Below, piece by piece: positions 1 to 64,000 of a stretch of DNA of 64,000 nucleotides. A program made the translations under genes and the position numbers. Origin of the DNA: Aptenodytes patagonicus. Lineage: Eukaryota > Chordata > Aves > Sphenisciformes > Spheniscidae. The stretch spans positions 620,001 through 684,000 of the forward strand of contig NC_134961.1 of the NCBI RefSeq assembly GCF_965638725.1, written 5' to 3'. The first letter of the stretch is position 1. Each line of letters starts with the position of its first letter. Under the pieces are notes generated by a model that made no database searches, was not told the origin of the DNA, and saw only the letters and a program-made list of their open reading frames with translations.

Positions 1-3000
1 GAGGAGAAAAGCCATCTCAAGGGCACGTGCTCCCTGCCCTGCTCCACACTGTGGATGAGCTCACTGGAACAAGAGGCGAGCTGACGAAGGAGCTGCGGAA
101 AACACTGGTGCATTGCTCACTCGTTGCTAAAGCAATGGGGGCATCATGAGACTGCATGCAAGAACACGGATCGTTTTACTGCTTCAAGCACAGAAGCAGA
201 GCGAAGATCATGACTGCTCCTTGCGATTACCCATTTTTAGCCCGTTTCATGGGGGCACTAATTCTTCCGCACAAACTGGGCCCTTCTCCAACCTGCTTCC
301 AACTGGTCGGGCATCCACAACGCCAGCACAGTCTCCATAAAGCAAGCAAGAAAGGTTAAAAGGTACCAGTGAAGAGGGATTAGAGAAGGGTATCAGGTGC
401 CACCTTGCAGCATCTCAGCAGCCTCAGCCCCCCAGATGCAGGAGGGGAAATGCAAATGATCCACACCCAGAGCCTTGGAGGAATAAGCAGGGCATTTTCA
501 GAGGATTTTTAACTACAAAACTGCATACCAGTTGCAACAAAGCTGTTAAACGATCTGTGGATGCCTCATGAGGGACTCTGGCTCATAAGGACCAAGGTGG
601 ATTCCACAACAACCTGCTCAATCCTCCACAGAGCACGTGACTGACCCAGCAATAACCACATCAAAAGTCAATAAACGAGAACTGAATATTCACCACTGCA
701 TTTGCAACCAGCTGTGACTCAACAAGGTGGCGTCACTTGGTACAACCTGGTAAAGTAACCGTATTCCTTTTCACAGGCAGGCTGACATACTGGTTAAATT
801 ACAGTCAGAATACCTGTATTTTGTGTTTCTTTCCTCGCACATCATGTCTTTCCTGTGAGGTGGTGTATTTGCTCCAGAACGCAAACCCCCGTCCTTCAAA
901 CCAATACCGACCATGGACGGCAGCTGACCAGAGCCGCAGCAGCTTGCCCAGACACTCGCAGTAAGTCGAGATCTGCTTAAACCAGAGGCTCGGAGGGAAA
1001 GAACATAAAAGCTGACGACAGCCCTCGGTGCTGCACAAGACTCCAGCGGATGGGTAACCTCAGGTAACACTCTCACCACATTTTCCAGCCTTTCAGGGGT
1101 AATCTCTCAGCAGCCAGGAGACTGCCTGCGTGTCAGGCTAACACTCCAGCGCACACATTCAAACATCTAACACAGCCGATGGAAAACTGGCTTCTTCCAG
1201 TCAGGCGGTCGGGAGCAGTACAGGGCTCACAGCAACGGTGTCAAGTTAGAAACAATTAGCAACCATTTAGCCTAAGAACTTTTTGTGCTACTTCCAGCTT
1301 GCTTCCTGAAATCAAATAAAACCATGCACACTCACTTCCAGCCGTCTTCACTGTCAGGTTTTGAGCCAGTCATAGCCAATCTTTCCAGCCCCAAGACAAA
1401 CACAATTAGGACTGCAGGACCAGAAGGGGCAGTGTCCTTCTGAACACACTCCACCTGAAGAAGGGAGGGGGGTTGCCGTCCTAACAGCCCTTACTGTTCT
1501 GGTGTTTAGTAACCTTCCTTGAATCTCCACCTTAGAAGTGTTCATGACCTCTTCTTCTGCCTAGAATGATCTTGAGCTTGAACAGCTCTTCTCCCTTCCT
1601 GAAATCAAGAGGATCCTTGTTAGACAAACCTGAAGAAGGCAAAGAGAAAGGTCTAGCCTAAAGCCAGTATGCTTTCAGAAAGAGCACAAGCAAGTGCAAC
1701 GGAAAATTAATTAACAAGCATCTAATTATATCCAAAGCCGTTAAAGGAAATACCAATATTTTTCTTTAATCTGCTGCTTGAAAGCATTAGTTGTTCAGTT
1801 TTACAAGGGAGGTACCACGCGTGGAACACTCTTTGGCAGCATCTAGGTCAACAGACCCCTTCCAGGGTGCATGTGAACATACAAACCCAACTCACGTGTG
1901 TGACGGGGTTACCTGCGCAAGCACGTTGGCTAAAAACCAATACACCGTTAAATTCTAGTCTGGGTAATTACAACAGTACAGAAACAACAGGATGATGATT
2001 TGAAAGAAGCAGTTTAATGTTCATTGCGTATGGTGGTTATAACTAATCCAGTCCATATCTAAAATCCTGTCGAAGTGTCAAGAGAAATCAGGTGCAACCT
2101 CTAGGCTGTAAGAAAGTTGCCAGCAGGGCCCATGGTACCACAGCTACAGCTCAGCAGGCAGCTCACATCCACCCAGTCGCCCATACTGGGAAAGCCCCCC
2201 AGCCACCCAAGGGACACGCAGAGTCCTGCTGTAACCTAGCAGTGACATTTGCCTTTCCTAGCAGCCCGAGAAACTAGTTCCCACCCCTCTAAAAAAGCAG
2301 GTTAGATTTTCTAAGAAAGCCAACACAGCTGAAGAATTTTTCTGGGCAGGCTTCCCCCTTCCATCTCCTCCACACCACCATTCCTGCTGAAGGCCAACCT
2401 GCAACAAGACAAGGTGTAACGAAGGCAGGACTATTCGAGAAGATCTTGCACCCCCTGCAAACGAAACAGGGGGACCTAGCTACCTCCATCACACAGCCCT
2501 GAGGATGTCACAGCCAGCAAGTCATCGGACACACGCAGAACTCGAGTCTCTGAATGAAAAGGCTACGCTGCTTCTGTACCCGAGAGTGAGGGAACCCAAA
2601 CTGCCGCTCTGCAAAGCCTTTAGCCTACCTGGAAAAGCCCAAGCAGAACAGAAACTTAGAAAAATTTGTAAGCGAATGGATACTGTAGGAGAAAAGAGCA
2701 CCTGAATTTCCCTGATGACTCGTTTTGTGAGAAGAATGAATAAAACTCTTTAAACAAGTTAAACCAGGCCAATCTCAAAAACCAGTCTAAGACAAGGTGA
2801 GTCACGGGCTCATCCCAACTTCACAAAAGCGGCACTGCTGACAACTCTCTAAGTTCTCAGAACGTCCCCCTTTGGAAAACAAATACCCATGTAGGCCACA
2901 TCAGTCCAACGGCTCCCAGGCGAGAACCACTGCCATTTTAAGGAGTTAGAGAAGGTTGTGACGTGGGAATTTTTCCATCCTATATTCCACCAGATCTGAT

Positions 3001-3589
3001 TTTCCTCCCGCGTCGCCACCAAACTCCGCCGTCGCTTCCTCTTTACCAGCAGGAGATGCCCCACTTGCCGCAGACCGACGACTTGCTGCAGTCGCGTTTC
3101 CAGAGCGGAGAGGCGAAGCCTCGCTCACCTACCACGTCCAAAGGGCAGCGACTGAGCCAGGCGGCCGCGGACACTGACGGAGGGACGGGCAGACTACTTC
3201 AGCGTTAGATTCAGGGCGCACGGCCCTCCCGCGTCCTCACGCTTCAGCCAAACAGCGCACCAAGACGGCCTTATACCACAGGTTTAGCCCGAGAAGATAC
3301 GTCCGTCGGCTCCCTCCACCAAGGAGGCCCCGAAGCCGGGCGGGAAGGGCCCCGAGCGGAGCCGGAGCCAGAGCCCGCCCCGGGCCCCGCTCGGCCCCGG
3401 CCGCTGACGGGCACTCCAGCAGCCCCTTCCCCTGGGGACGCCGCGGCCCGGCTGCCCCGGGACCGCCCTCCCCCCCCCCCCCCGCTACGCCTGTCCCCCT
3501 CGGGGCGGCCCGGGGGGCACCGGGCCCGGCGAAGGCCCGTCCCCCTCCCCCGTCCCCGGCGCTGAGGGGAGCGGCCCCGCGGCCCTCAC
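1..3589 (-). other. MGRN1: MGRN1 intron 1 (partial)
   Basis: This stretch lies downstream of the MGRN1 first coding exon on the minus strand and runs off the left edge. I looked for the next MGRN1 exon on the minus strand and found no matching open segment, so the whole stretch is read as intron 1. It is ordinary mixed-composition sequence on the left and becomes very GC-rich from about 3.1 kb as it enters the CpG island around exon 1. It includes a C run near 3471-3482. No RNA gene or recognisable transposon was found. Short open frames in it have no supporting splice sites or homology. Confidence 0.75.
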
Positions 3590-3677
3590 CGGACTTGGGC
3601 GGGTAGCGGTAGGCCGAGTTGGCCTGGATGTCGATGTCCTCCACGCCCGCGATGCGCCGGCTGAGCAGGGAGCCCAT
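3590..3677 (-). CDS. MGRN1: MGRN1 first coding exon (mahogunin RING finger 1, E3 ubiquitin ligase)
   Basis: Mahogunin is a cytosolic and endosomal RING-type E3 ubiquitin ligase; known targets in mammals include TSG101, and it modulates melanocortin receptor signalling. Only the first 29 codons are here. The start ATG is at 3677 reading leftwards, and the exon ends AAG TCC G followed by the consensus donor GTGAGG, so the intron is phase 1. The peptide starts MGSLLSRRIAGVEDIDIQAN and ends AYRYPPKS, which I recognise as the conserved MGRN1 N-terminus. Gly2 followed by Ser6 fits an N-myristoylation signal; that is inference. The RING and the rest lie outside the window to the left. The neighbour UBALD1 is divergent, as in human. 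Confidence 0.93.
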
Positions 3678-4040
3678 GGCGGCCGGGGGACGCAGAGCAG
3701 CGCGGCGGCGGCGAGCGGCCCGCACCCACGGCGGCGGCGGCGGCGCGGGGCACGCCGGGAGAGCGAGTCCTCCCACCCCGCGACTACAACTCCCGTCAGG
3801 CACCGCGGCGGCGCCTACCAACAGCGGCGCGCCGGGGGGGGGGAAGGGAGGGAGGCGCGCGCCCCACGGCCTCCCCCGGAGCGCAACGTGCGCTCTGCCG
3901 GCAGAGGGCGCTGCCACGCGCGGCCCGGGCCGGAGCTGCGGCACCGGGCGGCGGGGGGGGGCGGCGCGGGGGCAGCCCGCACGGGGTGTGCACGGGGAGT
4001 ACCCGGGGATACCCCTTGGATGGGGAGACCCTTGGGAGTT
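3678..4040 (-). promoter_or_regulatory. MGRN1: MGRN1 5' leader and CpG-island promoter
   Basis: This is very GC- and CpG-rich sequence directly upstream of the MGRN1 start, with no TATA box. At 3783-3794 it contains ACTACAACTCCC, a match to the ACTACA-type element bound by ZNF143/THAP11 in many housekeeping promoters. A G run occurs at about 3835-3843. The transcription start is not visible in the sequence; it is inferred to lie in the first few hundred bases upstream of the ATG. The minisatellite begins at the far edge of this promoter. Confidence 0.6.
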
Positions 4041-5622
4041 TGCACAGGGATGCACAGGGGGGATTGCTCAGGGACACGGGATGCACAGGGGGGATGGCCA
4101 GGGACACAGCCTGCACAGGGGGGGTGCACAGGGACACAGCCTGCACAGGGGGGGTGCACAGGGGGACAGGCTGCACAGGGGGGGTGCACAGGGGGACAGC
4201 CTGCACAGGAGGGGGATGCACAGGGACACAGCCTGCACAGGGGGGGTGCACAGGGGGACAGCCTGCACAGGGGGGGTGCACAGGGACACAGCCTGCACGG
4301 GGGGGTGCACAGGGGGACAGCCTGCACAGGGGGGGTGCACAGGGACACAGCCTGCACGGGGGGGTGCACAGGGGGACAGCCTGCACAGGAGGGGGATGCA
4401 CAGGGACACAGCCTGCACAGGGGGGGTGCACAGGGACACAGCCTGCACAGGGGGGGTGCACAGGGGGACAGGCTGCACAGGGGGGGTGCACAGGGACACA
4501 GCCTGCACGGGGGGGTGCACAGGGGGACAGCCTGCACAGGAGGGGGATGCACAGGGACACAGCCTGCACAGGGGGGGTGCACAGGGGGACAGCCTGCACA
4601 GGGGGGGTGCACAGGGACACAGCCTGCACGGGGGGGTGCACAGGGGGACAGCCTGCACAGGGGGGGTGCACAGGGACACAGCCTGCACGTGGGGGGTGCA
4701 CAGGGACACAGCCTGCACGGGGGGGGTGCACAGGGGGACAGCCTGCACAGGGGGGGTGCACAGGGGGACAGCCTGCACAGGGGGGATGCACAGGGACACA
4801 GCCTGCACATGGGGGGTGCACAGGGGGACAGCCTGCACAGGGGGGATGCACAGGGACACAGGCTGCACAGGGGGGATGCACAGGGACACAGGCTGCACGG
4901 GAGGGGGGTGCACAGGGGGACAGCCTGCACGGGGGGGGGTGCACAGGGACACAGCCTGCACAGGGGGGATGCACAGGGACACAGGCTGCACAGGGGGGGT
5001 GCACAGGGGGACAGCCTGCACAGGGGGGATGCACAGGGACACAGGCTGCACAGGGGGGATGCACAGGGACACAGGCTGCACGGGAGGGGGGTGCACAGGG
5101 GGACAGCCTGCACGGGGGGGGGTGCACAGGGACACAGCCTGCACAGGGGGGATGCACAGGGACACAGGCTGCACAGGGGGGGTGCACAGGGGGACAGGCT
5201 GCACAGGGGGGGTGCACAGGGACACAGCCTGCACGGGGGGGGTGCACAGGGACACAGCCTGCACGGGGGGGATGCACAGGGACACAGGCTGCACGGGAGG
5301 GGGGTGCACAGGGACACAGCCTGCACAGGGGGGATGCACAGGGACACAGGCTGCACGGGAGGGGGGTGCACAGGGACACAGCCTGCACAGGGGGGGTGCA
5401 CAGGGGGACAGCCTGCACAGGGGGGATGCACAGGGACACAGCCTGCACGGGGGGGGGGTGCACAGGGACACAGCCTGCACAGGGGGGATGCACAGGGACA
5501 CAGGCTGCACAGGGGGGGTGCACAGGGACACAGCCTGCACGGGGGGGTGCACAGGAGGGATGCACCGGGACACAGGCTGCACAGGGGGGGTGCACAGGGA
5601 CACAGGCTGCACAGGGATGCAC
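4041..5622. repeat. G-rich 30-bp minisatellite, about 52 copies
   Basis: A tandem array of a 30-bp unit. In each unit a run of five to nine G is followed by TGCACAGGGACACAGCCTGC and ACA, or by a variant carrying CAGGGGGACAG in the middle. Units differ at a few fixed sites: GTGCA or ATGCA after the G run, AGCCTG or AGGCTG, CACAGG or CACGGG. Marked variants recur: CTGCACAGGAGGGGGATGCA at 4201, 4381 and 4532, and CTGCACGGGAGG at 4893 and 5076. This indicates a higher-order unit of about six repeats (180-183 bp). The array ends on both sides in TGCACAGGGATGCAC. The plus strand is G-rich with at least one long G run per unit, so quadruplex formation is likely. It begins about 360 bp upstream of the MGRN1 start codon. 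Because the unit is exactly ten codons, several frames on both strands stay open throughout; these are not genes. Confidence 0.97.
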
Positions 5623-8600
5623 CTTGCAAAAGGTGCAAAGGCAAAGCAGGGAGAAGGAATTACGCTGAGGGTGCCCGGCCGGGGCAGCTCAGCCCCAGCA
5701 GGCTGTTTTGCTCAGCCCAGGGAATGAGTAACCTGCTGGTAGTTGTTTTGCAGAAGAGCTTCGTGCAGCAGCACCACAATCATCCCCACCAGCCTCCTTT
5801 CCCGCCGGCTGGTGGGGACCAGGACGTGGTGCCGGCGGTGCGTCCCCCCAGGCGCAGCTGGTCCGTGCTGGGGTGGGGGTGTGCGGGGAGCCTGCAGACC
5901 GTGTGGGCCAGCTGGGGTAGCCGTGCACCTCCCGGGAAGTTTGGCATGGGGATTCATTATCTGGGATAGTTCTCAGAAGTGGTACCTGCTAATGACTGAG
6001 GCTCACTGCCAGCAGGAGAGGAAGACGATAGGCCTCCCCGGCTGCAGGTCCATGCGATGTTCACATGGGGAAACCTCTCCTGGCTTCCTCCTCCCGCAGA
6101 TAATCCACGCAGGAAAGTGAATGGAGGGAGGTGTCTGAGGTTCGGACATGAGAGCGGGGAACGACTGAAGGCTGTCTTGCATGCATGACGCAACAGCCAG
6201 GAAGATGGCGTGGAGGAAGAGGCACGAAAGAGCCCCCACCAACATCCCAACACTGAACCCTGTCCCCTCCGGCACCGAGGTCTTGCAAAGGTGCAGGGAA
6301 GAGCCCCCCAGGCTCCCCTTGTTAAGGGAAGCACCTTCCTGCACGTGCGCTACAGACGGGCCCACGCTGCAAAGGAACCGGGGACCCAAATTCCCAACGG
6401 CGGTGTTGGGGATCCCCGGGAGACACGAGGGAGCTGAGGTGGCACGTGTGATATCTCTTAAATTGGCCTCGGGAGCAGGAGACTGGCACGGGAAGAGGGC
6501 TGGGGTGCAGGGAGACAGGACACGGCAGAAAGCCAAGCCTGCCAGCACGGGAGGATTTTGTGATAGTGAGCGGGCGGCGGGTGGAATTTGCTGGCCGTAA
6601 ACACAAACTAAAACACGCCCGGCAGGAATAAACAAACAAACCCGCAGGGAAACGTGCTTCCGGCTAGTTATTACCCTCGCAGTTGTTGTGGCCACCCCGA
6701 GCACAGCAGCTCTGCGCCAGCGGGGCCGTGTGAGGCATGGGCTGCGGGGGGAACGGGTGCTGGGGGTGAGGGCAGAGCAGGACCAGACCTCGCTCTGCTG
6801 CATCCCATGGCGCGACAGGGCTGGGAAGGACAGGGAAAAGCCAGGGAACTAGCAACGGCCACGTCCTACCGGCAAACCACGAGAGCCAGGCACCCTGCAC
6901 CTGGCACCGGGGAGACCTGGGCTCTGCCTTGGCAATAACGGTGCCTGGGCGCTGCCCGCTGCCAGGGATCGAGGGATCCTGCTGGCACCCGGAGTGATGG
7001 TGCCTCTTGCTCAACCAGCCTCTCCGTGCAAGAAGTTTCTCGTGACAGAAATTGCACGGAGAGGGAGGGATGGAGTCTGCTGAGCGGGAAAGCAATGCCC
7101 GGCCCACGTGCCCTGTCCCAGAGCGTGTCCCAGCTGCTCCCTGCCTGCACGGGGAGCTCGGAGACGCTCCTCGGTGCTGGGAACAAGCACCCGGGCAGTG
7201 CCCTGGCAGCAGCAGGCTGATGCAAACAGCTCATGGTGCCACCAGGAGCCCCAGACCAAGCAGGGTGAACCCATAACCCCCCACAGCCTCACCCTGCACG
7301 CCAGCAGCCGACTTGGGGCTCGGCGCGGGAGCAGACCCGGCACAGCAAGGCTCAGCGGCTCCGTCTCCCCCGTGCCGTGCTGGGAACTGGTTGCCAACCG
7401 GCAGCCAGCTGGCCGCAAGCACGGGGGCAAAGCAGAGCCATGTTCGCGACAGGGCGAGGAAGGGAATTTGCACAGGGACAGAAGACAAGGGTCGCTCTCC
7501 CCTCCTGCGTCCCGAGCACCAAGAGCATCCTCTGCCCTTCCCCAGCCCAAGGAAGCGCCCGGTCTCCATCCCCTCTTGGCAGGCAACTGCCCCAAAGCTG
7601 TCCCCCGAGCTTTTTTGGGGACAGAACCAGCCACCTTCCTTCTGCAGCCATCCGTGCTGCTCACTGGGAACCCGGCACCGTACAGGTTAAGCGGGGAAGC
7701 CAAGGGGAGAGCCGGCGTCCCAGCAAGCAGCGGGGCACTGGCACTGCCGAGCACCGGGGCCGCCCGGGGAAGCGGCTGCGGTGGGAGGTTTTTGTTCATG
7801 CAAAACCTCCACCAGTGGGAAGGTCCCTCCCGGGCCACACAGCTCTCCGGAGCTCGGAGGAAGCAGTTGGGCCCCTGGGGGGGTTATTGTCATCTGGGAG
7901 GGCAGGGGCCTTTGCTGGAGAATCTCTCCCCCGGGGCCCCGCTCGGTGAGACGTATGTGACAAACTACAATAGCAGCAGCGTGCCAGGGACGGGCTCAGC
8001 CCTTCCGCTCCGAACCCCCGGGCCCAGAGCGAGCAGAGCTGAAGGGCAGCACCTCCAGCGGACGGCGGTGCCTTTACCCCCGCCCAGCCCGGGGGACGCG
8101 GGCGCTGGCACACACAAAGGCAGGATATTGCACCACTCGCCTCCTCCGTCCCGTCCCTCGCAGGAGCCACTGCCAGCAGCACCGGGAAGGAGAGCGGGCG
8201 ACTTGGGGACGGAGCTGCTGCCAGCAGCGGGGCAGGGAGCCGGGCTGCCCTGCCAGCCCGCACGTGGGGACCCAGCAGCACCACAGCCACGTCCCATGGG
8301 CCAGAGGAGCGGCAGCCCCCCAGCCTGCGGCACCACGGTGGCTGCAAGAAGCGGCGATAGCCCCACAAACCCTGGTGGTGCCACCAGGCGTGGGTTTTGC
8401 ACCTTCACCCTTTGCCTCCAGGCTCCCGAGCCCGTATTTCCCCCCCGGTGTGGTGCTGCCAGCCCTGGGCCCTGCACCATGCTGAGGATAGAAAGGGAAG
8501 AAGGCCACGAAAGCTGGAGGCCCTCCCTGACATCCCCAAAGGGATGAAAACACTCCCATGAGGTACGAGGGAGCCTGAAACCTCATTGTGTGGAGTGAGA

Positions 8601-10200
8601 GCAGCCAAGCTGGGGAGGACCAGGGCGAAAATGGGCCAGGGCTCCTGCCCCCCGGACGCTGCAGAGCCCCAGGGGTGGTGAGGAGGCCTCGGCTCCTGCG
8701 CCGCCTTCCAGCTCGGCCGTCTTTCCTGCTGGGCAAAATCCATCCAGGAAAAGGTGAGCCTGGAGCCATTCTCCAGCACAACCCGGAGAGGAGCAGCAGG
8801 ACAGAGGAGGGATCCTTCGGCTGTGAGCCCACCTCCTCTGCCGGCTCTCAGGGCTCCCTACTGCTCGTTTGCACGCTCACCGTCACCTCAAGTCGTGTCA
8901 CTATGTCCCAGACCCAGCTGGCATCCACTACATTGCTCCTTCCCGCAAAAAAACCTGGATGAAAAAGGGAGTTCTGAAGCTGGACACGTTTCACACGCGT
9001 TTCTCCAGCTACCGCGACCTGCCCTTCAGGAGTCTCCTTGGACATCTCTGCCAGGGAGGCAGCTACAAGCACGCCCGTGTAAACAAGGAAGTATGTTTGT
9101 CTGCAAACCTTCCACTCACCAGAGCAGCTCATCCAAAGTCCAGCTGCTCAGGGGTTTATTACCCAGTGAAGCAAGCGGCTTTGTCTCAGTTGTCGCCTCC
9201 CCGGTGCTGCCGCTTCGTTTGTCGGGTACTTGTAATTACAACAACAAGGTTCAAGAACCCTGGAGACTACACGAAGAGTTATTCCTCACCAGAAGGAGTG
9301 GTGAGCCCACGAACTTTGCCTCCCTAAATGCTGCCCTGCTCCAAAGGGCTCGCAACCCTCCCCGAAAGCCCTGCTGGGCTGGGGCCAACCCTTAAAAAAC
9401 AAGACTGCAAGGTTTATAAAAATGTCTGGGTCTCTCCGATTAAAATAATCCTTCAGGAGATTTGTTTTCCCAGCTGTATTTACACCTTGCCGGCTACAGA
9501 TGTCCTCTTGCTGCTTCCCTCTTGGGGTCATCTCAACCTTGTAAAAAGGACTGGTCACCTCTTCACGCATCCCACTGCCACCATCGTGCAGCTGCGCTCT
9601 CACTCCGATTTGGGCAGCGACATACATACAAGGAGGAGGAATCCCCTTGGCCTCGGCATCCTCCAAGGCCTGGAGTAACTCTGCGTGGTTGCTAAGGGAG
9701 TCGTGGAAGACTTACCAGGTGGTCAGATTTGGACAATACTGGGGCAATTTGTGTCTGAGCAGCGGAGGTTGCAAACCCCTCAGGTTGCAAACGCGTGACC
9801 TGCCTGAGCTTCAGCCATTAATCCTCACGGCTCAGAAATATCTGCAGCCCTACGCGAAACGCCAGCCAGGGTCAGAGGTGTTAGCGAACAAACCGCTCGC
9901 GGCGAGGCCAAGCCCCAACACAAATTGCAGGGAAGAGCCCCAAATCCCTCAGGAAAGGCGGAGGAGGCCGGGGGGCCTTCGCAAGCCCTGCGGAGCCAGC
10001 GGTTCGTCTCGCCCCGCTTTCCCCCTGCTTTATTAGCTCCCCGCCACTCAACCGCGTGTCCGTGCCTGCTTATCGTTTCCCGGTACTTAGCAACACCATT
10101 GTGTCCCCCGCGGGCGCTGCCCTGGCTGCGTGCTTTCATCTGCTATGGCAATGCCCCGCTCTCAAAGGATCCTTTCATGCTGCTGGGAGCCCCCCGGGCT
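5623..10200. other. Intergenic sequence between MGRN1 and UBALD1
   Basis: This is GC-rich unique sequence with no supportable gene. The longest open frame (7108-8547, plus) has low-complexity Pro/Gly/Ala/Arg composition, no recognisable domain, and overlaps equally open frames on the other strand, as expected for GC-rich non-coding DNA. No tRNA, microsatellite of note or recognisable transposon was seen. Upstream regulatory elements or a non-coding RNA cannot be excluded by eye. Confidence 0.6.
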
Positions 10201-11056
10201 CCTTCCAGAACTTTCCCCCGCTGCCGGCTCTCCATCTCGGCAGCCACGTCGGCGGGGCGCGGGGATGCGCTCCGGCCCAGGGAGCGGGCCTGGGGGGGGG
10301 GGGAACTGGGCAACCCCCCCCCGTCCTTTATAAGCACTGCCGGGGAGCCCCGCGCCAGGCCCGGGGCCAAGGGGCCGCCGTCCCCCCCTCACCTCAGCCC
10401 CCGGGGTTGTGAGGCGAGCCGCCAGGCAAGGGGCCGCCGACAGGCCCCCGCGGGCCGGGGAGGGGGGGGGGGGGGGCACCGCAGGGCCTGCAGAGGACCC
10501 CCGCCGCCCGGTTAAACATTACCCGCGGGCCGGGCGCCACCGCCCGCCGGGGCCAAAGGGCGGCAGCGGCGGCCCCGCCGCGGCCGTTCCCGTTCCCGTT
10601 CCCGCGCCCCCGCCCCGCGCGCCGCGGCCGCTCCCCGCACGTCAACAGGAAACCGCACGCGGCCGACTGTAAACACCGCCCGCGCCCCCCCCCGCCCACG
10701 TGACCCGCCCCAGCCCCGGCCCGCCCCCGCCGCCCTCTGATTGGGGGCAGCGGCGTTGTTGACCATATACGGTCAGGTACTACCAAGCCGCGGGCGGCGG
10801 TTGGCCGGCCTGGCGCGTCACTCAAGGCGCGCCGGCGCCCGGCGGCCGCTCCGCAAACAAAGCGGGGGCTGCCGGGAGTTGTAGTCCGGGCGGAGCCAAG
10901 GCGGCGCGGCGGCGGAGCGGGCGGAAACTACATCTCCCAGCGTCACCCCCGCGCCCCGCCCCTCCCCGCCCCGCCCCTGGCGGCCGTCGGCGGGGCTCGC
11001 CGGGCGCCGTGAGTCAGTGCCCAGTAAACATTGGCGTGAGCCGCGCCGGCTCCGCC

Positions 11057-11074
11057 ATGGTGGCGGCGCCGTGA
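11057..11074 (+). CDS. Short upstream ORF in the UBALD1 leader
   Basis: ATG GTG GCG GCG CCG TGA encodes the pentapeptide MVAAP. The ATG has A/G-rich Kozak context (GCC before, G at +4), stronger than many main starts. It ends 81 bases before the UBALD1 ATG, so reinitiation would be possible. If transcription starts upstream of it, it should lower or tune UBALD1 translation. Whether it lies in the mRNA depends on the unmapped start site. Confidence 0.4.
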   Translation: MVAAP

Positions 11075-18983
<7,909 letters not shown>

Positions 18984-20350
18984 GGCCGCGGCGGAGAGCA
19001 AACATGGCGGGGACCCCTGCGTATAAATATTTTTTTTTTTTTTTTTTTTTTTCCCCCCCTCTCCCCCCCCCCCCTCCCCAAAGAGGAGAGGAACTCTGCT
19101 GCCAGGGTGTCTGGCAGCCGCCGAGACACACGAGCAAATAGCTGCCTTGCATGGGTTTGGTTTGAAGTAGTTTTTACTTGTCCTCGAGCTGAACGGAGCT
19201 CCCCAGAGACAGCTGGAGGCTGCGTGGGATGCGGGACCGGTGCTGGCCTCTGCCTGGGACCCCACTGCTGCTGGGCTCTTGGGGAGGGAGTACCCCCTCC
19301 TCTCTTGGGACACCGGAGTTTGCATGCGAGTGACATTTACGGAGGAGGTCCCTTCTTCACGGTCCCCTGGGCCACCCCACCAGGCAGAGTGGGTTGTGCC
19401 TGAGTGTTTTCCCCCCCTTCCCTCGGCTCCACTCAAGCGGGTGGGGGGCAGACACCCCACACGGCTTGTTTTTTGTAAGGAGGGGGGGGGAGAACAAGGA
19501 CTGTTCCTGCTCAGCCGCAGCCTCCACCCTGCATGCGCCGTGCTCGCTGGTGAGCAGGGCTGGGGGACGCCGGCTCCCGGGGAGGCGCCTGGCCCCTCGC
19601 CCAGCCCTGGCGATGGGGAGCAGGGGGTGAGCCATGGGTGGCCCGGCTGGGCCAGCACGCCCTCCCCTCAACCTCCTGGGATGGGGTTTGCCCCGGGGCT
19701 GTTTGCATGACACAGTGTAACCCTAGAGACTGGGATCATTTTTAACCCCTCTGTTCTTTTCTCCTGGCGGCTGGAAGTCTCTCCGGACGCGCCGCAGCCG
19801 CTTGCAATACACGCTCTTCTGCTTTGAACCCAGTGTCTTTGCTTCGTTTGCAGCAGCGGTGGGATGCGGGGAAGGCTGGCCTGGGCCCGAGGTGTTGCAG
19901 GATCCCCTCTCCGAGTGGCGCTGAGTGTGCTGTGCCTCTGAGCTGGGGCGGGCCGCCTCTCCGCTGTATGTGTGCTGCTCCAAACACCCCGTCCCAGCCG
20001 TGCAGTGATGGCCAGCTGCCTTTAGCCAGGTGCATGCCAGGGCTGAGCCTCAGCAGAAGCCAGCTCGGCTCTGCCTGCTGCCTCACCACATCAGCTGTGG
20101 GTGTGAGACCCCACCAGGAGCAGGGGCAGGCTGATGGCAGGGCTGCAGGGAGCCCTCGGTCCTGGGTGTCTTACTGTGACCTGGCTCCTATCCTCTCTTC
20201 ACCGGATGACAGGGGCCAGGTCGCTTGGAGGTTGCCATCCCTGCTGAGCCGTCTCCCCATGAGGCTGTGCCCCTGCATCCCTGCACTCACCAGTCAATAA
20301 TTAATTTCAATCTCTTATTTGTGTTGCTAAAATAAACATTGTAGGAGCGA
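18984..20350 (+). other. UBALD1: UBALD1 3' UTR
   Basis: This runs from the stop codon to the poly(A) signal, about 1.35 kb. About 46 bases after the stop there is a pure pyrimidine tract (19030-19079) of 23 T followed by C runs interrupted by single T, a likely polymorphic tract and possible PTB/PCBP binding site. The rest is unremarkable GC-rich sequence. Confidence 0.75.
20331..20336 (+). terminator. UBALD1: UBALD1 poly(A) signal AATAAA
   Basis: A canonical AATAAA in an AT-rich patch (CAATAATTAATTTCAATC upstream) that contrasts with the surrounding GC-rich sequence. A GT-rich element follows. Cleavage is expected near 20350. Confidence 0.75.
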
Positions 20351-20949
20351 TGGTTTCACCCATGCTGCCTCTTGTACAGCCTCAGCAGAGGCTGGGAGTG
20401 AGGGCTGGAGCTGGTGCTGGCCCCCGTGAGCTTCCCTGCGCAGGGCTGTGCTGGAGCTGCGTGGCTCAGTCCTGCCCCACCGAGGTAGACTGGGCTGAGC
20501 TGGTGGCATCTGGAGCGAGCCAGGGCTGCGGGCCTCCTGTCCTGACTGCGGTGGCCTGAGCACACTGGGGCCAGCGTGGAGTCCTGCTGGGAGTGGGGAT
20601 GGTCTGCGAGACAGGGGCTGCATGGCATGGAGCCCACCCGGAGGAGACACAGAGAAGGGATCTAGCCTCAGAAGGAGGCACCTGCCCATGGAACAGGTAA
20701 AGCTGTGTGGAGACCTGGGTGGTGGGGAGGGGAGCCTGCCCGTGACTGTCCCAGGGCCACAAGGAGCCATGGGATTGGAAAATCCAGGGCCACACCGCAG
20801 ACCTGAACGTCTGGCTGGTCAGAGAGCGCTCACAGGGATGTGGCACAGCCCAAAAGTGTCAGGCTCTGGTCGCTGCATCCCCAAGGATGCCCCATGTGCC
20901 CCTGCAACCCCAGGGACCACGCAGGAGAGGCAACAGAGGAGGGAGCTTC

Positions 20950-20955
20950 TTTATG
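20950..20955 (-). terminator. Possible weak poly(A) signal of the C16orf96-like gene (CATAAA)
   Basis: CATAAA on the minus strand, about 145 bases beyond the predicted stop codon. No canonical AATAAA was found on that strand between the stop and the UBALD1 3' end, so this is the best visible candidate. If it is used, the 3' ends of the two convergent genes are about 0.6 kb apart. Confidence 0.35.
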
Positions 20956-21097
20956 GTCTGCAGTGTTACCCCACTGCAATGAGTGGCTGCTGGTGCGTGG
21001 CCCCCACCCCACCAGTCCCCTGAGGCCAGGCAGCACAGCCCTGGTGCGCCTGCCCCCTCCCTGGACCCCCAGGCCGTTTCACAGCCCCCTGGCCGGC

Positions 21098-24000
21098 TCA
21101 GATGCCTGCTGTCCTGCTGCCACCCGTGGCAGCCTGCCACCGGCCCCCCGAGGAGCGTGTCTTCATCTGCGTGGCAGCACCTGCAATGCAGAAAAACAAA
21201 CAGCCTTGCACGGGGCACAATGCCCCCGGGAGCGTTCAGCAGCAGGCTGAGCCTGCATGGTGGGGCCGGTGGCCTGGGGGGAGGCGACCGGGGCAGGCAC
21301 TCACGTGAGTATGGGGACACGTAGTGGCTGCCATACTTGGGAGCACGGCGCATCTCCGCGGTGTGCTGGGAGCGGGGCTGGGGGGTCTTCGTTGCTTTGG
21401 GATGAGCAGGACATGCTGGTTCAGGTGTCTGCACAGCCTGGCCGGAGCTAACGCGGTGCCCTGGGGTTGCTCCCCTGTCTGGGAAGTCCTTGCCCACAGT
21501 GATGGCCCTGTTGGCAGCCAGCGAGCTCAGCCTGCCCTTGTAAACAACCCCGTTGATACCCAAAATATCCACTTCTCTCTAGAGGGAAGAGCAGCTGGTG
21601 TCATCGGAGGTGCCCCAAGGCTGTGCCCAGCCCGCAGCACTCTCACCAGCCCAGCCCGGGTGGGCTTGGTGGGTTTCCAGAGCACAGGGGCACACGGGGA
21701 TGGGGGCTCACGTTCTTGCAGGCGAAGTCTGCAGGGTCTCTGCAGGGACAGACGGTGACGAGGGAACTGGAGCTGGACAGTGGCCCGACAGGACTCGTGG
21801 GGCCCCCCCGGCTGACCCTGCCACTCCCTTCGCTCTCCCTGGGCAGGGAGCACCAACATTACCCCTCCTGCCCAGGGAAAGGGACCCCAAAGGGAGAGAG
21901 AAGGACGTGATGGCACCCGGCAAGCCTCACCTCCCTGGCAGCCGCCATGCCAGGCAGTTGGAGCTGCTGGCACTGGCTGTATGGGGCCGGAGGAGCTGGC
22001 TGGCCTTTCGGATGGTCACCAAGTGCCTGCGGATGAGGATGTGAAGGCAAAGTCGGGCAGCAGTCTCTAGTGGAGATGCAGCATGGGGGTCTGTCCTGGG
22101 CGAGCTGCACACTACTCACGGTGCCGGGGCCATGGCCAGGGGTCTGTTGCAGGAGATGCACTTCACTGGATCAAAGAGCTGCCTGCAGCACAGGGGCGGC
22201 TGCTCAGCGCCCCGCCGGCACCCCAGGGACTGTGTGAGGTCCCACGGGCGGCCGGCACCCCATGGGCAGGGTAAGACAAACGGTCTGGATGAGACGGACA
22301 GGGCAGGATGGGACAGCATGGGAAAGGATGGGGCAGTATAGGAGAGGACAGAAGGGGACAAGATGGGATGGGATGGGATCCAGCAGCCCCTACCTCTTGA
22401 AGCCGGCGGCACGGTTGGCACTGCAGCAGGGTCCCTGGCAGAGGCACTGCTGGGTGAGCCTCCACACCTGCTCCAGCTGTGCCTGCAGGGGAGCCAGCGC
22501 CGCACAGTCCAGCTGCAGGGAGGGCAGGGGGTCTCGTTGGGACACCAGTCCCATTTCAAGGGTTGCTGTTGCCCCTGAGGGACACTGGGGACACCTTGGG
22601 ACACATGGCCAGGCCGTGGCGCAAGGACCATCATCTCTTGGCGTTGGCAGATTCAGGGCTCACCCTCCCCACGCAGGGATGTGCTCCCTGGCCTGGTGCA
22701 CCCCTCCATCCCCACCCCACCCCCCCGGGTGACACTGCTACCTTGGTGTCCATCTCACTGAGGAGCTTCTCCAGGGCTTTCTGCCTGTCCTGGTCCAGCA
22801 GGGACATCCTCTGCAGCAGGTCCTGCATCATCTCGCTCAGCTGGACCATGGCATGTTGCAGCTCCTCCTGGCTCACTTTGGTCTCCAGTGCAGCCTTGTC
22901 TGCTTTCTGAGGGAGGCATGGTGTCAGCCATCCCCTGCGGAGCCCCAGCCCTGCCACTATCCCCGCATGCCTTTGCTTGCTCACAACGCCCAAGCCCCGC
23001 TCCAGCAGCACCTTGCTCATGGCTGGGTGCTCCACCATCCCGCGCAGCCTCCATGCCTGCCACGCGCCCCCAGCCACCCGCCCTCCCCTATGCCTCCCTC
23101 GGAGCCGCTCACCGTTGTTCGTCCCCAGCTCTGCCAGCATGGCATGGCCACAAAATCCTGGCACGCTGAGCTGCTTTGGAGTGGGGAGGCGCCAAGTCTG
23201 GACAAGGCTGCACCCAGCCTGGTTCAGGCGCCAACCATGGCACAAAGCGGCTCCTGAGCTGAGCCCGGGGCTGTGCTCACCTGGGTGTCCTTGGTGTCAC
23301 CCCACAGCCGCTCCACAGCTTCCTGCAGCCTTGTGCACTGCTCCTGCAGCTGCCCCACCTTGCCCAGCACCTCCCTGCCGAAATCCAGCCCCTGAGGAGG
23401 ACAAATGTGGCCCTGGGTGAGAAACAGGGTGGCTGCAGGACCCAGGCGAGGCAGGGAGGTATGCTTATGGGTGGCTCCAGTGAGTGGCTAGCGAGGACAT
23501 CCCGAGAGATGCCCCAGTGCGTCCCCGGCAAGCGGGGTGCGGAGCTGCAGCCCCCAGACCCTCGGGGCAGCCCCCCCCCCGAGGCACGGGCAGCTGGGCA
23601 CCTTCTCTCCTCCGTCCTGCAGGTGCCTCATCTCGGCCGGCACCTCCTCCAGTCGGGCAGCCACGTCCTCCAAGGTCCCCGAGTTGGCTGAAAACAGACA
23701 CCAAAGCTTTGCTCCAGGCGGTGCTGGCTCCTGCAGGCCCCCAGCATGGTGCTGTCCCAAACCCAGGTGGCTTTATGGCTGCGGAGACCCACCGGCCCCG
23801 CTGCCAGGCCCCGGGTATGGTCAGCACCAGGGCACCCAGGGGTGCCACAGAGGGCAGTGACCACGTCCCTGCCAGCCATGCCAGCGTGGCTGGGAGCGAG
23901 GCAGAGGGACAAGGGGGCTGCAGCAGCTTGGGGACCCAGACGGGATGGCTGAGTGTGGCCCCGCCATCCACTGGTCCTGGCAAAGGTGGCACAACTCAGC

Positions 24001-27000
24001 ACGGTGGCCCGGCATGGTGGGGATGTCGGCGCTCACCGTGCTGCTGGAGCTGGCTCTCATGGCGGCTGACATGGGTCCCCACGGCTTCGTGCTGCTCCAG
24101 CAGCCAGCTCAGCCTGCATGGGGACTCGTGGGCTGACTCCTGTGAGGGCTTGGGGCTGAGCTCCTGGCTGGAGAGCTTCTGAAACAAAACAGCCCCCAAG
24201 GTTTTGGGGAGAGAGAAGATCCCCGTGCTGTCCTGGAGCCGAGGGGCATTGCCAGCAAGGGAGCCTGGCACCCAGGAGCCTGCACGCACCTTGCCAGCGG
24301 GCGCCCCGCAGAGAGAGCTGCAGCACAGTGCGGTGGCATGCCAGGGGAAGGAGCTCAGCTCCTGATGCACCTCTGCCTGTGACCAGGAGAGAAATCAGCC
24401 CTTCTGTCCTGCTGCAGGAGCAGAGGGCCTGGGCAGCCCCCAGGATGGGGAGGGCAATGCCAAACCTTGCCACCACCCCCAGTGCCGTCCCCAACCCTGC
24501 AGGTCCCCTGGGCCTCAAAATCTAGAGGGTATAATCCACCCCTGTGTCTGCGTTGCCATGTCCCAGGGTGATGATGCTCTTCTGGCATTGCAGGAGGGAC
24601 AAGAGCAGTGGAGGTGGCTGGTGGAAGCCACCAGGACACCGGGGCACCTAGGGATGGATGTCCCTGCTCCAGTGGCTGGAAAGGTGACATGGACCCTGCC
24701 AGAAGAGCCTTGTGGGGCCAGATGCTCACCCAGGCAGGTCACCATGGCCAGGGCAGCCCTGGGGAGGCTTGAGTGCATTTTCCATAAGGATTGGCCAAAG
24801 CCTGACCCTGGACAGCTTGGGGACAGTCCCAGGGGCTGAGTGCTGAGTGCCTCTGTGCACGGTGCCGCAGACTCCCAGCCCCTCTGCCAGGGCTCCCCCC
24901 ACTCACCATTCGGTCCAGGATGCTCCGCAGGAGGTGGCCGTGCTCGTCCTGCTGCACCGACCGCTCTCGCAGCTCCTCCAGACCAGCCTGTTAAACAGAG
25001 GCATCAGGGGGTTCGGCATCCACAGGGGTTGGGAATGGCGGGGGTCAGCATCAGCAGGGACAGACAGGGATCGGCAGCACCCAGCCTGGGCCAGGGCTGG
25101 GCTCCCTGGCTGCAGGCAGTGTCTACTCAAAACCCCCGGGCTCCAGGGCAGATCCCCCATCTCCCAGCTTAGCCTTGGGGTGGGAAAGAGCCTGAGCTTG
25201 GGACCTCATCCCTGTCACCCTGTGCCACCTGGCCATCCATGCAGGTCCCTGGGGAGCCCAACAGCTCTGCCAAGAGATCTCCGGCAACTAGCCCAGCTTC
25301 ATGCATGCACCTTCTGGAAATTGTCCTTCAGGAGCTGCAGCTCCTCCTGGAAGCCCTCGACAGTGGTTTTCAGGGAGCAGATGGTGGTGAGCATCTCTTG
25401 CAGCATGTCCATGACCTGAGGAACATGGGTTTGGCCACTGATGCTGGGTCCCTGTGGGCTCCGGGGGACATGGGGAGAAGGGAGGCTAAGTGGTGCACAG
25501 TGAAGACCCGGGTTTGGGGGTGTCTCTGGGACCCAACAGAGCTGCCACAGCATCAGCCACATCCAGCTGGCCCATGGCCATGCCCATGGAACTCCCCCAA
25601 ACTGAGATGGAAGACACTCGAACGGGACAAGCTTCCCAGCTCCAGCTTCCTCGCCCCGTGCTGTCACCTTTTCCTTTTGCTCTGTGGTTGTGCTCAAAGC
25701 CAAGGTCATGCCATGTGACATGGGACCAGCTCGGGGCTGCCCCGTCTCACAAGGGATGAAGTGTTGGGTTTGCTGGGGGCCAGCCCCACGCTGCCTGTGG
25801 AGAGGACAGCCAGGCACAAGGCCACCGCAACTCATCCTTGCGCTGCAACGTGTGGCTTGAGCGAGGAAGACAGCTCTGATGTTACGTGTGTTGCGTTTCC
25901 CACTCAGAGTCTAAACGTGAACAGCCAAATAACTTGAACTTGTGCTGTTGGCAATGTCTCCCATGGGATCCTGCCTTGGTGTGGGGAGAGCCTGCTGTGA
26001 AGCAGCACCGCTGTCACCCGCAGCTCAGCCACTCACTGTGCCGCAGGGAAGAGAGGAGAAGAGGAGCCTGACGGGGATGCTGCTGTCGCTGCTGGGGGGA
26101 GTGGGAGCTGTGTGCTCCTGCCCACACCCACCCCAGCCCCAGGCACGGCTGGGGGACCCTTGCCAGGGCAGGATGGGACCCAACAGATCTAAATCTCAGA
26201 GCAAGTACTGATGGAGCCTCAGGGGCGGGTCAGAAGCGACCGAAAACACCTTTGGCCAGTGGCTGTGTTAAATACTGCTCTTTAATAAGTGGAGCTGGGG
26301 CCACCACAGCCAGAAAGGTGCCTCCGTGCTTCTCTGGGCTCCCTGGTCCTGGGGCAGCAGATGTCATGGCAAGGGCAAGACATGACGGGCATGTCACTGT
26401 GTAGGGCAGGACACTACATAGGGCTGGACACTGTGTGTGGCAGGATGCCGTGGCGGGTGGGACACTGCGTAGGGTACAAGATGGGGCAGGTCACTGCATG
26501 GGCAGGACCCTGCATAGGGCAGGACGCCGCCCAGAGCAGTACATCATGTAGGGCAGTGCGTGGCATAAGCCAGGACACCAACGTAGGGCAGGATGCTTGC
26601 GTAGGACAGGAGACTGTGCAGAGCAGGACACTCCATAGGGCAGGCTGCCACACAGGGCAGGACACTGTGTAGGGCAGGACACTGTGTCGGGCAGCACATG
26701 GCACAGGGCAGGGCCCCGTGTACGGCAGGGCCCCGTGTAGGGCAGGGCCCCGTGTAGGGCAGAACCCCGTGTAGGGCAGGACGCGGCACGGGGCACACCC
26801 CGCTGTGACACTGTAGGGCAGGACCCACAAGCCAGCGGCCCGGCAGCAGTGATGCAGCAGCGGGACTGGCGCCCTGCCGAGGATGGGCACCATCCAGAGG
26901 GTGGCTTCTCACCTTCGTCATCCCCTCCTCAGTCACCTCCATCCTCTTCTTCAGCTGCACCATTTGCCACGCTTCGGCGGCCGGCCTGCCCGGGGCCGGC

Positions 27001-27275
27001 AGCTCTGCGGTGCCTGGGGGCCCGCTGGGGCGGCTCGGCTGCCCCTCTGCCCTCCCCAGCCACGGCTGCTGACGGAGGGAGCAGGGCTTCCCCCCGGCCA
27101 CAGGCTCCAGGAGACGCCTCTCGTCCTCCCCGACCTGCGCCGTGGCCTCCTGCGGGTGGAGGTGCTCCAGGAGGCCGCGCAGGAGGAGGCGGAGGGCGCC
27201 GACCCGGGGGCTGCCGCCGTCGGCCGTGCCGAAGGCCATGTCTGCCAGCTCCGCCAGCGTGATGGTGACGCTCAT
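21098..27275 (-). CDS. C16orf96-like coiled-coil protein (DUF4795 family)
   Basis: Uncharacterised; DUF4795 relatives include the sperm flagellar protein QRICH2. Fourteen exons on the minus strand give one frame of 633 aa: 26913-27275, 25311-25415, 24907-24987, 24290-24376, 24037-24178, 23602-23687, 23281-23391, 22742-22906, 22394-22512, 22120-22182, 21931-22026, 21712-21838, 21305-21578, 21098-21180. All junctions are GT-AG and all phases join. The N-terminus MSVTITLAELADMAFG and VQLKKRMEVTEEGMTK (about 106-121) resemble human C16orf96. Residues 122-400 are heptad-rich coiled coil. LSEMDTKLDCAALAPLQAQL, KCISCNRPL (427-435), PHLVTI (441-446) and VDILGINGVVYKGR (518-531) are DUF4795 landmarks. 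It is much shorter than the roughly 1,140-aa human protein. Exon 12 and the last exon rest on splice consensus and frame only; the others also on family similarity. Synteny (between CDIP1 and UBALD1) agrees with orthology. Confidence 0.85.
22285..22381. repeat. Purine-rich degenerate pentanucleotide repeat (GGGAT/GGACA type)
   Basis: This lies in intron 9 of the C16orf96-like gene. Degenerate GGACA, GGATG and GGGAT units run into a clean stretch GATGGGATGGGATGGGAT, just 13 bases beyond the exon 9 donor. One strand is almost purely purine. Confidence 0.6.
25416..26912 (-). other. Intron 1 of the C16orf96-like gene
   Basis: A 1.5-kb intron from donor GTGAGA to acceptor TTCCTCAG. Its first half holds the degenerate minisatellite listed separately. 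The half near exon 2 is unique GC-rich sequence with no other exon seen. Confidence 0.75.
26385..26835. repeat. Degenerate 17-21-bp minisatellite (GTAGGGCAGGAC type)
   Basis: Many imperfect units built around TAGGGCAGGACACTGTG or TAGGGCAGGGCCCCGTG, about 20 or more copies. They are most regular at 26690-26790, where the spacing is 18 bp. The array lies in intron 1 of the C16orf96-like gene, about 80 bp beyond its first exon. It is unrelated in sequence to the larger array near MGRN1, apart from the shared GCA-CAGGG flavour. Confidence 0.8.
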
Positions 27276-28080
27276 GCCGCCTTCGGCCCCCCCAGGGGCG
27301 CCCCGGGCCGGGGAGGCTGGCGGGGGGCCCGGGGCTGAGGTCACAGGGGACGTTACCCGGAGGTGGCCGCGGGGTTCTGCCCCCGCCCCTTCCCTGGAGC
27401 AGCCCGGGGGGGGGGGACGGGACGGGGAGCGGGCCCTGGCCCAGCCTGGCGCGGCCCGGCGGGGGGAAGCAGGCCCCGGCCTGGCAGGGGAGCAGGCCGC
27501 GGTCCGGCTGGGGCTGTAGGTCCCGGACCCGGCCGGGAGCGGTCCGGCGGGGGGGGAGCAGGCCCCGGCCCCCGGCTGGGAGAGCGCGGCCGAGGCCCGC
27601 CCCGCCGCGGCACCGCCCGCCGCCCGCCCCTCTCCGTCCCGGAGCCGGCAGGTGCCGGAGCCGCCGCCGGGAGCCGGCAGCCGGTAGGTGCCTCCCACGA
27701 GGCCGAGGCGGGGGTCGGGCGCAGGGCCCGGGGGGGCGGTGGGGCCGGGCGAGGGAGGAGGAGGAGGAGGCGGCGGAGGCGGCGGCGGCGGGGGGGAGGG
27801 AGGCCCGGCGGGGTCGGTGTCCCCCCCAACCCCGGGCAGGCCGCGGCGGCCTCCTGGCAGCGGGGCCAGCTGGAGGCGCGGGGAGACGGAGCGCGGGGGA
27901 AACGCAGGAGACGCCCAGCACCGTCCGCCGCTGATAAGAAAAAAGAGGGGTGAAAATAAATCCCCGGTTAACGCTCTGGGGGAGGACCTCGCTTCTCCAG
28001 GCGGAGGGAAGGTCTCAGTGCTCTGCCGCGGCCGGAGTGTTTGCTGTGGAGCCAGGCGTCCCGGGGAGAAGAGGTATGGA
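27276..28080. promoter_or_regulatory. Divergent CpG-island promoter, C16orf96-like gene (-) and probable CDIP1 first exon (+)
   Basis: CpG-dense sequence immediately upstream of the C16orf96-like start. It includes a GGA/GGC triplet-rich patch at 27752-27795. On the plus strand two splice-donor matches could end a non-coding first exon of CDIP1: CCG|GTAGGT at 27683/27684 and GAG|GTATGG at 28073/28074. No TATA box was seen. Assigning the plus-strand promoter to CDIP1 is inference from synteny and from the absence of any other plus-strand gene up to 48 kb. Confidence 0.55.
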
Positions 28081-31000
28081 TAGGTGGTAGTACGGGCCGG
28101 GGAGAGGGGGAGGCAGCCCTGGTCTCGGGCTGGTCTTTAACGCTCTCCGTAGCGGCCGCAAAATGCTGCAGGGTGCTGCTAAAATCTTACAAAGCTTCAG
28201 CTTTGCGCCCTCAGCAATGCAGGGAAGGGTTGGGACGGGAGGATCGGGATGTGCTGGAGGGCTGGAGCAGCGGGCGCGGGATGAAATTTAATCGCTTGGA
28301 AGGCAAGGTTGTGTACTTGGGAAAAGACTTTCCGATGTAAGACGAGCGCTCCGGCCCGACTGAGGTCGTGCCAGCTTGCGGAGAGGACGGCTGGGAGCTG
28401 CCAGCCGGGCACAGCTGTGAGAAGAGCAAATACGATCCGTTACCCAGACAGATCCCCGGGAGAGGAGGGAGCCAGGCCTAGGTACAAGTGTGTGGGTTTC
28501 CAGTCATCCCTGCTCGGGAGAGATGAGCTTGGGCTGGAACTGCCCTTTCAGTGATCGGGAACGATGAGCCCATTTTAGAGGAGCCGAAAGAAGCTCGGCT
28601 GTCTTGACAAGCAGGAAGAGAAATTATGATGATGGGGATGATATTGTCCATCAGCACACTGGCAGTGTGAACCCTGTGAAACAAGGAGAGCTCGTTCAGC
28701 TAATGGGTAGCACAGCACAACAAGAAATACCAATGAATAAATGGTAGCGGGAGGCTGGTGAGATCCTTTAGAGTGGTGAGATCTTGGTTCTGCCTCCCAA
28801 GGGGACTGGAGAGGCAAAAGGGTAGGAGCTGTTAAGGCAGCGTTCAGTTGCTTTATGAAAAGCACAGGGGGTTGTGATTGCTGCTAAACGGAGGGATGGG
28901 GCTTGGGATCCCGGGAAGAACTCCAGGGCCATGCGGGGGAGCGGGAACAGGCAGGCTGGGATGGACACCGCCGTGCCGGCATCCTCTGGATCGTCCGCAG
29001 GGGTCACGCTCAAGGTTAAACTTCTCCAAGTCGCTGCAAGCGTAGGTGTGTGCCCCTTGGCCCAAGGCGTCACTGGAGAAGTTGTTCAGAGATGGTCTCC
29101 CTGCACCAGTGAGAACTGGCGAGGGGACTGGCGGTGTCACGTTCCAGGCTGAGCCTAAAATACCAGGGGGTTGACTAGGTCAGGCACAATGATTTTAGGT
29201 AGAAATGTTCTAAATGATAATTATAGTGGTTTGGGGCTGTATGTAAAACGTGCTGAGAAACACTTTGTGAATATGCAAGATGCCCTCCTGTTTGTTCCCT
29301 TTCAACCAATGTGCTTGAAATGGGGCTTTCATGTCAGCAGGGGCCCTTCTGCTTTCCAGAGTGTGTGGCTGGAGTGGGCAGTAGGGGAAGCTGGAGTGAG
29401 TATTACGTAGCGTAATATATAACCATAGCACGCCATTCATTCATTCATAGGAACTAAACAAACTCGGGTCAGTGTGGAAAGCGCAGGCTGAAAACTTCCC
29501 TTTCCCAAAGGCTTTTCTGTCTGAATGTTGTAGCGATGTCCATGCAGCCCAGGAAATCCCCGGAAGCATTTAGTGATTTACCTGCTCTGTTCTCCTTAGG
29601 CATTACGCAAGGAAGGAATTCCAGCTTGGAGGCAGGGAGGCAACGACTTTAGGAACTGATATGAGGCTGTCTAGTGGTGTGGCTTGAGCGCAGATGGGGG
29701 ATGAGGCTGTAACAAGGGCAGGGTGATGGAGCAACGTCCCCAGATGTCCCCTGAGTGATGCCAAGTGGAGCAAACATGCTCAATCCTCCCCAGCTGCTGT
29801 TGTACGGGTGGTGGGGCTACGGTGGCTGTGTCTGCTCAGGGCTGCACTCAGGGAGATGCTGGGAGAGAGGATGTGCATGTTCGTATGCTGAGTACTAAAA
29901 GATCTTGCTACAGGTGTGACTGGGACAGTTAACAGAGAGGGAGCTTCTCTTTCAGAACCTGAGCCCTTCCTAAGAAGATGGAAGACCGTGCTGAGCTTCT
30001 TGTTGTGTTCCCTCAACAGGTCCTGCACCTGAAATTCAGTTCTGAAATTCAGTTCCTCGTGTTCCTGTTCTAACTGGAGCTCTGTCTCAGCTGCTGTTAT
30101 GAAAAGAGGGAGGGTGTCTCCGTCAGCGCCTTGTTTTGGTTTATAAGCGTGTTTTTGAAGCTCGCTTCCTAATCAGCCGTGCTTTCTGTGCGTGGGAAAT
30201 CACGCAGTGATGCAAAGCGCGGCAACTGCTTTCCTTCTGGATGAAGCACAACTGGCAGATGCACTCTGGGAGCGCAGCTAATGCACTCCTGTAGCTGAAG
30301 GGCATTCAGCCGGGGGCCAGACTAGAGCCTGTCCACAACACCCACACTGTATGTGTTTCAGGGGGGTTCGGGTCCTTGGCACAGTGTTGTCATCTGCAGA
30401 AGTGTTCCCATTGCCAGTGTTACTCACTAACGTAGCGAGAGAAGGGACGAAAGTAACTTTATTATGTAAAAGATTATCTTTTTTTCCCTTCAGATGTGAA
30501 TTTAGCAGATAAATACTTGTATTTAAAGGATGTGGTTGATGCCGAGATCTTCTGGTATGAGGATGAGTGGTTTTGGAAGGAGATACAGACTTCTAGTCTT
30601 GGATCTGCTCTGATCCAAGACCATTTTTTTGCTTATGGGTAAAGAGAAGTATGAAATTAGGTGTTCTACGTCTGTTTGTGGTACCATTGTAAAGCCCTAC
30701 ATTTCATTTCTTATAATTGCTTTAATCAGGAGAGAATATCCTAGATTGAAAGAAGCTAAGTTTTTTAAACTCTTTTTAATAGCGTTTTTTGTAGGGTCTG
30801 CAATGGGGCTGTGCATCACTTGTGCTGGTACTACCACGGCTCTGTACCCGTGCTGAATGTACCGTCAGTACTGTGGTAGTTTTTCTGTGTGCGGGCTCAC
30901 ATTTACCCAGCTTTGCACCAAGCCGGGGAAAAGATTGATGGCTGCCAGGTGAGACAAGGAGGAAATAGTATTTGTGTAATACGGCAATTAAAATAATAGC

Positions 31001-34000
31001 GAAGGCAGCAGGGCTGAATATACCTTTGAGCTTCTAGACAGGTATGCCAACTTCTCATCAAACTGCGATGAGGTGTTCTCCCAGACTGATCTGTGCAAAG
31101 CTGCTAAAAACAGGGAGGACAGGAGTGTTGGAAAACAACAAAGAGAGGCTGATATGCCTCATGGCTCTTAGCAGCAGCCAATCACGTTCTAAAAGGAAAG
31201 ATTTTAATTGTACAGTACTCTTCCCTTCTCCCTGATACAGTAAAAGTGATGGTTTGTAGTGGGAAGTTCAGTTGTTCTGCAAATTGTTGGAGGTTTTTGG
31301 TTGGTTTTGCTTCCAGGACCTGATTTTGCAACTGTTAGGCAGGCAAAGTACTCTAGCCTGAAACCTTTCAGAGCAAGGCACCTGAGCACCCAAGTTTGCA
31401 AACACAGATGTGTATGTACCTTTTTTTCCTTCAAAAAGCAGATGATGAGCAACTTCTGCCTTGGGATGTGATACTCGCCTTGCTGTTTTCCTGTTGCTTC
31501 TGATCAGCACTCGGTATCCGTCCCGCAACTGGAGAGAAGCAGTGTGATTTTCATAAGCAGTGTCAGATCTTTGCATGCTCTGCAAAGGACGTATCTCCTT
31601 CTCTGATCAAAGGGAACGCAATTAGAACAGGTGCCGTAGGAAACCACAATCCATTTTCTCAACAGTATAAAGTCTCTGAGGCAGGGGGAGCACAGTTTTT
31701 GCTTCTGGCATGAAACGCTCAGGGAAAGTCTTTGCTGTTACAGTTTTGCTTTGGGCTCATTCATTCAGAGCTGCCTCGTGGCTGCAGCCTAAAATTTGTT
31801 GTATTTGTGATGGTGAAAAAGGGCTGTTTGAGAACCCGGAGAGTACAGCGGGCCCGTGCTGGTCATAGATACGGGTAGAGGGTGGAGGTAGGAAGGAAAC
31901 TGCTTCATGCCACACATCTCCCGTGTGCGGCCCCACTTCAGTGCAGCTATCTTTAATCTGAACTCTCTTAGCAGGCCTGAATTTAGAGTAAGAAAATACA
32001 AGAAATAACCCCAAAAGACGGCAATGTAGTTAGCATCTTAGGAATTGTGAGGAACAGCTGCCGGCCGTGTGTGTTCGACTTTGTACCTCTTAGCATGATG
32101 AAACCTGAGATGATCAGAGAATGAAGAAATGAGCTGGGGCTTTCCATGCAAATTAAGTAATATATTTCTTTGTTACCTATTGTGATTAGTAAGGTAACTC
32201 TGCATTAGTAATAGTTATGTTTCCTTTACCTCCTTTATACGTAAGAAAATGGAATAATACCCAGTTCTTTTATAGATTAAGAGAATTTAAGGTAAAGCAT
32301 TTGTGCTGAGATGGTGGTCCCTCTGCCCTGAACCAGTGTGCAGGTAGACCTTCCCTATTGTGTATGTCCCCAAACCTTCTTTGATACCTGGTCTCTGCAC
32401 TTAGAAAGAAAATCTTCTCTACCTTGCCCTAAGAGGCTGGCTACCTATTAACAGTTTTGGAAGAGGTGTTCTTGGAAGGAGCGTTCTAGCTTTAAGTTTA
32501 CACACTTACTGTTTTGTCTTGCATTCCATCTTACGATCATAAGTTCCATCCATCACATCTTAGCGTGCTACACGCACATCCCATGCTCTAGCTCTATTTC
32601 ATCTTTATTTACTCGTTGCATTGCGTGGTTGCAGAGAAAAAGAATTTTACTTAAAATTTGAACCGTGGGAGGCTGTTTGCGTTGAGACACTTTCCTTGAG
32701 CTCTCGTTCTGGGAGTTAGTGTCAAGGCCGGGTCTACGTGCAAAGGCCTTGTGTTGTAGTTATCCCAGCAAGTCCCAGTGCTGGGCAGAGGTTGGGTCTG
32801 TGGGAGCTGCCTTCTCAGCAGGGTGCATTCCCCTGCCCTGCCTGGGATGGGCGGTGGGAGACCTGCGGACCTGTGCGGGCTGCAGGGAGAGGCTCTTTGA
32901 CCGCTGCAGAGGGGGGTAAGTTAGGGTCTCTGAGCTCCCCCCATGGTTTATACTGGCTCCCTGAAAAAAACCAAAAATACAGCCCACTCTCAGACTAAAA
33001 GGACTTTGCAGATGTATAAAGGAAAAGCGCGGAGGCTTGCTCTCTCTTGCTGTTGGGCTGCGTGTGTAGGCACAGTATGCCTCACTCCAGATCTCCGCCA
33101 GTATTGTTCTTGTGAGCGCTGACGTCCCAAAATGGTATCTACTGCATGTATCTTTACAAAGGAAGCCTTGACTTAACGTCATTCGACAACTGAATCTTTT
33201 ACCGAGACAAGACGTGGTGGCTGAGGCGCGGTTACATGTCAGTGCACGTTATCTGCCAGAGTCTGGGGACGGCAGGCACGGTCAGCCCGCTCCCGGCAGG
33301 GATGGACTCGGAGGGTCTTCCCGCTTCTTACCTTTGCATCTTTAATCTGACAGAACCTTACAGTGCAAGATAAAATGAATTGGAGGGTTTTTTTCCCCAA
33401 CATGTTTTGAAGCACAGTTATTTGATTGAAAAGATACAGCCCCCTCCCGAGTTTGTGAGGGGTAGCCGAGGAATTGTATTAAAAATAAGCCCTCATTGCT
33501 CAGAAATCCCTTGTGCTTCCTCCCAGAGCCCCACAGCTGGAGAGCAGGTATAATCTTTTAGATTATGGGTGAGTGAATAAGATTACTGTCCCAGAGAGAA
33601 TTACTGTAAAATTGATTTCATTTAGGTCAACGGAACAAAGATTGTCATGTGGGAAGACTTGAGCAAAACTTAACCGTGGCCTGGCCTTCCTGGGGGCTAG
33701 ACGGGCAGTGCTGAGGCTGGCTGCGAGAGGGGAGCACTTGTCTTCTGCTCGGCTGTTCGCAGAGAGTCGTAGGAAACCCGTCCAAGTTGCTCTTTACCTC
33801 GTGCCCTTCCAGTGCGGGTAAGGGAAACGGCTCCTCGCCCTCTGCGAATAGCGTCCCTGAAATGGACTGCACTTTCCCTTCCGGAAAGCATTTGTCCAGC
33901 CTGTAAGTCTTTGTGATACTGGGATGCGAATGCTGTAGAGGAACAAATAAAGGCAAAGATCAGGCCGTAAGCGGGGAGCAGTTTGTGTCCTGGCAGCCGT

Positions 34001-37000
34001 GCACGGCCGAGCGGGTGTTGCGTCGAGAGGCTGGTGCCAGGAAGCACCACCAACTTTGCCTGATTCAACCAGAGCTAAATTTGCCGCCCAGGAGCAGAGG
34101 GAGGGTCGACTGCTTTTTATGGCGGTACCATGTGTTTGCAGAGCTTTTAAAAATAAAGATTGGCTAATATGTTCCGGATTGACTTGCTCATATCTCCAAG
34201 ACCCAGAACAGCTGCTCTCCATGTTTTCTCTCCTTCCCTTCTGGGTTGTTTTGATGTGTTTGGGTTTTTGTTTTTTTTTCAAATGGCCATGACTCAGCCC
34301 TTCCCTGCTGCTCTCCGAGTTTCCTGGTTTCTGAATAGGCTATTCTTGGGACAGCGGTTCCTGACAGATAGGAACAAGGGGAGTGTTGTGTTGCTTTGTT
34401 TTTTTTTTCTCCTCTGGCCTGTCTTAATGCTCTGCTTCCCTCTAATTTTTTCCTTGTTCCCAAATTACTGAATCATCCTAAATCGTTGGATGCCATCTGG
34501 GGCATGTTCTTGCCCTTGAACCAAAGGAGCCCTCTCAGGTATGATCCAGGCTGTGATCCTCGCACAGCACCAGCTTTTCTTTCGCAGCAGGATGACGGTG
34601 ACACTCCTAAGAGCATGGAGGGTTATCCTGCTACAGCTATGTCTGTTGTAACGCTTTTAAACCCCTTGTTTTAGCCCCTCTAATTCCAAGGGACAGCGCT
34701 TGGAATGCTCCAGTGATCTACCTTGCAAGGGGGAGATCCAGGTGAGGACCACTTCTTCATGCCCTGTCCGTACGACGCAGGTGATACGGTGACTCTCATT
34801 GCAGAGCTGAGAGACAGCGCACTCCGGTTCAAATGGCTAAGCGTGACTTTGGATGCATGCTGCCTCTGTGCAGACTTTCACAAGTAAGGGGAAAATACAA
34901 ACTAGAATTTAAAAACAATGAAAAAAAGCTTTCTGATTGCTTAATTAGTTATTGGCCCCCCACGGATGGCAGAGGCTGGAAATCTGAAGGATGCTCCCGC
35001 TCTGAAATGCTTCGCGATGCAGTTACACAGCTTCTTAACACGGAGGGCTTTTGAATTTCTTATGAAGTTTGTTCCTCTGTGGTGTGGGCTGGGGAAAGTC
35101 ACCTTCCAGTGGCAGGTAGTACACCCTGGGCCAGGCGTGCTGGCCACCACTCTTGCTATGCAGATGGGCAGTTGGAAGTGAACGTGGTGTCTTAATACTA
35201 AACAATCTTTGCTGGGTTTTAGTTTTATTAAGAGCACAGCTCTTTCTGTCAAGACCCAGTTGTATGCGAGGGGGAAGTAGCCTGAGCTGTTGTATATTTT
35301 GCCTTGAAAACACAGTTGGCTTTTTAAAAAAAACAGAGGCACTCTATGTTTTCTCAAAGTCTGTGGTTACCAAGAGAAATTTCTCAGACAAAAGTACTAG
35401 AGGACTCAAAACACAAGGGTAGTGTTCTTCTTTAGCATCCCTCCACGTTTTTGGATATGCTGTATTGTTGTTAAGCCAACCAAGATAAAAGCTTTTCTGT
35501 GCGAGGAGGCTTTGAGAACATTCACTGCCAGATTAAATTAGCCTTTCTGAGAATAAATTAGTCGTCGTGATGTAGGCAGCCCTGCGCACTGCAGCCATAA
35601 AATCCACGCGTGCTAGTACCCACAGCAGGTAACTTAAACGATAGGTGTGATTGATAGCTGTGTTCGGGGTAGTGCTGTTAACTTGAGATTAGATTTCTGG
35701 CTGGTGGTGAATGAAAATCAGCCCGTTGAATTTTATTGATTATTTCTCCAAATAAGAAGCAGGCCACCCTTTTAAGAGAGGGAAAGGAACCCCTGGGGTT
35801 CAGCGCAGCTTCATTTTGGGAGGAAATCGTGGGCTAAAGCCAACACTGTACCCCTGCTGCAGTGACTCTCCAACCTGGGATGCTTTTGAGGTCCTCGGGG
35901 GTCCCAGTCACCCAACACGTGGCAGAAGGGGAGCGTTGGAGCCTTGCGTCGGAGGGGAGGACAAAGACTGGAACACGGAGTGGAGGAAGGCAGTCGCAAT
36001 GGGATTTCCATGCTGCTGCCGACTCCTTTGGGCTTGCATTTTTAACTGACCACTGGATAAATAGCTGCTGCTAGTGTGTGCGTGCTGCCCTTTTCTTAAA
36101 GGTGTGTTCAGTTTGTCTTCTAATTAACTCAGCGCCTTTATTCTGCTTTATGGTATATAAGGAAGTGCTCGCAGGAGGCGTGGGTATGTGCTGAAGGCTC
36201 AGCTTGCCTTTCCCACCTGCTCTGCTGAGACCATTCAGCTCCTCCAAAATCTTAACGTAGTCTTTGAGCAGGAGAGTGAAGCTGGGACTAGAGACCATTT
36301 CCATTGCCGTTAAATATCAGCTCTTCCCCTGGGCTTGTTGTAGGTCTTCCACAGAGACGTCATCTGGAGCATATTTGCCTTTTGGGAATGGAGGTTCCCC
36401 CAAAGTTTGTGGCTTCAAGCTACAGGTGGTGTTATTTTAGCCTTTCAGACTCCCTCTTGGGTGCCACGATTCAGGATGCATTAGCGCAGTGGGAGCTCAG
36501 TTTTGAGCTGGCTGCTGGGCTATTCTGATGAGAGAGAAAACAGTTCCCAGCTTGTTTAGTGTTGTAGCTGTGGGAGCTGCTCTGTCTTTATCAGGCTCAG
36601 GAGGGGATTTCAGTCCTGAATCCTCCAGAGCAGCTGAGCCATCTGCCTGCCCTGAGGGCATCTTGGTTTTATGTGCTTGAATTTTCACCAGTCTTATCCC
36701 CTGCTGTGAGAGCAGTGACCCAGCCTTAGGACTGTTCAAAACCCTCTGACCAGCGATGTTTTTAATTTAACAGTAAAGCAGTGAGGTGTTGCCTTGACAG
36801 AGAGGCAGAGAAAGGGTTTAGAAAAGCTTAGGACAGGGACTTGAGGAGGTGCGTTGCGGCGTATTGGGGATGCTGTGAATCCAGCTGCTGTGTCTAGATT
36901 TCCAGCGAGAGGTCTTCTGCTTGCTTTGTCCGCAGTTCTGGAGTCGGTGCGGCTCGTATCCAGGTGATGTCCCACGCGTGCCAAAACTAGGATGGTGCCT

Positions 37001-38687
37001 GGAGCTGTGGCCTGGAGAGGCATGAGGACATCATCTCTCTTCCTTCACCCTTGTTTTCAAAGGGAATACAGCTCTGCGTGCCCGATTGCAGATCTTGCTG
37101 AACTTGGCTAGCTGATTTGTATCTTGGTCAATGTTCTTGTCAGATCTGCTTACATTTCAGTGAGCCAGGCTAACGATGGGGCTTTGCATGTCTTCATTGT
37201 CTCCCCTGGCAGGACTGCTGTGCGTTGCCTCCGAGCAAGCAGTAGTGGCAAATTAGGTTCATGGAGAAGCAGCTTTTGGCATGATCTGAGGGACAGATAA
37301 GTAGCAGCTTGTTACATGGCTTTGTTCAGCAGATAGCAACAGAGTTTTAGGGAAGGGGTTACGAAGGAGTTGGCAGGAACTTGGTGCTGCAAACTGAAAC
37401 CAAAGTCACGAAATGCTTTGGAGTAAAAATGACTTCCCTGGACCGGGAAGTCAGTGCAGACTAGCCAAGTCTGGCTGGAACTGGAGGTAGAAATGGGACC
37501 GGCAGGAGCTGCACGTGACTCAGGGGTGCGTCCCAGTGCTCCCTCTGAGCCACCGTGGTGCTGCTGGAGATAACCCAGCACTGGGCACACTCGGTGGCTG
37601 TTGATTAGCCCAGGGGGTTTCCCCCTCTGTGAGCTGGGACATTGTCATCTGTCTTTGAGCAGCCCAGATGAGCTGGGCTTGGGAGCAGGGGAGTGCAGGG
37701 TACTCTCCTCCTGTCAAACTGCCACGGGACGAGCGAGCCCCACGCTAGCAGGGCCCTGGGCCACCCTGAGAGAGGTCCTGGTCTGGAAACGGGAAGGTCT
37801 GGTCATGCCGTGGGAGCAAGAAGGTGAGTGTGATAACGTGAGTGGCCTCAGCACGGAGGAGTTCCTCCAGGGTACATGTCTCTGGACGTGCATGGTTCCT
37901 CCTTGTTGGCAGTAGGACTCGGGAGGGGTCTCAGACCTTACACACACGCTCCTGCTTAACCCCAAACCACGCTTCTTTGCAAAGTGTGAGCCGTGGCCTT
38001 AAATAAAATTGAGTGACATAGAGCATTTCTCACTAGTCTTCAGAAAAAAAAAAGCAAGGTGACACTGTACCTGTTAAATCTAAATGTCAGCAGCTTCTCT
38101 GGTGCCAAGGCAGGGGTATCTGTGAGGACAGAAAATACTAATGTTGTTGGAGATTGGAGTCGGTCCTATAGCAAGCTGGTGCTATGCCTCGGATAAACAT
38201 CAGTACCGTGACATATGTTTTGTACATCACTTGGAAGGAAAATGGGTCTGGAATCACCACCAATGTATTCAAAATTATTTCATTGTGTGGCAAAATCTGC
38301 AAGGGAATTCTGAATAGGCTCTTGGGCTTTGATTAATTCTGAGACTGAAATGCAGCTACATCTCCACAAAAGCTCTGATCCTCTAATTTCCTCCTCCCTT
38401 GGAGCTTACTGTGTTATTTCATGGAAGTCACACATCTAATCAGTTTGATTCAGCAATGATGTAGCTGTATTACTTGACTTTCTCTCAAAAAATCCTATAG
38501 AATGAGGGAGTAATGAAAAAATGGGGTGCATAAAGGAATAAAATATTTTTAGTATAGTTTTAGGAAGGAAATCTATAAAATCCTGAGTTGTGCTGTGAGA
38601 CGTAGCGGGTAATCATCCTGTATTCATCTTCTCTGTGTGAGAGCTGGGAGGTGCCATTGAAATGGGCAGGCAGCAGGCTGTGACAGT

Positions 38688-38815
38688 AGGAGACACTTTT
38701 TCGTGTAGGCAACCAAAGAGCAGAACTTGCCACTGCCATCTGTGGCAGAGCTCACCGAGCTGGTGGGCTATAAAGGAATTAAGGTGGTCCATGGAGAAAC
38801 TCCAGGCTGCCTAAT
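38688..38815 (+). mobile_element. Possible old CR1-like LINE remnant
   Basis: The stretch from GAGACACTTTTTCGTGTAGG through CAGAACTTGCCACTGCCATC to GGTCCATGGAG follows the order of landmarks in the 3' part of ancient CR1/L3 elements: a 'ctttttcac' box, 'gaactcattgccac', then 'ggcaga...gggttataaaagg'. Divergence is high and no 3' end repeat is visible. The call is from pattern memory only. Confidence 0.35.
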
Positions 38816-41800
38816 CCCTAAAACCCTGAGTGTTGGGAGTGGGAGGGACTGACAGGGGGGTCATTCTGCCTTCGCTTGCTTCCTAACTCGTCCTAAGCGT
38901 CTGTTACGGGCTGCCACCAGAGGTGAGCTACGGAGCTGTGACTGTCTTTAGTGCAAGGAACTGCGGAGCTTCTGCCGGATCTCCTCTGGGGCTCCTGCTT
39001 GCTGTTAAGCTTGCAGTTGTTTAAACCAACAACTAGTCTTGTGGCACAGTTAGGTTTGGTCTTATGTTAAAATGCTGTAGTATTGGAATAGATCTTGGTT
39101 TTATTTGCTTTAGATTATTGCAGGTTACGTTGTTAACATTATTAACTAGATATCAAATGGGTGATGTAATACAGTATTTATATTCTTAGGGGAAAAATTG
39201 AGTAGGTGCATAGGACTCCAGGCAACAGCTGCTGATATGGCTGGGTGCTTTCCCATGGATGTTATCAAGCGTTAGTCTGGGCTGTTTGTGAACTTCAGTG
39301 AAAGTCTCACGGAAAAGCTCTCTGGTTTCCCAGAGAATTGGCTTGCGGCACCCGCCTTTTCTCATCTGAGTCTCTCTGGAGCAGATTGCTAAGGTGCAGA
39401 GGAACTCAGGTTTGTCCTTCATGTTTCTTTTAAATTGCATCTTTGCATCCATGAGAACACCTAGCGTATTGTAGTCTTCTCTCGTGAGGCCAGGTCACCA
39501 GCTGGTAACGTCTGAACAGAAAGCACCTCCCCAGTGTGGGGGGGTGCGTTTTCCAGGGCCTGTAGCAGCCTGCCAGGCAGCCTGGCTGCAGCGTGCTCTG
39601 TGCTTGCTCCGTGTTCAGAAAACTGTTTTTTAGGGGCTGCGTTCAGCTGCCCTGGTGGTCCAGAGTGCTCTGTGCACGCCTGAGCCTTCCCCAGTGCCCC
39701 TGAATGTGTAAGGGCTGGGGTCCAGTTTTGACGTGTGGGGTAGTGGCCTCTCCTCGCTGGTAGCTCACAGGCTCCGTTGCAGCCCCTCTTGGCTCTTGTC
39801 AGATGTCACTGCTGGCACGGTGAGCTCTGCAGACGCGTGATGCTTCCCGCAGCTGTGTGCTGCGGCTTGGGAGTCCGCGGCAGAGAGCAAAGAGCTACCC
39901 CAGTTTGTTCTTTTCATTTCGGCTGGTTTTTCTTTAAATGTTCAGGTTAACCAGGTCCTGGCAATGCTGTTTGTGCAGCCCTGGTGTGGAGAGCCAACAA
40001 GCACTTGGGCAGCCCATCTGGAGGCAAATAGCAGTGGAGAGAATCCCAGAGGCAGCAGCAGGTCCTGACAGCAGGTCCTGACAAGCGCTCCTCCCGCACG
40101 TAACCCTTTGTGGGTGTTGTGGATAAAGCATCCTTGTGTTAAGCAGGGGGATTTTGTGTCCGGTTTTCCTGATATCCATACAGAGGAGCTGTGCGAAGCA
40201 GTAATTGGAATCCCTGGCTGAGGACAGCTGAGCCTGGGCTGTGTCGTGGAGTTTATCCGATTGTGCTTTGGATTTAGCGCCCTGAGAAATCTTCCTTTGG
40301 ACGCAGCACCTGGCTTCCAGCGAGGATCCTGCTCTTAGTTGATTTGCCTGCTGGGTTACGGTGGCACACAGAAGGTCAAACGACATGTCGGAGGTCCCAA
40401 GGTAAACGACTGCAGCGGGGGGATGCTCCTCCGGAGATTCGTATGCTGTAGAGCAGAGCGGGGAGCTTTGGCCGTCTGACGTAGCTGGATTGAACGGTGA
40501 ATAACCTTCTGCTCCGGCAGCCCTTTGTTTTAAAGGACTGCTGTCCTGCTTTGCCAGCAGAGCTCTCCATCCCTGCACCAAAGGAAGAGCCTGATCCTCC
40601 TGGAAGCAGCAGTTTTCTGCAGCTGAAATCTGACTGCAAAAGTGTGGGAGAAATCTGCTGTTCTGCGAGCAGCCTGGCTGTTTCTGCACGGTGGGTTTGC
40701 GCTCCCTGGCAGCGGTGCTGGAGGCGCAGGGCTTGCGCTTGGGGAAATGCAGCTGAGTCGCGCAGAAAAAGAACAGACCTTTCCATTAGTCCTTAACTTG
40801 GGTTTCCATCTGCGCCTTGCGCGAGTGTGTTGTAGGCATGCGCCCTCTTGCTGTCTTGCCCAGGACCAGGATGATGAGTTGAGGAGATGCTGCTAGGGTT
40901 AACAGCGGGGTAAAGGAGGGGGTACATGCCGCCTGGTCAAGGGTTGCCAGGGCATCCTCTTTCTAAAGGAGGCTGCAGCACTGTCTGCTGTTTATTCCTT
41001 CCCTCCCGGCTCTGGGGAGATGGTGTGCAGGCTGGAGGCAGCAAACGCGCATGGGAAGAGGCAAGGCTGAGGGGGAAGTTTGACTCGCTCACAGGGAAAA
41101 CATCTCTTTTTTTGTTCCGCATAAAAACCAGGCAGCAGTAACCACTGATACTGCTTTTCCAGCAGGGATTTTTGCTGTCTTTCCTTTCAAGGTAAGAGCT
41201 GTCTGCTGTGGATTGCGTGTGGTGCTTTCAGGAGCAGTGGGAGTTGAGCCACATCCCTGCAAGCTGTGTGCGAGTGTGCGAGCGGGCATGCGCGTGGAGG
41301 GGGCAGCATCCCTGACTGGCTCTGTGGCACGGGTGTAACGCAGAGAACACGCTGCAGAGCAGGTCCAGGCTGGGCTTTGGAGATGCTGCTCAGAAATGCC
41401 GTTGTGGAGGAGGGCAATTGCGATTGCCACGGTCAGGGTACAGCTCTGTCCACGTCTCATCCGACCCTGCTCGGCTCAGTCTCTTCTTGCTACCCGCAAA
41501 GCCCTTTTGAAGGGTAACAGGCTTTCGGCCAAATGACATTTTGCCAGCATCTGATCTGCCTTTTGTGCTCATACCTAGCGTATTTGTCTGCTTTCCTCGT
41601 CTCAGTATTTCCCTGTTTCTGGAGCAGGTAGAAGCCTGTGGCACACAGGTAGCTTTCCTGGTGCCAGGAAAGCTGGGATGGTGTTGGCCACAACACTGTT
41701 CCTTTTTTAAAAGGAAAGAGGCTGGCCTCTGTGAGGGAGCCCAGCTTCTTCGGAGCTCTCGACTTTGCTTTTAAAGATGTATTTACAAAAGCCTGGAACC

Positions 41801-43525
41801 TGAAATTTGTGTCTCTTTGATGTGCAACGAAGCTGGAAGTGGTCGTATCCTTTTACTTATTCATTTAATTTTAGTGTGTTTTTTCCTCTTCTAAATATCG
41901 GAAGTTATTTTTTGTGGAGGAAGAGCTCCAAAAATGCGCAGCAGCAGCTTTTGAAGTGCCAACATCACTGAACGTGGCTGAGTATGAACAAATCCTGCTT
42001 CCTGTCTCAGTGGCTGGAGCCACTGCTCACGTAGGCAAAACAAAGCCGAATCACCGTGGGTCTCCAGTTATCAAATGCAGGAGGAGCAAGGACAACGCAG
42101 GCCGTGTTTCTGCTCGTGGGAGCGGATCTCAGCTGCGCTGTGAGGCTGACTCAGAGCTGCACGGGGCCAGCGCTGCACCATCAGGGTTTGCATGTGAGTT
42201 AGACTTGCCAGCGATCTGCTCCGTCCTTTTCAGATTTGTCTCACCCTTGGTGATTTTGTCCGGGAGGAAGCAGCCTGAAGCGCACACGGCTGCTGCCTGG
42301 GCAGAACGGCGTTAACAGACCAAATCTTTGGGTCTCCAAGTAGTGCAGGAACTATATCTGTGGCTGTCCTCCTCGTGGCATTATCTGTTCAGTGCGTTGA
42401 GCTGGTGGGTGAGCTTTTATGGCATGTTAGCATATATTCAGCTAGGACCTGTCATGATGTTACCTGTTCCCTGGTCCCACTACATGCCACCCTTCAGTTG
42501 ATTTTGATGACATACCTATTTGGAGAGCAGGTTGGGTGGGCAGACCTTTCCTCTTGCCATGTTTGAATCCCGAACTGTTTCCGCAGTGAGGCTGTCTGAT
42601 GTAGCAGGGGGAAATACAGCCAGTGGGGAACACTGGACCCTAATGCATCAGCCCCTCTCATCGCCGCTGTAAGCGGCTGGGAGACCTTCGTGGTCACCAG
42701 TTTTGGATGTGTCAGTAATGGGAACCGTGGGCTTTGGGGTATCGATCCCTAATTGACTAGAGCCAGGGTCGCTGAGCATGGGAAGGAGGCGGATTAGAAA
42801 GCCTTGTGTTTCTGTATGCAGGACTGCGTGCTGCCCACCGGCTCTTTGGCTGTGCTCACTGCTGTAGAGAAACCTCAGACAGACCTCTTGGGGCCGGGAG
42901 TTTCGCCCTGGTCTGGGGGGATCCAGAGACCTGCTGTTCGTTCTTCTCCTCACCCAAAAGCTGCCTGAAATGAGACCCTGGGTCGACCAGGGAGCACAGA
43001 GCCAGCTGTAGGGGAGGGTGCACGGATCGAAGCTGTAGCTGGGGTGGGCCAAGCCCACTGTGATGGAGTCATGCTCTCCTGGTTGTGTCTGTCATGCTGC
43101 TGTGCCCCGGCAGGGCTAACGGGAGCGGTGGGAATCTGGATCTTTTGTTTTCTTCAGCAAAGCTCCAGCCTAGCCTGTGTGTAGGCTCCCATGCAGCTGT
43201 GGTTTAGTCCCTCGTGTCCACGCTGAATCCAAGCCACCCATAAAGGCCGCAAGCTCTGAGACGGTAGGGGAGGATGAGGAGTGACCGGGTGTGCCTATGC
43301 AGTCCCGCAGCAGTGCCATGGGGCAGGTGAAGCTTGCTGGAGCAGCGAGACCAGCCACAGCTTGCTGTCCCATCCATACTGCAGCAGCACGCGCCAGAGA
43401 GTGGGCCAGCATGGGTGATGCTTGCCGTTGCCAGAGCTGAGCACGACTTCAGGTTGCCAATCTCGACTTAAGGGAGATAACGGGCTTGCACTGAAAACAC
43501 AGTGCAAGAAATACCCCGCCAGAGC

Positions 43526-43745
43526 TCGGTGTGTTCAGCCGAGCAAAACAAAGTCTGAGTGAGGGCATGATGGCTGTTTGCAGCAAGCAGGGAGCGAAGG
43601 AAAGCTGTTCAGGCTCAAGGACAGATGAGTGTAATCTGGCTACAAATAAACTAGAAACTGTAAGGCTGTCAGAGCAGTGGGGGCCTGGAACAGGCTTCCC
43701 ACGGGAATAGCAGGAGCAGGACGGCCTACACACTGCTGGCATGTG
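43526..43745 (+). mobile_element. Possible old CR1-like LINE remnant
   Basis: The text GTGTTCAGCCGAGCAAAACA, GATGGCTGTTTGCAGCA, then AGAGCAGTGGGGGCCTGGA and ACAGGCTTCCCACGGGAATA follows the usual order of the CR1 open-reading-frame end and 3' region ('ggaacagccttcc...ggggagtag'). It is strongly diverged, with no intact frame and no terminal repeat. Confidence 0.45.
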
Positions 43746-46700
43746 AAGGGAAGTTTTGGGGTGTTGTCCCCAGAGAGGGAAAGAGGGATGGGCTGATGCA
43801 GCGGGTCCCCTCTGTCCTCTGATCCTTGTTCCGCTTGGTTTGTCACGCTGCCAGCCCATGGGGGCTCTTTGCTTGTCTCCTGCGTTTAACGGGAGCAGTG
43901 TTTGCAACAATGGCGTGGTGGGTTCATCTTCTGTTGTTAGTTTAAAGTAGAGGAGCCAGTAAAAACTGTTCTTCCAGTTAAGAAGAACTAATCTGCATTT
44001 CTAGCTGGAAATAGCATCTCCTCTGTCCATCCTTGTACTGGTAACCGACTCCTTTTGAGTCTTGTGATCCTGCGATGGGTCCTTGCTCCCAAAGGACCTG
44101 CACTAGACATTGGTGATTCCATCAGATCTTGAACTTAAGCCTGGTAAACTTAGCCTAATTTTTTTGTCAAGCTCTTATTTTTTTCCCTAGGTGCTCAGCT
44201 GGTCTATGGGCATGGTTATTCCAGTAAGCCCTAGTGTGGATGCAATTTCCGCAGGCTTTGGGAACGTTTCTTCCCATGTGAGAACAGATAGTTTGATCTA
44301 AGCTGTTTTCATGACACAGAAATGCACTGGTGGTTCAGCTTTAATAAACCAGAATGGTTAACGTGGGACAGCTTTGTAGAATGCTGGCAGAATGGCTCGT
44401 CTTGCTGGCGTGGCTGGCTGGAGATCCTGGGGCAAAGCGCGGCCTGCCAGGGGCGTCCTCCCTGGGAAGGGCACGCCAGGCTCTGCGTGCCGTGAAGTCT
44501 CTGCTGTGAGCTGCCACCCGACTCCCAAGTCCGTCTCTCTGTGGCGGTGCCGTGGGCAGGAGAAGTCTTGTTTCTCTTTTGCAAGACAGAGGGAGCAAAG
44601 TAAGTTGGCTTTGCTGAAAGCTGGTGGGTAAAACCAGAAATGACCAGCAGCAAGAGTCCTTGTTACGTGCTTCTGGGGATCGTGTTTTGATGCAGAATAC
44701 TGCTGTGTTTTTGTTTAGCGGCTGGATCTTCCCAGCTCACCTGCCTGTGCCCAGCTACCATCAACCTGCTTCAGCCCAGAAGGGCCCTCCCGGTGGGGCA
44801 CGCTCCAGGGTCCCCTCTCTCCTGCGCTGGGTGGGTGCTGCTCAGGGAAACTCTGCCTCTTCGCAGGGGTGCTGCTAGCTAGCTCCTGAGAGCAAGGTTG
44901 CCTCTCCGTGCTGCCATACGAGGGGGAAGATCTGGGTTGCTTTGCTTTGGCCACGTTGCTTTTGAGAGGGAATACCTGCAGGGTCGTCCGTGCCAGGGCG
45001 GCGAGTGATGTCCTGGGGTAGCTCCGGACCCAGCACGGAGGGGAAGCCTTGTGCCCTCCAGCTCCCCACGGAGCTCTCTGGCGGAAATGGGCTGGGGCAG
45101 GTTTTGTGCTTCTCACGTTAAGATAAAAGAAAGCACAGGAGAAACGGCTTCTAAGAGGCTTAAAAGCAACAGGCTTTCTTTTCCTCCTGGGAAGGGCACA
45201 CAGCCAACATCTTGCTCTTTACGGATCTCTCTTAATAAGCAGAATATTGCATTAAGAGTGACTGAGTCTGCCAAGCACGAGCAGAACAGCTCTGCAGCCC
45301 CTGCAGCTTCCTTCATGCCAGTACCCGCGTGGCTCTGAGGTCCGCTGGCCGTCGCCCTCGTGGCTGCCTTTTCCTGCTGGTCAAGGTGGCAGGATTAATT
45401 GCTGGCTCAATCTGGGGCTGTTGCTTCATCTGGCGGGTGTTTCCAGAGCGGCTGGTGGAGCACGTGGGTGGGATTGCCTCTTGGTCTCCTCGTCTCCTGA
45501 GTTTTCTCAACAGCTGCTTTGATGACGGGGGGGAGTAAGGCCGGGGAGTGTTGAAAGATGTTACGTTATGGGAAGGCAGCCTCTGAGCGGTAATGGGAGG
45601 AGATCTGTTACATTAGAAAAGCCGTGGGCTCAGCTGGCCTGCGAGGGCAAGGAAAGCTCCCCGGCAGGCCGGCGTCCCCAGGTGAGGACTCGGGGATGCT
45701 CCGGTTGGGCTGGGCTCATCCAGGAGCCCTGAAGACATGGGGACAGGAAGGTCTGAGGCTCCTGGGTGTGCAGGGTGGGTCGGCTGGCTACTTTCAGAAG
45801 AATAAGTCCTCCTTTTCTTTACATCCCCAGTGAAGCTAAAAAGAGCGCGGCCCAATTTGTAGCTTTGTAGGTCACTGAAGGAGAAGGAGGGCTCTGCAAT
45901 GCGCTGCACTTCGGGTGCTTTCCTCCGCCTGGAAGCGCTCTGTGCCACGGCAGCTCTGCTGTACCTGCTGCACGGGACGGCTCTCCTTCCCCTGGCTCTT
46001 AAGGAAGAAATTGGAGAGAAAAGCAGGAGGAAGATGACCCCCAGCCACCCTTGGATTTGACGCTGTGTGTCTGCAACATAACACTTAAGACCTCCGGGGA
46101 GAAATATTAGTCAGTAAATGTGGACATCCCGGGGAGACCCTATGCCGGTCCAAGCTTTGCTCATCTCCTGGGGGGATCAGCATGCCGCTCCGTGATCAGC
46201 AAGGGGTAATGGTGCTCCGCTGCAGACTTGTGACCTGATTAGATTTCCTGCCACCTTGCAGGAGGCTGCTCGGAGGCAGGGAGCGTGAGCTAGAAAAACA
46301 GGAGTGGAATAAAGCAAAGCCAAGCAGGTTGAGGAGGGCTGGGTCTTCCTTCCCGTGTTTGCCGAGGCCTTGGCTTCCCTTGGCCCAGCAGCCGCAGGCG
46401 GAGGTGGCTGTGCCCCCCGGGCACCCCTCTGAGCACACCTGCAACGCAGGCAGGATGGGCAGCGCTCGCTGCCTGGCCCGGTGCCCGTGGAGGCTTGTGC
46501 CGTGCCGTGCCGTGGAGGTTGGTGTGCCCCGGGCAGGTTGCCCAGCACGTGGCATCGGTGCCAGGGCTGGAGGGAGCCTCGCTGCCTAAGCAGTGACCCC
46601 AGCGGGGTGCTGCCCGGCTCAGCCCTGCTCCGGCACCCCTCGGCCCCAAGCTCTCTGGGGCTGGGCAGGCGGTTCGTGCCTCGCCAGGGCTGCAGGGCAG

Positions 46701-48152
46701 CCTTGCTGGTCATGCCTGGGGTGGGTAATGTGGCAGCCACACCTGCTCCGGCCATTTCTTTGGGTCCAGAGCTGCCCTGGTTGTGCCTGTGGGATTTTTA
46801 CAGGTTGGTCATAGCCCGGGTGCGTTTTTCCTGCTCAGTCGGGGGCTGCTGGAATGGGACCTGTGGGACCGGCTGAGAAAGCACCGTCCTCGCAGCAGGC
46901 TGACCTGCCTCGAGGAGAGCAGGAGACCAAGGGAAATGGGACAAGCAGGGTCACATTTGCTCCTGGCCCTTCGGGGATGAAGGATGTGGGGGGTTCGGGT
47001 AGCTGTGCCCAGACCCCGAGGGGAGCTCCTAGCGCTGCTCCCCGGGCACTGACAGCAATGTCACCGTGTCCCATGCCTGATGGCAGCCTTCCCAAGCACC
47101 GAGTGAACAGCCTCTTATTTGTATTTCCCAATTTAGTCACGTCCTACCAGATATAACTGAGCCAGAGTAAACAGGGAAAGCAGGTTTCCTGATGTCGTTG
47201 CACTTCCTTGGTGTTCAGATCATGTCGGTGGGGCTTTTCCGTGTGCCGAGGACACGTAGCCTCGTGCCTGCCATCGAGGGGGCACACGTGGGGAGGTTCC
47301 TGCCCAGACCCGCTCTCCCCACGCCTGCACCAGGGAGGGGAGGGGGTTTGGCGTGGCGGCCAAGGCAGCGCTGTAGCAGTGGCTCCTCTCCATCGCTGTA
47401 ACTCTCTTGCTGTCTCCTTTCACACAGATTGGGTGGGGTAAGACAGCTTCCAAAATACGCTGCACAGAAGAATTGTTTTCTCAGCTCTGTCGAGGCCTCT
47501 GAGCTCCTTGCTGCAAGGAAGAGGACAGGTAAATTTTACCCCAGGTAAAATAATGTCTCCAGCTGTTAAAGATGGTTTCACCTTAACTCACTCGATGAGA
47601 GTATTCAGAGATGCGCTCTGTGGGTTTGCGCCCTCCACCTCAGAGTTTGTGCTTCAGGCTTGGGGTCCTGCCCATCCCCTCAGGGCGCAGCGTTGCATAT
47701 CACTCTGCTGGGTGGAGCTGGGGGGGCTGTGGGCAACGTGGGCAGCTCTTCCCCATCTTTGGTCCCGTAACGCTGCAGCCGAGGCGCTTGGCAGAGCAGC
47801 TTCCAGCCCAGTACTGCCCCAGCACGTGGGCAATGCAGCTGAGAGCCGCACCGATGAGCTGCTCTTGCACCATGCGTGGGCGTTATGGGGAAAGCCCTGC
47901 AGAGCCGGCAGGAAGATGTTACACCTTGGATTTGCTGCCTGGGTTGAAGCCTGTCCAGCTTTGGGGCCATGGCCTTGTTTCTGCCTGTGGCGGGGGGCTG
48001 AGGCCAGTGCAGCGGTGGTGCCAGCCCCGGACCCCTCCGTTACCTGCTACCTCCTTCCCCAAGCACCACGCAGCTCTGGGCGGGTGCCTGTGTGCGGCCA
48101 AAGGCTGGCATCTCTTCTAAAGGCTTCTGTCCTTGCAGGGCCGCCCTGAGCC

Positions 48153-49946
48153 ATGTCCAGCGACCCTCCGCCACCCTACCCGGGAGGCCCCTCGGCACCG
48201 CTGATAGAAGAGAAGCATGGCCCCCCGCCCGCGGCAGGTACTGGAGGGGATCCCAGCTGCTCTGGGGTGTCGGGGTGACACTGCTGAGCGGGCAGGAGCC
48301 AAGTGAGCATGGTTTCCCCGGGAGCGCTGTGGCCGTGGCCTCTCCTTGCAGCTCTGCCCTGCAGTGTGCTGGGGAGGGTGGTGCGATGCCCGGCTCCGTC
48401 TGTCACCATGTTACCCTCCGGGGGTGGCAGGAGGTCCCAGGGGGAGTGACAAGAGCAGAAAGCGCTCCCTGCTCAAAGCCTGGCTCTGCTCACTGCTGTG
48501 AGTAACGTGGGGTGAATCTGGGTTTCCTGTGGGCCCAGAGGACAAGGCTTGGGGGCTGCCCCCCACCCCATGTCGTGTCTCCCTTCCCTGCTGGGGCCAA
48601 CCCCCCCAGACCACTCAGCCAAGCCACCATCTCCCCATCAGCTCTGCCGCCTCCCGCCCTGGCTGCTGACTCTGTGTTTCCTTTCAGATGGCGTCGCCCC
48701 TGTCGTGGGACAGCCCCAGGGGGTTCCCATCCCCCCTCCTGAATTTGGGCCCCCCCCATACGAGCCACCCTCGCAGCCGGGCTTTGTGCCACCCCACATG
48801 CCCACAGACAGCTCCGGGCCCTACCTGCCGCCTGGTGAGTACTGCGGGGGGCTGCGTGAAGTAGGGGGTGGTGATGGGCAAGGACACACATGTGTGTCCC
48901 CCGGAAGCACATGTCTCCCGGTGCCGTGGGGGGACGCAGCGGGGGGCTGGGGCTGCCATTTGGAGCTTGCAGCGAGGCTCCTCGGGGTGGGGTGGGGGGG
49001 CACAGTGCCTGCAGCAGGGTTGGCCCCAAGTCCATAACCAAGGTGGTGGTGTGGCAGCAGGGTGGGGCCAGGATCCGGCCTCTCCTGCCGCATACAGCGA
49101 CGCTCACCTCTGCACATTTCTCATTCCCAGCAGGTTATTACCCACCCCCAGGCCCTCACCCCCCCATGGGCTACTACCCTGCCCCGGGCCACTACCCCTC
49201 TCCCGGCGGCCACACGGCGACAGTCCTCGTCCCGTCAGGGGCTGCCACCACAGTGACGGTGCTGCAGGGAGAGATCTTCCAGGGCGCCCCCGTGCAGACG
49301 GTGTGTCCCCACTGCCAGCAAGCCATCACCACCAAGATCACCTACGAGATCGGGCTCATGAGCTTTCTTCTTGGCTTCTTCTGCTGCTTCGTGGGGTAGG
49401 TGCTGCAAGCGGAGCTGGGGCCTCCCTGCCGCCAGCAGCCCCGCAGTGATGGTGATCGCTCTGCCCTGGTCCTGGTGGTCCGATGCCGGTGGCCTTGGCC
49501 GAGCTGTTGGGCGTGGAGGGGGCCTTGGCACTGAGGTGTTACTGGGGCAGCAGCTGGGTTCCTTGGGTGACAGTGCCTGGAGACCGGGGCTCCTGCCCGG
49601 GGAGGGGAAGGTGCCACCACCGAAGGCCTGTTGTGTAGCTTGGCATCAGAGGGCCTTTGTGCAGGAGCCGTCCATCCCCGGGCCCAGAACCCGCGGCGCT
49701 GCTGAGAGCCACGGTCTCTCCTCGCAGCCGAGGGCTGGCAGCAACGGGGGCTACGGGAGGGGAGGGGGCGCTTGTTGCAGCCCCCTGCCCCAGCAGTGGA
49801 GGTAGGTCAGGCCTCAGCGCCTGCGTGTGTCTCACCAGGCTGTCCCTTCCCTCTGCGAGGTGCACGACTGCTCACTAACGAAGCGCTTACCCTTGTAGCG
49901 GCGGCAGCAGCACACCCCGGGGACAGGGTGCTTTGTGCTGCCCTTT

Positions 49947-49981
<35 letters not shown>

Positions 49982-50275
49982 GGTCATGGTTGGCTCCCAG
50001 GGGCAAGTACTCGCCTCTCTTGCCCATGCCCCAGAGCGAACCCCATGTGCGCCCCCGCCCCACCTCCTGCTCCTCCCCCCCCCCCCACCGCCCGCAGGCT
50101 GTGCCCACGAGCTGCCTCTGGGGTGCCCGAGCTCACAGCACTCTGCCTCTTCCTGTGCTCCAGGTGTGATCTCTGCTGCTGCCTGATCCCCTGCCTGTTC
50201 GATGACTTCAAGGATGTGACACACACGTGTCCCAACTGCAAGGCCTATATCTACACGTACAAGCGCATGTGCTAA
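48153..50275 (+). CDS. CDIP1: CDIP1 (cell death-inducing p53 target 1, LITAF domain)
   Basis: A 201-aa late endosomal/lysosomal membrane protein; in mammals a p53-induced pro-apoptotic factor acting through TNF-alpha and, at the ER, BAP31. Four coding exons: 48153-48237, 48688-48834, 49134-49395, 50164-50275; phases 1, 1, 2 join in frame. Start [20 protein letters not shown] matches the family. Residues 1-105 are Pro/Gly/Tyr-rich with PPPYEPP. The LITAF domain spans about 130-201, with zinc-binding CPHC (135-138) and CPNC (187-190) around a hydrophobic insert ([15 protein letters not shown], continuing [10 protein letters not shown]) that dips into the membrane. Human CDIP1 has 208 aa. CDLCCC carries an extra Cys where I recall Gly in mammals. 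Exon 3 has a tandem CAGCAG acceptor (49128-49133); the distal site fits the family, the proximal site adds one Ala. Upstream non-coding exons probably start near 27.7-28.1 kb. Confidence 0.96.
48238..48687 (+). other. CDIP1: CDIP1 intron between coding exons 1 and 2
   Basis: A 450-bp GC-rich intron with donor GTACTG and acceptor TTTCCTTTCAG. Nothing else was recognised in it. Confidence 0.85.
48835..49133 (+). other. CDIP1: CDIP1 intron between coding exons 2 and 3
   Basis: A 299-bp intron with donor GTGAGT, ending in the tandem acceptor CCCAGCAG. No other feature was seen. Confidence 0.85.
49396..50163 (+). other. CDIP1: CDIP1 intron between coding exons 3 and 4
   Basis: A 768-bp intron with donor GTAGGT and acceptor GTGCTCCAG, carrying the (CAG)11 tract. 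A C run at about 50078-50090 precedes the acceptor. Confidence 0.85.
49948..49980 (+). repeat. (CAG)11 trinucleotide repeat in a CDIP1 intron
   Basis: Eleven uninterrupted CAG units in the sense strand, 184 bp before the last coding exon. Each unit is itself a potential AG acceptor. Open frames through it read as Gln, Ala or Ser runs but have no supporting exon structure. Confidence 0.97.
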
Positions 50276-51690
50276 CAGCACCCCGGGAGCCCGAGCCACT
50301 GGAATGACACCGGCCCTTCTCCCGCTGCCATCCTAGTCTATGCGTGTGCAACACTCCTTTGCTTAACCCTCCGGTGGTGTGTATGTGTGTATCCCCAGCT
50401 CCCTCCCGCTCAGAGCTGCGACCACCTTCCCCAAGCTCCGGTCCTCGCTGTGAAGAGTTGGATTGGCAACGCTGGCGTGGGTGCACAGGGGAGGTGGGCC
50501 CAGGCCCCACGTGCTGTGTGTGGGGCTGCCCTGCAGTGTGCAGGAGTGGCAGGGGGGGGGGAGGGGGCATCCCTCTGCACCCCCTTACGTGCCAGGGCAC
50601 TAGCGAGGCCCCTCTCGCCTGGAGCACCCCAGCGCAGGGGTGCCTGGCTGCAGGGGTGTGCTGCTGCCACAGGGAGCTGCTGCAGGCAGGGGGGCACCTG
50701 CCACCCAGGAGGTGAAGGGGAGACCCGAGCGGCCCGCAGCGCACACAGGGAGAGGCAGCATGGCCCCTGTGGCACTTTTAGGAAGGGGCTCGGTGGTGGC
50801 TCGGTCTTGAAGAGAGAGGGTAGTGCCACGCGTGCCAGGTTTCAGCGTGGTTCACGGCCCTCTCCAGCAGGGTCAGCGTGCAGCCCGTAGGCAAAGCCCC
50901 TTCCCAAGGAGAGGCAGGCAGAGCCGCCTTCGAGGCACGGTGGAGGGGAAAACGGCGTCTGCCTTGCCCTGGGACTGCAGCACTGCACCCTTAATCAGCA
51001 CCTCCGTCCTGCCGGAGCGGCTGCCAGCGCCTGGTGGCCACGGCTGCTCCAGCTGCATGCGCCTCCTCCCAGCCCCTGCTGTGGCTCTTTCGGCAAAGGA
51101 AAGCCCCTGGCAGTTCCTCGCCCACCTGGCAAACTGTTAGCGAAAACGCATCCGGCATGTCGCTACCTGCCCCGGTGCTGTAGATTAGAGGAGTTTGTTA
51201 CCAGGCCGCAGCTGGCTCGCAGCTCTGGAGCAGACCCATGCCCACCCACTGCAGAGCCACGTCCCGAACCCGGCAGGGGCTGCGGGCGCACACCCTGCAG
51301 CGCCCGTCCTGCCACCACCACAGCTGCACCCTGTGGGGTTCCTCGTTGCATGTGGGTGTAGGGGTTTATTTTTAGCTCACTTGATATGGGGCAGAAAGAA
51401 GGGGGCAAGCGGGCAGTGACAGGAGCTGCCAGCAGCACTATAACAGACGAGGGCAAGAGGATCTGGGAGCCATTTTCAGCCTCTCTGCGGCTGCTCCTCC
51501 TACCCCTCCCCTGGCCCCTGCAGCCAGGGCAGCTGGAGCGTGCAGCCGCCAGAGCAAAGCAGGGGGTCTCTCAGTACGCAGGTCTGCAAACACAGCCCGG
51601 CCTGCACGGGCAGCTGCTGTTTGCTCAGAGGCAGAACTGTGGCACGAGTCAGTGTTTTTATGTAAATAAATAACAGACCCTGAACTCCGT
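50276..51690 (+). other. CDIP1: CDIP1 3' UTR
   Basis: About 1.4 kb from the TAA stop to the poly(A) signal. It is GC-rich with no second gene recognised. The last 60 bases become AT-rich around the signal. Confidence 0.7.
51665..51670 (+). terminator. CDIP1: CDIP1 poly(A) signal AATAAA
   Basis: AATAAA within TGTAAATAAATAACAG. A GT-rich stretch (CCGTGTACATCTTTTC) follows some 20 bases on, as expected for a downstream element. Confidence 0.75.
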
Positions 51691-52523
51691 GTACATCTTT
51701 TCTTCTTCTCCCCCCCCCCCCCCCCAAACCCACAGCAGATCCGCCCCCCTGGGAAGCTGAGGATGAGGAGGGATGGCATGGGGGAAGTGGGGCACAGCAG
51801 TGCCAAGCACTGGAGGAGGAGCAGCAGCTTCCCTACCCCAGGGCAGGGCAGCAGAGGCCCCGGGGGTAACGGGACCTTTCCCTACCCAGCCCTTAGCTGC
51901 AGCTGGGGCTTCCTCAGCTCTGCCACTCAGGCAGCCCCTCTCCTTGTGCCCAAGCTGAAGAGGAGAAACACCCCCCAAGACTGGGCTGGAGGAAGGCAGA
52001 GGGGTACCACTGTCACCAGGCCCAGCCCAAGCTGAAGAGGAGAAACACCCCCCAAGACTGGGCTGGAGGAAGGCAGAGGGGTACCGCTGTCACCAGGCCC
52101 AGGTCCTTCCTGAGGCCCAGCACAGCACCAGAGAGCAAGAGGCAGCTGTGTGATCCCGGAGCACCTTCCCTGCCTCCAGGGGAGCATCGCCCCCGGCAGA
52201 GCAGGAGCCCCCTCACCAGGGGAAAGGCCCGGGCCATCGCAGCGCCTGGCTGTGCCCTTGGAGCAGGGGCAGTGGGTCCCCTCCCCCCAGGAGCTGGGGG
52301 AAACCCAAGGGGAGGCAGCAGTGACGGGGTGGGATGTAACGGCAGGAGCATCTCTGGGACTGCACGAGTCAGAAAGAGACAAGTACAACAGCGTGGGAGC
52401 CTGTACCCCCTCCGCTCCTCCCCATTAACCTCCTCCCCCCCACAGACCCACACCTCGCAGCATAGTCCGCTCACTCTCCCAGTGACACGCGTTTGGCTTT
52501 CCCCAGCTACAGCATTGCAACTT
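51691..52523. other. Convergent intergenic gap between CDIP1 and HMOX2
   Basis: About 0.8 kb between the two poly(A) signals. It contains a pyrimidine tract with about 16 consecutive C near 51711-51726 and the 77-bp tandem duplication. No gene was seen. Confidence 0.7.
51948..52101. repeat. Two-copy 77-bp tandem duplication
   Basis: The segment beginning GCCCAAGCTGAAGAGGAGAA occurs at 51948-52024 and again, head to tail, at 52025-52101. The only difference seen is one base (ACCACTG versus ACCGCTG). The near identity indicates a recent duplication, or an assembly artefact. Confidence 0.95.
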
Positions 52524-52529
52524 TTTATT
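52524..52529 (-). terminator. HMOX2: HMOX2 distal poly(A) signal AATAAA
   Basis: TTTATT on the plus strand (AATAAA in the gene's sense), 642 bases beyond the stop codon, in a locally AT-rich patch. It would give a 3' UTR of roughly 0.67 kb. Confidence 0.6.
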
Positions 52530-53170
52530 CCAGTCAAGGCAAAAACCCAAACGAACCACCCCACAACCCCAATGTTGAACAATACACGTTTGTCACCTTC
52601 ACACCCCCACCCACCCGGTCCTGTCCCCAGCCCCAGGGAGCTTCCTCCAACACGAGTTAGGCTTGGTGCCCCGGGACACCGCACTTCCAGCTAATGGCCC
52701 CATGGCACAGCCACTGCAGCACGACTGAAACATCAGTTTCTCAGGGTAAGAAACCGAGTGCTCTTGACTGAAAAGACCGATGACGCCTTCTCAGGTTGCA
52801 GCCCAGGGCAGGAAACTGGCTCCAGCAACTGCTCCCCGGGAAGGAGATGAAAAGCCAAGCATGTGAAGCCTTTGCCAGTACAGGACAAGACATCTCTAGA
52901 CTTAAAAGCTGCCCCAGCCCGGGTAGGGCAGTGCTGAAGTGGAATCCTCACAGCGGATCAGTCCTGTACGCTAGTCAGCTAAAGACATTATATTACAGTG
53001 CTTGCATTACTGGTGTGCAAGAGTCTTTGACAGTCCCGCAGGATTCTTGTTTATTTTCTTACTTCTACCCTGCAGTCAACTCACCACCACCAGCAAGGGA
53101 ACAGTTTGAAGAAGGACGGGGCGCGCCTCTCCCCTTGCCACCCATTTAGAGCCACGCGCCGCTCTCGGCA
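52530..53170 (-). other. HMOX2: HMOX2 3' UTR
   Basis: Sequence between the stop codon and the distal poly(A) signal, of moderate GC with no repeats. It includes a second AATAAA that could end a shorter transcript. Confidence 0.6.
53050..53055 (-). terminator. HMOX2: HMOX2 proximal poly(A) signal AATAAA
   Basis: TTTATT on the plus strand, about 116 bases after the stop. It is a canonical hexamer in an AT-rich patch and allows a very short 3' UTR as an alternative end. Confidence 0.5.
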
Positions 53171-56100
53171 TCACATGAGGTACCACGCCGCAGCTCCTGC
53201 TGCCACAGCGACGCAGGCTGCCAGGATCAGCTGCACTAGGGGCTGCTTTGCCAGGGCCACGGCAGCTTGATAGGGGCAGCCGGGCCCTGCCTTGCCTGCT
53301 AGAACACAGAAAGCACCGTTAGTGCTGCGAGTCTTGTGCCACACGCGTGTGGCAGCTCTGTCGTTGCCCACAACCTACCTAGTTTGTCTGCATAGTAAGG
53401 GCATTTGCGTAGGTCTCCTTTTCCATCGTGGACTGGAAAGCCTCCGTCTTGGGCTTCTTCTGTCAGCGACCTGCCAAGCTTATCCAGTTCATCAAATACC
53501 TGCAAGTGGTCACAGCGAGTACATGAAGCAGGCAGAGCCAGGCAGCTTTCATCCGGACCCCCGGAACAATCTGGAGAACAGGCAAGAGCCACTCCTGCCT
53601 CCCTCCCCCCAAAGACAGCATGGGCTACTCATTTCAGAGTGCCTTGCAGGTGGACCTGTGGTGACATCTGGCACGTGCTACGGCTCTGAGGAGGCACAGC
53701 CCGTTCCAAGAGCATCAAGTCAGACCCAGGAGCGAGACAGATGCAGCATCACCCTGCTGTTCGCCTCCCAGCCTGCTGCGGGTGGGAGTGAGGCAAGGCG
53801 CTCCCCCCTCCCTGCTGCAGACCCTCCCTGGGGATCACTCCTCCTGTTGGTGCAGTGGTCAGGCAGCCCCTCCAGCTCTGCCACCAGGGGTTTCCGTAAG
53901 GATCCTGACAAAGGAGCCAACCACATCCCACCACGTTTCTGGCCAGCTTAAACCACACCGACCTGCTACAGACACAGATTAAAGCTTCCATCCAGTAGCT
54001 AAGACTATGTTCATCCCCCTGGAGCAATTGGCAGCTCAGTCAGGTTTTATGAAAGGCAAATAGTATGGGAAGGAACAAGAGGCTACAGACATTTTTGGAC
54101 ATTAGGCAACATGTCAGACGTGAGACAGGAGATGAATGCACCAGTGTGGTGCAATATGCTCAAGCTGTTTGAGGCTGTCTCGGAGCAAGAGCTCTGCTCC
54201 CCCCGCTGCTTCAGAGCCACACAGCCCACGGGAATCTTGTAGCGAAGTCATCTTAATTTTGCCCTAATCAAAGGCTCGGCCGTGGTGTTGGAGTATGGGT
54301 GGAATTCCTACCCAACACCAGCCGTGTCTCCAGAAGCTAGCGGAAGAGCTATTCAAACTAGAATCCCTCCGAGAAGGAGGGGCTCTGGTGGTCTCAGACC
54401 CAAACCACTGCCTGGATGAGCAGTCTGAATTAACCTGGGCCTAAGAGCTGGTCCAGACCCAAAAGCAGCAGCACCTACACATACAGGGGCTCAAGAGATT
54501 TAGTACCTGCATGTTAAATCTGAAGGCTCGGTTGGCCTCCTCCACGATCCTTTCCTTGGTGTTCTTGTCCAAGTCCAGCGCATTCATCCTCGCTCTGTAG
54601 AGCTGCTTGAACTGCTGCGCATTGGAAATGTTGTCAAACATGTAGAATTGGATCCCTTCCTCAGTAGTGGGTAACTTCAGGGCCCTCTGGGCTACCTTCT
54701 TTAGCACTTGGCCACCTGAGAGGTCCCCCATGTAGCGTGTGTAAGCATGAGCCACTAGCAGCTCTGGCTCATGCTGTCCCACATGATGGATTCTGTCCAC
54801 ATAGTGCTGAGTTGCCTCTGAACACTGGATCTTCTCTTTCCAGTCTTCTCCATAGAAATATTTCAGGTCTTTGACCAATGCTTCTCTCCGGTGAAGCTCT
54901 AGGGGGAAATACAGAGGAGCAAAGACTGGGTTGTCCTTGTTGTGATCCATTTCCTCTTCCAGCGCAGAGTACGTGAAGTAAAGTGCCACGGTGGCCAGCT
55001 ACGGACAAAGCACAGCTAGTGTCAGAAGCCATTCACTAGATTGGCACATCACACCTTGTGACTACTGCCCCCCTTCGTGGAGTCGGGGTAAACAGGGAGG
55101 AAACCCCCCAGGCTTGACACAAAACCAGCCTGGAGAGCCCGTACCAGGCACGTATCACTTGAAGGATCAGAGGCTCTTCTCTATCTACGTTCATAACAAC
55201 AATGCCTACAGAGCATGAGCTAAGAATTAATCGAACGTTAAGAGCTGTGTGCTCTGGGCCTCCTGTCACCTTGAGAGCAAGGCACAGGGACAAACTTCAT
55301 CCAAAAGGTACAACTAGCACCAACAGCCTTGTGCTATAGGAGACGACTGTATATGCCAAGACCTTCAGGATCAGACAGTGCTGCCCAGACCCAGGCCACC
55401 ATCTCTTCTGTACAGAAGAGCAAGCAATCCAACCTGAAGTCTATGGAAAACAGCCTAGTCTTCAGAGGATGGAGTAAGTGCTGTAATCTCACCGGGATTT
55501 CGCTCCTGAACAGCCTAATGCCACCAGTATCTGTGCTGCAGCCACACCTGCCTTGAGCGGCCAGCAAATGCGTGGCCAGAAGCCCAGCACTTCCACCAAA
55601 TCAAACCCGTGCTGGGCCAGCATGCTCCTCACCCCCCCGGGTCCCAGCCGTAGGATACACCAGGCAGAAGTCCTGGACAAGGGCCCTCCTGTAGTTTTGA
55701 CTATGCCACCTAGAAACTGGATTCCTTTCCATCCCCTACACACAGAGCTGTGGGGCTCTGCCTCAGAGTCTGCATCTGTCACTGGGTACGTCAAAGAGCT
55801 TCTCTGCCACGGGAGCAGAGCAGCACTCACCTTGAAGAGCTCCTTCTTGATCCGTCCTTTCAGGAAGTCTTTGACAAACTGAGTGTTCTCCGCACGGTCG
55901 TGGGATTCCTTAGTCCCCTCCTTCAGCAGCTCTGAAAGGTCGGTAGGACTGCAGGCAAACAGGGAGAGCTCCTTTCACCCCACTTCCACGTGCAGTAATG
56001 AGTTTGTCCCTGCTGTGTTTGGGGGGATCCCCCCACTCCCTACCATCTCAGGCCCAGTTTGGAGAAGGTACAAGGTGGGATCCCTCAGGCCAGCCCCACA

Positions 56101-57536
56101 GGCTGGCAGCGCCGGGAGGAAGCAGCAGGGTGGCAGCAGCCAGAGGCTCCTTCCGCAGACGCGGGCGCCCGTGTGCCAACCAGACTTGCCATTCCGGGAG
56201 GGCTGGGGCTTACCGGGGACTCAGACCCAGGATGCTGAAGCAATTGCCAAGGATCCTCCGATCCTTGCACCATTACTTTTGCTTCTCCATCCATGTGAGC
56301 CCCAACAATACTACAAAAGGAGGCCTTGAGCATATGAAGAGCAACTACCGGGGCAGGCTAAAGGGCACAGGAGCCTTGGTGGTGTCCTCCGTGGTCACTC
56401 TGGAGAAGGAGAAAGGCTCAGCTAAGAGCAGATGCATACAGAGGCAGGACCCTAGCTTTTCCAACTTGGGTATTAACTGCTGGAGAAGAGATGAGAGCTG
56501 AATGGCAAAACAGGGCAAGAACACCCTTAAAAAGTTTATTTATCCTGAATTATACTGTTTTTGCAGGTTTCCACAAGTTGTCTTTCTAAAAAAAAGACCC
56601 AAACATAAATCTGTGATTTTAGGTTACAGCCACTGCACCTACCTGGAGTTTGGTACAGAGTTATCAACACCTACACTCACTCAAAATTATGCCAAAGTGC
56701 ACCTTACAGTTTTTATGACTAGTTTGCTGCAGAGAGCGTGTTCCTGTTAGCTGTAAGAGAGACAGACTTTGAACACTCCAGACCCACTGAGTGGCCGAAC
56801 ACTGCAGCCAGCAGGCTAGACGAGGCCTGGATGTGCCGGGAGAGCCAGGTAGCATTAACTTCTCATGAAACTGAGCCTGTCAAGTCAGAGAGAAGTCAAC
56901 CAGCCTATCTAGGTATTCTGGGAAGCACCCTATTCACCCTTCCCGTTTTCCAAGTCTGAAGCCTTGGCTTTTAGAGCATGTGTGTGAATTTGTTTTTTTA
57001 AACTAACCTCCAAGAAAATATTCTTGCCTAGACCAGTGGGTATTCTGCAAAGGCAAGAGAGGCAGCTCACTGGAGCAGAGTTCACCTCTAGAGTCATCTT
57101 TCAAAACAAGAAGCTGCTATCACATGATACTGCCCAGCAAGCCATGGAAAACTGGCTCACCTTGGCCAGGAAGGCACAAACACAACTGCCTAATGGTCAA
57201 AGCATTTCTGAAATGCGAGTTCGATAGTAGAGACTAAAAAAATAACTGCTTGTTGTCAGCCTAGCCAGATCGCTCCTTCCCATCCCTTCCACTACAGTTT
57301 GATTAAACAGATTTTACTGCACATATATTTGATTAATCACCTATTGGAGTCCCTCACTCCTTTTCAGATGAGGAGAAAGATCATTCCTTTACCTGGAAGG
57401 CCTCCTGCCTTGCCCAAGACCGTGTCTGTGCCATGTTGTGAGACAGGACTCACCTGACATTGTCATCTTCTGTTTCCTCATAGCGCAGGATTTCCCCTTC
57501 TTCTCCCCCCTCCGAGCCCTCCGTAGCTGATGGCAT
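53171..57536 (-). CDS. HMOX2: HMOX2 (heme oxygenase 2)
   Basis: The constitutive ER-anchored heme oxygenase, converting heme to biliverdin, CO and iron with electrons from cytochrome P450 reductase. Five coding exons on the minus strand: 57454-57536, 55831-55948, 54507-54998, 53379-53499, 53171-53298, giving 313 aa (human 316). Residues 1-27 are acidic ([20 protein letters not shown]). The proximal heme ligand is His44 in [10 protein letters not shown]. The heme oxygenase signature [13 protein letters not shown] is at about 147-159, followed by LSGGQ. Two heme regulatory Cys-Pro motifs are kept, Cys264 (RKCPYY) and Cys279 (GPGCPYQ). The C-terminal anchor is [20 protein letters not shown]. The last exon has a tandem TAGCAG acceptor, so a form lacking Ala272 (start at 53295) is possible. 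The start ATG is the first codon of the only frame joining exon 2. Non-coding exon 1 probably ends at 62737. Confidence 0.97.
53500..54506 (-). other. HMOX2: HMOX2 intron before coding exon 4
   Basis: A 1.0-kb intron with donor GTACTA after AACATGCAG and acceptor CCACTTGCAG. No other feature was seen. Confidence 0.85.
54999..55830 (-). other. HMOX2: HMOX2 intron before coding exon 3
   Basis: A 0.83-kb intron with donor GTGAGT and a weak acceptor (TTTGTCCGTAG). Short open frames inside have no homology. Confidence 0.85.
55949..57453 (-). other. HMOX2: HMOX2 intron before coding exon 2
   Basis: A 1.5-kb intron with donor GTGAGT and acceptor TTTGCCTGCAG, with an AT-rich middle near 56.5-57.3 kb. 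No exon or repeat was recognised. Confidence 0.85.
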
Positions 57537-60500
57537 TGCTGGTCAGTGCTGGAGATGAGACAATCTGAAAGGCAAAATTAGGGAGGGGTTTTAGAGGGAA
57601 GCTGCCTTAGCAAAGGGACGGGTATGAAATGCTGAGCAGTCTAGCAAGGAGCCTCTGAGCTGCTCCACCACGCAGGGCGGTGAGGGGCAGCCACTGGCCA
57701 TTTCCACTGGCACACCAGGCACTTTGAAGGAAGCAGGCTTGCTTGTTCAGTTTGGCTACCTCAGGTGAACCTCAACACTAACACCCAGTTCACAAAGTAC
57801 TAACCCTCAGAGGAGGCCTACAACACAGCAAGCAGCCTGCATCAGGTTTCCCACTTCAGGATGGCTCCTGGCTGAAGATGATGAGCGACCTCCACGTTAG
57901 CAACCTGCATTGAAATTGTGAGTGAGCTGCTTTCCACTGGTGCTACCAAATATCTCATCCAATGTTAGACTCTGGAAAGGGAAGCACCTCTCCTTCAGTC
58001 AGGAGGAAAAACAAGCTACTTCGTTTCCACAGCAGTACAGAGCCTCCCCTGGAGGAAAGCAGTGGTGAATTAGGCCAGCTAAGCTCTGAAATCAGGCAGC
58101 TCGCAGGGGAAACAAGTCTTCCTTGCGACGGAGCGTATGAAGAGGAACTTCCAAAGCAGGGGCAGATTTCACTGCTCTGCCTTTCCTGGGCTGTACTCCA
58201 TGAAGAGCCGAAGTGGCCGCCCTCTGAACAGAGTAAGCCGCAGCTAGCTCCTGCTACCACTCACACACTCCTCTCCTGCCCGGCAGGGTTTACTTCAAAC
58301 CCCAGAAGCAACTGGGTTCTCCCTCCTCTTTTGCAAAAGGAAGAAAAATCTCCTCGGATGTAGCAGGATGCACAAGACTAACCCAGAAGCAGGAGCAAGA
58401 CGCCTGGCTTACATCAGTTGAGCACCCCTGTTAAGCCAGAAATCCAGCCACCTCATTGATAAAATGGACCTGTAATCAGCTTTGGGCAGAGCAGCACCAC
58501 CACCTTACAGGCAGCCTTGCCAGACGAGCAAGGAACTAAGCTGCTCGCTGGCTCTTCGGAAGGCACTCACTGTAAGAGAGCCATCCCTCACGTTCCCCCA
58601 CTTCAGTTCAGTCCCCCTCGGTGGGCTGCATCTGCAGGCTCGCTGCTCGGCCCGTGCCCGGGGGCTGGGAGAACAGCAGACAAGCAGCTGTGAGCTTGCC
58701 AAGCTCATTAGCACAGGACCAGGACCAGCACCAGCACATCAGTTGCTGGCTCACACGAAGCACACCAGTTATAAATTAACTGCCCTCCCGTTCCTCACCC
58801 CCAAGTTTCTAAGCTCTGTTTTACAGCCACTCTCGCTGCCCTCCACACTGCGGCACAGGACTCGGCCAGAAGCGCTGGGAGCTGGGTCTGAGCACCCATC
58901 CCCGGGTGCAGCACAGCAAGGCCCCCCGGCTCGGGCGCAGCACTCAGTTTGGAGGACGCATCACCAGGGTGAAGGTTCCCCTTGTGAATCACACAGCCTT
59001 TGGGCTCACCGGGACAGAGCCTTCCCCAAGGGGAGGACTGACCAAAACACATTATTTTGTGATGCCAGCTAGCCCAGTGCAGCAGCAGAAGTCATTAGGG
59101 GTGGCAGCCCTACGTCCCCATGGCCCTGTCCCACAGGACAGGGCACGGCACAGCATCCCCACCCCTAGGACAGAGAAGTTTAGGGCAGGATGATGCAGCT
59201 GGGGCAGAAAGGCACACCAGCACAAGGGCTCAGAGATATTTGAGGAAACCAGGTTCAGGTGCTGTATTGTCTATTTGATCACTCACTAGACAGCAAGCAC
59301 GTTCACGCCAAGTCAGCAAACGGGACCTACCTTCACTCTTCACACAGCTTCAGCTTGAAACATCGGGAAATGCCCACCGCGGGCAAGGGAAACTAAAGCA
59401 AAGAGGCAAATAACCTGCCCGGGCTCAGCCAGGAGCCTGTTGTGGGCACAGAGGGGAACAGCCTGCTTGCCTCACAGCACAGCGCAGCCAGCCTCCTGCC
59501 AATACAGACACACAAGTTCTGATGACACCCTGCTTACTTCAGGCCAGGCACTGCTCAAGAAATGCAGATTCCAAAGTTAAACTAGACAAACTGGTTCCGA
59601 TTTATCTTATACTTCCAGAAAGCCAGAGTCCTGGAGGTAGGGCGTGCTGCCTCTGCACACTGCCAGGCCTGCAACAGCCACCGGTACCAAGCAGCAGGTG
59701 AGAGCAGAGCTGCAAAGAGCACTTCAGCACCGCTCATCCCTTGGAAGAGGCCTGAAGGTCGACATTAAATCCAACCCAAAGGAACACACCAGATCAAGCC
59801 TCAGAAACTAGCAGTTAACAGCAGCAATGGTTCAATGCTCCCAATGGGCAGACGTACACGGCGTGGCTCCCGAGATCACCATTGTACAAGTCAGGTCTGC
59901 TAACTTACTGGTTAGAGCCTCCACACCCACGCCTCGCAGCACACTCGTGTTTAGCAGCGCTCACCAACACTGAAACTTTGCTCTCCATGCTACACAGGGG
60001 GCATCTGATGGGGTCTCGGAAGCCTTTACCCAAGCCTGTTACTAGTGTTGGAGAAGCACAACTGATCAGAACAGTGAATTATTGTTCCAGTAGCACTGTC
60101 TGCTGTCGGAAGAAGGGGTTAGCATGCAAAAAGTTATTTAAGGACTTTTGGTGCACTCTCAGACTTGTCTCTCCCACAGCTTTTTTTGTAGAGGCTCAGT
60201 CTGACATGTTCATCTCCATAGCAATACGCAGGGCGGTGATGACACCAGTCTCTTTAGTCCGAGGTGAGGACAGTACACGTACGGGAAGCTCAGATTTTTC
60301 CTGATACTGTCTCTAGTATAGACGCCTCCCCGATGAGCCATGAATTCAAGAGACAAGTCAGCACAAATCAAACCCCTGTCCTTTTCAGTATTAGGATATT
60401 GCATGAGAACTGGGAGGAAGGGAAGTCAAAATCATTGTATCTCTCTTACCACCACACAACATCACTTTTATCAAAAACTGGCAACTGAAAGCCGACAACA

Positions 60501-62736
60501 CGGTCACTGGTCAGAGCCCTGGTTTCTCGGGGCGTTCTGCTCCTCTGAAAGAGGCAGTGTCCTACACACCGAGAGGGAGGTTCAAGCAGCTGCCCTACCT
60601 CCACTGCAGAGGCTGGAACGTCGTTTCATTTGCTACGAGGAGCTCTGCTCATCAAGACCCTGGCTGATGTTCAGGGTAAACATATACCTTCCCGGTGCCC
60701 TGACAGCAGGCTGCTTGGGAGAAATCCAACAGCCACAAGAGTCGGGATAGCAGGGCTGGAGAGCAGGGAGAAGGTTTGTACAGAACACCGCAGCACTCCA
60801 AACATTTCTTTGCCAATAATAGTGTTCAAACCCTCCGAGAAAACATCCCTATCTCATCTAACCAGCAATTAGTTTGCCCCTACACACATTTCCACAGCAA
60901 GCTTCACACTCAAGATGCACAGCTGTTCTCCCCAGGGTAGGAAGACACTTAATCCCAACAATCCCGTGCCTTTTGAAGGAAGTAGATGCTGCTGCTGCAG
61001 GGAAGCAAGACTGGAAGTCCTGGCTTTGCTTGGGCACCCTCAGGAGAAGTTCAATAACTCACAACCACCCAGGCAGTACAGAGTTCATGTTTGCTGTTCA
61101 ACTAGCATGCAACTTCAAGGTATTTCCCCACACGCGGGGCTTACATCCTTGCTTTAACAAGCAGCAGAGTGTGGCTGGACCTACCCAAGCATTGCTGCAG
61201 CAGAGACAAACCCCAGAACCTCAGGCGCAGCGGCTTGAAGAGTCATCGCAGAGGTAACCTGGCAATCACATCGGGAGAGCTTCACGTCTCCTCCTCCCTC
61301 TGGGGAGGTATTTGGCACCAGCTGCTGCTGGAAATGGAGCCTCACAGAGTAAGTTACTACATTACCTGATCCCAGGTATGTTTAAGACTTCACCTGGACA
61401 CAGCCTAAATTTAGGCAATAATTCAAGTCTAAGACACTTCTAGCAGTGCCCGCGCAAACGCTACTTCTGTCTCCCAGAGCTGTAGTCCAGCACCTCAACA
61501 AATTGACCGAGGAGACAAACTCCTGGCGAGTTCACAGATCTTGCCCAGTTCCACACTTCGGTAAGCGGCCCTTGCGTCAGGCAGTGCATCAGGAATCTAT
61601 TTTCTCACATTAACTAGGAGAACAGCGCAAGGGGCAGGTCAGTCAGGGTTAGATCCGGGGGGAGGAAGAGCGTGGTGTGACAGACACACATGAATATATC
61701 AAACAGCCTTGGCTCGGGGGAGAGCCAGCGCTTGCCCTGCCTGTCCCGGAATGCAGTCAGCTGTGCCTGGGACACCCCAAGCAGGGCCAGTGACAGGCAC
61801 TTATGGCTGATGTATGTAATGCAGCGCTGCGTACAAGCGCTAGGCACTGCGAGGCTTGAATAAGACATTTGTTTCACCCAACAGTGGAAAAGCAGGGACA
61901 GCGACAGGCCTCAGAGGCCTTCATCCTCCAAGCTCTTCACTGAGCTCAGCTGGGTCAGGAAGAGCCAAGCGCCGCCCCCGCCGCTGGGCGAAGCCAGCGC
62001 AGGACTCCTGTCCCGAAAGACTCGGGCATCCTTCACAAGAAGCCGCGTGCAGGAATCACCGCAGCGATGCGATGAGGCAACTGTTCTGGCACACCTCCTC
62101 AGCTGCTGTGCAGACGCTCGCCCACGGGAGCAGAAGGAAGAGATTAGGGAGGCCGGACAACCGCCGGCCCGGCACGCCGCCAGCGCTCGGCTAGTCACGA
62201 GCCCGCAGCTCGCAGACGGGCGCTGCGGACCCCGAGCGGCTTGAGGCGTGTTGAGGACCGTCCTTCCGCGGCCTGCGGTGCGCCGCACCGGCGCCCCAGC
62301 CAGCAGCCCGGCCCAGGGCAAAGGCGGACAGGACGGCCGCGACAGCCCTGCCGGCGGCCGGGAGGGCAAGAGGCGGGGCAGGGCCGGGGGCAGAATCACG
62401 GGCCGGGCGCCGCTCCCAGGCCCCGGCCCGGCCGCCCCGGGACCCGGAGCCGGAGGGCAGAGGCGCACGGACACGGCCCCGAGACGGCCCGGACGGGTTT
62501 CCCGGCCGAGCGTCTTCCCCGCCGCAGGGTACCGGACCCACCTGCCCCCGGGAGAGGGAAGGCCGGGGCCGCCGCCTCCCGCGGCAGCTCCCGGGGAGCC
62601 CGGCCTCCTTCCCCCGGCGGGGAAGCGGCGAGGGCCCGGGTCAGGGGGAGCGGAGTCCCGCGGGGGGAAGTCCCGAGGGCTGAGGCCCGGTACCGGCCCG
62701 GCCGCGTTGCCATGGAGACGCGCCGCGCGCACTCAC
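57537..62736 (-). other. HMOX2: HMOX2 5' UTR and first intron (inferred)
   Basis: About 5.2 kb between the HMOX2 start codon and the candidate non-coding first exon. Most is unique sequence of moderate GC, entering a CpG island from about 62.0 kb. No coding segment is supported. The acceptor of the start-codon exon is not pinned down. Confidence 0.55.
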
Positions 62737-63045
62737 CCGCCGTCGCCGCCCGCCCTCTGCCCCGCGGCGCGAGACAAAGACCGGGCCCGGCCGCCCCAGA
62801 TTTATTGACGAGGGGGGTGACGGAGCGGCGAATCAGGAGCCACCGACGGCACCCGCCGGCGTCGCCGATTGGCGGAGGCGGCCGGGGACGTCACACAGGG
62901 GCTCTACCTCCCTCCCCGCCTCGCCTCGCCGTCGGCCAACGGCGACCTCCCGCCTCGCGCCAGGCCCCGCCCCGGGGGCGGCCGGCGCGCGCCGCCGCGC
63001 AGACGCAGACGGTGCCCGGCCCGGGGGAAGGCGGCAAAGGAGAAA
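62737..63045 (-). promoter_or_regulatory. HMOX2: HMOX2 CpG-island promoter and candidate non-coding exon 1
   Basis: On the minus strand a strong donor, GGCGG|GTGAGTGC, places the end of a candidate non-coding exon at 62737. Upstream on that strand are a CCAAT box (ATTGG at 62868-62872 in plus-strand terms) and a near-consensus CRE (GACGTCAC at 62887-62894). These suit transcription starting near 62.80-62.85 kb. There is no TATA box. A further TTTATT at 62801-62806 reads as AATAAA on the minus strand, so read-through transcripts of the zinc-finger gene could also end inside this promoter. Confidence 0.5.
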
Positions 63046-63748
63046 CGGTGGGAACGGCGGCGGCTTTATTTGGCGGTTTGGGAAATAATCAGACCGCACT
63101 AACACACGGCTCAGCGCCCCCCACACCCCCCCGCGCGGGCCCTGGCCCTTGCCCGCGCGGCTCACGCCGAGGCAGCGATCGCCACCAGCCCGGCCGGCTC
63201 CGCGGCCCCGGCGGACGCCCCGCGGCGGGTGGGGTTGAGGCGCACCAGGCTTTCGGCTTCCCCGTCCTACAGGCCCAGGTAATTCAGAGCCTCCGAAGAA
63301 AGGAGCGGCAGGGAGGGAACGCAAGAGCTTTTGTTCATCTAGTCAGAGCGCTGCGGTCCGTTCGGTTCACTCCATAATAATTGTCCGGAAGGTGCGCGCA
63401 CAGAGAAAAGGCAAGGTATTTTACCTCCCTCTAAAATGCACCACCAAGTACATTCCAGCCTTTTCAAACGACTTCCTTTCTGTCCCTCTCCCAAGAGCTC
63501 TACCTCCGGACACCACCTCCTTCCCCTGCTGTGTCACACGCTCTTCCCTAAACCTCCAATTCAGCTCCTCGCACCGACTCTCCCCTTCTTCCACCTCTCT
63601 CTTTTAGGACTTGTTCTCCTAAAAAGAAACTGCTCTCACCCTCCGCAAGCAGGGCGGTCGGTAGAGCGGAGGGAGAGAGACACTGGGCTTTGCTCCCCAG
63701 GGATGCTCACAGGGTACCAGACCTAACTGCTCCCCACACTCTCCCCTC
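63046..63748 (-). other. 3' UTR of the C2H2 zinc-finger gene
   Basis: About 0.7 kb between the TAG stop and the AATAAA at 63065-63070 on the minus strand. It is pyrimidine-rich on the plus strand at 63470-63610 and has no further coding signal. Confidence 0.6.
63065..63070 (-). terminator. Poly(A) signal AATAAA of the zinc-finger gene
   Basis: TTTATT in plus-strand terms, within GGCTTTATTTGG. It is the first canonical hexamer downstream of the zinc-finger stop codon. Cleavage is expected near 63045, only about 150 bases from the HMOX2 CRE/CCAAT cluster. Confidence 0.6.

Positions 63749-64000
<252 letters not shown>

Follow-up and report, generated by a model that had tools for sequence, protein, structure and literature searches.

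The window analysed here, the whole 64,000-bp stretch at positions 620001–684000 of contig C13, contains upstream of MGRN1 a tandem array of a G-rich 30-bp unit, which occupies window positions 4051–5616 on the plus strand over 1,566 bp (~1.57 kb). We consider it probable that this array is a locally born, single-locus, neutral and unstable minisatellite at the edge of the MGRN1 CpG island, with at most modest and incidental effects in cis on MGRN1.

Structure and internal rearrangement of the array

Tandem Repeats Finder (TRF) described the array in two calls, 4051–5555 (period 30, 49.7 copies, 89% matches) and 5548–5616 (period 30). Splitting into units at the boundary between CAGSC and TGCAC and a search for internal repeats gave the following parts:

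4041–4111, plus strand: left edge, one half-unit (4041–4050) and two worn units (4051–4111), from unit splitting and alignment
4112–5607, plus strand: 49 complete units in 18 variants, from unit splitting and variant typing
5608–5623, plus strand: right edge, terminal half-units TGCACAGGGATGCACC, from sequence and unit splitting
4178–4689, plus strand: copied block, a 181-bp exact repeat at offset 331 (4178–4358 and 4509–4689), from the internal repeat search
4811–5197, plus strand: tandem block duplication, a 204-bp exact repeat at offset 183 (4811–5014 and 4994–5197), from the internal repeat search

An earlier note on this DNA had proposed about 52 copies of a 30-bp unit, each with a run of five to nine G, and had named TRF as the check. 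Unit and copy number were recovered, as 49 complete and two worn units with half-units at both ends, and TRF agreed; the G runs are present as well, but their range has to be given separately for the two halves of the unit. The consensus TGCACAGGGGGGGTGCACAGGGACACAGCC, which is also the commonest complete unit (9 of 49), consists of two half-units that each open with TGCACAGGG. The first carries a long G run, the longest being 5–10 G; in the second the run is 3 or 5 G long, except in one irregular 42-bp unit. The array holds 68 G tracts of at least five. Among the complete units a length of 30 bp prevails (34 units), followed by 32 bp (eight), 29 bp (four), 31 bp (two) and 42 bp (one). With head-to-tail units inside the range of 11–60 bp, by which minisatellites are defined in the part of PMC4992247 available to us, and with tens of copies, the array is a minisatellite. 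Allowing two mismatches, the 12-mer TGCACAGGGGGG has 84 matches in the window, of which 71 lie within 4041–5619 and 13 elsewhere; the window as a whole would be expected to give 22.9, and the largest shuffle gave 37. This excess excludes chance for the array.

The two left-edge units lie at edit distances of 6 and 3 from the consensus, compared with a mean of 2.2 for inner units; since 16 of the 49 inner units are also at 3 or more, edit distance alone is weak evidence for wear. The second TGCACAGGG, however, is broken in both left-edge units and identical in 48 of 48 aligned inner units, the 42-bp unit having been excluded from this alignment. The right edge shows no such wear, apart from that one irregular unit, which speaks against a neutral reading of the array.

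Inside the array, the 204-bp repeat represents a block of about six units copied adjacent to itself, and the 181-bp repeat a block of about six units copied 11 units away. The exactness of both points to recent block duplication; 204 identical bases place the 95% upper limit on divergence between the copies at ~1.5%, a likeness that gene conversion would also preserve. Types D and F are restricted to the first 24 units and types B, H, I and J to the last 25; types A, C, E and G are present in both parts of the array. Unequal exchange, gene conversion or slippage would be expected to leave such a distribution and such copied blocks. Because of the recent block duplications seen in this one assembly, copy number is likely to vary between individuals. 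Long exact repeats of 204 and 181 bp are at the same time the places where assemblers err, so that misassembly might have inflated or collapsed the copy number. We hold an artefact of this kind to be very unlikely as the explanation of the array, given that the 18 unit variants are intermingled, that two units at the left edge are worn, that the window is free of N and that no second place with the unit was found: it could alter the count but hardly create the array.

Long open frames (514–702 aa) run through the array in all six frames, which might suggest a repetitive protein. They are open because the unit has no stop trinucleotide on either strand (over 4051–5616, five frames are free of stops and the sixth has 1), and unit lengths of 29–32 bp shift the frame; we therefore rejected a coding repeat, whose probability we regard as negligible.

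Position between MGRN1 and UBALD1

The array is intergenic and lies in a divergent interval with the following features:

3001–4000, no strand: MGRN1 CpG island, CpG observed/expected 0.71–1.05 in five 200-bp windows, from CpG counts
3590–3677, minus strand: first coding exon of MGRN1 (MGSLLSRRIAGVEDIDIQANSAYRYPPKS, with a GT splice donor following inside the next codon), from translation and DNA
3783–3801, plus strand: ZNF143/THAP11-like promoter motif ACTACAACTCCCGTCAGGC, from a motif match
11156–11263, plus strand: first coding exon of UBALD1 at the far side of the interval, with a UBA-like domain (Pfam PF22566, E 2.1e-15)

We take the minus-strand gene to be MGRN1 from its similarity to human MGRN1, the first coding exon (30 aa) having no Pfam match, and the plus-strand gene presumably is UBALD1, from similarity together with the UBA-like Pfam match. 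With start codons at 3677 (minus) and 11156 (plus), the array indeed sits inside the MGRN1–UBALD1 interval and starts, as had been stated, about 360 bp upstream of the MGRN1 start codon, the distance being 364 bp when counted from 4041 and 374 bp when counted from 4051. Its far end is 5,540 bp from the UBALD1 ATG. The interval is thus lopsided around the array (0.37 kb to one ATG and 5.54 kb to the other), and the earlier suggestion of an effect on either gene is too wide, UBALD1 being 5.5 kb off. For MGRN1, the size of the array and the short distance to the start codon make an effect plausible, which also speaks against the neutral reading.

Two matches to the ACTACAACTCCC motif, which we take to be ZNF143-like, are present in the window at up to three mismatches (0.06 expected), one for each divergent gene start, at 3783–3801 for MGRN1 and 10867–10885 for UBALD1; the array begins 250 bp past the former. 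The CpG island of MGRN1 stops at the left edge of the array, where CpG observed/expected drops from 0.96 (3801–4000) to 0.10 (4001–4200). This drop would fit a CpG island boundary or nucleosome-placing element, in which poly(dG) factors such as VEZF1 (BGP1) would occupy the G tracts and shield the MGRN1 island from methylation. In chicken, VEZF1 binds a string of dG and its sites protect a CpG island from methylation, according to the available text of PMC2795164, and the array has 14 copies of GGGGATGC, the complement of GCATCCCC in HS4 footprint III, compared with 8 in the remainder of the window. However, the unit sequence by itself accounts for the low CpG (the array has 18 CpG, with 177 expected by composition), 14 copies of one word within a repeat are not independent, and the same available text describes a poly(dG) globin site without effect in transient assays (PMC2795164). 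A boundary function appears quite improbable.

Nearness to a telomere was considered and rejected: the first 10 kb of the contig contain 5 TTAGGG and 3 CCCTAA words and no long array, and the array lies ~0.62 Mb from this contig end. No part of the window matches a known RNA family at gathering scores, nor does the window contain any of four CR1 end patterns. Among the titles and abstract openings listed in a literature search, none named a repeat upstream of MGRN1.

Occurrence in the genome

Searching the window's own assembly (1.35 Gb, 618 contigs) for the 30-bp unit with up to three mismatches gave at least 36 matches, and 36 of 36 fall inside this array, with at least 3 matches genome-wide for the reversed-unit control. 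A second place with the unit, which a dispersed repeat or satellite family would demand, was not found in this search. A search with the whole array returned the array itself and 12 weaker matches at 65–78% identity. Seven of these 12 were read as loci L002–L008, the remaining five lying outside the loci read, and all seven are G-rich arrays of other periods. Their shortest TRF periods are 10–21 bp, apart from L004 and L008, overlapping parts of one place with a period of 88 bp, whose consensus we read as pieces of ~22 bp. The 30-bp unit is absent from all seven, which have TGCA and G-run words in common with the array; having been found by similarity to it, they owe their likeness in part to selection. 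The 1.5-kb flanks of the array show no real similarity to L002–L008 (best E 7.6e-4, short pieces). As far as searched, the array looks to be confined to a single locus, and a unit present at no other place between flanks unlike those loci would most simply be accounted for by birth in place.

G-rich arrays reach at least 1 kb at three or more other places of the genome. One of them, seen in L004 (119–2274) and L008 (1519–3457), lies on the same contig as the window (C13, ~7.39 Mb), exceeds 2 kb and has GTGTGCATCCC-type units. L002 contains at 2983–3607 a G-rich array of a 49-bp unit (91% matches), which adjoins a C-rich array of 17-bp period on contig C532, itself 23.7 kb long. A 16-mer, GGGGTGCACAGGGACA, is common to three arrays of different periods on different contigs: window 4051–5616, L002 1493–2660 (C532) and L005 1501–1680 (C27). 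Across the genome it matches 27 times, at 5 places of which 3 are arrays, compared with 1 match for the reversed pattern. As a candidate for a genome-wide seed or privileged amplification word it was rejected, since its shorter core GGGGTGCACAGGGG is without clear excess elsewhere: of the 88 core matches, 17 are in this array, which leaves 71, compared with 59 for the reversed control. Of these 71, 60 stand alone, with no other match within 1 kb, and the other 11 fall into four clusters. Clusters of the core on C25 and C32 and sites of the 16-mer on C3 and C5 lie outside those read.

Minisatellites are ordinary in GC-rich parts of contig C13. A sample from C13 only, made up of 20 stretches of 10 kb taken at intervals of 1 Mb, was searched for arrays of at least 150 bp with a period of at least 10; it yielded three arrays (234, 397 and 420 bp) in two stretches, of GC 0.65 and 0.60. 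The array described here is larger than all three; its kind is common, and this example is large and near a promoter. The window itself holds a second, more worn minisatellite at 26387–26802, with a 17-bp unit GGGCAGGACACTGCGTA in ~23.5 copies, whose GGGCAGG word presumably resembles the classical Jeffreys minisatellite core. At 51948–52102 a 77-bp sequence stands twice in tandem with 98% matches, which implies recent duplication, and at 63766–63993 an 84-bp period, which we take to be typical of C2H2 zinc-finger repeats, continues past the window end into L013 (3–660).

Minisatellites of chicken have already been catalogued, those of at least 50 units covering 1.27% of galGal4, with higher density on some chromosomes, as the available part of PMC4992247 states. 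The accessible text of PMC4203960 reports an abundance of poly-G and quadruplex motifs in chicken promoters, and PMC12954441, in the part available, gives the name sequence stuttering to the local birth of repeats in avian genes, which it describes mainly for introns on dot chromosomes.

Folding potential and possible effects on MGRN1

The proposal that the array forms quadruplexes, with G4Hunter as its check, found a mixed answer. No 1.5-kb stretch of the window has a higher mean G4Hunter score than the array (1.17), in which 50% of the 25-nt windows score 1.2 or more; outside the array 5.8% do so, counting either sign. At a threshold of 2.0, however, the fraction is 0.4% in the array and 0.7% outside, and the top single window (3.64) lies outside. 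Canonical G3+N1–7 motifs are not repeated along the array: its 1,566 bp contain one non-overlapping motif, at the worn left edge, the other 25 of the 26 plus-strand motifs in the window being outside. This scarcity arises because each unit has a long spacer. A run of seven G allows two triplets, the next run follows after 6 bases and the one after that only after ~12–14. With longer loops, 15 motifs (loops to 12) or 27 (loops to 15) are obtained, and two-tetrad motifs (G2, loops to 7) number 32. For CEB1 and CEB25 in yeast, instability is tied to short loops, and CEB1 is also unstable without the consensus motif, as the available text of PMC5491262 reports; few canonical motifs consequently do not exclude instability driven by quadruplexes. 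Quadruplexes in the array are thus possible on these predictions, though not an obvious driver of its instability.

It is unlikely, in our view, that the array is a regulatory VNTR of the insulin type, in which G-strand quadruplexes and C-strand i-motifs would tune MGRN1 according to repeat number and variant. The analogy draws on place, 374 bp from the ATG here and 363 bp upstream of the TSS in insulin, and on words, CACAGGGGGGGTG here and ACAGGGGTGTGGGG in insulin (PMC11336075, in the part available), a likeness that carries no claim of shared ancestry. Activation of the insulin reporter needs both structures and tracks i-motif stability, according to the accessible part of PMC12852952. The 68 G tracts, the top G4Hunter mean and the 32 two-tetrad motifs also favour such a role, all the more as the canonical motif is described in the available text of PMC5491262 as missing many quadruplexes and predicting them less well than G4Hunter. 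Against it stand the single canonical motif in 1,566 bp, the spacer of ~12–14 nt after the second G run and the low share of 25-nt windows at the higher G4Hunter threshold.

GC skew in the array is ~+0.3 on the plus strand, so an R-loop would be favoured only for rightward RNA. The R-loop claim of the earlier note would consequently hold for RNA made in that direction, putatively as upstream antisense from the MGRN1 promoter, which would be G-rich, but not for RNA made toward MGRN1; leftward RNA, as putative antisense from UBALD1, would be C-rich. MGRN1 has a role in pigmentation, and the array could be imagined as a length-variable tuner of this gene, in which an antisense R-loop over the G-rich plus strand would expose long-loop quadruplexes and i-motifs and set MGRN1 output, allele length would shift melanocortin-dependent traits such as plumage, and an independent counterpart of the insulin VNTR would result. 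This chain of steps has in our judgement little chance of being correct.

Arms of the type TGCAC...GTGCA flank the G run in 35 occurrences. Hairpins as a mark of the G-rich strand were nevertheless rejected, since ordinary base pairing is not favoured in folding against shuffles: as DNA, 212 nt of this strand (4112–4323) fold worse than shuffles (z +2.28; 199 of 200 shuffles at least as good), and as RNA no better (z 0.30; 115 of 200). The C-rich strand of the same segment folds, as DNA, somewhat better than shuffles (z −1.73; 13 of 200).

Returning to the neutral minisatellite that we prefer, we propose that the array was born locally, where the MGRN1 CpG island has its upstream edge, from a short G-rich seed in which two TGCACAGGG half-units of 13 and 17 bp would have made up the 30-bp unit. 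The array would then have grown and changed shape as single units and blocks of about six units were duplicated, through replication slippage or through unequal exchange and gene conversion between near-identical blocks, with exchange or slippage, rather than quadruplex stalling, as the probable main driver. Effects on MGRN1 would be small, incidental and not selected, arising from spacing, from nucleosome placement by G tracts and from occasional single-strand structure.

Comparison with known repeat systems

The nearest functional analogue of the array would be the human insulin VNTR, which is alike in place and words and not in loops. Both are G-rich arrays of short units with ACAGGGG words and several unit variants, located a few hundred bp upstream of a gene (PMC11336075, in the part available), the distance here being counted to the ATG of MGRN1 and not to a TSS. 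The insulin unit, however, is 14 bp long with two G tracts and short loops, and quadruplexes have been measured in vitro for several of its variants, whereas the array described here, known from sequence alone, has a 30-bp unit, spacers of 6 and ~12–14 nt and one canonical motif. Human CEB1, CEB25 and HRAS1 are likewise GC-rich tandem arrays and are prone to internal rearrangement, as stated in the accessible part of PMC3486850. In yeast, CEB1 instability mostly requires three G triplets separated by single-nucleotide loops (PMC5491262, available text); of such triplets, one G run of the present unit yields at most two. Sequence stuttering on avian dot chromosomes resembles the array as a local imperfect tandem expansion in GC-rich, gene-dense DNA, but the available part of PMC12954441 describes it for introns, 190 of 236 on dot chromosomes, and the array is intergenic on a contig of 20,257,728 bp (20.26 Mb). 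A local origin from neighbouring single-copy sequence, as in stuttering, may lie behind the array, whose unit was found at this locus only and whose left-edge units are worn.

Should the array prove to vary and to influence MGRN1, it would stand as a natural parallel to the insulin VNTR, of independent origin and with different unit variants, tract lengths and spacers, and thus a second system for testing which structure matters. If it does not, it would still be a good example of a GC-rich promoter edge that collects a fast-changing repeat.
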